Assembly: GCA_021776565.1 (NCBI GenBank) | Contig: JAJFFQ010000023.1 | Span: forward strand, 1-64,000 | Source of the DNA: Robiginitomaculum sp. | GTDB lineage: Bacteria > Pseudomonadota > Alphaproteobacteria > Caulobacterales > Maricaulaceae | DNA length: 64,000 nt | Direction of reading: 5' to 3' | Shown here: piece by piece, positions 1-64,000 of the stretch | How positions within the stretch are numbered: position 1 is the first letter of the stretch | Layout: the number at the start of each line of letters is the position of its first letter | Made by a program: the position numbers and the translations under genes | The notes under the pieces: model-generated | What the model was told of the DNA's origin: nothing | Seen by the model: only the letters and a program-made list of their open reading frames with translations | The model's database searches: none

Positions 1-68
1 GGCGTGCCCGCCTCTGCTTGCCTCAAAATGCCGATGATCTGGCTGTCCGAATATCGTGACTTCTTCAT
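1..68 (-). CDS. IS3-family transposase OrfA, N-terminal part only (runs off the window)
   Basis: The minus strand from 68 down to the window edge translates as MKKSRYSDSQIIGILRQAEA followed by GT. This is the characteristic start of OrfA in the IS51/IS407 type of IS3-family elements, whose N-terminus is a helix-turn-helix that binds the element ends. A good ribosome binding site (GAGGAG) sits 8 bases before the ATG. Only about 22 codons are inside the window, so it cannot be told whether the element is intact. Its outer end should lie between about 115 and 146, but no terminal repeat can be confirmed without the other end. Confidence 0.85.
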   Translation of the reverse strand, partial: MKKSRYSDSQIIGILRQAEAGT

Positions 69-143
69 GGATGAATCTCCTCAATCCTGATTACGAGAAA
101 ATTCTACTTATCAATACCCTTAAAATACGGGAGTATTACCACA
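1..143 (-). mobile_element. End of an IS3-family insertion sequence (outer boundary approximate)
   Basis: The OrfA start plus its upstream leader form the left end of an IS3-type element lying mostly outside the window. Read on the minus strand, the leader between 69 and about 143 carries the AT-rich stretch that normally lies between the terminal repeat and orfA. A TG dinucleotide expected at the outer tip could be at 142-143, but this is a guess. The rest of 144-294 holds a tandem repeat (separate entry) and the leader of the sigma factor gene, with no other gene seen. Confidence 0.6.
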
Positions 144-191
144 TCATCATTGCCAAACGGGGCCGTTCATACATGACAATGCTATAATTTT

Positions 192-221
192 TTCAGAATA
201 GGTTAGTTCAGAATAGGCTAG
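192..221. repeat. Two 15-bp tandem repeats upstream of the ECF sigma gene
   Basis: TTCAGAATAGGTTAG (192-206) is followed directly by TTCAGAATAGGCTAG (207-221), with one mismatch. The pair lies about 75 bp before the sigma factor ATG, a sensible place for an activator or repressor site, but it could equally be a small replication slippage event beside the IS end. No known operator was recognised. Confidence 0.6.
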
Positions 222-294
222 TAAGGAAAATTTTATTCTCATATTGTGGATCAAATTCGTCTTTAATAGTAAGGCTGTTGTATACATGTAGAAA

Positions 295-915
295 ATGAAA
301 CCAGAAAACAAAAATACGTCTGTGGCAGAACCATATCTATCAACATCTGATTCCTCTGATGGAGGGGCGGATGTGCAACAGGAATCTGCCCCCTCTCCTC
401 GCGCTGAAAATGAGGAAGAACGGCGTGCCGTTGTTGCACAGGTGTATCGTGAGCATAACACCGCGCTGATTAAGTATCTAAATGCAAAACTATCATCGCC
501 TCTGGATGCACAGGATGTCGCACATGAGGCTTTTGTTAGAATGCTGCGGCTCGATGAACCAGAAACCATAAGTCATCTACAGGCGTTTTTATTCAAGATC
601 GCCAAAAACATAGCCATTGATCGTTTGCGCAGCCGCTCAAGGTCTCTTGAAATACAAACTGACCAGGAAAAAATAAACAGGCATGCGTGTTCAAATCCAG
701 GGCAGGATGTTGTCTTTGAAGCGCGCCAAGAACTTAATTATGTCAGAAAAATTATTGCCAAACTACCGCCCAAGTGCCGCAAGGCCTTCATGCTTTATAA
801 GTTTGAAGGGGTTTCATATAGGGAAATTGCCAAAGAAATGCGGCTTAGTGAAAGCATGGTGCGCAAATACGTCTTGAGAGGAGTTGCATTCTGCAGTGAC
901 CACATCAAAAGGTAA
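295..915 (+). CDS. ECF (FecI-like) RNA polymerase sigma factor
   Basis: This 206-residue protein has the two-domain layout of extracytoplasmic-function sigma factors. Region 2 lies at about residues 48-115, with the DVAHEAFVRML core-binding segment and an AFLFKIAKNIAIDRLR stretch. Region 4 (about 155-205) carries a helix-turn-helix in VSYREIAKEMRLSESMVRKY. The roughly 45-residue N-terminal extension is acidic and of low complexity, so the true start could be further in; no strong ribosome binding site precedes the ATG at 295. It is followed by a FecR-type gene and a receptor with an STN domain, so it most likely transcribes this transport locus on a signal from the receptor. The gene is visibly AT-richer than those after 6.4 kb. 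Confidence 0.92.
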   Translation: MKPENKNTSVAEPYLSTSDSSDGGADVQQESAPSPRAENEEERRAVVAQVYREHNTALIKYLNAKLSSPLDAQDVAHEAFVRMLRLDEPETISHLQAFLFKIAKNIAIDRLRSRSRSLEIQTDQEKINRHACSNPGQDVVFEARQELNYVRKIIAKLPPKCRKAFMLYKFEGVSYREIAKEMRLSESMVRKYVLRGVAFCSDHIKR

Positions 916-942
916 CAAGCTGGATTAATGTCATATTAACTG

Positions 943-2058
943 ATGAGAAAAATGAAAAACGAAATAAAAATAGCAAATCCGGGCAAGAAATTGACTGAAG
1001 AGGCGACCGAGTGGTTTTTACGTATCTACAGTGATGAGATTGCGGCAGGCGATTTTTCTAGTTGGCGGGACTGGATTAACAGGAGTCCGGCGCATGCCGA
1101 GGCTTTTGATAGTGTTTCAGAGTTTTGGCAACAAAGCGAACAGGTGAACGATTTACCCTGGCCGTCCGAAAGTGAATTAGAACAAGATCATTATGATGGT
1201 AAAGCGGCACTGCCGGTATTCCAACATAGTGATGTCCATAATTCCCAACGGTCATGGATTTTGGCGTCTGCTCAAGTCGCAGCGGTTCTGGTTTTGAGTT
1301 TTGGGTTGCTATTCGTTGCAATACAGGATTTAGGCTTTCCAGCTCAGAAATCACAAATTGTTTATGAGACTGGCATCGCAGAGCACAAAGCTGTTGATCT
1401 TAATGATGGTTCTCAAATTTTGCTCGGGGCCAAGTCGAAAATTCTAATCGATTACACCTTATCAGAACGCAACATTACTTTGAAATCAGGCGAAGCATTT
1501 TTTGACGTCGCAAAAGATGAGACACGGCCATTTATTGTGACGGCAGGGTTACGGTCGATAGAGGCTGTAGGCACGTCCTTTAATATCAATTTAAATAATC
1601 AGGATACAGCCGTATCTGTTATTGAGGGCGTTGTTAGCATCAGTGTATCGCCATCGGCATTAACAGCAGGCGAGAAAGTTGAGCCAGTGCCAATGACACC
1701 ACTGTTTATGCTGAATGCCGGTCAGGAACTGGTTGCCAGTACGTCAGGCTTTGATGATGTGGTAAGACCATTTAACGCTGATGCCGTTACTTCCTGGCGT
1801 ATAGGCAGACATGTTTTTGTTGGTAAGCCATTAGAGACTGTCATTGCTAATCTCAACAGGTATTCAGATCAAAAAATCGTCATTGCTGAAGACGAGATTA
1901 AGGGTGTTCTATTTACCGGTACTGTGTTCAATGACAATATTAGCGATTGGCTTGATGGTCTGGATAAAGCGTTCAATGTCAGAATTATTAATGTTAAGGA
2001 CGATGATCTAATCCTGATTGCATCATCGTTAGATAGTGCGGAGCCACATCATCAATAA
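943..2058 (+). CDS. FecR-type anti-sigma factor / sigma regulator
   Basis: This 371-residue membrane protein should carry the signal from the outer membrane receptor to the ECF sigma factor. Residues 15-65 match the cytoplasmic N-terminal domain of this family (tryptophan-rich, with AGDFSSWRDWINRSPAHAEAF). One transmembrane helix lies at about 104-128. The periplasmic FecR domain (about 135-235) contains DLNDGSQILLGAKSKI and GEAFFDVAKDETRPFIV. The C-terminal part (about 290-365) resembles the STN-like domain that contacts the receptor. It begins 27 bp after the sigma gene; a second ATG at 952 is possible. Size, order and domain content are as expected for a FecIR pair. Confidence 0.93.
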   Translation: MRKMKNEIKIANPGKKLTEEATEWFLRIYSDEIAAGDFSSWRDWINRSPAHAEAFDSVSEFWQQSEQVNDLPWPSESELEQDHYDGKAALPVFQHSDVHNSQRSWILASAQVAAVLVLSFGLLFVAIQDLGFPAQKSQIVYETGIAEHKAVDLNDGSQILLGAKSKILIDYTLSERNITLKSGEAFFDVAKDETRPFIVTAGLRSIEAVGTSFNINLNNQDTAVSVIEGVVSISVSPSALTAGEKVEPVPMTPLFMLNAGQELVASTSGFDDVVRPFNADAVTSWRIGRHVFVGKPLETVIANLNRYSDQKIVIAEDEIKGVLFTGTVFNDNISDWLDGLDKAFNVRIINVKDDDLILIASSLDSAEPHHQ

Positions 2059-2142
2059 TGACCATGGCCCAAACCAGAACCCTTATTGCCTGTTATTAAA
2101 ATTTGATTCCCAAAATCATCATCTGCTTCGTCCTATAAACGA

Positions 2143-2170
2143 GGGGACGCGAATGGGACGTTCCCCTTTT
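2143..2170 (+). terminator. Hairpin with a T run between fecR-like gene and receptor gene
   Basis: GGGGACG (2143-2149) can pair with CGTTCCCC (2159-2166) with one bulged T, and TTTT follows at 2167-2170, just before the receptor's ribosome binding site (AGAGAGGG). It could act as a weak terminator or attenuator separating the regulatory genes from the receptor. The stem is short, so function is uncertain. Confidence 0.4.
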
Positions 2171-2185
2171 TAGAGAGAGGGTGAT

Positions 2186-4696
2186 ATGAAATTCATCAAC
2201 AAGAGCAATAAACACAAGTTGGCTTCAGTGAATTCAAAAAGCATTCTACGCACTATGGCACTGTGCTGTACGACGGCAATGACACCTCTCATATGGGCTG
2301 CCCCACCTGTTATGGCAGCTGAAACAATCAAAACTGTTAGATTTGAAATCCCGGCGCAGCCTGTGGCAACGGCCTTGTTAGCGTTTTCTGAACAAGCTGG
2401 GATCCAGCTTATTATGGCAACTGAAGTCGCTGAAGGCATTCAAAGTCACGCTGTTACCGGTGAGATGGGTCGCAGTTTGACGTTGGCAATGCTACTTGAA
2501 GATACTGGATTGTCTTTTGAATTTTCCGGGCCAAATACGGTAACGATCTTTCGCAAAGCTTCCGTAAAAAAAGTGTCAGTAACAACGGATACATCCGTTA
2601 CTAATGAAACCTCACCCGTTAATAATATACAGGAAGCCTCGAGCGAAATTCAGCAAAATCCTGAAGAAAATTTTGGTGTTGATGTTATCATTGTAACAGC
2701 AGAGAAACGTGCAGTAAGTTCGCAGCGTATACCAATTTCGATGGCCGCTTTTAGTGCGCAAAGCCTTGAGCGTTCAGTTATCGAAGATATATACGATATT
2801 GGTTTGCTGACACCGGGCGTCATCGTTAACAAGGAAATCGTTGGCAAGATTTATATTCGCGGAATCGGCACCGAAAATCTTACAATTGGTGGAGATCCTG
2901 GCGTTTCTGTGCATGCGGATGGTGCTTATATCGCCCGCACCTCTTCGGCTAATTTTGACTTACACGATGTCGAACGTGTTGAAGTTTTGCGAGGGCCACA
3001 AGGTACGTTGTATGGTCGGAATGCCACTGGTGGTTCGATCAATATTATCTCCAAGGCCCCGACCGAAGAGTTTTATGCCCGGGGTGAGTTTCAATATGGT
3101 AATTTTGACCGCACCCGTTTTTCTGGCGTAATCAGCGGCCCTCTTTCGGGAAAAGTACAGGCACGCCTTAGCCTCGTAAAAAGCGACCGAAGCGGTTATA
3201 CGGACAATCTTTTTACTGGACAATCCCTTGATTCTGAAGATGTAACTTTAGGTCGGCTTCGTTTGCGTGTCACACCTTCAGATGCAGTGACTATTGATTT
3301 AATTGGTGATTTTTCTACAGATGACTCACGACCTGCACCATTTAAACAACTCGAATTTTCCCCGCTTTTTGAGGGCTTAAATGGTGCGTTTGACCCCGAT
3401 GATTTGCGCGATGTTTCTCAAGAATCGCCTGTAGAAGAGAGCCAGGATCAATATGGACTTACCAGCACTATAAATTGGGTGCTCCCCAACGTCACCGTGA
3501 CATCAGTTACTTCCTATAGGAATGTTGATTTTTTTGCCGCCTTTGATGGTGATGCCGTAGATATTACATTCCAAAACTTCTCGGATGACTCAAGCTCTGA
3601 ACAATTCACACAAGAAATTCGCTTAACCTCAAACAACGATAAGGCTTTTAACTGGATATTGGGCGGGTATTATTTTCATGATGATGGGGATCAGACAATT
3701 TTTATTCCCATTCCCGGGTTTGGCTTTGATATTTTACATATTGCAGACATTAAAACTGATGCCTTCGCTGTTTTTGGACAGGGGACTTATAAGGTCACTG
3801 ATAAACTGCACCTGACGGCTGGGTTGCGATATAATACCGAGGATAAAAAAGCAAATCAGTTTACAGATTTTGGGTTTATACCCCCATTGAACCAAGCCCT
3901 TAAAGAGGATTCCAATGCTCTGACGCCGCGTTTTGCCCTGGAATATTTTTCCAGCGACAATACATTGATGTATGTTAGCGCAACTCGAGGCTTCAAGTCA
4001 GGTGGCTTCACCTTTAACGGTTTTCAGGGTAATTTTGATCCTGAATTTGTGTGGGCTTATGAAAGCGGCATCAAAACAAAGTTCGCAGATGATCGTGTCC
4101 AGGCAAATCTGTCAGCCTTTTATTACGATTATACTGATCTACAGGTATCCAAGCTGCAAAATAATGCGGGTGTGATTACCAATGCCGCAGACGCAACTGT
4201 CTGGGGTGGGGAGTTTGAGCTTGTCACTCGTCCTAATGCCTTTTTTGAATTTAATGCTGGTCTTTCATATCTCAATGCAGAGTTTGATAATTTTCTAACT
4301 GAAGATCCCAGCAATCCGGGTCTTGGCACCATCAATCTGGGCGGTAACAGGTTGACGCGTTCGCCGAAATTTTCTGCCAATCTGGGGGCTCAGATTGAGC
4401 GACCAGTCAGTTCTTGGGGTACAGCAGCGTTTCGTGTGGATTATCAGTACCAAAGCAAAAGTTTTTTCACAGCGTTTAACCGCGACCTGTCTGCACAAAA
4501 GGCCTTTAGCCTGGTTAACCTCAGGTTGTCATTACAAAATGATGATGAGAATTGGCGCATAGCAGGTTTTGTCAAAAACATCTTTGATAAAACATATTTT
4601 CTGAACATCCTCGAATCAGGCGTGGAAGCAGGTAAGCCGGAAGGTTTCCTGGCAGCACCACGCACCTGGGGTCTGCAAGTGTCCCGTGTCTTTTAG
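2186..4696 (+). CDS. TonB-dependent outer membrane receptor with N-terminal STN signalling domain
   Basis: This 836-residue receptor starts after the ribosome binding site AGAGAGGG, with a signal peptide cleaved near residue 45 (VMAAE). An STN domain follows (about 50-115; PAQPVATALLAFSEQAG), the element that touches FecR in cell-surface signalling. A TonB-box-like DVIIVTAEKR lies near residue 170. The plug domain contains RVEVLRGPQGTLYGRNATGG and IISKAP, and the remainder is the beta-barrel ending in phenylalanine, as outer membrane proteins do. The substrate cannot be read from sequence: ferric siderophores are the classic ligand for FecI/FecR systems, but this receptor subfamily in marine alphaproteobacteria also takes organic substrates. 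A rearranged fragment of its 3' part occurs at 5988-6035. Confidence 0.93.
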   Translation: MKFINKSNKHKLASVNSKSILRTMALCCTTAMTPLIWAAPPVMAAETIKTVRFEIPAQPVATALLAFSEQAGIQLIMATEVAEGIQSHAVTGEMGRSLTLAMLLEDTGLSFEFSGPNTVTIFRKASVKKVSVTTDTSVTNETSPVNNIQEASSEIQQNPEENFGVDVIIVTAEKRAVSSQRIPISMAAFSAQSLERSVIEDIYDIGLLTPGVIVNKEIVGKIYIRGIGTENLTIGGDPGVSVHADGAYIARTSSANFDLHDVERVEVLRGPQGTLYGRNATGGSINIISKAPTEEFYARGEFQYGNFDRTRFSGVISGPLSGKVQARLSLVKSDRSGYTDNLFTGQSLDSEDVTLGRLRLRVTPSDAVTIDLIGDFSTDDSRPAPFKQLEFSPLFEGLNGAFDPDDLRDVSQESPVEESQDQYGLTSTINWVLPNVTVTSVTSYRNVDFFAAFDGDAVDITFQNFSDDSSSEQFTQEIRLTSNNDKAFNWILGGYYFHDDGDQTIFIPIPGFGFDILHIADIKTDAFAVFGQGTYKVTDKLHLTAGLRYNTEDKKANQFTDFGFIPPLNQALKEDSNALTPRFALEYFSSDNTLMYVSATRGFKSGGFTFNGFQGNFDPEFVWAYESGIKTKFADDRVQANLSAFYYDYTDLQVSKLQNNAGVITNAADATVWGGEFELVTRPNAFFEFNAGLSYLNAEFDNFLTEDPSNPGLGTINLGGNRLTRSPKFSANLGAQIERPVSSWGTAAFRVDYQYQSKSFFTAFNRDLSAQKAFSLVNLRLSLQNDDENWRIAGFVKNIFDKTYFLNILESGVEAGKPEGFLAAPRTWGLQVSRVF

Positions 4697-5654
4697 CAAT
4701 AAGGCAACAGCGACCAGGCTGGATCCGTCAACAAAAGCATTTCTCGATTTAGCCAACGCAAATGAAGGCCCGCCTCTGGAGGAGATGTCTATTGCCGGTG
4801 CCCGACAGGCGCTGAAAGAATTATATCTGAACGCTGGTGAACCTAAACGGCGCATACACAAGGTCAAAAACATCAATATTCCCGGGCCAAACGGGGAAAT
4901 TCCACTACATCTTTATTATCCGAAGCAGAAATTCTTGCGCCATTCGCCTGTGGTGTTGTTCTTTCATGGTGGTGGTTGGGCCTTGGGAGATGCTGAATCG
5001 TATGAGAACCTGTGCCGCTTTATGGCACTGAAGACTGGTGCAATATTCGTTAGCGTAGAATACCGGCTCTCGCCAGAAAACAGGTTTCCGGTGGGATTGC
5101 ATGACTGTTATGCCAGTCTTGAATGGCTCGTGAAAAATGCTGGGAAAATAGGTGGGAATACTAGCCAGGTTGCAGTCATGGGGGATAGCGCCGGGGCTAA
5201 TTTTGCCGCGCTTTGTGCACTTCGTGCGCGTGATATTGATATAAAGCTTTCTGGTCAGATTTTACTATACCCGGTACTTGCTCTTGATAACGGAAATGAA
5301 TATCCCTCCATGGCAGAATATGGTGCTGGTGAGTATTTCATCTCTCAAGCCAGCATCGCATGGACTGTTGACCTTTATCTTGAAAATGAAGCCGATGCCC
5401 GATCACCAAAAGCTACGCCACTATTAGCAAAAAACCTGCACCTACTTGCCCCTGCACTTGTCATTGTTGGCGGTTTTGATCCTCTTCGTGACGAATGTAA
5501 AGCTTATGCGGATCGTCTGAGCGCCTCGAATGTGAAAACAGAATTTCGATGTTATCCCACAACAATACACGGGTTTATGTCTTATTCCGGCGCTCTTGAT
5601 GTGGGACGTACGGGACTCAATGATACCGCCAAATGGATTTGCGATAATTTTTGA
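4686..5654 (+). CDS. Alpha/beta hydrolase of the hormone-sensitive-lipase (HSL) esterase family
   Basis: A 322-residue cytoplasmic esterase with no signal peptide. The oxyanion-hole motif HGGGWALGD lies at about residues 93-101, the nucleophile elbow GDSAGAN at about 166, the acid in GGFDPLRDE near 263 and the histidine in TIHGFMSY near 294, so the full catalytic triad is present. Translation appears to start at GTG 4686, inside the end of the receptor gene (11-bp overlap in another frame), which implies translational coupling. A hydrolase coupled to a receptor suggests that it splits an ester bond in the imported compound, for example a siderophore or lipid-like substrate. That is inference; the family is mostly described as short-chain acyl esterases. 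Confidence 0.88.
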   Translation: MSFSNKATATRLDPSTKAFLDLANANEGPPLEEMSIAGARQALKELYLNAGEPKRRIHKVKNINIPGPNGEIPLHLYYPKQKFLRHSPVVLFFHGGGWALGDAESYENLCRFMALKTGAIFVSVEYRLSPENRFPVGLHDCYASLEWLVKNAGKIGGNTSQVAVMGDSAGANFAALCALRARDIDIKLSGQILLYPVLALDNGNEYPSMAEYGAGEYFISQASIAWTVDLYLENEADARSPKATPLLAKNLHLLAPALVIVGGFDPLRDECKAYADRLSASNVKTEFRCYPTTIHGFMSYSGALDVGRTGLNDTAKWICDNF

Positions 5655-5830
5655 GGAGTGGGATATATTATGATAATTATGGCTGCCTTGCTGCTATCAT
5701 AATATACTGGCTTTAATGAGTCTGAACCCTGGATCATGGCCTTAATAATTGAACTAATTCGCTGCATGTATTCAGCGAAATCTGCAACTTTAGAGACCAT
5801 TTCGCTTTTATCTTTTTGGTCTGCCGTAGA

Positions 5831-5987
5831 TAAGCTATAAATTCGTCCATAATTTGAGCGCTTTAACTGCTCTTTATGCGACCCACAATTAAATTTGAAT
5901 TCCGTTTCTTTCAAGAACCAATAAAACTGCTTTTCAGGAATGCCGTTGTACTTTCTCAATACGCGCCTGGCCTGATTCCGATAATTT
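5831..5987 (-). pseudogene. IS1595-family transposase, C-terminal remnant
   Basis: The minus strand encodes NQARRVLRKYNGIPEKQFYW followed by FLKETEFKFN and KEQLK. This is the well-conserved C-terminal segment of IS1595-type (DDE/DDN) transposases, where NQAKRVLRKYNGI and FLKECEFRFN are usual. About 50 residues remain; the zinc-ribbon N-terminus and the catalytic core are missing. Upstream in the same reading frame the sequence changes abruptly into antisense receptor-gene DNA, so the open frame of 153 codons (5582-6043) is an accident of fusion and not a gene. Confidence 0.8.
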
Positions 5988-6035
5988 CCAATGCCGCAGA
6001 TGCAACTGTCTGGGGGCTCAGATTGAGCGACCAGT
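5988..6035 (+). pseudogene. Rearranged fragment of the TonB-dependent receptor gene
   Basis: Bases 5988-6015 match receptor positions 4179-4206 with one difference, and 6009-6035 match 4381-4407 exactly (27 bp). The two source segments are joined at the shared 7-mer TCTGGGG, which removes 181 bp. That number is not a multiple of three, so the copy cannot be an in-frame receptor. This is the remains of a second receptor copy, or of a partial duplication, that suffered a microhomology-mediated deletion and then lost its flanks to transposon DNA. Confidence 0.85.
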
Positions 6036-6071
6036 GAGATCATAGGGTTTTCCGCCTAAAGGCGGAGGAGT

Positions 6072-6095
6072 TTGAACCCAAAATTAGGATATTAA
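6072..6095. repeat. Dispersed 24-bp repeat, copy 1
   Basis: This stretch (TTGAACCCAAAATTAGGATA then TTAA) is 21/24 identical to 24935-24958. Both copies lie in gene-free, repeat-rich DNA. It may be the edge of a mobile or palindromic element. Confidence 0.55.
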
Positions 6096-6255
6096 GCTCA
6101 AGGGCATTTTAATCTGACAGTGCCCTAAACATTGCCTACCCACCATTCCTGAAAGTTATCATAACCAATACCAAACGGCATTTTACTTCGAGGTGTTATT
6201 ACAGATATTTAGGCAGGTATCGACGCAGCTACCACAAAATTTAATAGAAAAAATT

Positions 6256-6393
6256 ATGTCATCATATAGTTATACAAAAACAGCTCGCCTCAATTCTATT
6301 GCCGAGCATTCAAAACAGTTGTTTAATAAAAGTGATGGACTCAATCATTTTGTATTTTCTAAATATATTAGAAAAAGTTTGGGGCTGGCCTAG
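6256..6393 (+). CDS. Doubtful small ORF (45 aa)
   Basis: An AT-rich frame starting MSSYSYTKTARLNS and ending KYIRKSLGLA. It has no signal peptide, no transmembrane helix, no pilin motif and no clear ribosome binding site. An extended version starts at 6193. It sits in the scar region 60 bp before cpaA. No family was recognised, and it may not be a gene at all. Confidence 0.2.
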   Translation: MSSYSYTKTARLNSIAEHSKQLFNKSDGLNHFVFSKYIRKSLGLA

Positions 6394-6399
6394 AAACCC

Positions 6400-6411
6400 T
6401 GCGTTAACGCA
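6400..6411. promoter_or_regulatory. 12-bp perfect palindrome before cpaA
   Basis: TGCGTTAACGCA is a perfect palindrome 43 bp upstream of the cpaA start and contains the GTTAAC core seen in CtrA-type sites. It is a reasonable operator candidate for the pilus operon, though no matching second half at the CtrA spacing was found. Confidence 0.35.
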
Positions 6412-6453
6412 AACCTACGCATACAGGCCTTTCAAAGTTTCAAGGAATGCCTG

Positions 6454-6960
6454 ATGCTATCTCTTGTTTTTATGGGTTTTGCCTTATTTATGTTAATCGC
6501 GGCCTTTTATGACGCGGCCACCATGACCATTCCCAACTGGATATCTTTGGGGTTAATTGCATTATTTGCCATGACCATACCCTTGAGTGGCCAGAGCTGG
6601 GGAGTCATTGGCTATCATGTACTTGTGGGGTTAGGCGCTCTGGTACTGACCATCACCATGTTTGCCTTTGGCTGGATTGGCGGCGGCGATGCAAAATTGT
6701 TTGCCGCCGCAGCCCTGTGGATGGGTTGGCCAGGATTATTGATGTTTTCTGCCTATGCGGCCCTGGCCGGCGGGGTTTTGACGGTTTTTCTGCTAATTGT
6801 GCGTAAATATCCAATGCCATCCCATCTGGAAAGCTGGGAATGGTCGGCAAGATTGCTAAAAAAGGGCGGTGATGTGCCTTATGGCATTGCGATTTGTGCC
6901 GGAGCACTGCTTGCATTTCCCGAAACGTCACTTTTTCTGACCGCAAACAGCGGTGGATGA
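6454..6960 (+). CDS. cpaA: Prepilin peptidase CpaA/TadV
   Basis: A 168-residue integral membrane aspartyl protease that trims the leader of Flp-type pilins before Tad pilus assembly. It is a small A24-family peptidase without the N-terminal methylase domain of PilD. The two catalytic aspartates are visible in FYDAATMTIPNW (about residue 21) and GGGDAKLFAAAALWMGW (about residue 78). About five or six hydrophobic helices span the chain. It opens the cpaABCDEF-tadBC run; cpaB follows after 75 bp. In most Tad loci a pilin gene precedes cpaA, but here rearranged DNA does. Confidence 0.95.
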   Translation: MLSLVFMGFALFMLIAAFYDAATMTIPNWISLGLIALFAMTIPLSGQSWGVIGYHVLVGLGALVLTITMFAFGWIGGGDAKLFAAAALWMGWPGLLMFSAYAALAGGVLTVFLLIVRKYPMPSHLESWEWSARLLKKGGDVPYGIAICAGALLAFPETSLFLTANSGG

Positions 6961-6967
6961 GGTTTTG

Positions 6968-6975
6968 TTAACCAT
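6968..6975 (+). promoter_or_regulatory. TTAACCAT CtrA-like half site before cpaB
   Basis: The octamer TTAACCAT lies in the 75-bp cpaA-cpaB gap, 60 bp before the cpaB ATG. The same octamer recurs in the TPR-gene and podJ upstream regions of this window. Alone it is only a half site. Confidence 0.3.
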
Positions 6976-7035
6976 GCTTTGAGAACTTTCTGCTCACTTC
7001 GGTACTACGTGTGATTTGCGCACAGGAGTGATGTC

Positions 7036-7863
7036 ATGAATCTCGGCAGGATTATTGTCCTTGTCATAGCGGCTGTCGCGGCCATTGGTGCGGCGCTAAT
7101 GGTTCGTGGTTTAACGAACCAGCCGACACCACAACCTGTCACTGATGCAGTAACAACCGCGCCAATGCCACAAATAGAGCAGGTATTGGTGGCCCGGGAA
7201 GACATTGTAATAGGGCAGCGGGTCACGCCGGGAGATTTATCCTGGCAGGAATGGCCAAAAGAAGCTCTCAACAAGGTCTTTATTACACAAAAAAAAGATG
7301 CCGATGCACTAAAAAATTATGCCGGAGCCATTGCCCGTATGGATATTGCGGCCGGGGAGCCAATTTCCGGTCGAAAATTGGTTAATCCAGGTGATGCCGG
7401 GTTTATGGCGGCAGTTCTCTCGCCGGGCATGCGCGCCGTTTCGGTTGAAATTTCTGTGGAAACAGGTGCGGGCGGATTTATTTTGCCTAATGACCGGGTC
7501 GATGTCCTCCTTACTCAGGAAGTGCCGGACGAAGCAAATGGGGAAACCAGAGACGGTTTCACCTCAAGAACAATTTTGGAAAATGTTCGGGTTCTGGCCA
7601 TCGATCAAAGTTTCAAACAGGGCGAGGATGAAGAGGTTGTTATTGGATCGACGGCTACGTTAGAGCTTAACCGACCAGATTCAGAGCTTTTGGCTCATGC
7701 TGGGGCATCGGGGAATTTATCCTTGGCGTTACGAAGCGTGGCCGATGCCATGCCGACTATTTTTGTCGGCGCACAGAGCCATGCGACGGTCAGTGGAAAA
7801 GAAAAGCCGATGATTGTCTATCGCTATGGCCAGTCTACAAAACTGGCCGTGAAGGGGCAGTGA
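7036..7863 (+). CDS. cpaB: Tad pilus assembly protein CpaB/RcpC
   Basis: 275 residues. An N-terminal membrane anchor (about 6-25) is followed by a periplasmic SAF domain (about 48-115; LVAREDIVIGQRVTPGDL and ARMDIAAGEPISGRKL) and the RcpC/CpaB C-terminal domain, which starts at GFMAAVLSPGMRAVSVE. CpaB is a periplasmic partner of the secretin and may bind peptidoglycan through the SAF fold. The ribosome binding site CAGGAGTG precedes the ATG. The stop codon abuts cpaC, so the two are translated together. Confidence 0.95.
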   Translation: MNLGRIIVLVIAAVAAIGAALMVRGLTNQPTPQPVTDAVTTAPMPQIEQVLVAREDIVIGQRVTPGDLSWQEWPKEALNKVFITQKKDADALKNYAGAIARMDIAAGEPISGRKLVNPGDAGFMAAVLSPGMRAVSVEISVETGAGGFILPNDRVDVLLTQEVPDEANGETRDGFTSRTILENVRVLAIDQSFKQGEDEEVVIGSTATLELNRPDSELLAHAGASGNLSLALRSVADAMPTIFVGAQSHATVSGKEKPMIVYRYGQSTKLAVKGQ

Positions 7864-7865
7864 AT

Positions 7866-9440
7866 ATGAAAGTATCACCATTCTTCATTCTGGTTTTCGC
7901 CTGTGTGTTTGGCTTTGGTTTTGTCGCTGTTCCCGCCGCCATTGCCGGAGAATCAGCACTCAGGCACGTCAAAATTATTAGCGGTGGCGATGGCCCGGTT
8001 TCGCAATCTCTGGCCTTGCCGTTAAACAAGGCCGCTGTGATTGAACTACCCGTGGATGCCCGTGATGTGCTGGTCTCAAATCCTGATATTGTTGACGCTG
8101 TCATCCGAACGCCCCGACGGGTCTATATTCTGGGTATGTCCCAGGGACAGGCCAACGCGTTTTTCTTTGACAATAACGGCAACCAAATTCTCAACCTTGA
8201 AATTACTGTAGCTCAGGACGTGCGTGGTCTGGAAGACACAATTGCCAGGTTGTTGCCGCGCGCGCGGGTCAAGGTTCAGCCCATGGGTGATAATCTTATT
8301 CTTTCGGGCACCGTACCTGATGCAGGAACGGCTGATTCGGTGCTTAAAATTGCCCACCAAAGTGTCGATGATCCTGAAAAGGTTCTCTCTTTGCTATCCA
8401 TACAGGGCAAAGGGCAGGTGCTGCTAAAGGTTCGTGTGGTAGAAATGCAGCGCAGTCTGGTCAAGCAATTGGGGGTTAACCTTTCCGGCTCTCTGTCTTT
8501 TAGCAATTTTATCGCACCAATTGCCAAACCCTTGCTGGAAAATGGCGTTGCCGTGCTGGATCAATTGGGTAATCCAATTTTTGAAACAGTAATTCCGGGC
8601 AGCTTTGGTACTACGGCAGGGTTTGCCACCAATAACGCCTTCTCGCTGGCGGGGCGTGCATTGGGTGGCACTACAGGATCCATCGGTTATCAAAATTTCC
8701 GAAATGGTGTGCCTCGATCTTCAATTGGTGCCGGTATCAGTGCTCTGGAACGGGTGGGTCTGGTGCGCACCCTTGCAGAACCAAATTTGACGGCAATAAC
8801 TGGCGAGTCGGCAAATTTTCTGGCGGGCGGCGAGTTTCCTGTCCCGGTGGGGCGTGACCGTGATGGCAACATAACTATAGAATACAAGAAATTCGGAGTC
8901 GGGCTTGGGTTTACGCCGCTGGTTATCAGTAAAGGGCGTATTTCCTTAAAAATTTCCACAGAAGTATCGGAGTTGACCACTCAGGGTGCCTTGCAGCTTG
9001 GCAATCAGGCGGTAACAGATGCAGATGGCAACGTTATCGGTACGGTGGAGGGATTGACCCTGCCCGCCCTTAATGTGCGCCGTGCGGAAACCACGGTGGA
9101 ACTGCCCTCTGGCGGCTCTATGGTTATTGCTGGCCTCATTCAGGAAAAAACCAAACAGGCTCTGGAAGGCGTTCCCGGTGCCAAGGATTTGCCCATACTG
9201 GGGGCATTATTCCGGTCTCGTGACTATCAGAATGATGAGACAGAACTGGTGATAATGGTAACGCCTTATCTAGTTGATCCAACACACCCGGATGCCCTGG
9301 CAACACCAGCAGATGGATTATCCAGCGCCTCGGATCTTGGCACCATATTATTTGGCCGGTTGAACAAGGTTTACCGCGCGCCTGGCACAAAGGCTGATGG
9401 CAAAAGTTGGCAGGGGCCAGTTGGTTATGTTCTGGAATAA
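7866..9440 (+). CDS. cpaC: Tad pilus outer membrane secretin CpaC/RcpA
   Basis: 524 residues with a signal peptide ending near VAVPAAIAGE. The pilus-secretin N-terminal domain follows (about 50-120; VIELPVDARDVLVSNPDIVD and RVYILGMSQGQANAFFFD), then a BON-like stretch, then the secretin domain with RTLAEPNLTAITGESANFLA, AGGEFPVPV and the membrane-inserting VELPSGGSMVIAGLIQE segment. It forms the outer membrane channel through which the pilus leaves. A GTG at 7860 is possible, but the ATG at 7866 has the better distance (8 nt) from GGGG and is preferred. The gene continues the operon from cpaB. Confidence 0.95.
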   Translation: MKVSPFFILVFACVFGFGFVAVPAAIAGESALRHVKIISGGDGPVSQSLALPLNKAAVIELPVDARDVLVSNPDIVDAVIRTPRRVYILGMSQGQANAFFFDNNGNQILNLEITVAQDVRGLEDTIARLLPRARVKVQPMGDNLILSGTVPDAGTADSVLKIAHQSVDDPEKVLSLLSIQGKGQVLLKVRVVEMQRSLVKQLGVNLSGSLSFSNFIAPIAKPLLENGVAVLDQLGNPIFETVIPGSFGTTAGFATNNAFSLAGRALGGTTGSIGYQNFRNGVPRSSIGAGISALERVGLVRTLAEPNLTAITGESANFLAGGEFPVPVGRDRDGNITIEYKKFGVGLGFTPLVISKGRISLKISTEVSELTTQGALQLGNQAVTDADGNVIGTVEGLTLPALNVRRAETTVELPSGGSMVIAGLIQEKTKQALEGVPGAKDLPILGALFRSRDYQNDETELVIMVTPYLVDPTHPDALATPADGLSSASDLGTILFGRLNKVYRAPGTKADGKSWQGPVGYVLE

Positions 9441-9453
9441 AGAGAAAGTGCTC

Positions 9454-10146
9454 ATGCAAAATCGTTCAACCAGCTCCCCGTTATCACTGCTGTTTTATGG
9501 TATTGTTTTTGTGGGGTTAAATGCTTGTTCCACAGCACCTAAAAACCCCAGAGGTCTACCTGGCGATCAACACAAAATCAGCGTGGTGCAGCAAGCAGAG
9601 CGTTTAACACTGACGCTGGCACCTGCAATGGGTAGCTTGACAGAAGCACAAAAACGAACATTGCAAGGCTATGCCGCCGCTTATCTGGATCATGGTTATG
9701 GGCCATTGGCCATTTCCATGCCACAAGGCTCTGACACCAGTTCAGCGGCCAGACGTGCAGCGCAACAATCACAAAAAGTATTGTATGAAGCCGGTGTTGA
9801 CTGGGCCATTATTGCGCAAGGTCATTATCAGGCCAGCGGCATAACCGGCTCACCACTATTGCTCTCCTTTACCCGTTATGTAGCTCATGTCGAAGGTTGT
9901 GACGGGCGTTGGCGAAATCTGGCCACTCATCCTGGCAATAACGAATCCGAGAGATTTGGTTGCGCGCTGGCTATCAATACCGCCGCGATGATCGCCAATC
10001 CCTATGATCTGATTCGCCCAAGCGCCACTGATCCGGCCTCTACGGCCCGGCGGCAAACCATAATGAACAAGTATATTGCCGGGGAAGTGACCGGTGCTGA
10101 ACGCACGGCAGATGAAAAAGGTACTGTCTCGGACGCCGTTAATTAA
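9454..10146 (+). CDS. cpaD: Tad pilus lipoprotein CpaD
   Basis: 230 residues, beginning with a lipoprotein signal and the lipobox GLNAC. The body matches the CpaD family: conserved stretches include the QQAERLTL region, the AAYLDHGYGPLAISMP region, a central cysteine (HVEGCDGRWRNLA) and FGCALAINTAAMIANPYDLI, a family hallmark. CpaD assists the secretin in the outer membrane. The start at 9454 is chosen because AGAGAAAG precedes it and the signal peptide then begins at once; a longer in-frame start (9397) overlaps cpaC. The stop lies inside a 12-bp palindrome, CGTTAATTAACG (10137-10148). Confidence 0.93.
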   Translation: MQNRSTSSPLSLLFYGIVFVGLNACSTAPKNPRGLPGDQHKISVVQQAERLTLTLAPAMGSLTEAQKRTLQGYAAAYLDHGYGPLAISMPQGSDTSSAARRAAQQSQKVLYEAGVDWAIIAQGHYQASGITGSPLLLSFTRYVAHVEGCDGRWRNLATHPGNNESERFGCALAINTAAMIANPYDLIRPSATDPASTARRQTIMNKYIAGEVTGAERTADEKGTVSDAVN

Positions 10147-10148
10147 CG
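10137..10148. promoter_or_regulatory. 12-bp perfect palindrome at the cpaD/cpaE junction
   Basis: CGTTAATTAACG spans the cpaD stop codon and lies 35 bp before the cpaE ATG. It could be an internal operator or a weak RNA hairpin; no function can be assigned. Confidence 0.25.
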
Positions 10149-10182
10149 ATCACAGATTTAAAGAAAGAAACCTGGTATAATC

Positions 10183-11631
10183 ATGTCTGACGCTTACGAT
10201 TTTGATGATGACTTCGACCCTTCGGCGGCTTTTGAGTTGCCCGAAGAATTACAAGTTGATGCCAAAGATGCAGGTGACGCTCTGGCAGCGTTTCAATCTG
10301 ATATTTCCTCACAAAATTTTTCTGCACCACCGGCAATGATTGCCGATGAATTGCCGGCATTTGGTCATGCTGATGAGGTGAGTGTTGAAGAGCCAATGGA
10401 GCTTGAAGAGCAAACATTCACCAGTTCAACCACCGGCGTTGACCAACCTGTACCCAGTATTTCTATCCGGGCTTTTTGTGAACGCCCAGATACGGTGTCA
10501 CTGATCGAAAATTCGGCATCTGATCGACGGTTTTCACGTGTGCATATTGAAACCAGCCTGGGTGGTTTACCAGAAGCCATTGAACACTATCACGACGAAA
10601 ACACACCTAATCTTATCCTGGTCGAATCGGGAATGAGGGGGCGCGCGCTATTCGATCAACTCGATGAACTGGCCAATGTCTGTGACCCTGGCACCAAGGT
10701 TGTTATCATGGGTGCCGCCAATGATATTGGGCTTTATCGTGAACTGATACGTCGTGGTATTAGTGATTATCTGGTACCGCCACTTAATTCCTTGCAACTC
10801 ATCCGGTCTATTTCTGATTTGTTTGTGGATCCCTCCAAACCCTTTGCCGGAAAAGTAACGGCTTTCATAGGTGCCAAAGGTGGTGTGGGTGCCTCAACAC
10901 TTGCCCACAACACTGCCTGGCAAATTTCGGAAGGGGCCAAAACGGGTACGACCATAGTCGATCTTGATTTGTCTTTTGGCACGGCGGGCCTTGATTTCAA
11001 CCAGGACGGCAACAGCAATATTGGCGATGCACTGGCGGAGCCGGATCGTGTTGATAACGTCCTTTTGGAGCGACTCCTGACTAAATGCACCGAACACCTT
11101 TCTCTTTTTACGGCACCGGCAACACTGGATCGTGAGTGGGATCTGGATGCGACTGCCTATGAAACCGTTATTTCGCAAGTGCGGGCCAGTGTTCCGCACA
11201 TTATTCTTGATATGCCTCATGTTTGGTCTGGCTGGGTTAAAAACACGCTTTTTGCCGCCGACGAAATTGTTATTGTTGCTTCACCAGATCTGGCCTGTTT
11301 GCGTAATGCAAAGAACCTTTATGATCTGGCCAAGGCTTCGCGTTCAAATGATTTTGCGCCAAAAATTGTTGTCAATCAGGTGGGTGTACCCAAACGTCCT
11401 GAAATTCCAATCAAGGATTTTGCTGATGCCCTTGGCGCTGAACCCGTTCTGGTCTTGCCTTTTGAACCGCAAATTTTTGGGGAAGCCTCAAATAATGGAC
11501 AAATGATTCAGGAAATCAAAGCTGATTCCAAGGCAGCAGAAGGTCTGGCTCATCTGGCGGCGCTCTTAACCGGACACACGTGCGAGCAGCGCAAAAAAAG
11601 TTTGATCGATAAGCTGTTGGGCAGGGGCTAA
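10183..11631 (+). CDS. cpaE: Tad pilus localisation ATPase CpaE/TadZ
   Basis: 482 residues in three parts: an acidic low-complexity N-terminus (1-85), an atypical receiver-like domain (about 95-210), and a MinD/ParA-type ATPase domain with the deviant Walker A GAKGGVGAST (about 230) and the DLDLSFGTAGLDF segment. CpaE/TadZ places the pilus machine at the cell pole; in Caulobacter its polar localisation depends on PodJ, and a podJ-like gene lies 15 kb downstream here. It is separated from cpaF by 6 bp. Confidence 0.95.
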   Translation: MSDAYDFDDDFDPSAAFELPEELQVDAKDAGDALAAFQSDISSQNFSAPPAMIADELPAFGHADEVSVEEPMELEEQTFTSSTTGVDQPVPSISIRAFCERPDTVSLIENSASDRRFSRVHIETSLGGLPEAIEHYHDENTPNLILVESGMRGRALFDQLDELANVCDPGTKVVIMGAANDIGLYRELIRRGISDYLVPPLNSLQLIRSISDLFVDPSKPFAGKVTAFIGAKGGVGASTLAHNTAWQISEGAKTGTTIVDLDLSFGTAGLDFNQDGNSNIGDALAEPDRVDNVLLERLLTKCTEHLSLFTAPATLDREWDLDATAYETVISQVRASVPHIILDMPHVWSGWVKNTLFAADEIVIVASPDLACLRNAKNLYDLAKASRSNDFAPKIVVNQVGVPKRPEIPIKDFADALGAEPVLVLPFEPQIFGEASNNGQMIQEIKADSKAAEGLAHLAALLTGHTCEQRKKSLIDKLLGRG

Positions 11632-11637
11632 CATCAT

Positions 11638-13101
11638 ATGTTTGGCAAACGCGACAGCGCAAGCATAGGTGCCGGGCCACAAAAAACCCCTGCGTCAACG
11701 CCTGTAGAAACCAGTACCGCCCCGGCGGCGCGGATAGCGCAGGCAGGTAAACAAGAGGCACCGGTTAAACAGCCCAAGCCCCAGGCCCCAAAAAAGGAAA
11801 TCACCAAGCCTGCAACATCGGCGCGCTCCGAAGAATATTATACCACCAAAACAATGATATTCAATGCGCTGATTGATACCATTGATCTGGGCCAGCTTGC
11901 GCAACTGGATACGGAAAGTGCGGCTGAGGAAATCCGGGACATCGTCACCGAGATTATTTCAATCAAGAACGTGGTCATGTCTATTGCCGAGCAGGAAAGC
12001 CTGCTTCAGGATATTTGCCATGATGTTCTGGGTTATGGCCCGCTTGAACCGTTATTGGCCCGTGATGAAATTTCAGACATTATGGTCAACGGTGCTGATA
12101 ATGTTTTTATCGAAATTGCCGGCAAGGTCGAAAAAACCAACGTTCGGTTTCGTGACAATGGCCAGTTGATGAATATCTGCCAGCGCATCGTTAGCCAGGT
12201 GGGCAGACGGGTGGATGAATCAAGCCCCATTTGTGATGCCCGGCTGGCCGATGGTTCACGGGTGAATGTCATTGCACCGCCTTTGGCACTTGATGGCCCG
12301 ACGCTGACCATTCGCAAGTTTAAAAAAGACAAGTTGACAATGCGCGATCTGGTCAGTTTTGACTCTATTTCACCTGCGGCCTCGCGGGTTCTTGGTGTGA
12401 TCGGGGCATGCCGATGTAATGTACTTATTTCCGGCGGTACTGGCTCGGGCAAAACCACACTATTGAATTGTATGACAGGGTATATCGCGCCCGAGGAACG
12501 GGTTGTTACCTGTGAGGATGCAGCAGAACTGCAATTGCAACAACCTCATGTGGTGCGTCTGGAGACCCGTCCGCCAAACCTTGAGGGAAGCGGCCAGGTG
12601 ACGATGACTGATTTGGTTAAAAACTGTCTGCGTATGCGTCCTGAGCGCATAATTGTTGGTGAGGTTCGTGGCTCTGAGGCTTTTGACCTCTTGCAGGCCA
12701 TGAATACCGGGCATGATGGTTCTATGGGCACACTGCACGCCAATAGCCCGCGCGAATCGCTTTCGCGACTGGAAAGCATGATTACCATGGGCGGGTTCAG
12801 TCTGCCTTCGCGGACAATTCGGGAAATGATTGCCGGCTCAATTGATGTGGTTATTCAGGCTGCGCGCCTTCGAGACGGGTCACGAAGGATTACCCATATA
12901 TCCGAGGTTCTGGGCATGGAGGGTGAGGTTATCGTCACCCAAGATATCATTGTTTACGAAATCGAAGGTGAAGATGATGATGGCAACATTGCGGGTACTC
13001 ACCGCTCCACCGGTATTGCCAGGCCAGCATTTTGGGATCGTGCTCGCTATTTCGGTCTGGAAAAAGAGCTGGCTGAGGCATTGGATGAGGCGGAAGAATA
13101 A
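11638..13101 (+). CDS. cpaF: Tad pilus secretion ATPase CpaF/TadA
   Basis: 487 residues. An alanine/lysine/proline-rich N-terminal tail (about 1-60) precedes the PilT/VirB11-type hexameric ATPase. Walker A is [12 protein letters not shown] at about residue 263. The Asp box/Walker B region is [20 protein letters not shown], followed by the histidine motif [17 protein letters not shown]. The enzyme powers pilus extension and, in Caulobacter, retraction. It overlaps tadB by one base. Confidence 0.97.
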
Positions 13102-14093
13102 TGGGTGATAGTGCCATTTTTCTAATAGCTGGCCTGGCCTTTATCAGCGTTGCCGGGCTGGGCTGGGTTTTTGCCGGCGGCAAAAGCAATCAGGTGAATT
13201 CTATACGCTTGCGGTCACTTCATCCCAGAGACCAGATGAAACGTGGCAAGCGTAAAATATCAGCCATGGATCAGGCCAGTTCACGGCGCAAGCAATTACA
13301 GGAAACCCTCAAAGACCTCGATCAACAGCAAAAAGAACAACGCAAACGTAGATTCACCTTGAAATCACGTATCCGCCAGGCCGGTTTTTCATTTTCACCA
13401 ATTGCGTTCAATATCACTTCTCTTGTCATTGGGTTGATGGTGGTTTCCGGCCTTTTCTTTTTTGGGCAAACACCTTTTATAGCGGCGGCGTTTGGGTTTG
13501 GTGCCGGGTTTGGTTTGCCGCGCTGGTTTTTAGGCTTTGCCCGTAAGCGCCGCATGAAAAAATTCAGCCTGGAATTTGCCAATGCCATTGATATTATTGT
13601 TCGCGGCGTCAAATCCGGGCTGCCATTGAACGAATGTCTCAAGATCATTGCCAGAGAAGCACCGTCTCCCGTTGGCCCAGAGTTTCAAAAACTTAATGCG
13701 GGCATATCAGTAGGCGTTGAACTTGGTAAGGGTTTGGAAAAAATGTATGAGCGGATGCCACTTTCCGAGCTGAATTTTTTTGGAATTGTCCTGACCATCC
13801 AGCAAAAAACCGGGGGTAACCTTGCCGAGGCACTGGGCAATCTATCTATTGTTTTGCGCGCGCGCAAAATGATGCGTGAAAAAATTGGTGCCTTATCCTC
13901 TGAAGCCAAGGCATCATCAGGTATTATCGGGTCGCTGCCGCCACTGGTCATGCTGATCGTGTATCTAACTACGCCGGCTTATATGAGCCTGATGTTCACC
14001 GAAGATTTTGGCCGCGTCATGTTGGCTGGAGCCGGCATCTGGATGGGGTTGGGTATTTTTGTCATGAGCAGAATGATCGCCTTCGACTTTTGA
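13101..14093 (+). CDS. tadB: Tad pilus inner membrane platform protein TadB/CpaG
   Basis: 330 residues of the type II secretion GspF fold. There is an N-terminal transmembrane segment (about 5-25), a basic coiled linker (RRKQLQETLKDLDQQQKEQR), two helices near 110-145, the GspF core (FANAIDIIVRGVKSGLPLNE, QKTGGNLAEALGNLS), and two C-terminal helices. It forms the membrane platform with TadC on which CpaF acts. Its ATG overlaps the cpaF stop. Confidence 0.95.
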   Translation: MGDSAIFLIAGLAFISVAGLGWVFAGGKSNQVNSIRLRSLHPRDQMKRGKRKISAMDQASSRRKQLQETLKDLDQQQKEQRKRRFTLKSRIRQAGFSFSPIAFNITSLVIGLMVVSGLFFFGQTPFIAAAFGFGAGFGLPRWFLGFARKRRMKKFSLEFANAIDIIVRGVKSGLPLNECLKIIAREAPSPVGPEFQKLNAGISVGVELGKGLEKMYERMPLSELNFFGIVLTIQQKTGGNLAEALGNLSIVLRARKMMREKIGALSSEAKASSGIIGSLPPLVMLIVYLTTPAYMSLMFTEDFGRVMLAGAGIWMGLGIFVMSRMIAFDF

Positions 14094-14106
14094 GGACATC
14101 ACACTA

Positions 14107-15078
14107 ATGGACAAGTTGATTAACACCCTGACAAATCCAGAGTTTGTTATATCCGTACTGGCAGCAATTGCTGTTTTTGCCACGGTGATGACACTGGTTG
14201 GCCCGCTGTTTTCTGGCAATAAATTTGCCGGGCGTCTGAAATCCGTGTCAAACCGGCGTGAACAATTGCGCAAACAAAGCCGCGCAGCATTAGAGAAAAC
14301 CCAGGCAAATTTACGCGGCGAATCCAAAGGGTTTATGACCGATGTCGTCGGCACGCTCAATTTGCAAAAGTTTCTTGAAGATACAGGATTGCAAACAAAA
14401 CTGATGCAGGCAGGCCTTCGCGGTCAGGCGCCGATCATGACGTTTTATTTCTTGCGTATGATTATGCCTATATTGCTCTTCACCGGTGGTTTGGCATATC
14501 TGTTTTTTCTCAATGACATGGGCAAACCGCCCATTACCCGCCTGGCGATGGCGTTAGGGTTGGCTCTGACAGGGTATTATGCACCGGGCATGTATCTGTC
14601 GAACATTGCACAAAAACGCCGGACGTCAATTATGCGGGCCTTCCCTGATGCTCTTGATCTATTGCTGATCTGTGTTGAGGCCGGCATGTCAATTGAGGCT
14701 GCCTTTCAAAAAGTTGCAGCAGAAGTGGGTTCCAACTCTATTGAACTGGCCGAAGAAATGTCTCTGACCACCGCAGAGTTGAGTTATTTGGGTGAACGAC
14801 GCCAGGCCTATGAAAACCTGGCCATGCGCACCAATCATCCAGGGGTAAAGGCCGTTGCCACATCACTGATACAGGCTGAACGCTATGGTACGCCTTTGGG
14901 TGCATCTTTACGGGTTATGGCCAAGGAAAATCGCGATATGCGTATGGCGCAGGCAGAAAAAAAAGCCGCCGCGCTTCCGGCCAAACTGACCGTGCCAATG
15001 ATTGTCTTTTTTCTGCCTGTTCTTTTTGTAGTGATTTTGGGACCAGCAATTATCCGCTTCCAGAATATGGGGCAATAA
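14107..15078 (+). CDS. tadC: Tad pilus inner membrane platform protein TadC/CpaH
   Basis: 323 residues, also of the GspF fold. It has an N-terminal helix (about 13-32), a central pair of helices (about 115-165), the conserved AFPDALDLLLICVEAGMSIE and QAERYGTPLGASLRVMAKE, and C-terminal helices. Thirteen bases separate it from tadB. It is the last pilus gene here: tadD, the minor pseudopilins TadE/F/G and a pilin are not in the window and must lie elsewhere if the pilus is functional. The gene runs convergent to the transporter at 15101 with a 22-bp gap. Confidence 0.94.
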   Translation: MDKLINTLTNPEFVISVLAAIAVFATVMTLVGPLFSGNKFAGRLKSVSNRREQLRKQSRAALEKTQANLRGESKGFMTDVVGTLNLQKFLEDTGLQTKLMQAGLRGQAPIMTFYFLRMIMPILLFTGGLAYLFFLNDMGKPPITRLAMALGLALTGYYAPGMYLSNIAQKRRTSIMRAFPDALDLLLICVEAGMSIEAAFQKVAAEVGSNSIELAEEMSLTTAELSYLGERRQAYENLAMRTNHPGVKAVATSLIQAERYGTPLGASLRVMAKENRDMRMAQAEKKAAALPAKLTVPMIVFFLPVLFVVILGPAIIRFQNMGQ

Positions 15079-15100
15079 GTAGCCGGGTTTACTATTCAAT

Positions 15101-16345
15101 TCATATGTCGTCTGCTTCAGACGGGATGTTCCGCGGATCAATTTCAAAAATTGCCGGCGTTGTACGCGGGACAGGGACATAGTCTTCCTGATACTCTACA
15201 GGTATTGAATCGCGACGGGTTAAACGAAACAGACCAAATATGACAAGCAAAATATGAACCGTTGCTGTATAGGCAAACAGCCATGACGGAGACGCCATTT
15301 GTATTGCAAGAGAGGCCAGAACAGGGCCAATTATTGAGCCAAACCCATAAAGCAAAAGTAAACCACCACTGATTGAGACAAATTCATCGCTCTGCGCATA
15401 ATCGTTGGCATGAGCGGCACTTAATCCAAAAATTGGCATGGCAAAGAACCCGAATAAACCACTGCCGATGAGCAGTAGCGACAAGGATTCTGCTGCGTAT
15501 ACATACACAAATAAACCACTGAGCGCGCTGGCCGCAGCGACCATGATTAACACAAGCCGTCGGTCTACCAGATCAGAAATATACCCCACAGGCCATTGAG
15601 CCACTGCACCACTGATAATGGCCACGCTCATAAAAACGGGTACCATCATTACGTCATAACCAAGTTGTTGCACAAAAACCGGTGCAATGCCCCAGAACGC
15701 TCCATTGGCCATGCCAACGCTAAATGCCCCGACAACGGCGATGGGAGAAACACGCAAAAGTTTGGACAAATTCAAAGTCGTTTGCGTGATAGGCTCAGGG
15801 GCCAAGGCCTTTGTCATCGCGATAGGAACAATCGAGATGACAATGAATATGGATACAAGAGAGAACAGGATAAACCCGGCAGGGTTGGCAAGGATTAACA
15901 TGTATTGCCCTGCCGTTACCGCAACCAGATCCACAATCCTGTAAATCGACAGCACTTGCCCGCGCATTTCGTTTGTGGATTTTTCATTAATCCAGCTTTC
16001 AACGATCATATAAAGCCCGGCAAAGCAAAACCCTGTGATTAGTCGCAATACAAGCCACACCATAACATTTTGTGAAATCGCATGGAGCAATACTGCCGCT
16101 GCCGCCAGTGCTGCCAGCGCGGCGAAAGCGCGTATATGACCTACACGGGCAACCAAATAGGGCGTGGCAAAACAACCGGCAACAAACCCGATATAATAAC
16201 CCGATAAAAGCAGGCCGATAAGGGGCAGGGCAAAGCCTTCACTTTGCGCACGAATAGCAACCAGTGTGGATAGTAAACCACCGCCCGCCAGCAAGATTGC
16301 AGCAGAGACCAGCAACGCGCCAACAGATACCAAAATCCTTCGCAT
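15101..16345 (-). CDS. MFS transporter (YcaD/UMF-type), substrate unknown
   Basis: 414 residues with 12 predicted membrane helices. The layout resembles the YcaD/YfkF-like MFS group: GLLLSGYYIGFVAGCFATPY in the first loop region, FAGLYMIVESWINEKSTNEM after helix 4, and GYISDLVDRRLVLI as the second-half signature. A soluble C-terminal tail of about 35 residues follows. The family lacks a firm substrate. The ATG has AGG 6 bases upstream. It is convergent with tadC and followed at a short distance by the cation exporter gene on the same strand. Confidence 0.85.
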   Translation of the reverse strand: MRRILVSVGALLVSAAILLAGGGLLSTLVAIRAQSEGFALPLIGLLLSGYYIGFVAGCFATPYLVARVGHIRAFAALAALAAAAVLLHAISQNVMVWLVLRLITGFCFAGLYMIVESWINEKSTNEMRGQVLSIYRIVDLVAVTAGQYMLILANPAGFILFSLVSIFIVISIVPIAMTKALAPEPITQTTLNLSKLLRVSPIAVVGAFSVGMANGAFWGIAPVFVQQLGYDVMMVPVFMSVAIISGAVAQWPVGYISDLVDRRLVLIMVAAASALSGLFVYVYAAESLSLLLIGSGLFGFFAMPIFGLSAAHANDYAQSDEFVSISGGLLLLYGFGSIIGPVLASLAIQMASPSWLFAYTATVHILLVIFGLFRLTRRDSIPVEYQEDYVPVPRTTPAIFEIDPRNIPSEADDI

Positions 16346-16380
16346 AAGGAACCTACTTAAAACTCAAAAGAAAGTGTGAC

Positions 16381-17343
16381 CTAGGGTTCTCCACCGTCTG
16401 CGTTAAAATGTGAAATACCATGAGGTTCTGCTTCGCCGTCCGGATCCGGGTGGATTAAAATATCAGCGGCAGGAAATACTTTAAGTAATTGCCTTTCAAC
16501 CTTGACAATAATTTTATGAGCGTCCGCCAGGCTAATTTTTGGATCCATATCCACATGAAACTGGATATGCACAAAAATACCGGCGGCGCGGGTGCGTAGC
16601 TCGTGCACTGATAAAACGCCATCGACCTCCAGCGCCAGTTTTTTTATTCGCCGCCGCTCGCTATCGGGCAATTCGCGATCAAGCATTTGATCCAGCGCAT
16701 TGCGCGCCACACCCCAGGCTGTCCACACCAGCCAGCCCGCAATGCCAAGCCCGACCAGGGCATCAGCCCAGCCAAAACCGGCATATAATGTCAGTGCAAT
16801 GCCAGCGATTACCGAGACATTGGCGGCAAGATCAGAAATGTAATGCGCCCTGTCCCCGGCAATGGCCACAGAACCGCTCTGAACGATTGCCTTGCTTTGC
16901 CAGTAGACGAGAATAACAGTCAGGATAATGGAAATTACCATCACTCCCATGGCCAGCGTGCCGTGCTCAACAACACGCGGATCAAGCAGACGAGCCACAG
17001 ATTCGCGCGCCACAAGAGCAGCTGATATGGCCACAAGAAGTGCCTGAAAAAGGCTGGCAAAGCTTTCTGCCTTGCCATGACCATAACGATGCTCACGATC
17101 CGCCGGTGCTGCAGCATAACGCACCGCATAAAAAGTTGTCAACGAGGCAGCCAGATCCAGGGCGCTGTCGGCAAATGAAGCCAGCATGGCAACTGAATGA
17201 GAAAAAGCATACGCCCAAAGCTTTACCCCAACCAGTATGGCCGCCACAGCAACGGATGCCATTGTTACCGCATGTGTGGAGCGCATGGCGTGCTCTGGTT
17301 GGTGGCGTCCTGGCCCGGGTGTATTGGTTGCATCATGCGGCAT
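16381..17343 (-). CDS. Cation diffusion facilitator (FieF-like metal exporter)
   Basis: 320 residues from the ATG at 17343 (a GTG three codons earlier is possible). There are six membrane helices, with the metal-site motifs FADSALDLAAS (helix 2) and GDRAHYISDLAANV (helix 5), and a HRYGHGKAES loop, as in FieF/YiiP. The cytoplasmic C-terminal domain (from about residue 220) contains GVLSVHELRTRAAG and the histidines HIQFHVDMD and ILIHPDPD that bind regulatory metal. It exports Zn2+/Fe2+/Cd2+-type ions in exchange for protons; the true ion cannot be told. It is divergent from the aminopeptidase gene. Confidence 0.92.
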   Translation of the reverse strand: MPHDATNTPGPGRHQPEHAMRSTHAVTMASVAVAAILVGVKLWAYAFSHSVAMLASFADSALDLAASLTTFYAVRYAAAPADREHRYGHGKAESFASLFQALLVAISAALVARESVARLLDPRVVEHGTLAMGVMVISIILTVILVYWQSKAIVQSGSVAIAGDRAHYISDLAANVSVIAGIALTLYAGFGWADALVGLGIAGWLVWTAWGVARNALDQMLDRELPDSERRRIKKLALEVDGVLSVHELRTRAAGIFVHIQFHVDMDPKISLADAHKIIVKVERQLLKVFPAADILIHPDPDGEAEPHGISHFNADGGEP

Positions 17344-17475
17344 AATGACCACATATCGCGCTGTGATTTAACGGTCAAACGGCAAAGGCTTCCAAAGTTT
17401 AATTTGCACCTGCCAGTTTATGCATTATACCCGGCAAAACGGTGGGGGCCGTGGATCACAAACCGGGAGGGAAAA

Positions 17476-20193
17476 ATGCGCTTTATCATCACTGGACTTA
17501 TGGCGGGTACCATGCTTGTCGCTTGCAGTCCTGCATCATCGCCAGAAGGAAAAGCCGACACGGCTAATAACGAGATGGCCGGTACTCAAATGCCAGCCTT
17601 GCCGCAATTTGATGAACCGCCTGTTGGCCAGTTGCCCACCGGTATAGCACCAACGTCATATACCTTGCACCTTGTTATCGACCCGACGAGCATAGAATTT
17701 TCAGGCACTGTTGCGATCAAGGTTGATCTTGAAAAAGCCATGAAGGGCTTTTGGATGCACGGTGAAGGATTGATCGTAGAAAACGTCGCCCTTACACTTG
17801 ATGATGGCACCAGTATTGCTGCCAGTTATCAGGAATCAGCTGAACCCGGGGTTTCGCTTGTCACTCTTGAAAGTAATACCGGCCCAGGCACAGGAACCCT
17901 GAAATTTGAATTTCATGCACCGTTTAATCAATCTCTTGACGGGCTGTATCAGGTGCAGCGTGATGGCAGCGCCTATATCGTCAGCCAGCTTGAAGCCATT
18001 GCCGCGCGCAAAATTTTCCCGAGCTTTGATGAGCCACGCTTTAAAGTGCCGTTTGATGTTTCCGTCACGGCCCCCAAAGATGATGCGGTCATTACCAATA
18101 CACCACAAACCGGCGCAATCGAACTGGACGACGGTATGGTGCGTTATGATTTTGCACAAACCAAACCGTTACCAACCTATCTTCTTGCCTTCGCCGTTGG
18201 CCCTTATGACATAAACACCTGGGCGGCGATGCCACCCAATAGCGTTCGTGATTATCCTGTGCCTTTGCGCGGCGTTGCCACCAAGGGAAATGGTAGCCAA
18301 TTGGCTTATGCGCTGGAAAACACAGCCGGCATAGTTGCTGAACAAGAAAAATACTTTGGCATCCCATACCCTTACGCCAAGCTCGACCTGATTGCTGCAC
18401 CGGATTATGCCTTTGGTGCCATGGAAAACCCGGGCGCCATTGTCTTTACCGAGTTTTTGCTGCTGGTCGGCGATGAAGCCTCGCTAAACCAGAAACGTGC
18501 CTATGCTTCGGTTAATTCTCATGAACTGGCGCACCAATGGTTTGGTGATCTTGTCACCCCGAAATGGTGGACTGATATCTGGCTGAACGAGGCCTTTGCT
18601 ACCTGGATGGGCAATAAAACCCTGAGCCTGTGGAAACCGGACGGCGAATTTGATCGCTCCACATTGCGTGGGGCATTGGGTGCCATGAACCAGGATGCCC
18701 TGGCCAGCACCCGTAAAATTCATGAACCGGTGACCCGCAATGCCGCCATCTGGGACGCTTTTGACGGCATTACCTATAGCAAGGGTGCTGGTGTTCTGGC
18801 GATGACGGAAAGCTATGTGGGCGAGGAAGCCTTTCAGGCCGGTGTTCGTGAACATATGAAGCGATTTGCCTTCAAAACCGCAACTGCCGAAGACTTTTTT
18901 ACCTCTCTTGGTGAAGGCTCCGGGCATCCTGAAATTATTGATAGCTTGCGCACATTTATCGAGCAACCTCATGCCCCGCGTGTTGATGTACGCGTCGAGC
19001 ACGTCAACAATAAAACCATATTGCATCTGCACCAGAGCACCTATGCCCCGCTAGGCTCTGCAATTAAGGGCGATGGACGCTGGAAAATCCCGTTTTGCGC
19101 ATCAGGTGAAACTCAGGGCGCGCCCTTCAAGTCCTGCATGATGTTGAGCGAGGAAAATGACACGCTTGAATTGTCCGGTGAAACCGCGCCGGATTATGTC
19201 ATGCCTAATGCAGGCGGCGCAGGATATTATCGCTTTACCCTTGATGATGACGGTTGGAAAAAACTTATTGCCAAAGCAGATACCTTGCCCGCAAGTGAGG
19301 CGCTGGCGCTGCGTAACAGTGCAACAGCGGCGCTTCGTGCCGGTAGCATGAGTAGTGAGAACTGGTTCGGCCTTATTGAAAAACTGGCTAATCACCCGGC
19401 CTGGGACGTGGTTTCTGATGCCGTCAATTCTACAGCAGGTTTTGCTGGCGGGGCGCTGGGCTGGGATGATCCGGCCATGGCCGCCTTTGTTCGCCGCGCT
19501 TTTGGCGCGCGTTATCTTTCCATCAAAGGCAATAGCCGGGGCGATAAACTGCTGCGCACCGCATTGAAACGCCGCCTCGCCCTGACCGGAAAAGATGAGG
19601 ATATACGTGGGCCTCTGGCTGCCAGTGCGATGAAATTTGTTGGTCTGCGTAGCGACGATGATATTGCTGCCTTGGCCCCTGCGGATATGAACACGGCCTT
19701 TGCCATTGCGGTGCAGGACGAAGGCGAACCTTTTGTTTCTGCATTGCAAAGCCTTCTTGAAAAAGAACGCAACCCGGCTGTGCGCGGCGCTGCCATTGGC
19801 GCGTTGGGGGGTACACGAGATGCGGCCCTCGTAGATGAATTGCGCAACTGGTCTTTGGGTGATGCGTTGACCGGGCGCGAAGGCACCCGCTTGTTGGGCG
19901 GCCTGATGTTTGGGCCTTTTGCCGATGAAGGTTGGCAATGGATGACCGCACATTTTGACGAAGTGCTGGCGCGCAGACCCGATCAACGCAAAGCCAGTGC
20001 ACCGGGTATGGGCGGCGCATTTTGCAGCATGGAAAATCGTAAAGAGGTTGAGGCCTTTTTTACCGCCCAAGCGACAAAAATCCCGGGCTATGAACGCTCC
20101 CTGGCACAAACCCTTGAACGCATTGCTCTTTGTTCTGACTTTAAGGATGCCAAGGGCGGCGAACTGGCAGAGGCTTTGGCCAACCGGGGCTAA
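17476..20193 (+). CDS. M1-family metallo-aminopeptidase, lipoprotein
   Basis: A 905-residue zinc aminopeptidase. The start at 17476 is set by GGGAGG just upstream and by a lipoprotein signal whose lipobox is LVAC (residues 14-17). The longer open frame from 17197 lies over the exporter gene and is rejected. The exopeptidase motif GAMENPGAIVFTE and the zinc site HELAHQWFGDL with the distal NEAFATWM glutamate are intact. A C-terminal ERAP1-like helical domain follows (about 560-900). Being a lipoprotein, it should act in the envelope, trimming peptides taken into the periplasm. It is followed after 9 bp by uppP. Confidence 0.95.
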   Translation: MRFIITGLMAGTMLVACSPASSPEGKADTANNEMAGTQMPALPQFDEPPVGQLPTGIAPTSYTLHLVIDPTSIEFSGTVAIKVDLEKAMKGFWMHGEGLIVENVALTLDDGTSIAASYQESAEPGVSLVTLESNTGPGTGTLKFEFHAPFNQSLDGLYQVQRDGSAYIVSQLEAIAARKIFPSFDEPRFKVPFDVSVTAPKDDAVITNTPQTGAIELDDGMVRYDFAQTKPLPTYLLAFAVGPYDINTWAAMPPNSVRDYPVPLRGVATKGNGSQLAYALENTAGIVAEQEKYFGIPYPYAKLDLIAAPDYAFGAMENPGAIVFTEFLLLVGDEASLNQKRAYASVNSHELAHQWFGDLVTPKWWTDIWLNEAFATWMGNKTLSLWKPDGEFDRSTLRGALGAMNQDALASTRKIHEPVTRNAAIWDAFDGITYSKGAGVLAMTESYVGEEAFQAGVREHMKRFAFKTATAEDFFTSLGEGSGHPEIIDSLRTFIEQPHAPRVDVRVEHVNNKTILHLHQSTYAPLGSAIKGDGRWKIPFCASGETQGAPFKSCMMLSEENDTLELSGETAPDYVMPNAGGAGYYRFTLDDDGWKKLIAKADTLPASEALALRNSATAALRAGSMSSENWFGLIEKLANHPAWDVVSDAVNSTAGFAGGALGWDDPAMAAFVRRAFGARYLSIKGNSRGDKLLRTALKRRLALTGKDEDIRGPLAASAMKFVGLRSDDDIAALAPADMNTAFAIAVQDEGEPFVSALQSLLEKERNPAVRGAAIGALGGTRDAALVDELRNWSLGDALTGREGTRLLGGLMFGPFADEGWQWMTAHFDEVLARRPDQRKASAPGMGGAFCSMENRKEVEAFFTAQATKIPGYERSLAQTLERIALCSDFKDAKGGELAEALANRG

Positions 20194-20202
20194 CGAGGCG
20201 AC

Positions 20203-22343
<2,141 letters not shown>

Positions 22344-22409
22344 TCATGGAGCCGCCCTATCGCTGCCTTCTTGAGGCATCACACCAGTATGGCAGAGAAG
22401 GAAAGCACC

Positions 22410-22535
22410 ATGAACGCGCAGACCCGCAAAACCATCAGCCGGACATTCACATTTATCCTGCTTATTGCGGCCAGTTTTTGGTTGTTTGCCTGTCAGGCCA
22501 ATGCCGCAGTGCCGGGAGGTTCTGATGGCGGATAA
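22410..22535 (+). CDS. Small exported or membrane peptide (41 aa)
   Basis: A short frame with a good ribosome binding site (AAGGAAAG) before ATG 22410. It reads MNAQTRKTISRTF, then a hydrophobic stretch TFILLIAASFWLFAC, then QANAAVPGGSDGG. The N-terminus is a textbook signal sequence. LFAC could be a lipobox, or ANA-A a signal peptidase I site, leaving a mature piece of only about 6-17 residues. Its end overlaps the start of a second tiny frame by 11 bp in another frame. No family was recognised. It sits alone between aatA (divergent) and the TPR gene (convergent), so the pair should have its own promoter. Confidence 0.5.
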   Translation: MNAQTRKTISRTFTFILLIAASFWLFACQANAAVPGGSDGG

Positions 22536-22626
22536 AGTATTTGATGGTGGTTTGCGCCTGTTTACCCTGTGCCTTGGTCTGTTGGGGTTTATGTTTCTGA
22601 TGCGCGCAACTCTGTCACTGTTTTAG
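22525..22626 (+). CDS. Small hydrophobic protein (33 aa), coupled to the preceding ORF
   Basis: Reads MADKVFDGGLRLFTLCLGLL, then GFMFLMRATLSLF. One transmembrane helix covers most of the chain. A strong Shine-Dalgarno GGGAGG lies 6 bases before the ATG, inside the end of the 41-aa ORF, so translation is probably coupled. The stop lies 3 bp from the end of the convergent TPR gene. The tight packing (SD, overlap, immediate stop before the next gene) is what real small genes look like, but no homologue is recalled. Confidence 0.5.
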   Translation: MADKVFDGGLRLFTLCLGLLGFMFLMRATLSLF

Positions 22627-22629
22627 GGT

Positions 22630-23559
22630 TTAGTGCGCTTCACCCAGTGTGCCCAAAAGCACCCGCACCTGCGCCGCTTGTGCATCTGTTCCCCCCAGGC
22701 CCAGCGCCTGTTGATAGTGACGCCTTGCCAGTGCAGCATTACCGCTTTCCTGGGCAATAGCACCAAGGCCCATATAGGCTGAGATCATATCAGGATCAAA
22801 GGTCAGGAGGCGTTCAAATACTTCTTTGGCTTCATCATTTTTGCCCTCTTTGGCAATACAAGCTCCATAAAGTGAAAGTTTATCCAGCGCCCAGGGGTCA
22901 TCCTCAATGGCTAGTTCCGCCGCCGCACAGGATTTGGCATCAAGACGTTGTGGCGTAATCTTTGTCGCAGAGGCATCGCGGACAAGGCCGGTGCCACGCA
23001 CCGGTACGGGTGGTGATGTCGCAACATCACCATCACGGGTGGGGGCATTTTCATCATAATTTTGGTGAGTGTTTATTTGCTCATCTTTTGGTGCTGGCGT
23101 GATGCTGGCCACAATAGACGTCTTATCGTGCGTGACCGATGCCGTTGTGTTGGTAGCCGCCGGGGCAAAGCGCAAGCTGGCGGTTTGCACCTGCAAGGCA
23201 TGGTTAAATTGCGCCCGCAACAGCACTGAATGAGCGTATATTTTTACTTCGCTTTGCAAGGGCGGCTCGTTGAAATGATAAATCAGGCGGATGCCATTTT
23301 CGACCGGGCGGACATCAATTGCGGTGACCAGCTGAGTATCCGGTGGCTCGATCCGGGTCTTTTTTGCCTCAACGCCCTTGATAACAATCTCTATGCCGTC
23401 GGCACTGGCCTGTACGAACACTTCATCGGGTTGAGCATCAAAACGCACCAGACTAAGCGCAAATTTGTCGTCAATACCAAGGTTGACATCGCGAACACCG
23501 GCAATAACCGGCGCTGTGCAGATGAGGCTAATAACAAAGGCAAGCTTCAGACAACGCAT
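22630..23559 (-). CDS. Exported TPR protein with an AMIN-like N-terminal domain
   Basis: 309 residues from the ATG at 23559, chosen for its GGAG ribosome binding site and the signal peptide that follows at once (cleavage near VIAGV). Residues about 25-125 are beta-rich (VFVQASADGIEIVIKGVE, NGIRLIYHFNEPP) and resemble AMIN/periplasmic sandwich domains. A low-complexity linker follows, then about three TPR-like helical pairs (DPWALDKLSLYGACIAKEGK, FDPDMISAYMGLGAIAQESG, NAALARRHYQQALGLGG). A role in envelope complexes or pilus assembly (a TadD-like role) is possible, but it is not adjacent to the tad genes and nothing proves it. A CtrA-like box precedes it. Confidence 0.75.
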   Translation of the reverse strand: MRCLKLAFVISLICTAPVIAGVRDVNLGIDDKFALSLVRFDAQPDEVFVQASADGIEIVIKGVEAKKTRIEPPDTQLVTAIDVRPVENGIRLIYHFNEPPLQSEVKIYAHSVLLRAQFNHALQVQTASLRFAPAATNTTASVTHDKTSIVASITPAPKDEQINTHQNYDENAPTRDGDVATSPPVPVRGTGLVRDASATKITPQRLDAKSCAAAELAIEDDPWALDKLSLYGACIAKEGKNDEAKEVFERLLTFDPDMISAYMGLGAIAQESGNAALARRHYQQALGLGGTDAQAAQVRVLLGTLGEAH

Positions 23560-23593
23560 GAACGGGATCTCCATGGGATTATCTGAACGGGCT

Positions 23594-23612
23594 ATGGTTA
23601 ATGAGCGGTAAA
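23594..23612 (-). promoter_or_regulatory. CtrA-like box upstream of the TPR gene
   Basis: On the minus strand this reads TTTACCGCTCATTAACCAT, that is TTTA-N7-TTAACCAT, one base from the CtrA consensus TTAA-N7-TTAAC. It lies 34 bp before the TPR-protein start and 64 bp before the thiolase start on the other strand, so it could serve either. Confidence 0.45.
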
Positions 23613-23675
23613 TAATTTGCACTTGACGCCTGATCGCGGTTACGTTTGCACAGTAACGACTTGAAGGAGAGACCC

Positions 23676-24878
23676 ATGCGTGACGCCGTCATCGTATCCA
23701 CCGTGCGCACACCTATCGGCAAGGCTTATCGCGGTGCCTTTAACAATACCCAGCTACAGGAACTGGGCGGTCATGTCATAAAACATGCGATTGCGCGGGC
23801 CGGACTGGAAGGCGCAGAGGTTGATGATGTCATCATGGGCTGTGCCATGCAGCAAGGCTCTGGCGGGCAAAACCCGGCCCGGCAAATGTTGATCCGTGGC
23901 GGCGTGCCAGACAGCGTCGCTGGTATGAGTGTCGATCGCCAGTGTGCATCGGGCATGATGGGCATTGCCATAGCGGCAAAGCAGGTGCTCTGCGACGGTA
24001 TGAACATCACCGTTGGCGGTGGCGGTGAAAGCATATCACTGGTTCAGAACGAACGCATGAACAGCTATCGTGCGCGCGATCCGTGGATCAAGCAAAACGT
24101 ACCCAATCTTTATATGTCCATGCTGGAAACCGCCGAGATCGTTGCTGATCGCTATAATATTTCCCGCGAGGCGCAGGACGAATACGCGGCTCGCTCACAA
24201 GACCGAACCGCCGCTGCACAAGAAGCCGGACGCTTCGATGACGAGATTGTTGTCTTGCCTACAATTATGAAAGTTATGGACAGGGAAACCAAAGAAATAT
24301 CCGATAAAAACGTGACGCTGGAAAAAGATGAGGGCAATCGCCCAGGCACCACCGCAGAGGCCTTGTCTGGTCTAAAACCGGTGTTCAAAGACGGCATGAC
24401 CGTCAAGGAAGGCCAGTTCATCACCGCTGGTAATGCCTCACAATTATCCGATGGTGCCTCTGCCGCCGTCATTATGGAGGCCGCCGAGGCCTCGCGGCGC
24501 GGGCTGGAGCCATTGGGTGCCTATCGTGGCATATGGGCCGCCGGTCTTAGCCCGGATGAAATGGGCATTGGGCCAGTATTTGCGGTGCCAAGACTGCTCA
24601 AGGCAAACGACCTTACCATGGATGATATAGGCCTGTGGGAACTGAACGAGGCCTTTGCCGTGCAGGTGATTTATTGCCGTGACAAGCTGGGTATTCCCGA
24701 TGAGCTACTTAATGTCGACGGCGGGGCGATCTCGGTCGGTCACCCCTATGGCATGTCCGGTGCGCGCATGGTTGGTCACGCCCTGATCGAGGGCAAACGC
24801 CGGGGTGCCAAATATGTTGTTTGCACCATGTGCGTTGGCGGCGGCATGGGCGCAGCAGGTCTGTTCGAGGTGTATTAG
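23676..24878 (+). CDS. Acetyl-CoA C-acyltransferase (thiolase)
   Basis: 400 residues from the ATG at 23676, which has the ribosome binding site GAAGGAGAG. It is a thiolase with the nucleophile cysteine in [10 protein letters not shown] (about residue 91), the NEAFAVQ histidine-loop region, the catalytic [11 protein letters not shown] and the C-terminal [16 protein letters not shown]. It condenses or cleaves acyl-CoA: either acetoacetyl-CoA formation or the last step of beta-oxidation. No beta-oxidation partner is adjacent, so the direction is open. It is divergent from the TPR gene. Confidence 0.94.
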
Positions 24879-24882
24879 TACC

Positions 24883-24920
24883 CCTTCTCCCCCCTCTCTT
24901 TGCTTTGGGGAGAGAGAAGG
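24883..24920 (+). terminator. Imperfect pyrimidine/purine stem downstream of the thiolase gene
   Basis: CCTTCTC (24883-24889) pairs with GAGAAGG (24914-24920), with more partial pairing between the C/T-rich left arm and the GGGGAGAGA right arm. It begins 4 bp after the thiolase stop. The sequence type (CCCTCTCC...GGAGAGGG...GATGAGGGG) is a common dispersed repeat that may double as a terminator; no T run follows. Confidence 0.4.
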
Positions 24921-24934
24921 TTGGGATGAGGGGC

Positions 24935-24958
24935 TTGAACCTTAAATTAGGATACTAA
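24935..24958. repeat. Dispersed 24-bp repeat, copy 2
   Basis: 21 of 24 bases equal 6072-6095. Here the copy sits directly before the inverted REP-like pair at 24971-25056. Confidence 0.55.
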
Positions 24959-24970
24959 ATCAAGAAAAAT

Positions 24971-25001
24971 CTGGATTACCGGGACACGCCCGGTAATGAC
25001 A
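24971..25001 (+). repeat. 31-bp palindromic dispersed repeat, copy 1
   Basis: A REP-like palindrome starting CTGGATTACCGGG and ending CCCGGTAATGACA. Its inverted partner is at 25026-25056 and a third copy lies at 52060-52090. This sequence type is common between genes in alphaproteobacteria. Confidence 0.75.
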
Positions 25002-25025
25002 AATCATGGATTTGTTGTCCTAAAC

Positions 25026-25056
25026 TGTCATTACCCGGTTTATCCGGGTAATCCAG
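25026..25056 (-). repeat. 31-bp palindromic dispersed repeat, copy 2 (inverted)
   Basis: TGTCATTACCCGG...CCGGGTAATCCAG is the inverse of copy 1, 24 bp away. The pair could fold into one large cruciform. It abuts the stop codon of the DoxX gene and may end both convergent transcripts. Confidence 0.75.
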
Positions 25057-25057
25057 T

Positions 25058-25498
25058 CTAAACGGTACCATCTCCGCGCAAAAAGCTTTTCAGCGCCAAT
25101 TTCCGCTTCTGGCTAACCCCGGCCAGCACCAAAAGGCCCGCAAGAATACCCAGGTTTTTGATGAAATTTTGCAACTCATGCGCCGCCTCGGTGTCAGAAA
25201 AATTCCAAAAATCATGCATAGTAAAATTGATGATGAAGATATAGAGCACAAACCCGAAGCAGACATTTCGCACATGGCGATTGGTCAACAGCAATAGTGA
25301 ACCCAGTACTTGCGCCACACCGGCAACAGGCAGCAACAGGGCAGCATAGGGAATGTGATGGCGGTGCATCAGTTCCAGTTGCATTTCCGGGGCCACGAGT
25401 TTAGTCAGTCCTGGCAACAGGAAATACAAGGCCAGCAAAATGCGGCCTGTCGTTACTAACATTTTTGATGATGCGTTCTGCACAATAAAATTCTCCAT
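25058..25498 (-). CDS. DoxX-family membrane protein
   Basis: 146 residues from the ATG at 25498 (the frame extends further upstream without a convincing start). It has four membrane helices: GRILLALYFLLPGLTKLV, AALLLPVAGVAQVLGSLLLL, NVCFGFVLYIFIINF and LGILAGLLVLAGV. The first helix with the glycine/proline pattern and the QVLGSLLLLT segment are typical of DoxX/DoxD-like proteins. These are linked to redox or thiosulfate metabolism in some organisms, but the function here is unknown. No ribosome binding site is obvious, so the start is uncertain. Confidence 0.75.
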   Translation of the reverse strand: MENFIVQNASSKMLVTTGRILLALYFLLPGLTKLVAPEMQLELMHRHHIPYAALLLPVAGVAQVLGSLLLLTNRHVRNVCFGFVLYIFIINFTMHDFWNFSDTEAAHELQNFIKNLGILAGLLVLAGVSQKRKLALKSFLRGDGTV

Positions 25499-25602
25499 AA
25501 AATGACATGGTACTCTTTGTGCTGAGTGTACAAAATCCAAGGGCGATTGCCATGCCTGACCCTAAAGATATATGATGGGTTTTGTGGGAATTGATAAAAT
25601 AA

Positions 25603-25956
25603 ATGGCCGTCTCAACGCAATTCAAAGCCTTTATTGGTGAACATTTAACTGGTCTGGGCGCGATCAGCACCCGCCATATGTTTGGTGGGGCAGGCGTCTA
25701 TTGTCGGGGCGTGATGTTTGCCCTCATAGCCGATGATGTTCTTTATATGAAAGTCAGTGAGGCCATGAAGGCAGAACTGGCGCCTTTGGGTTGCGGGCCG
25801 TTTATGGTTGATTTTGGCAAAGGCGACGAGCCACGCCCGATGAACGGATATTGGGAAATACCGCAAAGCGCCATGGATGATCCGGGTGAGGCATGCGAAT
25901 GGGGACAGGGAGCACTTGATTTTGCACTATCGCAACAGAGCAAAAAGAAACGTTAA
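25603..25956 (+). CDS. TfoX N-terminal-domain protein
   Basis: 117 residues. The whole chain corresponds to the TfoX/Sxy N-terminal domain: STRHMFGGAGVYCRGVMFALIADDVLYMKV is the family signature region, followed by GYWEIPQSAMDDPG near the C-terminus. The C-terminal helix-hairpin-helix part found in the competence regulator TfoX is absent, as in most alphaproteobacterial members. A link to competence is therefore not established. It ends 4 bp from the convergent podJ-like gene. Confidence 0.88.
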   Translation: MAVSTQFKAFIGEHLTGLGAISTRHMFGGAGVYCRGVMFALIADDVLYMKVSEAMKAELAPLGCGPFMVDFGKGDEPRPMNGYWEIPQSAMDDPGEACEWGQGALDFALSQQSKKKR

Positions 25957-25960
25957 GGCG

Positions 25961-28900
25961 TTAATTCACCGCTTCAGCTTCAAGTTTTGTCAATAGCGCC
26001 GAATCAATACGGCCCGTTTGTGCCAAACCATTATCACGCTCATAGGCAATAACAGCGCGTTTTGTCGCATCGCCAATATTGCCATCCGCCGGGCCGGGAT
26101 TATAGCCCAGCCTGGCCAGAAGTATTTGTGTGCGGGCGATATTGGGTGCGGTGTTCAATTGTGGCCTGGCCCAGCTGACATTGTTAAAAACACCATTGGC
26201 AGCAAGATCAAGGGGCCGGGCACTAAAGTTTGCCAATAATTTATTGGCTTCACCCATGGCAGGGACGGGCAGGGACGCACCAATTTCATCAGCACGTTCT
26301 TTGGCACCCCCGTCACCAGCCTTGGCAGCAATGGAATACCAGGCGAAGGCTTCGATAAGGGATTCGGGAACCCCAAGGCCTTGTTCGTACAAAAAGGCCA
26401 GATTGTATTGGGAGTTGGTCAACCCCATGCGAGCTGCTTCCTGAAACCATTTGGCCGCCGTTTCATAGCTTTGCGGCACGCTATTGCCTTCGGCATACAT
26501 CATCGCAAGGTTGTGCATGGCCCGACGATTACCACCATTGGCTGCCCGTTCTGTCCAGCGGCGCCCTTCGGTGTCATCCTTGGCAACCCCTGTGCCGTCT
26601 TCATAAAGCTTGCCCAGACGATACTGGGCAATGGGAAGGCCGCGATTGGCGGCCTGACGCATCAGGGTAATACCGCCTTGTGTATCACCGGCATCTATCT
26701 TGGCAGAGGCAAGTTGAAACTGCGCTATCGGATCACCATTTGCTGCCGCCTGTTGAATGGTCAACCGTCCGGTGTTGCCCCCGGTATTGCCAATGGAGCC
26801 AGGACTGGTTTGGTTTTGCCCCGCCCTGGTTTTGCTGGCCTGCTCTAATGGTGCCGCCTTGACCGGAATGGTGGGTTGGGAGCGCGGTATACTTGCGGGC
26901 GTATTTGATGCTGTTTGTGATGTTCGGGCGGGTGTTTGACTGACTGTCTGAACCGGCAATGGTCGTGATGCAGTATTTTGTTTTGGCGGAGTGCTTGCCT
27001 GTGCTGGCTCTTTCTCTGGTGGGCTTTCAAATGTCGGAATTGTATCCGCACCATCCAGGCTTGGGGTTTGCACGGATGATTGCTGGTCGTTATCAACAGG
27101 CGATGGCAGGGCAGCAATTTGTGTATTTTGATCTATGTTACCAGTGCCATTTATCAGCGAATCCCAATTGCCATTATCAGCTGTTGCTGGCCCTGGGTTG
27201 GTATTGCTTCCCCGATTACCAAAATCCATGAATGTCATGCCGCCCGCGCCAACAATGGCAATAATGGCAATAAAACTGGCGGCCATAAGAAGTTTGCGTG
27301 AACCACCCGAGGGCGTGGGGGGGCCACCACTATGTGCTGTGCCTTGAGAGGATGCGCCCCCTCCTGGCACACGAACGCTACGCCGGGCGGCGGTTATAAA
27401 ACTGGCATCAGCGGTCGCGCCAACCGGGGCACGTTGTGCGGGTTCGTCGGGTGGGTAAATCGGCGCACTGATTATCGGCGCGGCCTCGGGGGCAACCTCT
27501 GATGGGGCTTCTGCGAATTGGTGTTCATGATCTGGCACCGGCCCAAACTCATCATCTGGTTGATTAACAATTTCAGGCGGAAGCGGCGGCAGGGACGGCG
27601 GCGCATTTTCAGAAAACATATCCGGTGGTCTAATCACTTCTTCCAGTGCGCAATTGATGTCCTGTGCAGACGTTGCCGCAAGGGGCGGCGGGGTTCCTGA
27701 ACCAGACAGGGTCGGGTCAAAGGGGGGCATAGCATCCGGGGGTTTTTCCAATGCCTCCAGGCGCTCGGTCAAGGCGGTCATGGCTTTTTGGACGGGAGAC
27801 TCATCCTGCGTTTGTGTCTCGCTGACATCCAGCCGGTCATGAATACGCCCCATGGCGTCTTCAATCATTTTTGCCGTGCGCTCTTCTGCGGCGGCCATGC
27901 GGGTTTCCAGATTGTCTTCGACACTGCGTTGCGCCTCAACAGTGCTCAGTTTTTCTTCAAGCCTTGTTATGGCCCCGGTCAAACCATCGCCAATTTTATC
28001 AATCGCGGCAGCGTGATCGTTTTGAAATTCACGAAATCGCCCATCCAGCATTTTATCCAGACCAATGGCCGTGTTGCGTTCTGTTTCAACAAACCGGTGT
28101 TCAATGGCATTGCCAAGTTTACCAACCTCGCTGGCAATGCGCTCCAGCGTGTTGGCATGACGTTTTTCTGTGCTGGTAAGGTTGTTACGCATTTCGCGAA
28201 GGGACGCCTCAAACTGTTCCAGACGTGGTGCCGCCGATTGCAACTCAATCTGGCTGGCTAGCTGCCCTCTGGTCTGGGCCACAACATGGATCAGTTCTTC
28301 ACTTAACGCCTTGAAGCGGCGAGAGAACATATCCGACAGGCCGTCACTGCCGTTTTCACTTATATTTTTCTCTGATTGTCGCATCCGGTCATCAACCGAG
28401 GCAAAACTGGCCTCCAGTGTGCGTACTGCATTGTCGGTCATGCGCTCGGCGGCGCCCAGACGCTGGCTTAGTTCATCGGATCGCGAATTGACCAGTTCAA
28501 GCTCTTTTGAAAGTTCATGACGCGCTCTGCCAAGTTGCAGGTCTGTTTGTTCGGAAACTGTATCAATGCGGCGGGCCGAATCCTCGGTAGCGCGATCAAC
28601 CTTGTTAATCACCCGATCCAGTTCATCACGGGATTTTCCAGCCAGAGCCTCAAGGGTATCAAGTGAACCTTCCAGCTTGTCTGTCACCCCTGTATGAGCC
28701 TTCTCCACGCCTTCCAGGCGCGTTAACATACCCAGAACCGATTGATCGATCCCGGTGATTGCCAGTGTTGAGCGGCGCTCCGCGGCTTCAAGCCGGGCGG
28801 TTAGCTCCCCGATGGCATCATGAACATCCAGATGGTTGGCATTATTGGAAAGAATGGACAGGGATCCAGGTGCGGTAAAACGGGCGCGTTCGTAAGTTTG

Positions 28901-29050
28901 CACACGGGCGTTGGCCTCTATTGGAGCTTCTCCTAAAAGGCGCCTGTTCATCCATTCGCCCAAGGTCAGGCCTTCATGCTGGGCGGCCGCTTTGGCCGCC
29001 TCACGTGCACGCGGATCAATACCCTTAACACTCCACGGCCCAGTGGCCAT
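25961..29050 (-). CDS. podJ: PodJ-like polar organelle development protein (coiled coil, TM, Sel1 repeats, peptidoglycan-binding domain)
   Basis: 1029 residues from the ATG at 29050, which has GGGAG 8 bases upstream; a GTG three codons earlier is less likely. The N-terminus GPWSVKGIDPRAREAAKAAA with TLGEWMNRRLL is the PodJ-type signature. Long coiled coils follow (about 50-430), then a proline-rich acidic region (to about 560), one membrane helix (about 585-605), a periplasmic low-complexity linker, about four Sel1 repeats (about 770-920), and a C-terminal peptidoglycan-binding domain (about 965-1025; GYNPGPADGNIGDATKRAV). In Caulobacter PodJ marks the new pole and recruits pilus and cell-cycle factors. 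The domain order matches; the length is close to the 974 residues of Caulobacter PodJ. Confidence 0.9.
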   Translation of the reverse strand: MATGPWSVKGIDPRAREAAKAAAQHEGLTLGEWMNRRLLGEAPIEANARVQTYERARFTAPGSLSILSNNANHLDVHDAIGELTARLEAAERRSTLAITGIDQSVLGMLTRLEGVEKAHTGVTDKLEGSLDTLEALAGKSRDELDRVINKVDRATEDSARRIDTVSEQTDLQLGRARHELSKELELVNSRSDELSQRLGAAERMTDNAVRTLEASFASVDDRMRQSEKNISENGSDGLSDMFSRRFKALSEELIHVVAQTRGQLASQIELQSAAPRLEQFEASLREMRNNLTSTEKRHANTLERIASEVGKLGNAIEHRFVETERNTAIGLDKMLDGRFREFQNDHAAAIDKIGDGLTGAITRLEEKLSTVEAQRSVEDNLETRMAAAEERTAKMIEDAMGRIHDRLDVSETQTQDESPVQKAMTALTERLEALEKPPDAMPPFDPTLSGSGTPPPLAATSAQDINCALEEVIRPPDMFSENAPPSLPPLPPEIVNQPDDEFGPVPDHEHQFAEAPSEVAPEAAPIISAPIYPPDEPAQRAPVGATADASFITAARRSVRVPGGGASSQGTAHSGGPPTPSGGSRKLLMAASFIAIIAIVGAGGMTFMDFGNRGSNTNPGPATADNGNWDSLINGTGNIDQNTQIAALPSPVDNDQQSSVQTPSLDGADTIPTFESPPEKEPAQASTPPKQNTASRPLPVQTVSQTPARTSQTASNTPASIPRSQPTIPVKAAPLEQASKTRAGQNQTSPGSIGNTGGNTGRLTIQQAAANGDPIAQFQLASAKIDAGDTQGGITLMRQAANRGLPIAQYRLGKLYEDGTGVAKDDTEGRRWTERAANGGNRRAMHNLAMMYAEGNSVPQSYETAAKWFQEAARMGLTNSQYNLAFLYEQGLGVPESLIEAFAWYSIAAKAGDGGAKERADEIGASLPVPAMGEANKLLANFSARPLDLAANGVFNNVSWARPQLNTAPNIARTQILLARLGYNPGPADGNIGDATKRAVIAYERDNGLAQTGRIDSALLTKLEAEAVN

Positions 29051-29177
29051 CCGAATCACTCCCCTCTTTGCTTACCCACAAGTTAGTCACACCTAGATGA
29101 GGTGTAAATATGCGGTATAACATACAACATACGGGGTTATCCCAAGGGGTAAGTCTGGTAACCCCGTGTCAACCTTG

Positions 29178-29224
29178 GTTAACAAAACCCCGATTTGCGT
29201 TAATATCGGGTAAATATGGTTAAC
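29178..29224 (-). promoter_or_regulatory. Cluster of CtrA-like sites in the podJ/nitroreductase intergenic region
   Basis: The region holds GTTAAC (29178-29183), a TTTA-N7-TTAA box on the minus strand (29200-29214) and TTAACCAT on the minus strand (29216-29223). The N7 box has one mismatch to the CtrA consensus. It lies 128 bp before podJ and about 30 bp before the nitroreductase start, so it could control either gene. Confidence 0.45.
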
Positions 29225-29255
29225 GTATCTTCACACAAAAAAGGGAGGAAGCCCT

Positions 29256-29939
29256 TTGTGTTCAAAGCATAAAGCCCAGTTTGTGCCGCTAAACGGCGTA
29301 GAGCCGCCGGACATGCACACCATGGAAACACGGGCGCAGACATTTTTTGCCCACATGCAGACCCGGCGCACCGTGCGGGACTTTTCACCCAGGGTCATAC
29401 CGCAAAAGATTATTGAGTATGCCATTCGTACCGCTGGTAGTGCTCCCTCTGGTGCCAATAAACAGCCCTGGTGTTTTGTGGCGATCAGCGATCCGGCCTT
29501 GAAAACACAAATACGTGTAGAGGCCGAAAAAGAAGAAAAGATATTTTATGCCGGCAAAGCGGGTAAGGAATGGTTACGTGATCTGGAGCACCTTGGCACC
29601 GACGAACACAAGCCATTTCTGGAAACCGCGCCCTGGTTGATTGTAGTTTTTCAACAAAATTATGGCATAGACAAGCAGACCGGCAAGCGCACCAAAAATT
29701 ACTATATTCATGAAAGTGTCGGCCTGGCGTGCGGCCTGCTGATCGCCAGTCTGCATACTGCCGGCCTGGCTACATTGACCCATACACCCAGCCCGATGAA
29801 TTTCTTGCGCGACCTTCTTGACCGGCCAAAAAACGAACGTGCGGTGATGATTGTGGTTGCGGGCCATGCGGATAAAAATGCTATGGTGCCTGACATCACA
29901 CGCAAGGCACTCGAAGACGTTGCCATTTTCAAAGTTTAG
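29256..29939 (+). CDS. Nitroreductase-family flavoprotein
   Basis: 227 residues from a TTG at 29256, supported by GGGAGG 7 bases upstream. The first ATG at 29313 would give about 208 residues and keeps the whole domain. FMN-binding features are MQTRRTVRDFSPRVIPQKII, TAGSAPSGANKQPWCFV and the C-terminal GLATLTHTPSPMNFLRDLL. The sequence resembles the iodotyrosine-deiodinase/BluB-side branch of the nitroreductase fold more than NfsB, but the substrate cannot be told. The stop codon touches the left arm of a 25-bp inverted repeat. Confidence 0.85.
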   Translation: MCSKHKAQFVPLNGVEPPDMHTMETRAQTFFAHMQTRRTVRDFSPRVIPQKIIEYAIRTAGSAPSGANKQPWCFVAISDPALKTQIRVEAEKEEKIFYAGKAGKEWLRDLEHLGTDEHKPFLETAPWLIVVFQQNYGIDKQTGKRTKNYYIHESVGLACGLLIASLHTAGLATLTHTPSPMNFLRDLLDRPKNERAVMIVVAGHADKNAMVPDITRKALEDVAIFKV

Positions 29940-30026
29940 GGTCAGGCCTCATTACTATCATCCTTTCTCCTGTTCAGGCACAAAACCTGTTCTTGCAGAA
30001 TGGATGATAGTAATGAGGCCTGACCC
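29939..30026. repeat. 88-bp element with 25-bp perfect inverted repeats
   Basis: Bases 29939-29963, which begin GGGTCAGGCCTCATTACTAT, are the exact inverse of 30002-30026, with a 38-bp spacer that contains CCTGTTC twice. It begins at the last base of the nitroreductase stop and ends 28 bp before the next gene. A stem this long and perfect points to a recently inserted miniature inverted-repeat or REP-type element. It would also act as a strong RNA hairpin between the two genes. No open frame fits in it. Confidence 0.85.
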
Positions 30027-30054
30027 TGGGGAGTCAATATGAAAGGTATACATC

Positions 30055-31200
30055 ATGTTCGACGACCTGAACTTGCAATCCGACTATTGCCAGAAAACCT
30101 CACCGTTATACGCAACACTATTTGAAACTCTGACCGGGTATTGCAAGGCCCATAATGCCGGAACAACTGACCCGGATCTGATCGCATTTTTTGAAACCGC
30201 AAACGCCTGTTGGCAGGGGCGTACTTTTATCGCCTGGTTTGAACGCCCGCTATTGCTGGCCGGTGCCCTTCACCAACAGGTCTTGCAAGGGCATGCTCCC
30301 TTACTGGCGTCATTTTATGCCAGCGCTGGCGGTAGTTTTACCCGCCAACAAAGTGCCAGTTTTGCCCGCGCATTGAAAACAACGCTTGGTCAGCGCCATC
30401 AGGCCATGGCCGCATTTATATCGCAAGACACCATCCAGACCAATGAAACCTCACGGGGGCTGACCTGGTTGTTACCATTATTGGAGCATTGGGCAGGAAA
30501 ACGCCCGGCGGTTTCACTGATTGAACTTGGGTGCAGTGCTGGTCTGGGCCTGGTTGCCGACTGTTATGGCTATCAGGTTGCACTGCAGGGTGGATTACAA
30601 TGGTCGCAAGGCGGCAGCCCGGATTTTGACATAAATCTGAAAGGCGGCGGCGCTGCGGCAGCGATGACTTCACTGGCGCATATGCAAGGCCTAAGCAGTG
30701 CCATACGCAGACGTATCGGCTGTGATTTACGCACTCTGGATTGCCAGAATAATACCCAAAAACACATTTTAGAGGCTTTTATCTGGGGTGATAACCTACC
30801 CAGGCTTAACCGTCTTCATGCTGCCATGGCAACGCAGCAGAAAAACACTGTGGATTTTGAAGATGGCGACATGGTTGATTGTGTGAGGCGCCTCGCCGCC
30901 AGGCCATTTGCAGACACACCGATGATCTGCCTCTTTAACACCGTGGCCACATGCTATCTGGATAACGCCCATTATGCACGCCTACGTGAAACAATCAGTG
31001 CCGCTTTTCATGACCAATGGGCCGATAAGGATTGCCTGTGGATCGAACTTGAAATGCCGCGCGAGGGCGAAGCCGTTCCTGATTACGCAACGGATGCCGA
31101 ATGTTTGATCCGTGTTCATACACGAGATCAGCACGGCGGACTAACCATTCGTTATTTTGGTGCGGCAAGTGCGCACCCGACGGAGATTATGATTTATTGA
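30055..31200 (+). CDS. DUF2332 family protein, methyltransferase-like
   Basis: 381 residues. The pattern fits the DUF2332 family: an N-terminal helical region with SPLYATLFETLTGYC and ERPLLLAGALHQQVLQG, then a central SAM-binding-like motif LIELGCSAGLGLVADCYGY, and a C-terminal region including ICLFNTVATCYL. The glycine-rich ELGCSAGL loop suggests a Rossmann methyltransferase fold, but no activity has been shown that can be cited here. Its ATG (30055) follows an AAAGG. It is transcribed away from the inverted-repeat element and ends convergent with atpC. Confidence 0.78.
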   Translation: MFDDLNLQSDYCQKTSPLYATLFETLTGYCKAHNAGTTDPDLIAFFETANACWQGRTFIAWFERPLLLAGALHQQVLQGHAPLLASFYASAGGSFTRQQSASFARALKTTLGQRHQAMAAFISQDTIQTNETSRGLTWLLPLLEHWAGKRPAVSLIELGCSAGLGLVADCYGYQVALQGGLQWSQGGSPDFDINLKGGGAAAAMTSLAHMQGLSSAIRRRIGCDLRTLDCQNNTQKHILEAFIWGDNLPRLNRLHAAMATQQKNTVDFEDGDMVDCVRRLAARPFADTPMICLFNTVATCYLDNAHYARLRETISAAFHDQWADKDCLWIELEMPREGEAVPDYATDAECLIRVHTRDQHGGLTIRYFGAASAHPTEIMIY

Positions 31201-31211
31201 AATTCTAATTT

Positions 31212-31613
31212 TCAACCACCCAGGGCGTCATTAAGACCGCGCACATACTCAAGCCGTGCATTGGCCGTCTCACGTTTTTCGTCCGTGTCAGCATCGCGGG
31301 CATTTTCTTCGGCATTGCGTAAGTCCTGCGCAATTTTACCGGCGTCCAGCTCAGCCAGATCCACGGCTTCCTCGGCCAGAATAATCAAGCCGTCGGGGGT
31401 AACATCGGCAAACCCGCCGCGCAGGAACATGCGCTGTGTCTCATTACCATTTCTGATGGTGATGGTGCCGGGGCGGATGGTGGTCATCACCGGTGCGTGG
31501 TTGGGAAGAACGCCAAAATCGCCTTCTTCACCCGGCACATCAACACCATCAACCTCGCCAGAAAAAAGCTCCTTTTCCGGAGAAACCAGTGAGAATTGTA
31601 ATTTACCAGTCAT
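31212..31613 (-). CDS. atpC: ATP synthase F1 subunit epsilon
   Basis: 133 residues from the ATG at 31613, placed 9 bases after AAGG and beginning TGKLQFSLVSPEKELFSGEV as is usual; the frame stays open 9 codons further. An N-terminal beta-sandwich (about 1-85; PGEEGDFGVLPNHAPVMTTI) and a C-terminal helical pair rich in Ala/Glu (ENARDADTDEKRETANARLE) form the central-stalk regulatory subunit. It overlaps the preceding YHS-like gene by 11 bp and is the last gene of the operon. Confidence 0.95.
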   Translation of the reverse strand: MTGKLQFSLVSPEKELFSGEVDGVDVPGEEGDFGVLPNHAPVMTTIRPGTITIRNGNETQRMFLRGGFADVTPDGLIILAEEAVDLAELDAGKIAQDLRNAEENARDADTDEKRETANARLEYVRGLNDALGG

Positions 31614-31818
31614 TGCCATCATCCTTGCGCTTTTGAGCACTCATTTTGCTCTCAAAAAGGCGGGTGGCCGCCTCGAACTTGTCGCGGCAACCGGGATTGC
31701 AAAATCCGACCGTTTGCCCACGATACAGGCTTAAACTATCGGCACTGACCGGATCACCGGACCAGGGGCACACATCATTGATGCAGTCCTCAAGTCGCAA
31801 TGTCTGCTCTGCGCCCAT
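31603..31818 (-). CDS. Small YHS-like four-cysteine protein inside the atp operon
   Basis: 71 residues. The core is CPWSGDPVSADSLSLYRGQT followed by VGFCNPGCRDKFEAATRLFE. Four cysteines (CINDVC and CNPGC) could bind a metal, as in YHS/TRASH-type domains. Proteins of this kind occur widely in alphaproteobacteria and are often mislabelled. The gene starts 3 bp after the atpD stop and overlaps the atpC start by 11 bp, so it is cotranslated with the F1 subunits. A role in ATP synthase assembly or in metal sensing is speculation; position is the only evidence. Confidence 0.8.
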   Translation of the reverse strand: MGAEQTLRLEDCINDVCPWSGDPVSADSLSLYRGQTVGFCNPGCRDKFEAATRLFESKMSAQKRKDDGNDW

Positions 31819-31821
31819 TAG

Positions 31822-33285
<1,464 letters not shown>

Positions 33286-33310
33286 TTATAAGAGCCTTGT
33301 TTGCAAGGCT

Positions 33311-34198
33311 CTATACGGCTTCTGCACCGGCAATAATTTCAATCAGTTCAGTGGTAATCATGCTTTGGCGTTTACGGTTGTATTGCAATGACAATTTGTC
33401 GATCATTTCACCGGCATTGCGGGTGGAGTTATCCATGGCCGACATTTTAGCGCCCATTTCACCGGCAACATTTTCCAGCAAAGCCTGAAAGATTTGTGTG
33501 GTGAGATTACGCGGCAGTAAAATTTTAAGAATATCTTCCTCATCCGGCTCATAATCATAGGCGGCGCCGCCAAGATCGGGCACACCAATGTCATCATCCA
33601 GCCCATCCTTGGCCGGGATCAGCGTTTGAGCGGTTGGAATTTGTGAAATGACTGATTTGAACCGTGAAAACACCAAAGTGCAAACATCAAATTCCCCGGC
33701 TTCAAAAAGCTCAAGAATTCTTGCAGCAATCTTGGCAGCAATGGTGCTGTCTATATTTTTATGTTCACGCAGCGAAATGATGTCGATAATCTGATCGGGA
33801 TAAACACGTTTGATCTGGTCGGCGGCTTTTACCCCGACGCACAGGATTTTGACGGTTTTGCCATCTTTTATCAAACCAGATGCTTCGGCGCGGGCATGGC
33901 GGGCAATCTGGCTGTTAAAGCCGCCGCAAAGGCCGCGATCTGCACTGGCCACCACCAAAAGGTGCGTGTCGGCCTTGCCGGTGCCGACCAGTAATTCCGG
34001 GGCGCCGGGACGACCGTCCATGGCAGACGATAAATTACCCACAACTGCGCTCATACGGGCCGCATACGGGCGGGCGGCCTCAACCGCCTCTTGTGCCCGA
34101 CGCAATTTGGCCGCGGCCACCATCTGCATGGCCTTGGTGATTTTCTGAATGGATTTCACGCTATCGATGCGATCGCGAAATTCCTTCAAACTCGCCAT
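33311..34198 (-). CDS. atpG: ATP synthase F1 subunit gamma
   Basis: 295 residues. The rotor shaft of F1: N-terminal helix [20 protein letters not shown] with [14 protein letters not shown], the central Rossmann-like domain ([16 protein letters not shown]) and the C-terminal helix [20 protein letters not shown] with [17 protein letters not shown]. All family landmarks and the length are normal. It lies between atpA and atpD with gaps of 23 and 37 bp. Confidence 0.98.
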
Positions 34199-34221
34199 AG
34201 GACTAATCCTTTATGCCACAC

Positions 34222-36314
<2,093 letters not shown>

Positions 36315-36606
36315 TCTATTCCATCCGTTGCCAAAATGACTGCCGTCATTTTACGGCATGTCAACACATTGATTTTGCTTTGGTTTGTGCGAGTTATTGA
36401 ATGAAGAATTTTTGCAAACCCTCACAGCCCGGCGGGGGCATAGCACGCTCTAATGGGGGGGGCAAGATGGCGACGGCAGCATGGCCAGTTTCTTGCTCTT
36501 GTTGGCGCTCTTGCCCCTTATAAACCCGGTAAAAAACGCTGCTCCACCTAATATTAACATCTTTGTGTCAAGTTTCTTGCCTAACGGGGTAAAAGAGCAA
36601 GAATAA
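36315..36606. promoter_or_regulatory. Divergent intergenic region between atpH and the hybrid kinase
   Basis: 292 bp must hold the promoter of the atp operon (minus) and that of the kinase gene (plus). A run of eight G residues lies at 36455-36462, close to the GGCGGGGGCA stretch at 36431-36440. No clear promoter boxes were recognised. Confidence 0.5.
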
Positions 36607-38553
36607 ATGTCTCCTATACGCATCACGGAACTGGCCGTTTTTCGCTCGCGCACTGCGCTTGTGGTGCTTGCTATAACCCTGACCATCGCCATGGTTGTCG
36701 GCCTGGGTCTGACGGTACGCAGAGCCACCACCAGTATTACCGATGCTTCACAGACCAGCGCCAAGCTGGCCCAAATTCACGGTGATCTGGTTTCTATCAA
36801 CCGCGAACGTGGCTTTGTTATTCGCGCCGCCAAGGAAAGCGGTGACCGGCGCTGGGAAAGCCGCTACCGCTCGCTTGGGGCACAACTGGATAAACGCCTT
36901 CATGATGCCAGCGTGCTGGCGGTAAGCCCTGCGGTCAAGGCAGCAGCAGCGCGGGCCAGTCAAGCCCGCCAGCGTGCGGCACCGGCAGAGGCCCGTGCCT
37001 TCACCCAGATACGCAAGGGCAATGCAGTAAAGGCCAGCCAAATCATTAGTGATCCGCATTATGTTGCCGATGCGGATGCGTACAACATGGCTGTGGACAA
37101 GCTGCTCACCGCCACATGGGATCATGTCGAACATCAACGTGTAGCGGCGCAAGGCACTATACGTTTTGCTCTCATGTGTGCGGTTCTGGTGCTTATTGTT
37201 CTTAGCATTATCTGGTATGCAATTTTGCGGGATGCACAAAAGCGCGGTGCTGCACTGGCCGTGGCGCAGGCTGAACTGCTGGCTTATCGCGACAAGCTGG
37301 AGCAGCGCGTGCGCGAACGCACTCAGGCCCTGAAAAAGGCGCGGGACAAGTCAGAAAGCGCCAGTAAGGCAAAGTCCGAGTTTCTGGCGGTTATGAGCCA
37401 TGAAATACGCACCCCCTTGAACGGTATACTGGGCATGACCACAGCCTTGATAGAGACCAAGGTTTCAGACGATCAACGCTCCATGCTGAATGTCGTTGAG
37501 CAATCAGGGGCGTCACTGCTCACCATACTCAATGACGTGCTGGATATGTCAAAGATTGAGGCCGGTGAATTTACCCTTAACAAGGCGGACTTTACCTTTG
37601 ACGAAATTTCACACTCATCACTGGAAATGTTTGGTAATGCGGCGCGATCCAAAAACCTTACCTTTGACGTTCACTCTACTATCAGCCCCGACACACGTTT
37701 TACCGGCGATGCCGCCCGTATCAGGCAAGTTTTGAATAACCTCCTGTCCAATGCGGTAAAATTTACCAATGAAGGCGGTATAGACGTTAAATTATCAGAA
37801 GAAACCGATAAGCAGGGTGCTACCCATCTGTGCATTGCCGTACATGATACTGGCCCCGGTATTCCAGAGAAATCGCAACACAGTGTTTTTGACCGGTTTA
37901 CTCAAGTCGATTCATCCTTAAGCCGCGCTCATGAAGGCACCGGGCTTGGTCTGGCCATCTGCAAGGAACTGGTTTGTTCCATGGGCGGTGAAATTGATCT
38001 CAAGAGCGAGCCGGGCAAAGGGTCATGCTTTCGGTTTTTTGTCACTGTCAAAAAATGCGAAACTCTGGAAATTGAAAAAAGTCAGCCAAAAGCCAGATCC
38101 AGGAATGACAAGCCTGTGAAAAAAGCCAAACGCGCGCTTCGTATTCTGGTCGCCGAGGATAATCCAACCAACCGCATGGTCATCAAATCCATCCTTAGCC
38201 ATGCCAAGGCTGATGTTACCTTTGTTGAAGATGGCTGTGAAGCGGTGAAAACCTGGCAATCGCAACCCTTTGATCTGGTGTTGATGGACATTCAGATGCC
38301 CCAAATGAACGGCGTTGAGGCCACTCAAGCCATCCGCAAAATCGAAAACGATGAGGCCATGCCCCATATTCCTATCGTAGCAGTGACCGCTAACGCCATG
38401 CCGCATCAACGAAAAGAATATCTGGCCGCCGGCATGGACGACCATGTGGCCAAGCCCATCGAACCACAGCGTCTTTTTTCGGCCATGAAAAGCGCCATCA
38501 ACAAGCATAAAGCTGCCAACGATGAGGCCCAGCCAAAGGCTGTAAACGGGTAA
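36607..38553 (+). CDS. Hybrid sensor histidine kinase/response regulator
   Basis: 648 residues. Two membrane helices (about 16-37 and 184-207) bracket a helical periplasmic sensor of about 145 residues rich in Arg/Ala, resembling four-helix-bundle sensors. A coiled coil leads to HisKA with the phospho-acceptor histidine in FLAVMSHEIRTPLNGILGM (about residue 265). The HATPase domain follows (NNLLSNAVKFTNEGG, DTGPGIPE, GTGLGLAICKEL). The C-terminal receiver carries ILVAEDNPTNRMV and the phospho-acceptor LVLMDIQMPQMNG, plus the AVTANAM switch region. There is no separate response regulator or Hpt gene next to it, so the output is unknown. It is divergent from atpH. Confidence 0.95.
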   Translation: MSPIRITELAVFRSRTALVVLAITLTIAMVVGLGLTVRRATTSITDASQTSAKLAQIHGDLVSINRERGFVIRAAKESGDRRWESRYRSLGAQLDKRLHDASVLAVSPAVKAAAARASQARQRAAPAEARAFTQIRKGNAVKASQIISDPHYVADADAYNMAVDKLLTATWDHVEHQRVAAQGTIRFALMCAVLVLIVLSIIWYAILRDAQKRGAALAVAQAELLAYRDKLEQRVRERTQALKKARDKSESASKAKSEFLAVMSHEIRTPLNGILGMTTALIETKVSDDQRSMLNVVEQSGASLLTILNDVLDMSKIEAGEFTLNKADFTFDEISHSSLEMFGNAARSKNLTFDVHSTISPDTRFTGDAARIRQVLNNLLSNAVKFTNEGGIDVKLSEETDKQGATHLCIAVHDTGPGIPEKSQHSVFDRFTQVDSSLSRAHEGTGLGLAICKELVCSMGGEIDLKSEPGKGSCFRFFVTVKKCETLEIEKSQPKARSRNDKPVKKAKRALRILVAEDNPTNRMVIKSILSHAKADVTFVEDGCEAVKTWQSQPFDLVLMDIQMPQMNGVEATQAIRKIENDEAMPHIPIVAVTANAMPHQRKEYLAAGMDDHVAKPIEPQRLFSAMKSAINKHKAANDEAQPKAVNG

Positions 38554-38556
38554 GTT

Positions 38557-40740
38557 TTACAAAAAGGAATACGGGTCAATATCGACCTTAAGGCGTACAT
38601 TGCGGTCAAGCTTCACGCGTTTGCGCCAGGATTGAACAAGGGCAGAGACATCCACCTTGCGCGCCGCGCGCACCAGCAATCTGCGCCGCCAGCGCCCGCG
38701 AACACGATTTAGTGGCGGCTCGCTCGGCCCCCATATATCCACATCCTCTACCAAAGGGGCGACGGCTACAAAAGCGCGCGCGGCATTGATGACCTCTTGC
38801 TCATTTGGTGCTGAAAAAATCAAGGCAGCCAGACGGCCATAGGGCGGAAAGCCCATATCTTCACGCAAACCCAGCTCTGCTGCAATAAATGTTTCCCGAT
38901 CCCCCGAGCACAAGGCCAATATGGCCTCATGGTCGGGTTGATGGGTTTGCAAAATGGCCCGGCCCGGATGCGCGGCCCGACCTGCCCGGCCTGCCACCTG
39001 CACCAGGGTCTGGTATGTGCGCTCGCCAGCGCGCAGATCAGCACCGTGCAAACCCATATCGGCATCAACAACACCCACGAGGGTCAGGCGTGGAAAGTTA
39101 TGCCCCTTGGCAGCCATTTGGGTGCCGATGAGAATATCAATATCGCCGCGCTCCATACGGGCAATCAAATCGCGCACATCGGCCGCACTGTTCGCAGTAT
39201 CAGAGGAAAACACTTCAGCGCGGGCGTTAGAAAAGCGCGCTTGCACCTCCTCCAGCAATCGCTCAACCCCCGGGCCAACGGGGTGCAGCGAGCCTTCTGC
39301 GCCGCACGCAGGACAGGCCGCAGGTTTGGGCATGGAATACCCGGTCAAATGGCAAACAAGGCGACCACTATAGCGGTGCTCAACAAGGTAGGTGGCGCTG
39401 TCGGGCGCTTGCATACGCATCCCGCAGTTTCGACAAATGGTCAGGGGTGCATAACCGCGCCTGTTCAAAAACAACAGGCATTGCTCGTCCCGCTCTATGG
39501 TGCGCGTCATGGCTTCAAGCAAAGGAGCGGACAGCCAGCATCCGGCCTCTGGCGGGTGTTCTCTTAAATCCACCGTTGATATGGGCGGCAGCACCGCTGT
39601 TCCGGGTCGGGCTGATAATCGTACATGAGCATAACGCCCGGAGCGCGCATTGACCAGACTTTCCAGCGATGGCGTTGCCGAGGCCAGAATGACCGCAGCA
39701 TCGGCAAATCTGGCCCGGGCCACGGCCATATCACGGGCATGATACGATACGCCTTCTTCCTGTTTGAAAGAGGTATCGTGTTCTTCATCAACAATAATCA
39801 GGCGCAAATTGGCAAAGGGTAAAAACAAGGCCGAACGGGCACCGACAATAATGCGGGCGCGACCATGAGCGACTTCACGCCAGACCCGGCGACGTTGCAC
39901 GGTTGAGCGTTCAGAATGCCACTCGGCGGGCGGTGCACCAAAGCGTTGCTCAAAGCGTGCCAGCACATCCTGTGTCAGGGCAATTTCGGGCAAAAGCACC
40001 AGTATTTGTGCATTCTGGTTACGGGCCAGCACATCGGCAATCGCTTCAAAATAAACTTCGGTTTTGCCAGATCCGGTAACTCCGTCCAGCAGTGCTGGTG
40101 CAAAACTGTCGCGTCGGGTTAATGTCAACATGGCAGCACCAGCAGCACTTTGCGATGGCGTTAGCGTCACCCCCTTGCCCGCAGAGTCTGGTGGATCAAA
40201 AGGATAATCTGTGGGACGGTCTATCATGGTAAGACCACCCGCATCCGCCAGGGCCTTGACCACACCAGGCGAAACGCTGGCCCGGCGTGCCAGTTCTGCT
40301 GCGCTAAAGTGACCATCACCAGCGACGGCCAGAATTTTCTCCCGTGCCGGGGTCATTTTGTCCGGCCTTTGCGGTGCTGGTATATAAACACGTTGCACCG
40401 GGGCTGGGCGCCGCGCATCAGGGCTGCAGAGCACCATGCGCAACACAACGCCCTGTAAATGACAGGTATAACGCGCAACAAAGTCAACAAACGCAAGGCA
40501 GGATGCTGGCAAAGGCGGAACATCCAGCACCGTCTCAATGATTTTCAGGGTGCGCGTTTTGTCCTTTTCTTTGGCCTCACGGATAGTCCAGACAATGCCG
40601 TGTACCAGTTTTTTCCCCAATGGAGCCAACACATAACTGCCCTCAACAAGGGGCATATCTACGGGAATTTCATAGTCAAACGGTTCGGGAATGGCCATAG
40701 GGAACAAAACCGATGCCAAATACCTTGATCCAGCACTCAT
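38557..40740 (-). CDS. priA: Primosomal replication restart helicase PriA
   Basis: 727 residues. The 3' DNA-binding domain comes first (about 1-100; VLFPMAIPEPFDYEIP and GSYVLAPLGKKLVHGIVW), then the helicase with Walker A LLDGVTGSGKTEVYFEA, DEEHDTSFKQEEGVSYHARD, and motifs GTQMAAKGHNFPRLTLVGVV and VQVAGRAGRAAHPG. Zinc-binding cysteines are seen in CRNCGMRMQ and CPACGAEG. The protein reloads the replisome at stalled forks. Its 3' end is 3 bp from the convergent kinase gene; the gene stands alone on the minus strand. Confidence 0.96.
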   Translation of the reverse strand: MSAGSRYLASVLFPMAIPEPFDYEIPVDMPLVEGSYVLAPLGKKLVHGIVWTIREAKEKDKTRTLKIIETVLDVPPLPASCLAFVDFVARYTCHLQGVVLRMVLCSPDARRPAPVQRVYIPAPQRPDKMTPAREKILAVAGDGHFSAAELARRASVSPGVVKALADAGGLTMIDRPTDYPFDPPDSAGKGVTLTPSQSAAGAAMLTLTRRDSFAPALLDGVTGSGKTEVYFEAIADVLARNQNAQILVLLPEIALTQDVLARFEQRFGAPPAEWHSERSTVQRRRVWREVAHGRARIIVGARSALFLPFANLRLIIVDEEHDTSFKQEEGVSYHARDMAVARARFADAAVILASATPSLESLVNARSGRYAHVRLSARPGTAVLPPISTVDLREHPPEAGCWLSAPLLEAMTRTIERDEQCLLFLNRRGYAPLTICRNCGMRMQAPDSATYLVEHRYSGRLVCHLTGYSMPKPAACPACGAEGSLHPVGPGVERLLEEVQARFSNARAEVFSSDTANSAADVRDLIARMERGDIDILIGTQMAAKGHNFPRLTLVGVVDADMGLHGADLRAGERTYQTLVQVAGRAGRAAHPGRAILQTHQPDHEAILALCSGDRETFIAAELGLREDMGFPPYGRLAALIFSAPNEQEVINAARAFVAVAPLVEDVDIWGPSEPPLNRVRGRWRRRLLVRAARKVDVSALVQSWRKRVKLDRNVRLKVDIDPYSFL

Positions 40741-40828
40741 TGGTACCCCCCCATCTGGCAGGGGCGCATTGTGCAGGTTAGACTAAGCGAATCACTATTC
40801 ATGTGAGACAATATAGAGGGCATTTTCC

Positions 40829-41488
40829 ATGCAGTTTTTTCTTGATACCGCCGATGTGGACGAGATCCGTGAACTTGTTGCGACCGGATTGATAGACGGC
40901 GTGACCACCAATCCGTCACTGATCGCCAAGTCCGGGCGCGATCTGGTGCAAACCATAAAGGAAATCTGCACCCTGACTACCGGCCCGGTCAGCGCCGAAG
41001 TAACCGCCAGTGATGCTGCAGGAATGGTCGCCGAAGGTGAATTTTTACGCAACATTGCCGATAATGTCTGTGTGAAAGTTCCTCTGACCTGGGAGGGATT
41101 GAAAGCCACCCATGAGTTGAGCAGCAAGGGCCACCCGGTCAATGTCACCCTGTGCTTTAGTGCCAATCAGGCGCTGTTGGCGGCCAAGGCCGGGGCCACA
41201 TATATATCGCCCTTTATTGGTCGCATTGATGATACCGGTGCCAATGGCATGGAACTGATCGGCGAAATTCGCAGCATTTATGACAATTACCCTGAACTGG
41301 ACACACAAATTCTGGCCGCCTCCATCCGTAGTGTGCTGCATGTCAAGGAATCGGCGCTTTTAGGCGCTGATGTAGCCACCATTCCCGCCAAAGTGCTAAA
41401 AGCACTGGTGCAACATCCGTTGACCGACAAAGGCCTGGCCGCGTTTATGGCTGACTGGGCAAGCACAGGCCAGAGCATATTAAAATGA
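40829..41488 (+). CDS. Transaldolase-like protein, TalC/fructose-6-phosphate aldolase type
   Basis: 219 residues, the short (subfamily 3) transaldolase. It opens [20 protein letters not shown] and [15 protein letters not shown]. The Schiff-base lysine lies in [14 protein letters not shown], and [20 protein letters not shown] and the SIRSVLHV segment follow. In the pentose phosphate pathway such proteins act as transaldolases; a few are fructose-6-phosphate aldolases, and the sequence alone does not separate them with certainty. It starts the talC-DUF484-xerC run; the next gene overlaps by 4 bp. Confidence 0.92.
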
Positions 41489-42048
41489 GCGATAATTCAG
41501 GGGCCGCCATTATCAACTTTGCCCCGGCTGCAAAATTACAGCTGGAAGGCAAGGTGCGACGCCTGACCATGGAACGTGACGCGCTGATACAAACCATGCG
41601 TACCAACCATGCCAGCACCGCGCAAATTCATGGTGCTGCTCTGGCACTGGTCGATGCCCGCGATCTGAACATGCTGGATCAACGTCTGGCCGGTCATGTG
41701 CGTCGCTCTCTTGGTGCCGATGTCTTGCGGGTGCTGGTGGAGGGCTTGCAACCGCCGCCGGATACCAAGGCCATACTGGGCGCCCCCAAGGGGCTGGTGG
41801 TGCGCGTTATGGGTAGCCATGCGGAACGCCTGGGGCCGTGCCAGCAACACGCCCGGGATATTTTTGGTCAGAAAAGCGACGCTCTGGCGTCCGAGTTGCT
41901 TTTGCGGCTTAGTGTGCATGGTCGTGAAGGCATGTTTGCACTGGGCAGTCGTGATCGGCTGACCTTCAAACCGGATCAGGGCACCGATCTGGCAGCCTTT
42001 CTTGCCCGCGTTGTTGAGCGGCTGGTGGCGGCATGGGCACCGGTCTGA
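41485..42048 (+). CDS. DUF484 family protein
   Basis: 187 residues. A short N-terminal coiled stretch ([20 protein letters not shown]) is followed by a GAF-like domain, ending in the [20 protein letters not shown] and [20 protein letters not shown] segments typical of DUF484. In gammaproteobacteria DUF484 (YigA) lies directly before xerC, and the same order holds here with overlaps on both sides (4 bp with talC, 16 bp with xerC). A functional tie to XerC has been suggested by context only. Confidence 0.88.
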
Positions 42049-42980
42049 AAACCCCTGCCCATGAGGCACTGGTCATTTTTATCGAGCATTTGCGCGCTGA
42101 ACGACGCCTGAGTCAAAATACATTATCTGCCTATGAGCGTGACCTGGACGCCTTTTTTGCGCATTTGCGCGATTACCGGGGCGAAAGGGTTGACCTGTTC
42201 CTGCTGAAAAATCTAAGCGCCCAGGAATTTCGCAGCTATCTGGCCGCGCGGCGCCGGGGTGATACACCGCTCTGCTCACGTTCACTGGCCCGGGCGCTCT
42301 CCTCCATTCGCAGTTTTTACCACTATGCAGAGCGGCGTTGGGACATCAAAAACGATCAGCTTTCGCTGATCGAAGGACCAAAGCTGGCCCGTACCACCCC
42401 AAGGCCATTGTCCACACAAGCGGCAAGGGAGGTGCTGAGCGAAAGCGCCAGACCCGCTGCGGGGGTTGCGCCATGGATTGTGGCCCGGGATAGCGCCCTG
42501 CTGACCCTTCTTTACGGGGCCGGACTTCGCATTGCCGAGGCGCTGGCGCTCACCGGTGCCGAATTACCATTGGGCGAGGTTTTGCGCATTATTGGCAAAG
42601 GTAATAAAACCCGCCTTGTTCCCTTATTGCCCGCAGCAAGAGAGGCCGTTGAAGTTTATGTGCAAACCTGCCCATTTCCAATGACCCCCGACGGGGCAAT
42701 TTTTCGAGGCGCGCGCGGCGGGGCCATGGGGGCACGAGCCGCACAAAAACTGATGCAATCCATACGCGCAAAATTGGGTTTGCCAGCCAGTGCAACACCC
42801 CATGCCCTGCGCCATTCATTTGCCACACATTTGCTGGCAGGCGGTGGGGATTTGCGCGCGTTACAAGAACTTCTTGGTCATGAGAGCCTGTCCTCAACAC
42901 AGATTTATGCAGATGTGGATGCAGCATCGCTTTTGCGCATTTATGACAAAGCGCACCCCAAAGGAAACCGGCCCCGATAA
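42033..42980 (+). CDS. xerC: Tyrosine recombinase XerC
   Basis: 315 residues. The N-terminal SAM-like core-binding domain (about 10-110; LSQNTLSAYERDLDAFFAHL) precedes the catalytic domain with arginine in LLYGAGLRIAEALAL, the lysine in IGKGNKTRLVPL, HALRHSFATHLLAGG, the second histidine in LLGHESLSSTQIYADV and the tyrosine nucleophile within it. It resolves chromosome dimers at dif together with XerD. XerC rather than XerD is chosen because of the DUF484 neighbour. It overlaps the preceding gene by 16 bp. Confidence 0.9.
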   Translation: MGTGLKTPAHEALVIFIEHLRAERRLSQNTLSAYERDLDAFFAHLRDYRGERVDLFLLKNLSAQEFRSYLAARRRGDTPLCSRSLARALSSIRSFYHYAERRWDIKNDQLSLIEGPKLARTTPRPLSTQAAREVLSESARPAAGVAPWIVARDSALLTLLYGAGLRIAEALALTGAELPLGEVLRIIGKGNKTRLVPLLPAAREAVEVYVQTCPFPMTPDGAIFRGARGGAMGARAAQKLMQSIRAKLGLPASATPHALRHSFATHLLAGGGDLRALQELLGHESLSSTQIYADVDAASLLRIYDKAHPKGNRPR

Positions 42981-43049
42981 AACTGAAGTTTGTGCTATTG
43001 TTCATGCGTCTAAAGTGGTATTTTAACAAGCTGTATAATACAGGGCGAA

Positions 43050-43805
43050 ATGACGACCATGCCTGACTCCAGCGCAATTGAAGCGTATTTCCCATATTTT
43101 ACCGGCATACATGGTGCCGCCAATATGGATGAACTGGTGAGCTGTTTTGATGCGCTGGTCAAAGCTGTTGGCATGGAGTTATTTTGCCTTTACGAGCTGG
43201 AATCAGTTGGTACAAATTGGCGAAAACAACTGGTAATCGGCACATTCTCTGCCACTTTTTTGGAGGCATTTTGGCGCGATCGCCGCACATTCGATTCCTC
43301 CATAATCCGCTATACCAAGATACACGGCCAGCCTTTCACCGCAGGTGATGTTGTAAGTGATTATGAGAAGTTGACCCCAAAGGAGCGCAAATCCCTGGAA
43401 AAGGCTGCCAAATCCGGCATGACAGACGGTATTGTCTTTCCACTAAAGGGTCGTGTTGATCGCGTTGCCGGTGTTACCCTGACCGGGGATACAAAGCTGC
43501 TGGATGCAGACCTGATCTGGGTGCTTTCGTGTTTGAGCGTTGGTCTTTATCAACGTGCCTGCGCTTTGGACAATCGCCCCAAGCCAGAGTTTAACCATAA
43601 TAGCACCGGTTTTCTGACTGAACGCGAGCGTGAATGTCTGACCTGGGTGGCCATAGGCAAGACCGACAAGCAAGTTGCCGACACGTTGGGGATCACTGAA
43701 CGCACCGTAAAGTTTCATATCATCAATGCAAAAACAAAACTTAACGCCAAAACGCGTCTGCAAGCCGTCATTACCGCCCTGAATAATGTAGAAATACTAA
43801 TTTGA
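43050..43805 (+). CDS. LuxR-type transcriptional regulator (solo, autoinducer-binding-like N-terminus)
   Basis: 251 residues. The N-terminal part (about 15-170) has the fold pattern of autoinducer-binding domains. The C-terminal GerE/LuxR helix-turn-helix is clear: FLTERERECLTWVAIGKTDK and LGITERTVKFHIINAKTKL. No luxI-type synthase is in the window. In the ligand pocket the D of the D-P pair appears kept (TFDSSI), but the proline is serine, and the tryptophan expected in a PFxW segment is missing (GQPFTAGD). The usual acyl-homoserine-lactone contacts are thus incomplete. Another ligand, or none, is likely; alignment by eye is rough. Confidence 0.88.
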   Translation: MTTMPDSSAIEAYFPYFTGIHGAANMDELVSCFDALVKAVGMELFCLYELESVGTNWRKQLVIGTFSATFLEAFWRDRRTFDSSIIRYTKIHGQPFTAGDVVSDYEKLTPKERKSLEKAAKSGMTDGIVFPLKGRVDRVAGVTLTGDTKLLDADLIWVLSCLSVGLYQRACALDNRPKPEFNHNSTGFLTERERECLTWVAIGKTDKQVADTLGITERTVKFHIINAKTKLNAKTRLQAVITALNNVEILI

Positions 43806-43830
43806 AGATATAATTACTGACGCTATGCTT

Positions 43831-43862
43831 CGAGGCCCGCAAGAGCGGGCGCCTCAGCATGA
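43831..43862. repeat. REP-type palindrome
   Basis: GAGGCCCGC-AAGA-GCGGGCGCCTC forms a stem with a 2-base bulge, followed by AGCATGAGG. This is a familiar dispersed intergenic sequence of alphaproteobacteria and may serve as terminator of the LuxR gene, which ends about 25 bp before. Confidence 0.65.
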
Positions 43863-43889
43863 GGTAAGTGATACAATCTATTCCACCCT

Positions 43890-43910
43890 CATCCTGAGCC
43901 TGTCGAAGGA
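43890..43910. repeat. Dispersed CTCATCCTGAGCCTGTCGAAGG-type repeat
   Basis: The stretch CATCCTGAGCCTGTCGAAGG is one of the most common short intergenic repeats in alphaproteobacterial genomes. Its function is unknown. Confidence 0.6.
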
Positions 43911-43959
43911 GAGGGAAAAAACCGGAGATAACCAACCGCTTATCCCCGCATCCATGCTC

Positions 43960-44078
43960 AAGGGTCACTTCAGGGTCACAGCCTGCCCCTCGGGCACCCT
44001 TCATGTGACCCTTGACTGACCCTTATGGTGGCTAATTTGTCCCTTAAACGATACTCAAATGACCCTTATTGTCCCTTA
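43960..44078. repeat. Helically phased array of TG(A/T)CCCTTA repeats
   Basis: Forward copies start at 44006 (TGACCCTTG), 44017 (TGACCCTTA), 44038 (TGTCCCTTA), 44060 (TGACCCTTA) and 44070 (TGTCCCTTA). Their spacings are 11, 21, 22 and 10 bp, i.e. near whole turns of the DNA helix. Two reverse copies (AAGGGTCA at 43960, CAGGGTCA at 43971) are 11 bp apart. Such phasing is expected of cooperative protein binding on one face of the DNA, as at arm-type integrase sites or iterons. It lies between two converging genes, so a promoter operator is unlikely. Confidence 0.75.
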
Positions 44079-44173
44079 TTTACTGGTGCTATCGCGACGG
44101 TAAACCTCGCTATATGAGCACGCTTTATCCCCACCCGCTTAAAACCAGATATAATCGTGCAATTTGGAAAATT

Positions 44174-45478
44174 TCAGGCATCCCGGTCATGGGCCAGTTT
44201 ACCGGCGACATAGGTACGGCGAACGGCGCGATCATCACCCAGGATCATCAATGCAAACAGCATCTCCTCAAACGTGCTTGCTTTGCCAAGGCGGCGCGTC
44301 ATCAAGGGGGTGGCGGCCAGATCAAGCACCAGAAAGTCTGCTTCCTTGCCGACAGTGAAATTGCCGACATGCTTGTCAATATGCAACGCCCGGGCGCCGC
44401 CCAAAGTAGCCATATAAAAGGCATCATACGGCGACAGGCTTTGTGCACGCATTTGCGCGACCTTATAGCCCTCATTCATGGTGGCAAAGCTGCTCAATGA
44501 TGTCCCGGCACCAACATCGCTGCCAAAACCAATGGTCATGCCCGCCTGTTGAGCGGCTGACATGTCAAACAGACCACTGCCCAAAAACAGGTTGGAGGTC
44601 GGGCAAAAGGCAATTGCGGCGTTGGCTTTTGCAAGGTCGTTTCGCTCGTCATCAGACAAGTGCACACAATGGGCAAATACCGAGCGGTCGGTGAGCAAGC
44701 CAGCGCGTTTGTAGACATCAAGATAATCGCGGGCCTCGGGAAATAACGCGCCAGCGCGGGCAATTTCCTGCTGGTTTTCACATAAATGCGTGTGCAGCAA
44801 AACATCCGGGTTTTCTTTTAGCAAACGCCCGGCAAGCTCAAGTTGTTCAGGGCTGGAGGTCAGGGCAAAACGCGGGGTCACCGCATAGCCGAGGCGGCCC
44901 TTGCCTCGCCATTTCCCGATCAGGGATTTACTGTCCTCATAACTTGATTGTGCGGTATCCATCAGTTCTGGTGGAGCGTGAGTATCCATCATCACCTTGC
45001 CAGAGATGAGACGCATATTTCGTTTCAAAGCCTTACCAAATAATGCATCTACGGTGTGAGCATAGGTGGTTGCAAACACCAGTGCCGATGTGGTGCCATT
45101 ACGCAGCAGTTCATCAAGAAAAAACGAGGCCGTGTCTTTGGCCCTGTCTTTGAAATTCATCAAGCCGATCTCGGCAGGAAACGCATAACGATCCAGCCAG
45201 TGCAATAAATGTTCCCCATAACCGCCAATAATATCCACTTGCGGGTAATGCACATGGGCATCGACAAAACCCGGCACAATCAGGCTGTCGGGAAGGTGTT
45301 GAACATTAAGCCCCCTGGTCATGTCGGCAAGGGCTTCGGGGGTATCAACGGCGAGAATGTGGCCATCCTCGATGACCAGTATCCCATCATCATAAACCAT
45401 GATGGTACCCGGTTCATCTGAATGGGCCGGATCACCGTTAAAGTGCAGAATTTTACTGCGCCATGCGGTGATGCTCAT
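44174..45478 (-). CDS. guaD: Guanine deaminase
   Basis: 434 residues, amidohydrolase superfamily. Metal ligands are in PGFVDAHVHYPQ, LLHTHLCENQQE, VFAHCVHLSD and GFGSDVGAGTS; SNLFLGSGLF and the ALHIDKHVGNFTVGKEADFL C-terminal signature are typical of guanine deaminases. It converts guanine to xanthine and ammonia, feeding the xanthine dehydrogenase encoded just upstream. Its start overlaps the allA stop (ATGA), and it is the last gene of the minus-strand purine operon. Confidence 0.95.
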   Translation of the reverse strand: MSITAWRSKILHFNGDPAHSDEPGTIMVYDDGILVIEDGHILAVDTPEALADMTRGLNVQHLPDSLIVPGFVDAHVHYPQVDIIGGYGEHLLHWLDRYAFPAEIGLMNFKDRAKDTASFFLDELLRNGTTSALVFATTYAHTVDALFGKALKRNMRLISGKVMMDTHAPPELMDTAQSSYEDSKSLIGKWRGKGRLGYAVTPRFALTSSPEQLELAGRLLKENPDVLLHTHLCENQQEIARAGALFPEARDYLDVYKRAGLLTDRSVFAHCVHLSDDERNDLAKANAAIAFCPTSNLFLGSGLFDMSAAQQAGMTIGFGSDVGAGTSLSSFATMNEGYKVAQMRAQSLSPYDAFYMATLGGARALHIDKHVGNFTVGKEADFLVLDLAATPLMTRRLGKASTFEEMLFALMILGDDRAVRRTYVAGKLAHDRDA

Positions 45479-45978
45479 GAGACAAACTCCACCTTGATGT
45501 GGGGTTGCAAACGCACTTCGTCGCAGTTTTTACCGGGGCCATTGCGATCGATCACCAAAAAATCGCTGACCTCATGGAGCGCCAGCAAATAATGGTGCCA
45601 GACCCCGGCATGGTAATTCACCCCCTGATCCGGGCTGGCAATAAAGGCGCGTATGGCAGAAACATCAAAGTCTCCTTTGGGGGCGACAATGACCAGATAT
45701 GGGTGAGTGCCCAATGGATAAAACGCCTGGCTGGATAAGCGGTGGCGCTCCATCACCTCCACTTTGATGGGGATGGGCAGCGGCGTTGAACGAAATATGC
45801 TGATCCCGGCGCGGCCATTTTCGGCGCTCAGATCAAGCCTTGCCGGGGTCTCATGACGCTGGGTATGGCCGTAATTTATGATCCGGGGTGCCCCGGCACT
45901 GGTCACAGAAATGATATCGCCGAAGGGAGCAAAGCCTTGTGCATCAAGAGACGTAGCGATGAGCGTGTTGTGGGTCAT
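45475..45978 (-). CDS. allA: Ureidoglycolate lyase
   Basis: 167 residues from the ATG at 45978, which overlaps the puuD stop as ATGA; the frame extends six codons upstream without need. The cupin-type AllA features are FAPFGDIISV near the N-terminus, STPLPIPIKVEVMERHRLSS, FYPLGTHPYLVIVAP, and GVNYHAGVWHHYLLAL. The enzyme splits ureidoglycolate into glyoxylate and urea. In the operon it provides the last step for the allantoicase made from the divergent operon. Confidence 0.94.
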   Translation of the reverse strand: MTHNTLIATSLDAQGFAPFGDIISVTSAGAPRIINYGHTQRHETPARLDLSAENGRAGISIFRSTPLPIPIKVEVMERHRLSSQAFYPLGTHPYLVIVAPKGDFDVSAIRAFIASPDQGVNYHAGVWHHYLLALHEVSDFLVIDRNGPGKNCDEVRLQPHIKVEFVS

Positions 45979-47165
45979 TTCTGCGCGTTTACCCATTGAC
46001 CAATAAGGTCACGTTCAGCTTCGGTCATTTGGGTTTCATTGCCAAGCGGCATGATTTTGGCAATCACAACCTGATCGTAAATCCGCGCTGCACTGGCCTT
46101 GATGTCGGCATCATCGATCAGGCTAAGGCCTGCAGGCGGCGCATCAAAACCGTCATAAGCCGGATTGGGCGCATGGCAGATGGTGCAATGAGTGTCCATC
46201 AGGGTTTTGATATTTGCGAACGGCACATCGCCTGTATCACCAGTTTTACGAAAGCCGTTTTGACTGGCCGAGGCAAACATCATGGTGGCGATAAAGATGA
46301 TGGCCCCGATAACGAGATAAGAATAACGCTCGTCATCTTTATGGCGACGATTGAAAAAATGGCGAATGACCATACTGCTTAACCCAAAACCGGCCAGCAA
46401 AACCCAGTTATAGGGATTACCAAAAAGCAGGGGGTAATGGTTGCTAAACATAATCAGCACCACCGGCAAGGTCATGTAATTATTATGCAAACTGCGTTGT
46501 TTTGCCTGGATACCCAATGCCGGGTCGGGGGCTTGCCCGGCCAGCATGGCGGCCACCACTTTGCGCTGATTGGGGATGATGACCATAAACACATTGGCGG
46601 CCATGGCGGTGCCCACAAGCGTACCCATGTGCATCATTGCACCGCGCCCTGAAAACACCTCGTTCAACCCCCAGGCAAAACCAACAAGCACAACAAACCA
46701 TATGCTGCCCAATACAGCATCGTTTTTGCGTAAACGCGAGCGGCACAGGCCATCATAAATCAGCCAGCCTGCAACCAGCACCAAAAGCCCCAGGCCACTG
46801 GCCTGAAGATTGGTCATATCCAGCTTGGCACGATCAACAAGATAAAGGTCGGCGCTAAAATAATACATCAAAACCAATAGCGCAAAGCCCGAAATCCAGG
46901 TGACATAGGCCTCCCATTTGAACCAGTGCAGATCGTCCGGCATTTGATCCGGGGCCACCAGGTATTTTTTCTTATGGTAAAACCCGCCGCCATGAACCGC
47001 CCATAGTGCGCCGCCCACGGCCTTGTCTTTTTCGCCTTTTTCAGGACGCAAGGAATTATCCAGCCAGATAAAATAAAAGCTGGAGCCTATCCAGGCGATA
47101 CCGGCGATCACATGCAACCAGCGTATGGCCATATTGAGCCAGGGGGTGATGTCGAAATCTATCAT
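45975..47165 (-). CDS. puuD: Membrane urate hydroxylase PuuD with cytochrome c domain
   Basis: 396 residues. Eight or so membrane helices (ITPWLNMAIRWLHVIAGIAW, the GGGFYHKKKYLVAPDQMPDD loop, WEAYVTWISGFALLVLMYYF) are followed by a C-terminal c-type cytochrome domain with the haem motif CTICH (about residue 330) and a distal methionine candidate in KIMPLGNETQM. PuuD oxidises urate to 5-hydroxyisourate, passing electrons through the fused cytochrome to the respiratory chain rather than to oxygen, unlike uricase. It overlaps xdhC and allA by 4 bp each. Confidence 0.95.
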   Translation of the reverse strand: MIDFDITPWLNMAIRWLHVIAGIAWIGSSFYFIWLDNSLRPEKGEKDKAVGGALWAVHGGGFYHKKKYLVAPDQMPDDLHWFKWEAYVTWISGFALLVLMYYFSADLYLVDRAKLDMTNLQASGLGLLVLVAGWLIYDGLCRSRLRKNDAVLGSIWFVVLVGFAWGLNEVFSGRGAMMHMGTLVGTAMAANVFMVIIPNQRKVVAAMLAGQAPDPALGIQAKQRSLHNNYMTLPVVLIMFSNHYPLLFGNPYNWVLLAGFGLSSMVIRHFFNRRHKDDERYSYLVIGAIIFIATMMFASASQNGFRKTGDTGDVPFANIKTLMDTHCTICHAPNPAYDGFDAPPAGLSLIDDADIKASAARIYDQVVIAKIMPLGNETQMTEAERDLIGQWVNAQK

Positions 47166-47968
47166 CGTTTGTCTTTCAGGCCAAGAAGTTGCGCCGCAAT
47201 GGCAATGGCAATGGCTTGGGGTGCTTTACCAGAAATCCCGTTAAGGCCAATGGGGCAGGTCAGGCGCTGCAACACGGTATCGCTTATACCTGTGCGGGCC
47301 AGACGTTGCACAAACCGCGCACGCTTGGTTTTGGAACCAATCAGCCCGGCAAAGCGAAATGCATTTCGTTCCAACACGGTACGGATGATCTCATAATCCA
47401 GGTCATGATCGTGAGTCATTACCAAAAACACAGTGTTCTTGGGAGCGTCGTTAACGACGCTGACCGGGTGATCTGTATATTTGATGCGCACGCCGTCTCG
47501 CACAGGCTCTACAAAGCTTTGCGGGCGATTATCCACCCAGGTGATGGCAAAGGGCAGGCCGGTCAACACATGCACCAGAGCGCGACCAACATGCCCGCCA
47601 CCAAACAGATAAAGCGGTGCAGCAGGTATCGCACTCTCGATCAGTTTTTGACGTATTGCCTCAGGTTCACCGACCAGGTTTTCATACACCAGCTTTACCT
47701 GACCACCGCAACATTGACCAAGATCAGGGCCAAGAATAACCGTTTCTTCAAGAGACTTAGCGCCGTTCCCTAACAGCGTGCGAGCGCGCTTGGTCGCCTC
47801 ATACTCCAGCACCCCGCCGCCAATGGTGCCATACTGACGTGTTGCGGTTACCAGCATTTGTGTACCTGCATCGCGCGGGGTTGAGCCGCGCACAGTGCCA
47901 ATGCTGACCAGAACTGCGCCCTGCCCAGCATCCAGGGATTTCAGTGCATGTGCGTGCCAGGCGCTCAT
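47162..47968 (-). CDS. xdhC: Xanthine dehydrogenase accessory protein XdhC
   Basis: 268 residues. The N-terminal XdhC/CoxI segment has GQGAVLVSIGTVRGSTPRDA and GGVLEYEATKRA. The Rossmann-like C-terminal part has YLFGGGHVGRALVHVLTGLP, WVDNRPQ and FAGLIGSKTKRARFVQRL. XdhC binds the molybdenum cofactor, aids its sulfuration and inserts it into XdhB. Start and stop both overlap neighbours (ATGA type). Confidence 0.95.
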   Translation of the reverse strand: MSAWHAHALKSLDAGQGAVLVSIGTVRGSTPRDAGTQMLVTATRQYGTIGGGVLEYEATKRARTLLGNGAKSLEETVILGPDLGQCCGGQVKLVYENLVGEPEAIRQKLIESAIPAAPLYLFGGGHVGRALVHVLTGLPFAITWVDNRPQSFVEPVRDGVRIKYTDHPVSVVNDAPKNTVFLVMTHDHDLDYEIIRTVLERNAFRFAGLIGSKTKRARFVQRLARTGISDTVLQRLTCPIGLNGISGKAPQAIAIAIAAQLLGLKDKR

Positions 47969-50262
47969 GGCTTTGCCTCGTGTTTCAAGGCGGTGATGGC
48001 CTGTAAAATGCTCTCTGGCGTTGCCGGTGCGTGCAGATCCGGCAAGGTTTTGTAATCATCAATACTGGCCACCGCATCGGTCAGCGCACTAAACACCGAG
48101 ATAGCCAACATCAAGGGCGGCTCACCCACGGCCTTGGAGCGGTGAATGGTGTCCTCAAGGTTCTCACCACGCTCAAAAAGGGCAACATTGAAAATTGCTG
48201 GTCGGTCAGCGCAGGCCGGGATTTTATAGGTTGACGGCGCGTGGGTGCGCAAAATGCCCTGCTCGTCAAACACCAGCTCTTCACTGGTCAACCAGCCCGC
48301 ACCTTGCACAAAGCCGCCCTCAATCTGACCAATATCCAGGGCCGGGTTTATAGATTTTCCCACATCATGCAGAATGTCCACGCGCAAAATCTTGCTCTCG
48401 CCGGTAAGCACATCAATCTCAACTTCACTGATGGCAGCGCCATAGGCGTAATAATAGAACGGGCGGCCAGAATGAGAGGAACGATCATAATAAATATCCG
48501 GGGTGGCATAAAACCCGGTGGAGGACAGTGAAACCCGCGCCAGATAAGCCTCTTTGACCAGGGTTGCAAATGACCAGTCCCTGTCGTCTGCAATGACCCT
48601 GCCGCCGGCAAAAATAACATCTTCTGTGGCGCAACCGGCCTCTCCGCCAGCAAATTCTGCCAGACGGGCCTTGATGGTTTGCGCGGCCCTTTGCGCCGCC
48701 ATGCCATTCAGGTCTGTTCCCGATGATGCCGCCGTGGCCGAGGTGTTGGGTACCTTGTCCGTGTCCGTGGCGGTGATTTTTACCTGATCCACTGCAATTT
48801 GAAATTCTTCGGCCACAACCTGGGCGATTTTGGTGTTTAGCCCCTGCCCCATCTCTGTACCGCCATGGTTCAGATGTACACTGCCATCGGTATAGATATG
48901 AACCAGCGCGCCAGCCTGATTAAGAAACCCGGTGGTAAAGGAAATGCCAAACTTGACCGGTGTCAGGGCAATGCCGCGCCGGACATATTGATGGCTGGCA
49001 TTAAAGGCGTGCACGTCATTTCGGCGCTTTGCATAATCTGCGTCATGCGCCAGTTCATCGATCAGTTCGGGGGCAATATTGTCGGTAACACGCTGTCCAT
49101 AAGGGGTAAAATCACGCCCCTCACCGCCATAAAGATTAACTTTACGAACGTCCAGTGGGTCTTTGCTCAATACACAAGCAATCTCGTCCATCACCCGTTC
49201 AATGACCATCATGCCCTGAGGGCCGCCAAAGCCGCGAAAGGCCGTGGCGGACACCGTATTGGTGCGCAAACGGCGTGAGAGAATGTGTGCCTTGTTCAAA
49301 TAATAGGTATTGTCCGCATGGAACATGGCGCGGTCATTGATGGCCGCAGATAAATCCATGGAACACCCGCAACGCGCTGCCATATCAAGGCAGACACCGG
49401 CAAGACGCCCCGTATCATCAAAGCCGCAATGATAATCAATTTCAAAATCATGGCGTTTGCCGGTCAGCACCATGTCGTCATCACGATCAAGCACCAGCCG
49501 GGCCGGACGGCCAGTCTTGCAGGTGGCCAGTGCTGTTATGGCTGCGATCAGCGCGGCTTGCGTTTCCTTGCCGCCAAAGGCACCTCCCATGCGTCGCACC
49601 TGCACCGTTACGTTATGACTGGGCCGACCCAGCATATGGGCGATGAGGTGCTGCACTTCGCTGGGGTGCTGGGTGGAGGAATACACTGTCAGGTCATTAT
49701 CTTCGCCGGGCACACATTGTGCGGCCTGGCTTTCCAGATAAAAATGATCCTGACCGCCAATGCGTAAACGGCCTGATAGCTGGTGCTGGGCATTTTCAAT
49801 GGCTGCATCTGCATCACCATTGCTCATCACTTGCGCCGGTTCCAGATCGCTTTTGGCAGCGCGGGCATCGTCCAGGGTCAGCACGGCTGGCAGGTCTTCA
49901 TAGTCTATTTTCGCCATTGCTGTCGCATAACGGGCGGCGGCAAGGCTGGTGGCGGCAACGGCGAAAATGGCCTGGCCCGCATACACCACCGTATCAGTCG
50001 CAAAAACCGGGTCATCGCCAGAGCCTGTTGGGCTGACATCATTGATCGCAGGAATATCCTTATGAGTAAGGATGCACACAACCCCCGGCGCAGTGCGCAC
50101 AGCGTCAAGATCTACAGAGATAATGCGGGCATGGGCGCGGGTGGAAAGGCCGATTTGCAGGTGCAACAGTCCCCGCAATAATGGCATATCATCAATATAA
50201 ACCGCTTTGCCGGTGACATGCTTGTGAGCACTGTCATGGGGCACATCGGAAAATTTACCCAT
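47965..50262 (-). CDS. xdhB: Xanthine dehydrogenase molybdopterin-binding subunit
   Basis: 765 residues from the ATG at 50262, set by AGAGAGG 6 bases upstream, starting MGKFSDVPHDSAHKHVTGKA; a longer frame to 50352 overlaps xdhA and is not needed. Landmarks of the molybdenum subunit: QDHFYLESQAAQCVPGED, VRRMGGAFGGKETQ, NTVSATAFRGFGGPQGMMVI, NHGGTEMGQGLNTKIAQV and the active-site region near KAVGEPPLMLAISVF. It oxidises hypoxanthine/xanthine to urate together with XdhA. It overlaps the xdhA stop by 8 bp. Confidence 0.96.
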   Translation of the reverse strand: MGKFSDVPHDSAHKHVTGKAVYIDDMPLLRGLLHLQIGLSTRAHARIISVDLDAVRTAPGVVCILTHKDIPAINDVSPTGSGDDPVFATDTVVYAGQAIFAVAATSLAAARYATAMAKIDYEDLPAVLTLDDARAAKSDLEPAQVMSNGDADAAIENAQHQLSGRLRIGGQDHFYLESQAAQCVPGEDNDLTVYSSTQHPSEVQHLIAHMLGRPSHNVTVQVRRMGGAFGGKETQAALIAAITALATCKTGRPARLVLDRDDDMVLTGKRHDFEIDYHCGFDDTGRLAGVCLDMAARCGCSMDLSAAINDRAMFHADNTYYLNKAHILSRRLRTNTVSATAFRGFGGPQGMMVIERVMDEIACVLSKDPLDVRKVNLYGGEGRDFTPYGQRVTDNIAPELIDELAHDADYAKRRNDVHAFNASHQYVRRGIALTPVKFGISFTTGFLNQAGALVHIYTDGSVHLNHGGTEMGQGLNTKIAQVVAEEFQIAVDQVKITATDTDKVPNTSATAASSGTDLNGMAAQRAAQTIKARLAEFAGGEAGCATEDVIFAGGRVIADDRDWSFATLVKEAYLARVSLSSTGFYATPDIYYDRSSHSGRPFYYYAYGAAISEVEIDVLTGESKILRVDILHDVGKSINPALDIGQIEGGFVQGAGWLTSEELVFDEQGILRTHAPSTYKIPACADRPAIFNVALFERGENLEDTIHRSKAVGEPPLMLAISVFSALTDAVASIDDYKTLPDLHAPATPESILQAITALKHEAKP

Positions 50263-51691
50263 GGCGTACCTCTCTGGCGAGATAAGGGGCTTTGTCGTCC
50301 AGCCAAAATTTCCACAGCAGGTTTTGTGCGGCTTGCAAACGATAATGTGCACTGGCCCGCATATCGCTCATGGGGGTGAAATCATCACCCAAAGCCGTCA
50401 TCGCCGTGCGTATATGGACCTCTGACCAGTCTTTATCCAACAAGGCAGTTTCGGCCTCTGTGGCACGGGCCGGTATGCCGGCCATACCGCCATAGGCAAT
50501 GCGTATGGATGTTACTTTTGTGCCGTCCAGCTGCATGGCAAAGGCTCCGCACAGCGCCGAAATATCCTGGTCAAAGCGTTTGGATATTTTGGCTACCATA
50601 AAGCGTTGGCCCGGGGCCGGGTCTGGCACAAAAACAGCTTCAACAAATTCACCGGGCGCACGATCCTGTTTGCCATAAGCAACAAAAAAATCTTCCAGGG
50701 CAATCCGGCGGGTTTTGTCGCCTATCCGCAAGATCAGCTCTGCCCCCAGCGCAATAAATGGCGGCGGCATGTCACCAATGGGTGAGCCATTGGCAATGTT
50801 ACCGCCAATAGTGCCGGCATTGCGAATTTGTGTTGAGCCAATACGCCTAATCAGCTCTCCAAGAGCGGGATACATTTGAGCCAGCGCCGCATGGGCATGT
50901 GTATAGCTGGCTCCGGCCCCGATTATCAGGCCATCCCTGGTCTTTTCAACTCTGGCAAAACCTTCAACCCGACCAATATCAATCAACACCTCCAGCACTT
51001 TTCTTTGCTTGGTTACCCAAAGCCCCACATCGGTGCTGCCGGCAAGGATTACCGCTTGCGGGTATTGTCCATAAAGTGTCGCCAGTTCATCCAGGCTCTG
51101 CGGCGCAAAATAATGTTTTTCAGTTCCACTTAATGGGTCGGTCATAGTGAGGTTTAGCATCTCGCTTTTCTGCGCTGTGGCCAGTGTAATTTCCTCTGGT
51201 TTTGGATACTCAAACATCGCCTTGGCCGCACGAATAATCGGGGCATAACCAGTGCAACGGCACAGGTTTCCGGCCAATATATCGTTTAGTGTATCATCGT
51301 CCACGGCACCGTGATTGCGATAATGGGCGTAGAGGCTCATGACAAACCCAGGGGTGCAAAACCCGCATTGCGAACCATGGTGCTCTATCAAAGCCTGTTG
51401 CACCGGATGCAATTGACCATCTTTGGCCAGCCCTTCTACGGTAATGACGGATTTCCCGTCCAGCGTTGGCAGAAACGCAATACAGGCATTGAGCGCCTGC
51501 CAATGTGGTGTGCGATCAGGATCACCAATAACAATCGTACAAGCGCCGCAATCGCCCTCGGTGCAACCTTCCTTGGTACCGGTCAGGGCACGGTTTGTGC
51601 GCAGCCAGTTCAACAAGGTCAGGGTCGGGTCGGGGTTTTGAACCGCAACCAAAGCGCCATTGAGCGTGAAGGAAACCGTATCGCGAGCCAT
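50255..51691 (-). CDS. xdhA: Xanthine dehydrogenase FAD/iron-sulfur subunit
   Basis: 478 residues. The first [2Fe-2S] cluster is bound by GCTEGDCGACTIVIGD and a later cysteine; the second by QCGFCTPGFVMSLY and GNLCRCTGYAPI. The FAD domain (from about 195) contains ILAGSTDVGLWVTKQ and GNIANGSPIGDMPPPFIALG, and the CO-dehydrogenase-flavoprotein C-terminal domain ends the chain. It passes electrons from the Mo centre to NAD+. The start overlaps the uraH stop (TAATG). Confidence 0.96.
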   Translation of the reverse strand: MARDTVSFTLNGALVAVQNPDPTLTLLNWLRTNRALTGTKEGCTEGDCGACTIVIGDPDRTPHWQALNACIAFLPTLDGKSVITVEGLAKDGQLHPVQQALIEHHGSQCGFCTPGFVMSLYAHYRNHGAVDDDTLNDILAGNLCRCTGYAPIIRAAKAMFEYPKPEEITLATAQKSEMLNLTMTDPLSGTEKHYFAPQSLDELATLYGQYPQAVILAGSTDVGLWVTKQRKVLEVLIDIGRVEGFARVEKTRDGLIIGAGASYTHAHAALAQMYPALGELIRRIGSTQIRNAGTIGGNIANGSPIGDMPPPFIALGAELILRIGDKTRRIALEDFFVAYGKQDRAPGEFVEAVFVPDPAPGQRFMVAKISKRFDQDISALCGAFAMQLDGTKVTSIRIAYGGMAGIPARATEAETALLDKDWSEVHIRTAMTALGDDFTPMSDMRASAHYRLQAAQNLLWKFWLDDKAPYLAREVRHG

Positions 51692-52035
51692 TAACTACCC
51701 CGATAGGTGGAATAGCCATATGGGGAGACCAGCAAGGGTACATGATAATGAGCGTCCGTTTCAGCCAGGCCAAATTCTATAGCCACCACGTCCATAAATG
51801 CTGGTTCGGGAAGTTGCACTCCCTTGGCGCGATAATATTCGGCAACGCCAAATTCCAGTCTGTACAACCCAGCGCGCATGTCATTGGCGGCGATCAACGG
51901 ATCGTTACAACGCCCTTCTGCATTGGTGCGGGTTTGCACCAGCACCTGCCCGCCCTCAAACAACAAGCGAATACTCATATGTGCCGCCGGGCAGCCATTC
52001 ATGATGTCCAATACATGCGTTGTCAGTCCAGCCAT
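51691..52035 (-). CDS. uraH: 5-Hydroxyisourate hydrolase
   Basis: 114 residues from the ATG at 52035 (AGGA 8 bases upstream); an ATG ten codons earlier lies next to a REP repeat and is not favoured. It is a transthyretin-related protein: GLTTHVLDIMNGCPAAHMSI at the start, the internal RCNDPL and AAGLYRLEF-like region, HYHVPLLVSPYGYSTYRGS at the end, with the YRGS tetrapeptide diagnostic of HIU hydrolases. It opens the 5-hydroxyisourate ring to OHCU. It is the first gene of the minus-strand operon, divergent from puuE. Confidence 0.96.
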   Translation of the reverse strand: MAGLTTHVLDIMNGCPAAHMSIRLLFEGGQVLVQTRTNAEGRCNDPLIAANDMRAGLYRLEFGVAEYYRAKGVQLPEPAFMDVVAIEFGLAETDAHYHVPLLVSPYGYSTYRGS

Positions 52036-52188
52036 TTTCTTTTTCCTAGCCCTGTATTTTGTCATTGCCCGACTCGTTCGGGTAATCCAGTCTTTTTTCT
52101 TATCCTACACGTCTTGCCCTCAACAATGACAAACGAAGAACGATTGCGTAGTAATAATACACCAAACTTTTGGTAGTTGAGAAATATA
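52036..52188. promoter_or_regulatory. Divergent control region of the two purine operons
   Basis: 153 bp separate the uraH and puuE starts and must hold both promoters. A third copy of the 31-bp palindromic repeat (52060-52090) occupies the uraH-proximal part. No sharp operator palindrome was recognised apart from this repeat. Confidence 0.55.
52060..52090 (-). repeat. 31-bp palindromic dispersed repeat, copy 3
   Basis: TGTCATTGCCCGA...TCGGGTAATCCAG is the same element and orientation as 25026-25056, and TCT follows both copies. It lies 25 bp upstream of the uraH start, so it is within that gene's leader. Confidence 0.7.
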
Positions 52189-53163
52189 ATGACCCACGAC
52201 ACATACTCACGAGACATGATCGGCTATGGCAAGACGCCTCCTCATGCGCATTGGCCGAACGGTGCGCGCCTAGCCATACAGATTGTGCTGAATTATGAGG
52301 AAGGCGCAGAGAACTGTGTTCTGCATGGGGATGATGGCGCAGAAACTTTTCTCTCGGAGATTATCGGGGCCGCACCGGTGCCGGGCGCACGGCATATGAG
52401 CATGGAAAGCCTCTACGAATATGGCAGCCGCGCCGGGGTATGGCGTCTGCTGGATATGTTTAAACGTATGGAAATTCCGGTTACGGTTTTTGCTGTGGCC
52501 ATGGCATTAAAACGCAACAGGAGCGTTTGCGATGCCATGCTCAAAGATGGGCATGAAATTGCTTCGCACGGCCTACGCTGGATTAACTATCAGGATGTTC
52601 CCACCGATACCGAACGTGCTCATATGCAAGAGGCTATGGAAATACTTACCGGCCTTACTGGTCAACGTCCGTTGGGTTGGTACACCGGGCGAACCAGCCC
52701 CCATACTCGCGATCTGGTCGCTGAATATGGCGGGTTTCTTTATGACGCTGATGATTATTCAGATGATTTACCGTTCTGGTCAACGCAGGTTACAACCCCG
52801 CATTTGATTGTGCCTTACACGCTGGATGTCAACGATATGAGGTTTGCTTCACCGCAAGGATTTAATGCGGGCGATCAATTTTACACCTATTTGAAAGACA
52901 CCTTCGATACGCTCTACGCCGAGGGCAAAACATGCCCGAAAATGATGTCGATTGGCACCCATTGTCGCATACTTGGCCGACCGGGGCGCCTGGCGGCACT
53001 GGAGCGGTTTTTGCGCTATGCACAAGAAAAGTCCGGTGTCTGGTTTGCCCGGCGGGTGGATATTGCCCGTCATTGGCATGAGTTTCATCCCTATGACATT
53101 ACCATGTGCTCAAGTAGCGCACAGCGCGATAGCGCTGGTAATAATAAAGAGGCGCGGACATGA
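52189..53163 (+). CDS. puuE: Allantoinase PuuE (polysaccharide-deacetylase type)
   Basis: 324 residues from the ATG at 52189 (a TTG four codons earlier is less likely). It belongs to the cofactor-free/metal NodB-fold allantoinases, not the amidohydrolase type: RDMIGYGKTPPHAHWPNGAR, IQIVLNYEEGAENCVLHGD, KDGHEIASHGLRWINYQDVP, and SIGTHCRILGRPGRLAALER are PuuE signatures. It opens allantoin to allantoate. It is the first gene of the plus-strand operon and overlaps uraD by 4 bp. Confidence 0.95.
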   Translation: MTHDTYSRDMIGYGKTPPHAHWPNGARLAIQIVLNYEEGAENCVLHGDDGAETFLSEIIGAAPVPGARHMSMESLYEYGSRAGVWRLLDMFKRMEIPVTVFAVAMALKRNRSVCDAMLKDGHEIASHGLRWINYQDVPTDTERAHMQEAMEILTGLTGQRPLGWYTGRTSPHTRDLVAEYGGFLYDADDYSDDLPFWSTQVTTPHLIVPYTLDVNDMRFASPQGFNAGDQFYTYLKDTFDTLYAEGKTCPKMMSIGTHCRILGRPGRLAALERFLRYAQEKSGVWFARRVDIARHWHEFHPYDITMCSSSAQRDSAGNNKEART

Positions 53164-53681
53164 CGCTGAACCCCGACCCATCCACATTGAACAAGGCAGG
53201 GTTTATTGCTGCCTATGGCGGGGTGTATGAGCACTCACCCTGGATTGCCAGGGCCGTATGGGAGGCAATGGGCGATCAGGTTCCATGCTCTGCCGTCAAA
53301 TTATCTGTGCTCATGGCAGCAACACTTGAACAAGCCAATGATGACGCCAAACTGAAATTGCTTCGCGCTCATCCCGATCTTGCGGGCAAAGCCGCCCTTG
53401 CCGGTGTGCTGACCGATAACTCGCGTCTTGAGCAAGCCGGTGCCGGACTGGATCAGTGCTCAAAGAGTGAATTTGATCGCTTCCAGCAGCTCAACGCAGC
53501 CTATACAAACAAGTTTGACTTTCCCTTTATTGTTGCGGTCAAAGGGCTGACCCGGCACGATATTCTGGATCAGTTTGAGATACGCCTGAATAATTCTCGT
53601 AAAATCGAGTTTCAAACGGCTTTGGAGCAGGTCAAGAAGATCGCCCGGTTGCGACTTGAAGCCATGGAAGATGAAAAATGA
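53160..53681 (+). CDS. uraD: OHCU decarboxylase
   Basis: 173 residues. Helical UraD fold with the active-site histidine in [16 protein letters not shown], then [20 protein letters not shown], the [18 protein letters not shown] segment and a C-terminal [19 protein letters not shown] region. It decarboxylates OHCU to S-allantoin. It overlaps puuE and alc by 4 bp each (ATGA). Confidence 0.96.
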
Positions 53682-54700
53682 TTCCCGATTTTGCCATTCA
53701 AAACATTGACCTGGCGCAACCGCGCCTTGGCACAGAAGTGGTCTTTGCCAGTGATGACTTCTTTGCCGACAAGGCTCGCCTTATTGCGCCCGTTGTGCCG
53801 GTTTTTATCGGGGAAAAATATGACGATAATGGCAAATGGATGGATGGATGGGAAAGCCGCCGCAAGCGTATTCCCGGCCATGATATGTGTGTTGTTCGGC
53901 TTGGCAGACCAGGCGTTATCCATGGTTTTGATATTGATACATCCCATTTTACCGGCAATTTTCCACCCTTTGCCTCTGTTGAGGCCTGTCACAGTGCAGC
54001 GCAAATTCCAGATGGTGATGAATGGGTGCAGATCGTAGCTAAAATGGAATTGCAAGGCGATTCGCACCATTATGTGGCCGTAAACAATGACACGGCCTTT
54101 ACCCATGTGCGGCTGCATATTTACCCCGATGGCGGCGTGGCGCGCCTTCGGGTTTACGGGGCAATTCAAAAAGACTGGGCTGTGGAAGAGCCGAATACCC
54201 TCATCAATCTGGCAGCACTGGAAGAAGGTGCACGGCCTCTTGGCTGCAATGACCAGCACTTTGGTACGCCCGAAAACATGTTGGCCCCCGGCAAAGGTGT
54301 GAATATGGGCGATGGTTGGGAAACCCGCCGCCGCCGCGAACCCGGCCATGACTGGGCGGTGATTGCCCTGGCTCACCCGGGTGTGATTGAGCGGGTGTTG
54401 CTCGACACTGCCTATTTCAAAGGTAATTACCCGGATCGAACTTTCCTGCAGGCGGCGTTAATAACGGGTCAATCAGATGCACAAATTCTGAGCGAGGCCG
54501 CAAACTGGCCGGTATTGTTGACAGAACAAAAATTACAAGCCGACCATGAGCACGACTTTACCGAAGCCATCAACAAGCTTGGCCCGGTTAGCCATGTGCG
54601 CCTGAACATCATCCCCGATGGCGGCATTAGCCGTCTACGGCTTTGGGGGACTTTGCCTATGGGTTCACGCCTTCGTCCAAACCGCCAGTTCATTGCCTGA
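53678..54700 (+). CDS. alc: Allantoicase
   Basis: 340 residues made of two homologous beta-jellyroll halves. Each half carries a DGWESRR/DGWETRR motif ([20 protein letters not shown] and [20 protein letters not shown]), a GNFPP/GNYPD loop, and an [16 protein letters not shown]/ [16 protein letters not shown] strand. It cleaves allantoate to ureidoglycolate and urea, the substrate step for AllA in the opposite operon. The last 36 bp overlap the convergent VOC gene. Confidence 0.96.
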
Positions 54701-55009
54701 GGGATCAACAAAACCAAAACGGCTGCCGCCGGGAAAACTGATCCGTTCCAGAACTTTGCCGCCCGCATCGCCTATGGCCTTTTCACTTATATCCAGATCG
54801 TCAGAATAGAGGATAATCATGGCCCCGCCGCGTGGTGGTCGGCCAGACGTTGGGTTGAAACCACCCTCTAGCCCAGCACCAATAAACGAGACATAATCAC
54901 TACCATAATCCACAAATGTCCAGCCGAAAGCAGCACCATAAAATGCTTTCATCGCTGCCAAATCTGTTGCCGGTAATTCTACATAGTCAATATGATGATG
55001 CGTGCTCAT
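54665..55009 (-). CDS. VOC-superfamily (glyoxalase-like) protein
   Basis: 114 residues from the ATG at 55009, with AGGA 9 bases upstream; the open frame continues to 55075 without need. It is a single glyoxalase/bleomycin-resistance fold: [20 protein letters not shown] with [32 protein letters not shown] and [13 protein letters not shown]. The metal-ligand histidine at the start and the glutamate near the end are present. The substrate is unknown; such small proteins are often only loosely annotated. Its 3' end overlaps the allantoicase gene by 36 bp on the other strand. Confidence 0.85.
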
Positions 55010-55086
55010 GACCGGGTATCCTGTTGAAGAGGCAAGAACCCTAGCAAAAAAAATGCTAAAATGGAAACACTGCAAAGGAGTGTATC

Positions 55087-56007
55087 ATGGTGACAAGAAA
55101 ACGATCGGCCCTGTTTGTCCCGGCCTCTAACGCCAAAGCCCTTGCCAAGGCGGCAATGCTTGGCGCTGATGCGATCATACTTGACCTAGAAGATGCCGTG
55201 TCGCCCTCTGAAAAAGAAACCGCACGCGCGGCTGCCTTGCGGGCATTGGGGGCGGGGGACTGGACAGCACCATTGCGCGCCGTGCGGATCAATGCGCTGT
55301 CCAGCCCGTGGGGCGAAGGTGATGTGCTGGCGCTGGCCTCTGAACGCCTGGATGCGCTGGTCATACCAAAGGTTGAAAGCGCGACTATGTTGCGCCAGGT
55401 GCGCCAGGTGATGACCCGGGCGGTATTGGTTCCTGGCCGTTCCAGACCGGCATTATGGGCCATGGTGGAAACCCCGCGTGGAATTTTGAATGTGCGGGAG
55501 ATTGCCACAAGTGCTAATGAATTAGGCCTGAGCACCCTGATCGTTGGCACCAATGATCTGGCCAAAGAACTTCGCTGTGATGGCCTTGGGCAAAATCGTG
55601 AAGCTCTGCTGAACCATTTGTCTCGCCTGGTTCTGGTGGCGCGCAGTTATGGTCTTGATGTTCTGGACGGGGTTTATAATGCTTTTGATGATCTTGACGG
55701 CTTTACACGCGAAGCGGAGCAGGGTCGACGGTTGGGTTTTGATGGCAAAACCCTTATTCACCCGGCGCAGATTGTTCCTGCCAACACTATTTTTGGCCCA
55801 AATCAGATTGAGATCAAACATGCCAAAGCGATTGTCCGGGCTTTTGGTTTAAAGAAAAACCTTGGCAAAGGCGTTATCAATATGGGCGGGCAGATGATCG
55901 AGCGACTACATCTGCAAGAGGCGCAAGTCCTGCTTGACTCCATCCCTGCCAGAGCGGCAAAACCAGTGCGGGTACCAGTACGCAAAAGCGGGAAGAAAAA
56001 ATCATGA
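55087..56007 (+). CDS. HpcH/HpaI aldolase family, CitE/malyl-CoA-lyase-like protein
   Basis: 306 residues. A TIM-barrel CitE-like lyase: KRSALFVPASNAKALAKAAM, ADAIILDLEDAVSPSEKE, LDALVIPKVESA, WAMVETPRGILN, LSTLIVGTNDLAKEL, and FDGKTLIHPAQI. Related enzymes cleave or form citramalyl-, malyl- or methylmalyl-CoA from glyoxylate or pyruvate plus acyl-CoA. Without citrate lyase alpha/gamma genes nearby, a stand-alone CoA-ester lyase is more likely than a citrate lyase subunit. It lies just beyond the purine island, whose end product is glyoxylate; a metabolic link is inference. It overlaps the next gene by 4 bp (ATGA). Confidence 0.88.
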   Translation: MVTRKRSALFVPASNAKALAKAAMLGADAIILDLEDAVSPSEKETARAAALRALGAGDWTAPLRAVRINALSSPWGEGDVLALASERLDALVIPKVESATMLRQVRQVMTRAVLVPGRSRPALWAMVETPRGILNVREIATSANELGLSTLIVGTNDLAKELRCDGLGQNREALLNHLSRLVLVARSYGLDVLDGVYNAFDDLDGFTREAEQGRRLGFDGKTLIHPAQIVPANTIFGPNQIEIKHAKAIVRAFGLKKNLGKGVINMGGQMIERLHLQEAQVLLDSIPARAAKPVRVPVRKSGKKKS

Positions 56008-56588
56008 AATATATCCTTGCCTGTCTTGGTCTGATGTTTGGTGTTTTGGCGACGTCTTCGGCAAAGGCACAAACATGCTCAATCAGCGGCAGCGATATGA
56101 GTGCCTTTTCAGCACTGGATTATGACGCCTTTAATTATGGCCCGGATGGCTGGCGCAAATTATCCTCGCAAAAATGTTATTATGATGCTGGTGCCAGCAT
56201 TGTTTCATGGCTGATCGATCATGAGAGTGAACTAAGCTCACCCGAGCAACGCAGCCAGCATTATCAGGCGGCCCGCAATTTTGCCTTGGCAAACAATAAA
56301 GAAATTGCCCTGTTGCAATTACGCATGGCGCAGGATCAGTCCGATGCCCGGTTAGGGGAAATGAACTGGAATGCCTATCTGGATGCCTTTGCGGCGTGGC
56401 TGACCTCGGACCAAGATGCCCTTGGTGCCGCCATCATGCGTTTGGAAAACCAGACGATCGGTGCCGATGGACGCAAACCCAATCTTGATGCCGCCAAACG
56501 ATTTGAACGCTGTTTTACCAGATCGTATATAGAGATTGAACAAGATCTGTCCTGCCTTGCCGCACCTGTAGCGGGGGCCGGGCAATGA
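56004..56588 (+). CDS. Secreted protein of unknown function with four cysteines
   Basis: 194 residues. A signal peptide (KYILACLGLMFGVLATSSAKA) precedes a mature part that is mostly helical, with aromatic-rich YDAFNYGPDGWRKL and alternating Ala/Gln helices. The mature chain has four cysteines (QTCSIS, KCYYD, RCFTRS, SCLAAP), enough for two disulfides; the first and last pair flank the domain. No family is recognised. The ATGA overlaps on both sides tie it to the CitE-like gene and to the DUF1304 gene, so it is expressed with them. Confidence 0.7.
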   Translation: MKYILACLGLMFGVLATSSAKAQTCSISGSDMSAFSALDYDAFNYGPDGWRKLSSQKCYYDAGASIVSWLIDHESELSSPEQRSQHYQAARNFALANNKEIALLQLRMAQDQSDARLGEMNWNAYLDAFAAWLTSDQDALGAAIMRLENQTIGADGRKPNLDAAKRFERCFTRSYIEIEQDLSCLAAPVAGAGQ

Positions 56589-56965
56589 AAATACTGACCG
56601 TTATTACCGTCGTGATTGTTGCCGCCTTACACGGCTGGTTTTTGGTGTTGGAGATGTTTCTTTGGCAGCATGAAATCGGCCTCACTACATTTTCTCTTAC
56701 CCCTGAACAAGCATCACAGAGCGCCGTTTTGGCGGGCAATCAGGGGCTTTATAATGGCTTTCTTGCCGCCGGATTGCTTTGGGGGCTAATCCGCAATAAA
56801 CCGGACTTCATTTTGTTTTTTCTTTTGTGTGTCATTGCCGCCGGAATTTATGGTGCCCTGACGGTTAGTCCCTCAATTTTGTTTGTGCAGGCCGCTCCTG
56901 CACTTATTGCCCTGTTCTTGACGGTGTTCTCTGCCCGGCACCGAATCCCACCAAAACTGTCTTGA
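56585..56965 (+). CDS. DUF1304 membrane protein
   Basis: 126 residues with four membrane helices. The family features are HGWFLVLEMFLW at the first helix, NQGLYNGFLAAGLLWGL after it, and GIYGALTVSP near the third. The function of DUF1304 is unknown. It is cotranslated with the preceding secreted protein (4-bp overlap); the ArsC-like gene begins 20 bp later. Confidence 0.88.
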   Translation: MKILTVITVVIVAALHGWFLVLEMFLWQHEIGLTTFSLTPEQASQSAVLAGNQGLYNGFLAAGLLWGLIRNKPDFILFFLLCVIAAGIYGALTVSPSILFVQAAPALIALFLTVFSARHRIPPKLS

Positions 56966-56985
56966 GCATAAATGAAAGCAAACCC

Positions 56986-57333
56986 ATGACCTTGAAATTT
57001 TACCACAATCCACGTTGCTCCAAATCCCGGGCAACCAAGGCATACCTTGATGACAAAAGACTTGCCTATGATACGGTTCTTTATCTTGAAAATCCGCCAG
57101 ACACTGATGAACTGGCCCGCCTTGTTACCATGCTGGGCTTTGGCTCTGCACGAGAGCTGATGCGCAAGGGCGAAGATGCCTATGGCGACCTTGGTCTGGC
57201 ATCGGTCAGCGATGAAGATGCCCTGATTGTGGCCATGAGCGAGCATCCTCGCCTGATCGAGCGTCCGATTGTTATCAATGGGGATCGCGCCGCCATTGGC
57301 CGTCCACTGGAAGCCATACTGGATATTTTGTAA
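56986..57333 (+). CDS. ArsC-family (arsenate reductase-like) protein
   Basis: 115 residues from the ATG at 56986 (an upstream TTG at 56962 would add eight residues). It is of the Spx/ArsC fold: LKFYHNPRCSKSRATKAYLD with the catalytic cysteine, RELMRKGEDAYGDLGL, and the HPRLIERPIVINGDRAAIGR signature of glutaredoxin-dependent arsenate reductases (YfgD/ArsC type). No arsenite pump or ArsR is adjacent, so the role may be housekeeping rather than arsenic resistance. It is 6 bp before the MATE gene. Confidence 0.9.
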   Translation: MTLKFYHNPRCSKSRATKAYLDDKRLAYDTVLYLENPPDTDELARLVTMLGFGSARELMRKGEDAYGDLGLASVSDEDALIVAMSEHPRLIERPIVINGDRAAIGRPLEAILDIL

Positions 57334-57339
57334 CGCGTC

Positions 57340-58662
57340 ATGTTAACGCGCAAGCGCGTCTTCGCGCTAACCTGGCCGATGATTTTTGCCAATGCGCTGA
57401 TCCCGCTGGTCGGTGTTATTGATACTGCGGTGATCGGCCTTAGCGGTGATGCCAGCGATATTGGCGGCGTGGCACTGGGCGGTGCCGTATTTGCGGTATT
57501 TTACTGGAGCATATATTTTTTGCGCCAAAGCGTAACCGGTTTTACCGCTCAGGCAATGGGTGCGGGAAAGCTCCAAGAGAGCCAGCTTACGGTGCTGCGC
57601 GCTTTGTTAATCGCGATGATTGTTGGCTTTGCTTTTATCGCCCTTAAATCACAGATTGTTTCGCTTTCTTTTGCTGTCTTGCAAGGCAGTGAAGCGGTCG
57701 AGAGCAAGGGTGTCGCCTATGTAACGGCAAGATTTTGGGGTGCCCCTGCGGCCCTTGGTCTGTTTGCTGTTACCGGCTGGTTTATTGGCGCCGGTCATAT
57801 GCACATAGCCCTGGTGGTTCAGGCCTTTTTGGCTGTTATCAATGGGGCGCTGGACATCTGGTTTGTTCTGGGACTTGGCTGGGGGCCGACCGGCGTGGCG
57901 GCGGGTACTGCCATTGCTGAGTGGTTTGCCTTTGTACTTGGCTTGGCATTGATGTTAAAAACCATGCGCAGGGCAGGCATGGGTTTTGAACACCTAGCCT
58001 CCTGGGAACAACTCTTTGATCCGACAGCCCTGAAACCATTGTTTGCAGTTAATCTGGATTTATTTGTGCGTTCCATATTTATGGTGATCGGCTTTAACTG
58101 GTTCATCAATGCCGGCGCGCGCCAAAGCGATGTGGTGCTGGCGGCCAATCAGGTATTGTTACAATTCATCGTGGTTTGGGCCTTTGCACTGGACGCGTTC
58201 GCCTATACAGCCGAAGCAGAGACGGGGCGTGCTGTGGGTCGAAAATCAGTCGAGGAATTGCGCCGGGCCATTCGATTGACCAGCGAATTTGCCTTTATTT
58301 GCGCTCTGGGGTTTTCGATCATCACTCTGCTGGGCGGAGGCTGGGTCATACGTCATCTTCTGGCCGACAAACTGGTGGTTGAGGCCGCGCTGACCTATTT
58401 GCCCTGGTGTGCTGGCGTACCGATGCTTGGGGTTTGGGCCTGGCAACTTGATGGTGTGTTTACCGGGGCAACCCGCAGCGCCGTCATGCGTAATTCGGCC
58501 ATCACTTCATTGCTAATCTACCTTGCTCTGGATGCGGTACTGGCCCCAATGGGGGGCAATCACGGGGTCTGGGCCGCGTTTTTGAGCTATTATCTTGCCC
58601 GGGGCATCACCATGTCTTTGGGCTATCCGGCGCTGGAGCGAAGTGTTCAGCAGAACCCCTAA
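57340..58662 (+). CDS. MATE-family efflux transporter (DinF-like)
   Basis: 440 residues with about twelve membrane helices. It starts LTRKRVFALTWPMIFANALI and PLVGVIDTAVIGLSGD, the DinF-type signature. The second half has KPLFAVNLDLFVRSIFMVIG and FALDAFAYTAEAETGRAVG. Its export substrate is unknown; DinF-type MATE proteins are tied to oxidative stress and drug export. It ends the CitE-secreted-DUF1304-ArsC-MATE run and overlaps convergent pyrD by 4 bp. Confidence 0.92.
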   Translation: MLTRKRVFALTWPMIFANALIPLVGVIDTAVIGLSGDASDIGGVALGGAVFAVFYWSIYFLRQSVTGFTAQAMGAGKLQESQLTVLRALLIAMIVGFAFIALKSQIVSLSFAVLQGSEAVESKGVAYVTARFWGAPAALGLFAVTGWFIGAGHMHIALVVQAFLAVINGALDIWFVLGLGWGPTGVAAGTAIAEWFAFVLGLALMLKTMRRAGMGFEHLASWEQLFDPTALKPLFAVNLDLFVRSIFMVIGFNWFINAGARQSDVVLAANQVLLQFIVVWAFALDAFAYTAEAETGRAVGRKSVEELRRAIRLTSEFAFICALGFSIITLLGGGWVIRHLLADKLVVEAALTYLPWCAGVPMLGVWAWQLDGVFTGATRSAVMRNSAITSLLIYLALDAVLAPMGGNHGVWAAFLSYYLARGITMSLGYPALERSVQQNP

Positions 58663-59717
58663 TCCTGGCCCACGGCATCAGCAACACAGGCAAAGCCATC
58701 GGCACGAAGTCTTTCGGCCAGCCGGTTTTTAATCTTGGCGAGCAATGATGGCCCATGAAGGGCAAGCGCGGTATACAATTGCACGGCGCTGGCCCCGGCG
58801 CGTATTTTGGCATAGGCGTCATCACCAGAGGTAATGCCGCCAACCCCAATCAGGGTTATTCGCCGCCCGTCTATGGCACCTTTGAAGGCGCGCAGAACGT
58901 CTGTTGATCGCGCAAACAATGGCCGCCCCGACAGGCCGCCAGTTTCGCTCCGATAATGGCTTTGCAGACTATCCGGGCGCTCTGTGGTTGTATTGCTGAT
59001 AATCAAACCATCAATGCCGTATGCGCACGCTGCATCGCTGATCCGGGTAATTTGCGTCTCGGCAAGGTCAGGAGCCAGTTTCAAAAAAAACGGTGGTGAA
59101 CGTTGGTCGCCAGTTAAGTCAGCCCGGGCTTCCATGATGCGTCCCAACAATTCTTCCAGCGCGTCACCGCCTTGCAGCTCCCGCAATCCCGGGGTGTTGG
59201 GCGAGGAGATGTTAATGGTGAACCAGTCCGGCAACCCCCACAGTCTTTTCAGGCCCGTGAGATAATCACCAATGCGGTCATTTGAGGCCTTGTTGGCCCC
59301 GATATTGGCCCCCAGTGTACCGGTACACTGTCTTTGGCCGCCAAAGTTCCGGGCGAAGTTCTCCAGGCCATTATTATTAAAGCCCATGCGATTGATGACA
59401 GCCTCATCCTGGTTCAGACGAAACAGACGCGGGCGCGGATTACCCGGTTGGGCCAGAGGCGTCACCGTGCCACATTCGACCCAGCCAAACCCGGCACCAA
59501 GCATGGCAGCGCCCACGTCACCATTTTTATCAAATCCGGCAGCAAGGCCGACGGGGTTGGGTAAATCCAGCCCACAAACCCGGGTGCGCAAAATCGGGTC
59601 ATCCGGGGTGCGCTGAACAGGGCCAAACCCCGCTTTAAGCGCAGAAATCGTCATGTCATGGGCCGTTTCTGCGGGTAAAGTCCGCAAAACCCTGCTGGCA
59701 ATGCCGGTAATGCTCAT
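58659..59717 (-). CDS. pyrD: Dihydroorotate dehydrogenase (quinone-dependent, class 2)
   Basis: 352 residues. The N-terminal membrane-associated helices (LRTLPAETAHDMTISALKAG) mark the class 2 enzyme. FMN-binding motifs include NPVGLAAGFDKNGD, FGWVECGTVTPLAQPGNPRP, RLFRLNQDEAVINRMGFNN and FTINISSPNTPGLRELQGG with the catalytic serine, then LIGVGGITSGDDAYAKIRAG near the C-terminus. It makes orotate in pyrimidine synthesis using ubiquinone. It overlaps the upstream DUF952 gene by 4 bp. Confidence 0.97.
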   Translation of the reverse strand: MSITGIASRVLRTLPAETAHDMTISALKAGFGPVQRTPDDPILRTRVCGLDLPNPVGLAAGFDKNGDVGAAMLGAGFGWVECGTVTPLAQPGNPRPRLFRLNQDEAVINRMGFNNNGLENFARNFGGQRQCTGTLGANIGANKASNDRIGDYLTGLKRLWGLPDWFTINISSPNTPGLRELQGGDALEELLGRIMEARADLTGDQRSPPFFLKLAPDLAETQITRISDAACAYGIDGLIISNTTTERPDSLQSHYRSETGGLSGRPLFARSTDVLRAFKGAIDGRRITLIGVGGITSGDDAYAKIRAGASAVQLYTALALHGPSLLAKIKNRLAERLRADGFACVADAVGQD

Positions 59718-60058
59718 GGAATTTCCGGGCCAAAAACATGCCCGGTTTTTGTGCGTTCCAGCAACACGGCATCACCAACCAGAGCGATTTTCAAGGCGGC
59801 ATATAAATGCGGAAACAAAATGCCCCCACGTGATGGCTCCCATTTCAAGCTCTCACCCAGATCATCAACACATACTTCTAACAACATCAGATCAGCAACA
59901 TCCGCATAATAGCGCCGCGCCGTCTCTCTAACGGTTGCTGCGGTAGAAAAATGAATAAACCCATCCCAGCGATCATCCTCACTGCCTTCAAATACGCCCG
60001 TGCTTTGTGCTCTCAACCAGCTTTGTTGATTCATAAGGCGGTAGATTTTGTCAGTCAT
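59714..60058 (-). CDS. DUF952 family protein
   Basis: 114 residues from the ATG at 60058 (an ATG 16 codons earlier exists). The family pattern is present: KIYRLMNQQSWLRAQSTGVF, DRWDGFIHFSTAATVRETAR, LLEVCVDDLGESLKWEPSRG and FPHLYAAL. The fold is related to mono-ADP-ribosyl-transferase-like folds in DUF952, but the activity is unknown. It overlaps pyrD (ATGA), an arrangement common in alphaproteobacteria. Confidence 0.9.
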   Translation of the reverse strand: MTDKIYRLMNQQSWLRAQSTGVFEGSEDDRWDGFIHFSTAATVRETARRYYADVADLMLLEVCVDDLGESLKWEPSRGGILFPHLYAALKIALVGDAVLLERTKTGHVFGPEIP

Positions 60059-60124
60059 AACGGGGCCATACCCTGTGTGGCCAGACCTGCCAAGGTCAGC
60101 GGGCATAAGGTCGTTTTGAATAGG

Positions 60125-60152
60125 TTTACATTCCTAATTACCGGTGTATATT
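60125..60152 (+). promoter_or_regulatory. Sigma-70-type promoter for the S24 regulator gene
   Basis: TTTACA (60125-60130) and TATATT (60147-60152) are separated by 16 bp, 34 bp before the ATG at 60187. The spacing and sequence fit a housekeeping promoter; transcription would begin near 60159. No symmetric operator overlaps it clearly. Confidence 0.45.
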
Positions 60153-60186
60153 CTTCTGATTCTAGAGCATTATCGAAACCGGCATT

Positions 60187-60816
60187 ATGTTGACTCACAA
60201 GCAAATTTGGCGCGGACTTGATCTTCTGGCGACCCAGGCGGGGCTGAGTGCATCAGGGCTGGCGCGCAAGGCCGGACTGGACGCAACCGCCTTTAATCCG
60301 TCCAAACGCTATGTGGCCGGTGGTTCACGACTGCGTTGGCCATCAACCGAAAGCATTGCCAAGGTGCTGGAGGCCATGAACGTCAGTTTTGAAGACTTTG
60401 CCAGCATGGCAAGCGGGGGCATGGCTGCGGGTCGCCCTGTGCCATTGCTGGGTCTGGCCCAGGCCGGGTCTGGCGGGTTTTTTGATGATGCCGGTTATCC
60501 CATTGGTTCTGGCTGGGATGAGGTGCGCTTTCCGGGCTTTGATGGCAGCCGAGCCTATGCACTGGAAATTGCCGGCGATTCCATGGAGCCGGTATTTCGT
60601 TATGGTGATCGCATTGTCGTCGCCCCCGAAGAAAGCGTGCGGCGCGGAGACCGGGTGGTGGTGCGTACCAGCGATGGAGAGGTTATGGCCAAGGAATTAC
60701 GGCGTATGACCGAAACCCGCATCGAGCTGGCTTCGCTTAACGTAGACTATCCGGATCGCGTTCTGGAACGGCGTAATGTTGACTGGATCGCCCGCATTGT
60801 CTGGGCCAGTCAGTAG
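60187..60816 (+). CDS. XRE-type repressor with S24 (LexA-like) peptidase domain
   Basis: 209 residues. The N-terminal helix-turn-helix (about 1-65; IWRGLDLLATQAGLSASGLA, then KAGLDATAFNPSKR) is followed by the S24 domain with the catalytic serine in LEIAGDSMEPVFRYGDRIVV and the lysine in GEVMAKELRRM, so self-cleavage is possible. Cro/C2-like phage repressors have this shape, but the same gene is found as a stable chromosomal regulator in alphaproteobacteria. No phage genes surround it. It is followed closely by the adenosyltransferase gene. Confidence 0.9.
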   Translation: MLTHKQIWRGLDLLATQAGLSASGLARKAGLDATAFNPSKRYVAGGSRLRWPSTESIAKVLEAMNVSFEDFASMASGGMAAGRPVPLLGLAQAGSGGFFDDAGYPIGSGWDEVRFPGFDGSRAYALEIAGDSMEPVFRYGDRIVVAPEESVRRGDRVVVRTSDGEVMAKELRRMTETRIELASLNVDYPDRVLERRNVDWIARIVWASQ

Positions 60817-60820
60817 TGCC

Positions 60821-61390
60821 ATGGTCAGGTTAACCAAAATCTATACGCGCACCGGGGATGGTGGCAAAACCCGCCTTGTTGGCGGAGGGCAGGTCAGCAA
60901 AACCGATGTGCGGGTTGCCGCCTATGGTGATGTGGATGAAACCAACAGCGCCCTTGGGCTTGCGATTTGTGCCGTTAAGGACGCCCAACTTAAATCCAGA
61001 TTGTTGAAAATCCAAAACGACCTGTTTGATCTGGGTGCCGATCTGGCCAATCCTGGCCCTGATGACCCAGATAAGCACCCGGCCCTGCGCATGGACGCGG
61101 AACAAACTCTTTGGCTGGAGAGGCAAATTGATGCCCTGAACGCAGAACTGGCACCCCTGCAAAGCTTTGTTTTGCCTGGTGGTGAGCAGGCCAGTGCGCG
61201 GTTACATCTTGCCCGGGCCATATGTCGCCGGGCCGAACGCAGCGCGGTGTTACTGGCAAAGGGCGAGGCCACCAACACCCACGCGCTCATCTATCTTAAC
61301 CGACTTTCGGATTTTCTCTTTGTGGCCGCACGCCATGTCAATCATCAGGGTGTTGGTGATGTTTTATGGGTGCCTGGCGGTAAAGACTGA
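60821..61390 (+). CDS. Cob(I)alamin adenosyltransferase, PduO type
   Basis: 189 residues from the ATG at 60821 (the frame opens at 60776 inside the repressor gene). Family signatures: VRLTKIYTRTGDGGKTRLVG at the ATP-binding N-terminus, YGDVDETNSALGLAI, LFDLGADLANPG, FVLPGGEQASARLHLARAIC with RRAERSAV, and LNRLSDFLFVAARHVN. It transfers the adenosyl group from ATP to cob(I)alamin to make coenzyme B12. No B12-dependent enzyme is adjacent. It lies 4 bp behind the repressor gene. Confidence 0.95.
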   Translation: MVRLTKIYTRTGDGGKTRLVGGGQVSKTDVRVAAYGDVDETNSALGLAICAVKDAQLKSRLLKIQNDLFDLGADLANPGPDDPDKHPALRMDAEQTLWLERQIDALNAELAPLQSFVLPGGEQASARLHLARAICRRAERSAVLLAKGEATNTHALIYLNRLSDFLFVAARHVNHQGVGDVLWVPGGKD

Positions 61391-61481
61391 TTTTCTTCGT
61401 CACAAGCACTTTACGACCTGCTAGACACACGTGATATTGCGGTCGAATTTTGATGAGGTCTGGAATTTTAGGAGCGTGAGC

Positions 61482-62231
61482 ATGAAAGTTCTCGTACCCG
61501 TAAAACGGGTGATTGATTATAATATCAAGGCACGGGTGAAACCGGATGGTTCAGGGGTGGATTTGGCCAATGTAAAAATGTCCATGAACCCCTTTGGCGA
61601 GATCGCCGTGGAAGAAGCGGTTCGGCTAAAAGAAAAAGGTGTGGTTAGCGAAATTGTGGTGGTTTCCATTGGGCCGCTTCAGGCGCAAGAAACCATCCGC
61701 ACCGCTCTGGCCATGGGTGCTGATCGCGGCATTTTAATCCAGACAGAAGAAACGGTGGAGCCTCTTTCGGTGGCTAAATTACTTCGCGCGGTGGCCCTTG
61801 AGGAAAGACCTGATATTGCCATTTTAGGCAAGCAGGCGATTGATGATGATGCCAACCAGACAGGCCAGATGCTGGCCGCCATGCTGGACTGGCCACAAGC
61901 CACGTTTGCGTCAAAGCTGGATATTGCAGACGGCAAGGCCGAGGTCATGCGCGAAATCGATGGTGGTCTGCAAACCATATCTGTGGAATTGCCCGCCGTG
62001 ATTACCACTGATTTGCGCTTGAATGAGCCGCGTTATGCCAGCCTGCCCAATATCATGAAGGCCAAACGCAAACCTATCGATATGAAAACCCCTGATGATT
62101 ATGGCGTTGCGCTGGACATAAGGCTGGAGCAAATAACCGTTGCCGAGCCACCAAAACGTGAAGCCGGGGTCATTGTAGACTCAGTGGCTGCGCTGGTTGA
62201 TAAACTGAAAAATGAAGCAGGAGTGATCTGA
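61482..62231 (+). CDS. etfB: Electron transfer flavoprotein beta subunit
   Basis: 249 residues from the ATG at 61482 (AGGAGCG just upstream; the frame extends to 61431). ETF features: [79 protein letters not shown] and MKAKRKPID. It binds AMP and, with EtfA, carries electrons from acyl-CoA dehydrogenases to ETF-quinone oxidoreductase. The stop overlaps the etfA ATG (TGATG). Confidence 0.97.
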
Positions 62232-63157
62232 TGGCTATACTGGTTGTTGGCGAGCACGATAACGCACATCTTTCTGATGCCACCGGCAAAACCGTTGGTG
62301 CGGCGGCAAAAATAGGTGGCGATATAGACATTCTGATCGCCGGTGAAAACGCTGGCGCAGTGGCGGCAGAGGCGGCAAAAGTTGATGGTATCCGCAATGT
62401 TCTGCATGCCGATGGTGCTGTGTTGGCCAAGCAATTGGCCGAGCCTATGCAGGCCTTGATTGTGCCCTTGATGGGTGATTATGATGCCCTGCTGGCACCG
62501 GCCACCACCAATGGCAAAAACTATTTACCTCGCGTGGCCGCCGCCCTGGATGTGATGCAAATCTCGGAAATTGTTTCTGTTGAAGCACCTGATACATTTG
62601 TGCGCCCGATCTATGCTGGCAATGCCATGCAGAAGGTACGTTCAACAGACAAGATCAAGGTTATCACCGTGCGGCCAACTGCTTTTGAGGCGGCAAAGCT
62701 AAGTGGCCGTGCCAGTGTAAAAAGCATTGCTGCCCCTGCCGGGCCGTTCAAATCTGCCTTTATCGGTGAAGAACTGACCCGCTCAGACCGGCCCGAGCTG
62801 ACGGCGGCCAAAATTGTTATCTCCGGTGGTCGAGGCATGGGGTCTGGCGAAAATTTTGCCATGATCGAACGCATTGCTGACAAACTGGGCGCCGCCGTTG
62901 GTGCCTCGCGCGCAGCGGTGGATGCGGGCTTTGTGCCCAATGACTATCAGGTTGGTCAAACAGGCAAGGTTGTGGCACCGGAACTTTACATCGCTGTGGG
63001 AATATCCGGGGCCATACAACATTTGGCCGGTATGAAAGATTCCAAGGTCATCGTTGCCATTAACAAGGATGAGGATGCGCCAATATTTCAGGTCGCCGAT
63101 TACGGGCTGGTGGCGGATCTGTTCAAGGCATTGCCGGAACTGGAAGAGGCGCTGTAA
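62231..63157 (+). CDS. etfA: Electron transfer flavoprotein alpha subunit
   Basis: 308 residues. N-terminal domain [20 protein letters not shown], then the FAD domain with [80 protein letters not shown] and [11 protein letters not shown]. These are the standard FAD-binding segments. It pairs with EtfB in the fatty-acid and branched amino-acid oxidation electron path. Confidence 0.97.
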
Positions 63158-63238
63158 ACACGATACACTTGGATCACAATATCCGGGTGGTTTAGCAAAA
63201 TACGATGATTATGGTGGCTTTCTTTTAGGAGAGCCGCC

Positions 63239-63712
63239 ATGACCTACACTATATCCGGCATAGACATTGAAACCTTCAGACCGCTATTTTACCTGAATGA
63301 CGACGCGCTGAAACAACGGGGCATAATACGTCAAACTGTCGATACAAACCCTGGCTATCCTTGCAGGATTACCCTTGAAGACGCCAAAATTGGCGACACG
63401 GTTTTGTTGCTGAACCATGAAAACCATCACGCCGATACGCCGTATCGCTCGTCTTATGCCATTTATGTAAATGAGAGCGCAACACAGACGCGGCATTTCC
63501 ATAAGGCTCTGCCTCCGGTCTTCAAAGGTAGGCCGATTGCCTTGCGCATTTTTGACGAAGACGGCATGCTCATCGGTGCTGATATGGGCATGGACGACGC
63601 ACTTTGCGCAAAAATAGAAACGATATTCACAAATTCCGAAGCAGCCTATATCCATGCACATAACGCAATGCATGGCTGTTTTGCGGCAGAGATTCGACGA
63701 AGCCACGCTTAA
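63239..63712 (+). CDS. DUF1203 family protein
   Basis: 157 residues. The pattern of the family is present: ISGIDIETFRPLFYLNDDAL, PCRITLEDAKIGDTVLLLNH, ADTPYRSSYAIYVNE, and YIHAHNAMHGCFAAEIRR at the end. The chain has many histidines but no known catalytic signature, and the function of DUF1203 is unknown. GGAGAGCC precedes the ATG. The stop codon lies at the start of a palindrome (63711-63726). Confidence 0.88.
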   Translation: MTYTISGIDIETFRPLFYLNDDALKQRGIIRQTVDTNPGYPCRITLEDAKIGDTVLLLNHENHHADTPYRSSYAIYVNESATQTRHFHKALPPVFKGRPIALRIFDEDGMLIGADMGMDDALCAKIETIFTNSEAAYIHAHNAMHGCFAAEIRRSHA

Positions 63713-63726
63713 CGTGTAAACACGTT
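63711..63726. promoter_or_regulatory. Palindrome AACGTGT-AA-ACACGTT
   Basis: Seven-base arms with a 2-base centre begin within the DUF1203 stop codon, 60 bp before the last small gene. The size and symmetry suit a dimeric repressor, or a weak hairpin in RNA. Confidence 0.35.
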
Positions 63727-63785
63727 TAGTAACCGGCACAAACCTTGCGAAGAAACATGGGTTCTGTCCAAAAAGGGGACGCCTC

Positions 63786-63971
63786 ATGGCTGATTATAAA
63801 TCTATTGTACCTAAAAAACTGTTTCTTAGCCTGGCATTGGCCGGTATTGCAGGGGCATCTTTTGCGCTAACCCGCTGGAGTGATGGAATTATGGAACTGG
63901 CCGCCTGGATCATTCTGGCATTTTGTGCCGGTGGTCTGGTTTCCGTGCTTCAGGGCAAGGAAGAGCTTTGA
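63786..63971 (+). CDS. Small membrane protein (61 aa), unknown function
   Basis: Two hydrophobic segments: LFLSLALAGIAGASFAL (about 13-29) and MELAAWIILAFCAGGLVSVL (about 37-56), with a basic N-terminus (ADYKSIVPKK) and a charged tail (GKEEL). A GGGGACGCC stretch precedes the ATG. No family is recognised. It is the last gene of the window; the remaining 29 bases show nothing. Confidence 0.6.
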   Translation: MADYKSIVPKKLFLSLALAGIAGASFALTRWSDGIMELAAWIILAFCAGGLVSVLQGKEEL

Positions 63972-64000
63972 ACCGCTGCAATCAACGCTCGTGCGTCAGC

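Follow-up and report, generated by a model that had tools for sequence, protein, structure and literature searches.

Small membrane-protein genes probably derived from a dismantled sortase operon in Robiginitomaculum

Two small overlapping genes next to aspC

The window analysed here is a stretch of 64,000 nucleotides from Robiginitomaculum sp. (genome G000 of our set). On its forward strand, two small open reading frames lie between an aspC-type aminotransferase gene (21,006 to 22,217, reverse strand; named by sequence reading), which is divergent and was used as a synteny anchor, and a convergent gene for a TPR protein (22,630 to 23,574, reverse strand), which abuts the pair in G000 and in its relative G017. 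ORF1 (22,410 to 22,535) runs from an ATG at 22,410 to a TAA ending at 22,535 and encodes 41 residues that read as a signal peptide or one-helix protein. ORF2 (22,525 to 22,626) runs from an ATG at 22,525 to a TAG ending at 22,626 and encodes a single-helix protein of 33 residues. Hydrophobicity is highest at residues 16 to 34 of ORF1 and at residues 10 to 26 of ORF2.

An earlier sequence-only reading of this DNA had described two tiny overlapping genes of 41 and 33 residues with good ribosome binding sites. We could confirm their coordinates and frames as well as both Shine-Dalgarno sites, AAGGAAAG before ORF1 (22,398 to 22,405) and GGGAGG before ORF2 (22,514 to 22,519), the latter situated within ORF1. 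The 11-bp overlap in different frames (22,525 to 22,535) and the distance of 3 bp between the ORF2 stop and the end of the TPR gene at 22,630 were likewise as described. A purine-rich site also precedes ORF1 in the relatives examined for it, and a site of the GGAG/AGGA type is found upstream of ORF2 in 9/10 genomes, being weak in G017. From the overlap alone, we infer that translation of the two genes may be coupled.

ORF1 had also been credited with a possible lipobox. The tetrapeptide LFAC is indeed encoded by codons 25 to 28 (22,482 to 22,493). According to the lipobox rule and the motif rule for signal peptidase I, F at position -2 is unusual for a lipobox, and an alternative type I cleavage site (A-N-A/A, residues 30 to 33) adjoins LFAC. 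The lipobox, and hence the putative status of ORF1 as a lipoprotein and substrate of signal peptidase II, is ambiguous.

A stretch 5' of ORF1 (GCCACAT...CAAATGG, 22,313 to 22,343) is partly conserved between loci carrying the small genes and loci carrying the intact operon described below. It is kept also where the pair (G004, G006) or ORF2 (G010) is located about 1.3 kb from aspC instead of adjoining it. Because the stretch stays with the pair at this distance, there are hints that it serves the pair and not aspC, and it is possibly a promoter of the two genes. A search for sigma-70-like promoters found none, with 0.4 expected.

Open reading frames of at least 30 codons are abundant in this DNA, with 120 of them overlapping a 10-kb stretch (six frames; ATG, GTG or TTG starts). 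Frames of this size are therefore common by chance, and the anatomy alone is no proof of genuine genes. Further along the window (25,961 to 29,059, reverse strand), a large protein is encoded that has a long charged N-terminal part and a C-terminal part reading like Sel1 repeats followed by a peptidoglycan-binding domain. We presume that it is perhaps a PodJ-like polarity factor.

Conservation and selection within the genus

In order to assess conservation, the locus was searched at the DNA level in 60 relatives and the own genome. Six of the 60 matched at E <= 3.4e-10 (G017, G002, G010, G012, G006, G004). Five of these carry ORF1 and ORF2 on the strand divergent from aspC (G017, G012, G002, G006, G004), with a stop/start overlap of 1 bp, and G010 has ORF2 only. 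ORF2 without a recognisable ORF1 was also found in G003, and in both of these genomes it is placed directly behind the partly conserved upstream stretch. G011 and G015 represent a second form, with an ORF2 of 34 residues in both and an ORF1 of 82 residues in G011. In G001, the contig end cuts ORF2 after 14 residues, and an ORF1-like frame of 33 residues is present.

An ORF2 profile matched 11/18 genomes of the genus at E <= 0.001, 10 of these 11 being query rows. The profile built from the G000 group (clade B) matched 9/137 genomes of the family, all belonging to the same genus; eight of the nine were query rows, and the ninth was the 14-residue match at the contig end of G001. A methyltransferase-like gene, so named by sequence reading, is located 3' of ORF2 in G012 and G003 (L055, L058).

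ORF2 is open, has kept its start and measures 33 to 34 residues in all ten genomes with the reduced locus. Among the eight clade-B rows, K4, D7 to R11, C16, L20 and G21 are invariant, and the helix is preceded by the motif K-[VLI]-[YFQ]-DGGLR. The underlying DNA of codons 7 to 10, GATGGTGGTTTG (22,543 to 22,554), is nearly invariant in 8 genomes including the silent positions; this conservation is broken in G001, and the degenerate pattern of the element occurs once in G000. ORF1 is far less constant: its C-terminal length is highly variable, and G000, G002, G006 and G012 lack its second half. Because of this loss in four genomes and the absence of ORF1 from G010 and G003, ORF1 looks partly dispensable.

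Substitutions were counted according to Nei and Gojobori and compared by Fisher test. For ORF2, the pairs G000-G017, G012-G002, G006-G004, G010-G003 and G011-G015 were used. Together they showed changes at 72.2 of 132.0 synonymous sites versus 50.8 of 371.0 nonsynonymous sites (p 4e-19). For the first 33 codons of ORF1 (three pairs), the counts were 27.9 of 71.0 versus 29.1 of 226.0 (p 3e-6). Four of the five ORF2 pairs are sisters in the rpoB tree (bootstrap 84-99). The weakest pair, G010-G003 (p 0.018), is a non-sister pair whose branches may be shared, with G010 missing from the rpoB tree. The synonymous divergence of the ORF2 pairs ranges from about 0.6 to saturation, and part of the silent bias may have accumulated while the locus was not yet reduced.

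Conservation in relatives together with the silent bias rules out that the two frames are chance ORFs. The sequence-only reading had proposed this comparison of relatives as a check on its claim that the genes are real, and the claim is borne out by a conserved overlapping pair, by products with membrane helices and by a coding signature in which recurring frames carry substitutions strongly skewed to silent ones. The loss of the frames, or their breakage by indels, which had been named as evidence to the contrary, was not seen for ORF2 and was seen in part for ORF1, with its variable end and its absence from two genomes. The compact coupling had further been read as typical of small membrane-protein pairs. 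This holds as far as conserved small genes are concerned, but it overlooked a likely origin from a sortase and its target.

The intact sortase operon and its likeness to the small genes

In 3/18 genomes of the genus (G014, G008, G013), an intact gene pair occupies the place of the small ORFs. The first gene, of about 690 codons, encodes a VIT/VWA marine sortase target (TIGR03788, 692-698 bits, cut-off 551.65) and the second a class GN sortase (TIGR03784, 192-197 bits, cut-off 158.25). The VIT, VWA and sortase domains of G008 were matched in Pfam as well. Target and sortase genes overlap by 4 bp in these relatives, compared with 11 bp for ORF1 and ORF2 in G000. Among 61 genomes, TIGR03784 was over cut-off in 11 and TIGR03788 in 10, and G000 itself contained no match to either family at E <= 0.001. 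Beyond the genus but within the family, the intact operon was found at this position in G033, G020 and 6/9 of the g9 genomes fetched, its distance from aspC being about 2.7 kb in G025. Because genera other than this one (G033, G020, g9) have it at the corresponding position, the intact operon is likely the ancestral state.

The gene following the sortase in G008 and G013 has relatives behind the pair in G011 and G015 (E <= 1e-40). The full frame behind the pair in G002 matches it weakly (E 6e-5 and 2e-4), and the first 110 residues of this G002 gene give E 0.20. Among the frames searched from G000, G017, G012, G003, G014, G026, G030, G031 and G035, no relative reached E <= 0.05. The post-sortase gene of G008 has no Pfam match and a weak TolA match below cut-off. 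In L135 (4306 to 5025), the gene behind the sortase encodes a proline-rich one-helix protein with a weak TolA match below cut-off; besides those behind the pair in G011, G015 and, weakly, G002, it has a relative near aspC in G023.

ORF1 was compared with the targets in both directions. An ORF1 profile of seven query rows found the target N-terminus beside aspC in G014 (E 3.2e-6), G008 (0.005) and G013 (0.017). With the clade-B ORF1 profile and 843 frames, the target start of G014 was found at E 1.3e-4 and those of G013 and G008 at 0.23 and 0.4, with one unrelated frame (E 0.06) ranking between G014 and the other two. In the reverse search with the N-terminal ~37 residues of the G014 target, ORF1 was recovered, among the matches listed, in L006 (E 5e-4) and weakly in L007, L002, L003, L005, L001 and L060 (E 0.003-0.9). 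A profile of g9 target signal peptides scored ORF1 of G000 no better than shuffled sequences (141/300 as good). The N-terminal signal peptide resembles that of the genus's intact targets, clearly for G014 and more weakly for G008 and G013, and ORF1 is likely left over from the part of the sortase target gene that encoded the N-terminus.

With the TIGR03788 targets, ORF1 shares the position divergent from aspC, the signal peptide and the overlap with the next gene. In G017, G004, G011 and G015, it also shares a C-terminal membrane helix, though one without the full LPxTA-like motif. It differs from the targets in being without the VIT and VWA domains and, in G000, in having only 41 residues. 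In G000 the C-terminal helix is lost as well, and the LPxTA-like motif, helix and basic tail of a target C-terminus are all absent from ORF1. None of the reduced forms examined has an intact LPxTA-like motif. ORF1 gave no Pfam or NCBIfam match over cut-off. Residues 12 to 31 resemble the colicin lysis protein family (PF02402; 20 bits, E 6e-4), and membership was rejected at a gathering cut-off of 27, with the hydrophobic stretch alone producing the match.

For ORF2, the likeness to the sortase is clearest in the second form. With the G011/G015-form profile, the sortase frames of G008, G013 and G014 were the best three of 843 among the matches listed (E 0.087, 0.17 and 1.1), and in ungapped comparisons of G011/G015 ORF2 with sortase N-termini, 0/500 class-shuffles scored as well. 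The same profile beat shuffles for G000, G017, G002 and G004, but not for G012, G003, G010 and G006. For clade-B ORF2, hhalign against the sortase N-terminus gave a probability of 2.5% and E 0.018, and the best hmmsearch match was a sortase start (E 1.2), closely followed by an unrelated frame (E 1.4). In a register test over 25 offsets, one and the same register came out best in all 24/24 clade-B comparisons (p 0.000-0.074); these are non-independent, because the eight ORF2s are related to one another, as are the three sortases. Residues 1 to 33 of the G014 sortase found ORF2 in L061 and L063 at E 0.065 among the matches listed. The other listed matches of the G014 sortase and target were at chance level, the lowest being a stretch within aspC in L059 (E 0.020).

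Homology of ORF2 to the N-terminal membrane helix of the sortase is likely according to our analysis: the sequence match is weak, and position and register speak for it. ORF2 resembles the class GN sortase (TIGR03784) as the second gene of the pair, with an overlapping start and a putatively corresponding N-terminal membrane helix in register. It differs in comprising only about 33 of the ~193-202 residues, with no catalytic sortase domain and no Pfam or NCBIfam match over cut-off, and in its DGGLR motif, which is missing from six intact sortases aligned. Because these six lack it, DGGLR may have been gained after the reduction.

Probable reduction of the operon and its possible recurrence

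The reduction seems to predate the splits between G002, G006 and G012 and between G000 and G017, because ORF2 ends at 33 to 34 residues throughout, the sequence after its stop is common to G002, G006 and G012, and the abutting TPR gene is common to G000 and G017. In aspC and rpoB trees, the intact species form a group together with G011/G015 (100/100) that lies away from the G000 group. Within that group, the branching order is supported by aspC (97/92, 95/94) and not resolved by rpoB. If no regain occurred, two or more independent reductions within the genus follow from these trees. A transferred operon could also have re-entered at this position, which would be a less simple account.

Beyond the genus, the stretch upstream of aspC was fetched for 55 of the 101 genomes with aspC, those of G069 and G090 being short. 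Target and sortase were found together in 8/55 stretches (G020, G033, G025, G110, G111, G114, G117, G126). G112 and G152 have sortase fragments without a target in the fetched stretch, and G027 has a partial sortase. At the 47 loci without a target, a filter for a hydrophobic ORF with an SD-like site, run with no shuffled control, found 13 cases, and manual inspection of the frames at six more loci contributed G077 and G066 plus a remnant in G112. Small hydrophobic ORFs of 52 to 87 residues are present in 5/5 fetched genomes of g7, 5/5 of g14, 2/2 of g15, 1/1 of g10 and 2/7 of g19. Their pN/pS lies at 0.11-0.28, measured on a single pair in g7 and on three pairs from three genomes in g14. The idea that the gene after the small ORFs in g14, g15, g10 and g19 is the post-sortase gene was unsupported by the search for relatives.

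When 15 small ORFs were scored with the profile of g9 target signal peptides, seven exceeded every one of 300 class-shuffles (G031, G023, G079, G080, G083, G077, G112), among them all five small ORFs of g7 and the one of G112. The score was borderline for G066 (3/300) and G030 (12/300) and indistinguishable from shuffles for G067, G128, G026, G035, G089 and G000. In G112 (g9, L257), a signal-peptide remnant of the target stands with a short sortase fragment, apparently a recent reduction. The case for recurrence beyond the genus is partial overall, with the break in G112 evident and a recurrence in g7 likely.

Taking the locus as a whole, we consider it probable that a sortase operon was dismantled here and that its membrane anchors persist in the form of small membrane proteins kept by purifying selection. 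In the ancestral operon, divergent from aspC, the gene for a VIT/VWA sortase target would have come first, its stop overlapping the start of a class GN sortase gene. In the ancestry of the G000 clade, the bulk of both genes would have been deleted, with loss of the extracellular and catalytic domains. The signal peptide would be what is retained of the target, together, in some relatives, with a C-terminal membrane helix at the position of the sorting helix, and the first ~33 residues with their membrane helix what is retained of the sortase. Both ORFs would be translated, ORF2 coupled to ORF1 through the overlap, and the products inserted in the inner membrane, the segment K-[VLI]-[YF]-DGGLR before the ORF2 helix being probably cytoplasmic. 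We posit that they act as small membrane proteins, most likely by attaching to a larger partner in the membrane or modulating it. In the G000 clade, where two species retain ORF2 but not ORF1, ORF2 would be the core and ORF1 an accessory or a coupling leader.

It is unlikely, by our estimate, that both ORFs are plain decaying remnants, functionless leftovers of the lost operon that are open by inheritance. Decay would fit the variable C-terminus of ORF1, its disappearance from G010 and G003, and the operons that look broken elsewhere (G112, G152, G027). Yet silent changes far outnumber replacements in ORF2 pairs that are diverged from ~0.6 to saturation at synonymous sites, and neutral relics so diverged would presumably carry stops and indels, whereas ORF2 stays open with its start and 33 to 34 residues in ten genomes. 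Less probable still is a regulatory leader, in which the pair would be kept for translational or attenuation control of a neighbouring gene and not for its peptides. The overlap with a Shine-Dalgarno site inside ORF1 would suit such a role, as would the post-sortase gene directly after the pair in G011 and G015 and its weak relative in G002. However, G000 and G017 have nothing close downstream on that strand, where the TPR gene is convergent, and amino-acid conservation runs along ORF2. An unrelated small-protein pair located by chance at the former operon site would accord with the weak similarity between clade-B ORF2 and sortases, but we hold it to be very improbable given that gene order and overlap are shared, that the signal peptide matches, that the helix falls in register and that the end points are similar, and given the clearer sortase match of G011/G015.

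For the dismantled operon with surviving anchors, we further propose, tentatively and with slightly more doubt than belief, a recurrent route by which the anchors were repeatedly kept as selected small proteins, at least twice in the genus and probably in other genera (best case g7), the anchors perhaps still forming one membrane complex. Keyword searches of the literature returned no report on Robiginitomaculum and sortase, and one may exist under other words. Small membrane proteins often lack any known ancestry and count as orphans. With intact, broken and reduced stages at one syntenic locus, the emergence of two small proteins from a larger operon would become traceable and testable, and it raises the question of whether the anchors of sortase systems may have a role beyond holding enzyme and substrate.

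Follow-up and report, generated by a model that had tools for sequence, protein, structure and literature searches.

A helically phased TGWCCCTTA array beside guaD in Robiginitomaculum belongs to a dispersed, genus-specific element with a promoter-like layout

Small interspersed repeats are usually viewed as parasites or as simple palindromes, and one promoter region with phased upstream sites is rrn P1 of Escherichia coli, in which helically phased Fis sites are followed by the promoter, a leader hairpin, and boxA. The Correia elements (CREE) of Neisseria are short and dispersed, and have terminal inverted repeats, promoter activity, and an IHF site. As for the BOX elements of Streptococcus pneumoniae, we know of no phased binding array in them, nor of a fixed array-promoter-boxA layout. 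BOX elements, regarded by the authors as probably parasitic, resemble the element described here in being small modular interspersed repeats that are lineage-restricted, partly transcribed, and of low current mobility (PMC3049150). PHO boxes are made of 11-nt direct repeat units, with seven conserved and four less conserved nucleotides, which are bound head to tail (PMC4415409).

The element to which our locus belongs shares its phased upstream sites and its -10 with rrn P1, and a boxA leader as well in the copies that we call type II. However, E. coli rrn P1 has about three Fis sites, whereas the element carries about 10-12 short contiguous ones and is dispersed in dozens of copies, not before rRNA. 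Correia elements are not known to have a phased multi-site array or a boxA leader; the element has the former and, in type II copies, the latter. PHO box and OmpR-type sites usually consist of two to a few units near the -35, in contrast to the about ten units, plus inverted ones, that end about 53 bp before the -10 in the element. As regards REP, BIME, and REPIN sequences, the element includes REP-type palindromes among its modules in this species, but neither its array nor its right end is a REP.

The window, i.e. the whole stretch of 64,000 nucleotides (64 kb) that was analysed, contains 28 matches to TGWCCCTTA with at most one mismatch, seven of which lie inside 120 bp. By comparison, the densest 120-bp cluster in any of 400 first-order Markov sequences (64 kb each) held three such sites, so the five direct and two inverted repeats reported by the first-pass annotation of this DNA are real. 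The array sits in an element of roughly 350 bases, whose window copy and neighbours are as follows.

43050..43805, + strand: LuxR-family regulator gene with an autoinducer-binding domain, left neighbour; outside the element and not common to other species
43889..43910, + strand: REP-type repeat TCATCCTGAGCCTGTCGAAGGA, within the variable portion on the left of the element; blastn places it at many other sites, both in this genome and elsewhere in the genus
43924..43947: inverted box pair GGAGATAAC-CAACCG-CTTATCCCC, start of the conserved core; kept in nearly all of 22 aligned copies
43959..43978, - strand: two inverted units, 11 bp apart (43959-43967, TGACCCTTG; 43970-43978, TGACCCTGA)
43984..44078, + strand: direct array, with units at 43984 (degenerate), 43995 (degenerate), 44006, 44017, 44028 (lost), 44038, 44049 (degenerate), 44060, and 44070
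44086..44122: REP-like palindrome GTGCTATCGCGACGGTAAACCTCGCTATATGAGCACG, between the array and the promoter-like end; other elements have 0 to about 6 copies
44124..44172, + strand: conserved right end, TTTATCCCCACCCG - N - TATAAT - N - AATTTGG; could be aligned in every one of 26 copies from this genome
44150..44155, + strand: -10-like hexamer TATAAT; near-invariant in the own-genome alignment
44174..45478, - strand: guaD-like amidohydrolase gene, its stop codon abutting the element

Here, the matches at 44017, 44038, 44060, and 44070 (all +) are perfect, and those at 44006 (+), 43959 (-), and 43970 (-) have one mismatch. The degenerate direct units at 43984 (TGCCCCTCG), 43995 (CACCCTTCA), and 44049 (CGATACTCA), overlooked at first pass, fill the 11-bp ladder and have counterparts that are intact in other copies of the element, 44028 being the sole ladder position without a recognisable unit. 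The direct ladder of the window thus amounts to about nine units in steps of 10 or 11 bp. Among element copies generally, the array comprises 8-12 direct and 2-4 inverted units with a period of about 10.7 bp, which places all units on one face of the DNA. This helical phasing had been proposed from the window alone, and the period holds in five species, with a best value for CCCT sites of 10.6-10.8 bp (the signal being weaker in the fifth, G007, represented by five copies only) and with observed steps of 10, 11, 21, 22, 32, 43, 53, 54, and 64 bp. Phase is maintained across gaps of 53-64 bp where the units between have decayed. Moreover, the unit consensus, TGnCCCTTA, is essentially unchanged across six species and is the same in forward units and in the inverted ones, which other species also possess. 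Indels within the array come in multiples of 11 bp in 22 aligned copies, an outcome that slippage between units would equally yield.

We rejected an RNA hairpin across the array, as pair changes in the 22 copies were not convincingly above shuffles (42/500) and the consensus fold was nearly empty; the window copy of the array, taken alone, folds well (z -3.2). With no covariation-backed hairpin there, the units are treated as DNA sites. A CtrA site (TTAA-N7-TTAA) was also discarded: units often end in TTA(A) in this genome, but the consensus of each species shows TTAA only weakly.

The genome of the window (G000) is a draft of 2.9 Mb in 74 contigs, in which exact TGWCCCTTA occurs 89 times as against 22 for the reversed control. 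A blastn search with the array region added about 25 copies, 70-89% identical, and an array model gave 42 matches, overlapping or partial ones included. In all, the genome holds about 26-42 copies of the element, and relatives are similar (about 25 to 45 per genome in the genus). The first-pass annotation had taken chance recurrence of equally dense and phased repeats at many unrelated intergenic sites as a point against a specific site; the same array does recur at dozens of places, but these are homologous copies of one element. Their layout in this genome starts, in many copies, with a left end (...GGTTGGATAAGTTTGGGG), which is followed by variable REP palindromes and then by a core with the inverted box pair GGGGATAACC..CTTATCCCC, two inverted units, and as many as about nine direct ones. 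To the right come zero to about six REP hairpins and the right end ACTTATCCCCACCCG..TATAATCGTGCAATTTGG, which could be aligned in 26 of 26 copies, and nearly all right ends found in G000 adjoin an array. Many element copies lie at contig ends in these draft MAG assemblies; two of them (L026 1-141 and L033 1-141) are identical over about 140 bp and divergent afterwards, reflecting recent conversion or copying, or else assembly overlap. 16S rRNA was not found in the G000 assembly, nor in 16 of the 18 genus genomes overall, which is typical of MAGs.

Matches to the array model are present in 13 of the 18 genomes of the genus (marine Robiginitomaculum-type alphaproteobacteria, the named relatives being Robiginitomaculum sp. 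MAGs). Of the 84,980 species genomes searched, those with the strict right-end pattern all belong to this genus. In 40 other genera sampled from the order, phased CCCT triplets were at background level. The element stands at the guaD 3' end in six genomes (G000, G010, G012, G006, G003, and G002) and is missing there from the closest relative, G025, and from more distant genomes. In about ten further cases, the right-hand neighbours are orthologous between species, the left-hand ones rarely, and the retained right-hand genes include guaD, hemF, kynureninase, SDR, and others. The copies are therefore old and, once placed, remain beside the same right-hand gene across species. The converging-gene location noted at the outset is correct for the window, but is no rule for the family: 41 of 67 copies have a right-hand gene that faces them (p = 0.09). 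At the guaD and hemF loci of G012 and G002, a comparison of one species pair and two orthologous loci, the CCCT/AGGG cores were substituted at 3 of 77 positions versus 65 of 427 elsewhere (p = 0.006); other species pairs were individually non-significant, and the poorly aligned hemF pair of G012 and G025 went in the opposite direction. We also observed two guaD loci with elements (L090 and L102) in the single MAG G006, possibly a mixed bin.

Among the features that point to a promoter is a fixed distance from the array to the -10. In REP-free copies from ten species, the last CCCT of the array lies 52-54 bp, or five turns, from the -10 hexamer (G022 has 20 such copies, G012 has 13, and G000 has four; the seven other species contribute one or two each). 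The mean is 52.6 bp (sd 0.76, n = 46) in what is a selected set, REP-free and with a clear -10 assigned by a permissive script, so that the spread is that of the selection. Past the GGGATAA box, the gap sequence has about 20-50% identity between copies, mostly near chance; as it is mostly unrelated between species, its length is what is conserved. Several further copies have 62-63 or 72 bp, i.e. one or two turns more, with a unit missing, and some outside the 46 have other distances or lack a clear -10. In most G000 copies, REP hairpins interrupt the spacing, which then reaches 75-270 bp. Certain G012 copies (L109-L112, L115, and L120) have the terminator-like hairpin of the facing gene, CCCCCGCCATGATGGCGGGGG, with its T-run on the reverse strand, inside a gap of unchanged length.

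Type II copies continue downstream of the -10 with a covarying hairpin and then an rrn-type boxA, GCTCTTTGACA, identical to the boxA of rrn leaders in the same genus. Near-identical copies in G022 carry there a hairpin, boxA GCTCTTTGACAGGTAAATA, and a second hairpin, and a number of them end with a terminator-like CTTATCC..GGATAAGGTTTTTT. As an observation in its own right, G022 has about 40 near-identical dispersed copies of RNA-like units of ~170 nt (L149 1691-1873, and others in L147-L174), each ordered as hairpin, boxA, second hairpin, variable part, and terminator-like end. Counts of ATAAT-N28-41-GCTnTTTGACA were 42 in G008, 39 in G022, 37 in G024, 28 in G005, and 3 in the genome of the window, and essentially 0 in the reversed control. 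Because RNAalifold found almost no consensus for the full-length G022 RNA, probably owing to misaligned loops, the leader was tested instead. Leader hairpins are stabler than mononucleotide shuffles (mean z -2.7 for 23 leaders), and the leader stem has 14 double-changed cells (38 leaders, two genomes), a number equalled in 0 of 500 shuffles and far above slid controls. The transcribed part of type II copies has no Rfam match. A promoter driving an rRNA operon was rejected, with no rRNA beside the element copies scanned; no array precedes the rrn operons of G022 and G008.

The copy in the window belongs to type I and is derived. A REP palindrome separates its array from the -10, so that the distance from the last CCCT is 77 bp; there is no boxA, and the right end finishes 2 bp short of the guaD stop codon. 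No match to a sigma70 -35 was found in the window, and none is recognisable; the window also had no Rfam match. Transcription is predicted to start at about 44161-44164, toward guaD; a transcript, should one be made, would be antisense to that gene and would come from a promoter whose spacing appears disturbed by the REP. On the - strand, the box pair is terminator-like, with a stem-loop from 43948 to 43923 followed by GTTTTTT in the terminator scan. Viewed from guaD, this hairpin (CGGGGATAAG..TTATCTCCG plus GTTTTTT, 43923-43948) lies beyond the array, and the guaD transcript might read through the array, the hairpin being on its far side.

Judging from the sequence comparisons, our preferred reading, with a probability of roughly 0.6, is that the array would serve as upstream activating sequence to a promoter cassette that is dispersed and specific to the genus. 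A regulator protein would assemble along the phased units and recruit or position RNA polymerase at a -10 promoter without a -35. Our leading guess for the protein is a head-to-tail tandem binder, perhaps a winged-helix regulator of the OmpR/PhoB type, as contiguous 11-nt direct units have the geometry of PHO boxes; this guess follows geometry alone. From type II copies would come a structured RNA, roughly 170 nt long and protected by boxA. In type I copies, the window copy included, the RNA part would have been lost, and those of this species would have gained REP palindromes between array and promoter. No transcribed product is conserved among type I copies, which may drive weak antisense transcription or be in decay. 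Many of the promoter-like ends aim into the 3' end of the facing gene, an odd location for a promoter that counts against the cassette, as do the missing -35, the REP-broken spacing in most G000 copies, the deviating copies outside the 46, and the missing product of type I copies. The first-pass annotation, which held that this is not a normal promoter, was half right: the window end does point into the guaD 3' end, but REP-free arrays stand at their constant distance upstream of a -10 in ten species, and type II copies have a leader.

A parasitic, MITE-like non-autonomous element, in which the units are internal transposase sites and the ends imperfect terminal inverted repeats, seems to us rather unlikely. 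It fits a dispersed, modular repeat of variable REP content, and the left and right ends in G000 and G010 can be read as imperfect inverted repeats of about 45 bp; the near-identical copies in G022 and the about 140-bp stretch shared by two own-genome copies, maybe from recent copying or conversion, speak for it too. Yet reading the surroundings of copies revealed no transposase or autonomous element with matching ends, target-site duplications are not evident by eye in the flanks of these old copies, and G022 copies lack the left end, with no such resemblance of the ends seen in them. Moreover, positions are old and common to several species, and such an element has no need for a fixed array-to--10 spacing, a covarying leader, or boxA. 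The cassette family may nonetheless have spread by transposition, the two ideas being compatible. Mobility driven by RAYT was rejected, as PF01797 occurs in 6 of 18 genomes and does not track the distribution of the element, and so was BIME/REPIN membership, the array core not being a REP and having no RAYT link.

Improbable to a greater degree are chromosome-organising sites, on which a nucleoid or segregation protein would nucleate, the promoter-like end being incidental. Each genome has dozens of copies set well apart, the units are phased on one face across about 120 bp, and many copies sit on the 3' side of genes, all of which would suit such sites, but sites of this kind give no reason to expect a -10, a hairpin, and a boxA at a constant distance.

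Seven unrelated viral contigs (L079-L085) have 11-bp iterons with a TGWCCCTTR consensus, mostly inside predicted genes, of which several resemble replication initiators as judged by eye, and the TTATCCCC boxes are one base off a DnaA box. That the arrays are scattered remnants of origins, with iterons for a replication initiator of the phage or plasmid type, is nevertheless very doubtful: the viral candidate initiators have no Pfam match, the match is weak given how many iteron families exist, dozens of copies at conserved places are unlike origins, and the boxA leader and fixed promoter spacing are left unexplained. For the origin-like and chromosome-organising roles, both suggested at first pass, we found no positive evidence and consider them improbable. 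Finally, arm-type integrase sites can resemble such arrays and a tyrosine recombinase gene lies 1 kb off (42033-42980), but the idea of an attachment-site remnant of an integrated element has next to nothing left in its favour, since that recombinase looks like housekeeping XerC, the window has no tRNA, and the site is not unique, with dozens of homologous copies in many genomes.

To return to the promoter cassette, the conserved part of the element is laid out as a strong regulated promoter, with a one-face array, five turns of spacing, a -10, a hairpin, and boxA, and the family looks like a previously undescribed set of scattered genetic switches. More tentatively, and as a possibility we would not rely on, it may form a genus-wide regulon of dispersed non-coding RNA genes, with about 30-45 boxA-protected RNAs per genome under one regulator on a ten-site array, and with derived copies in some species that amount to array and promoter. 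If active, the elements would place dozens of scattered sites under one regulator, and their number, the spacing variants found in nature, and the interruptions by REPs would constitute a ready mutant set for the study of helical phasing and promoter dispersal.
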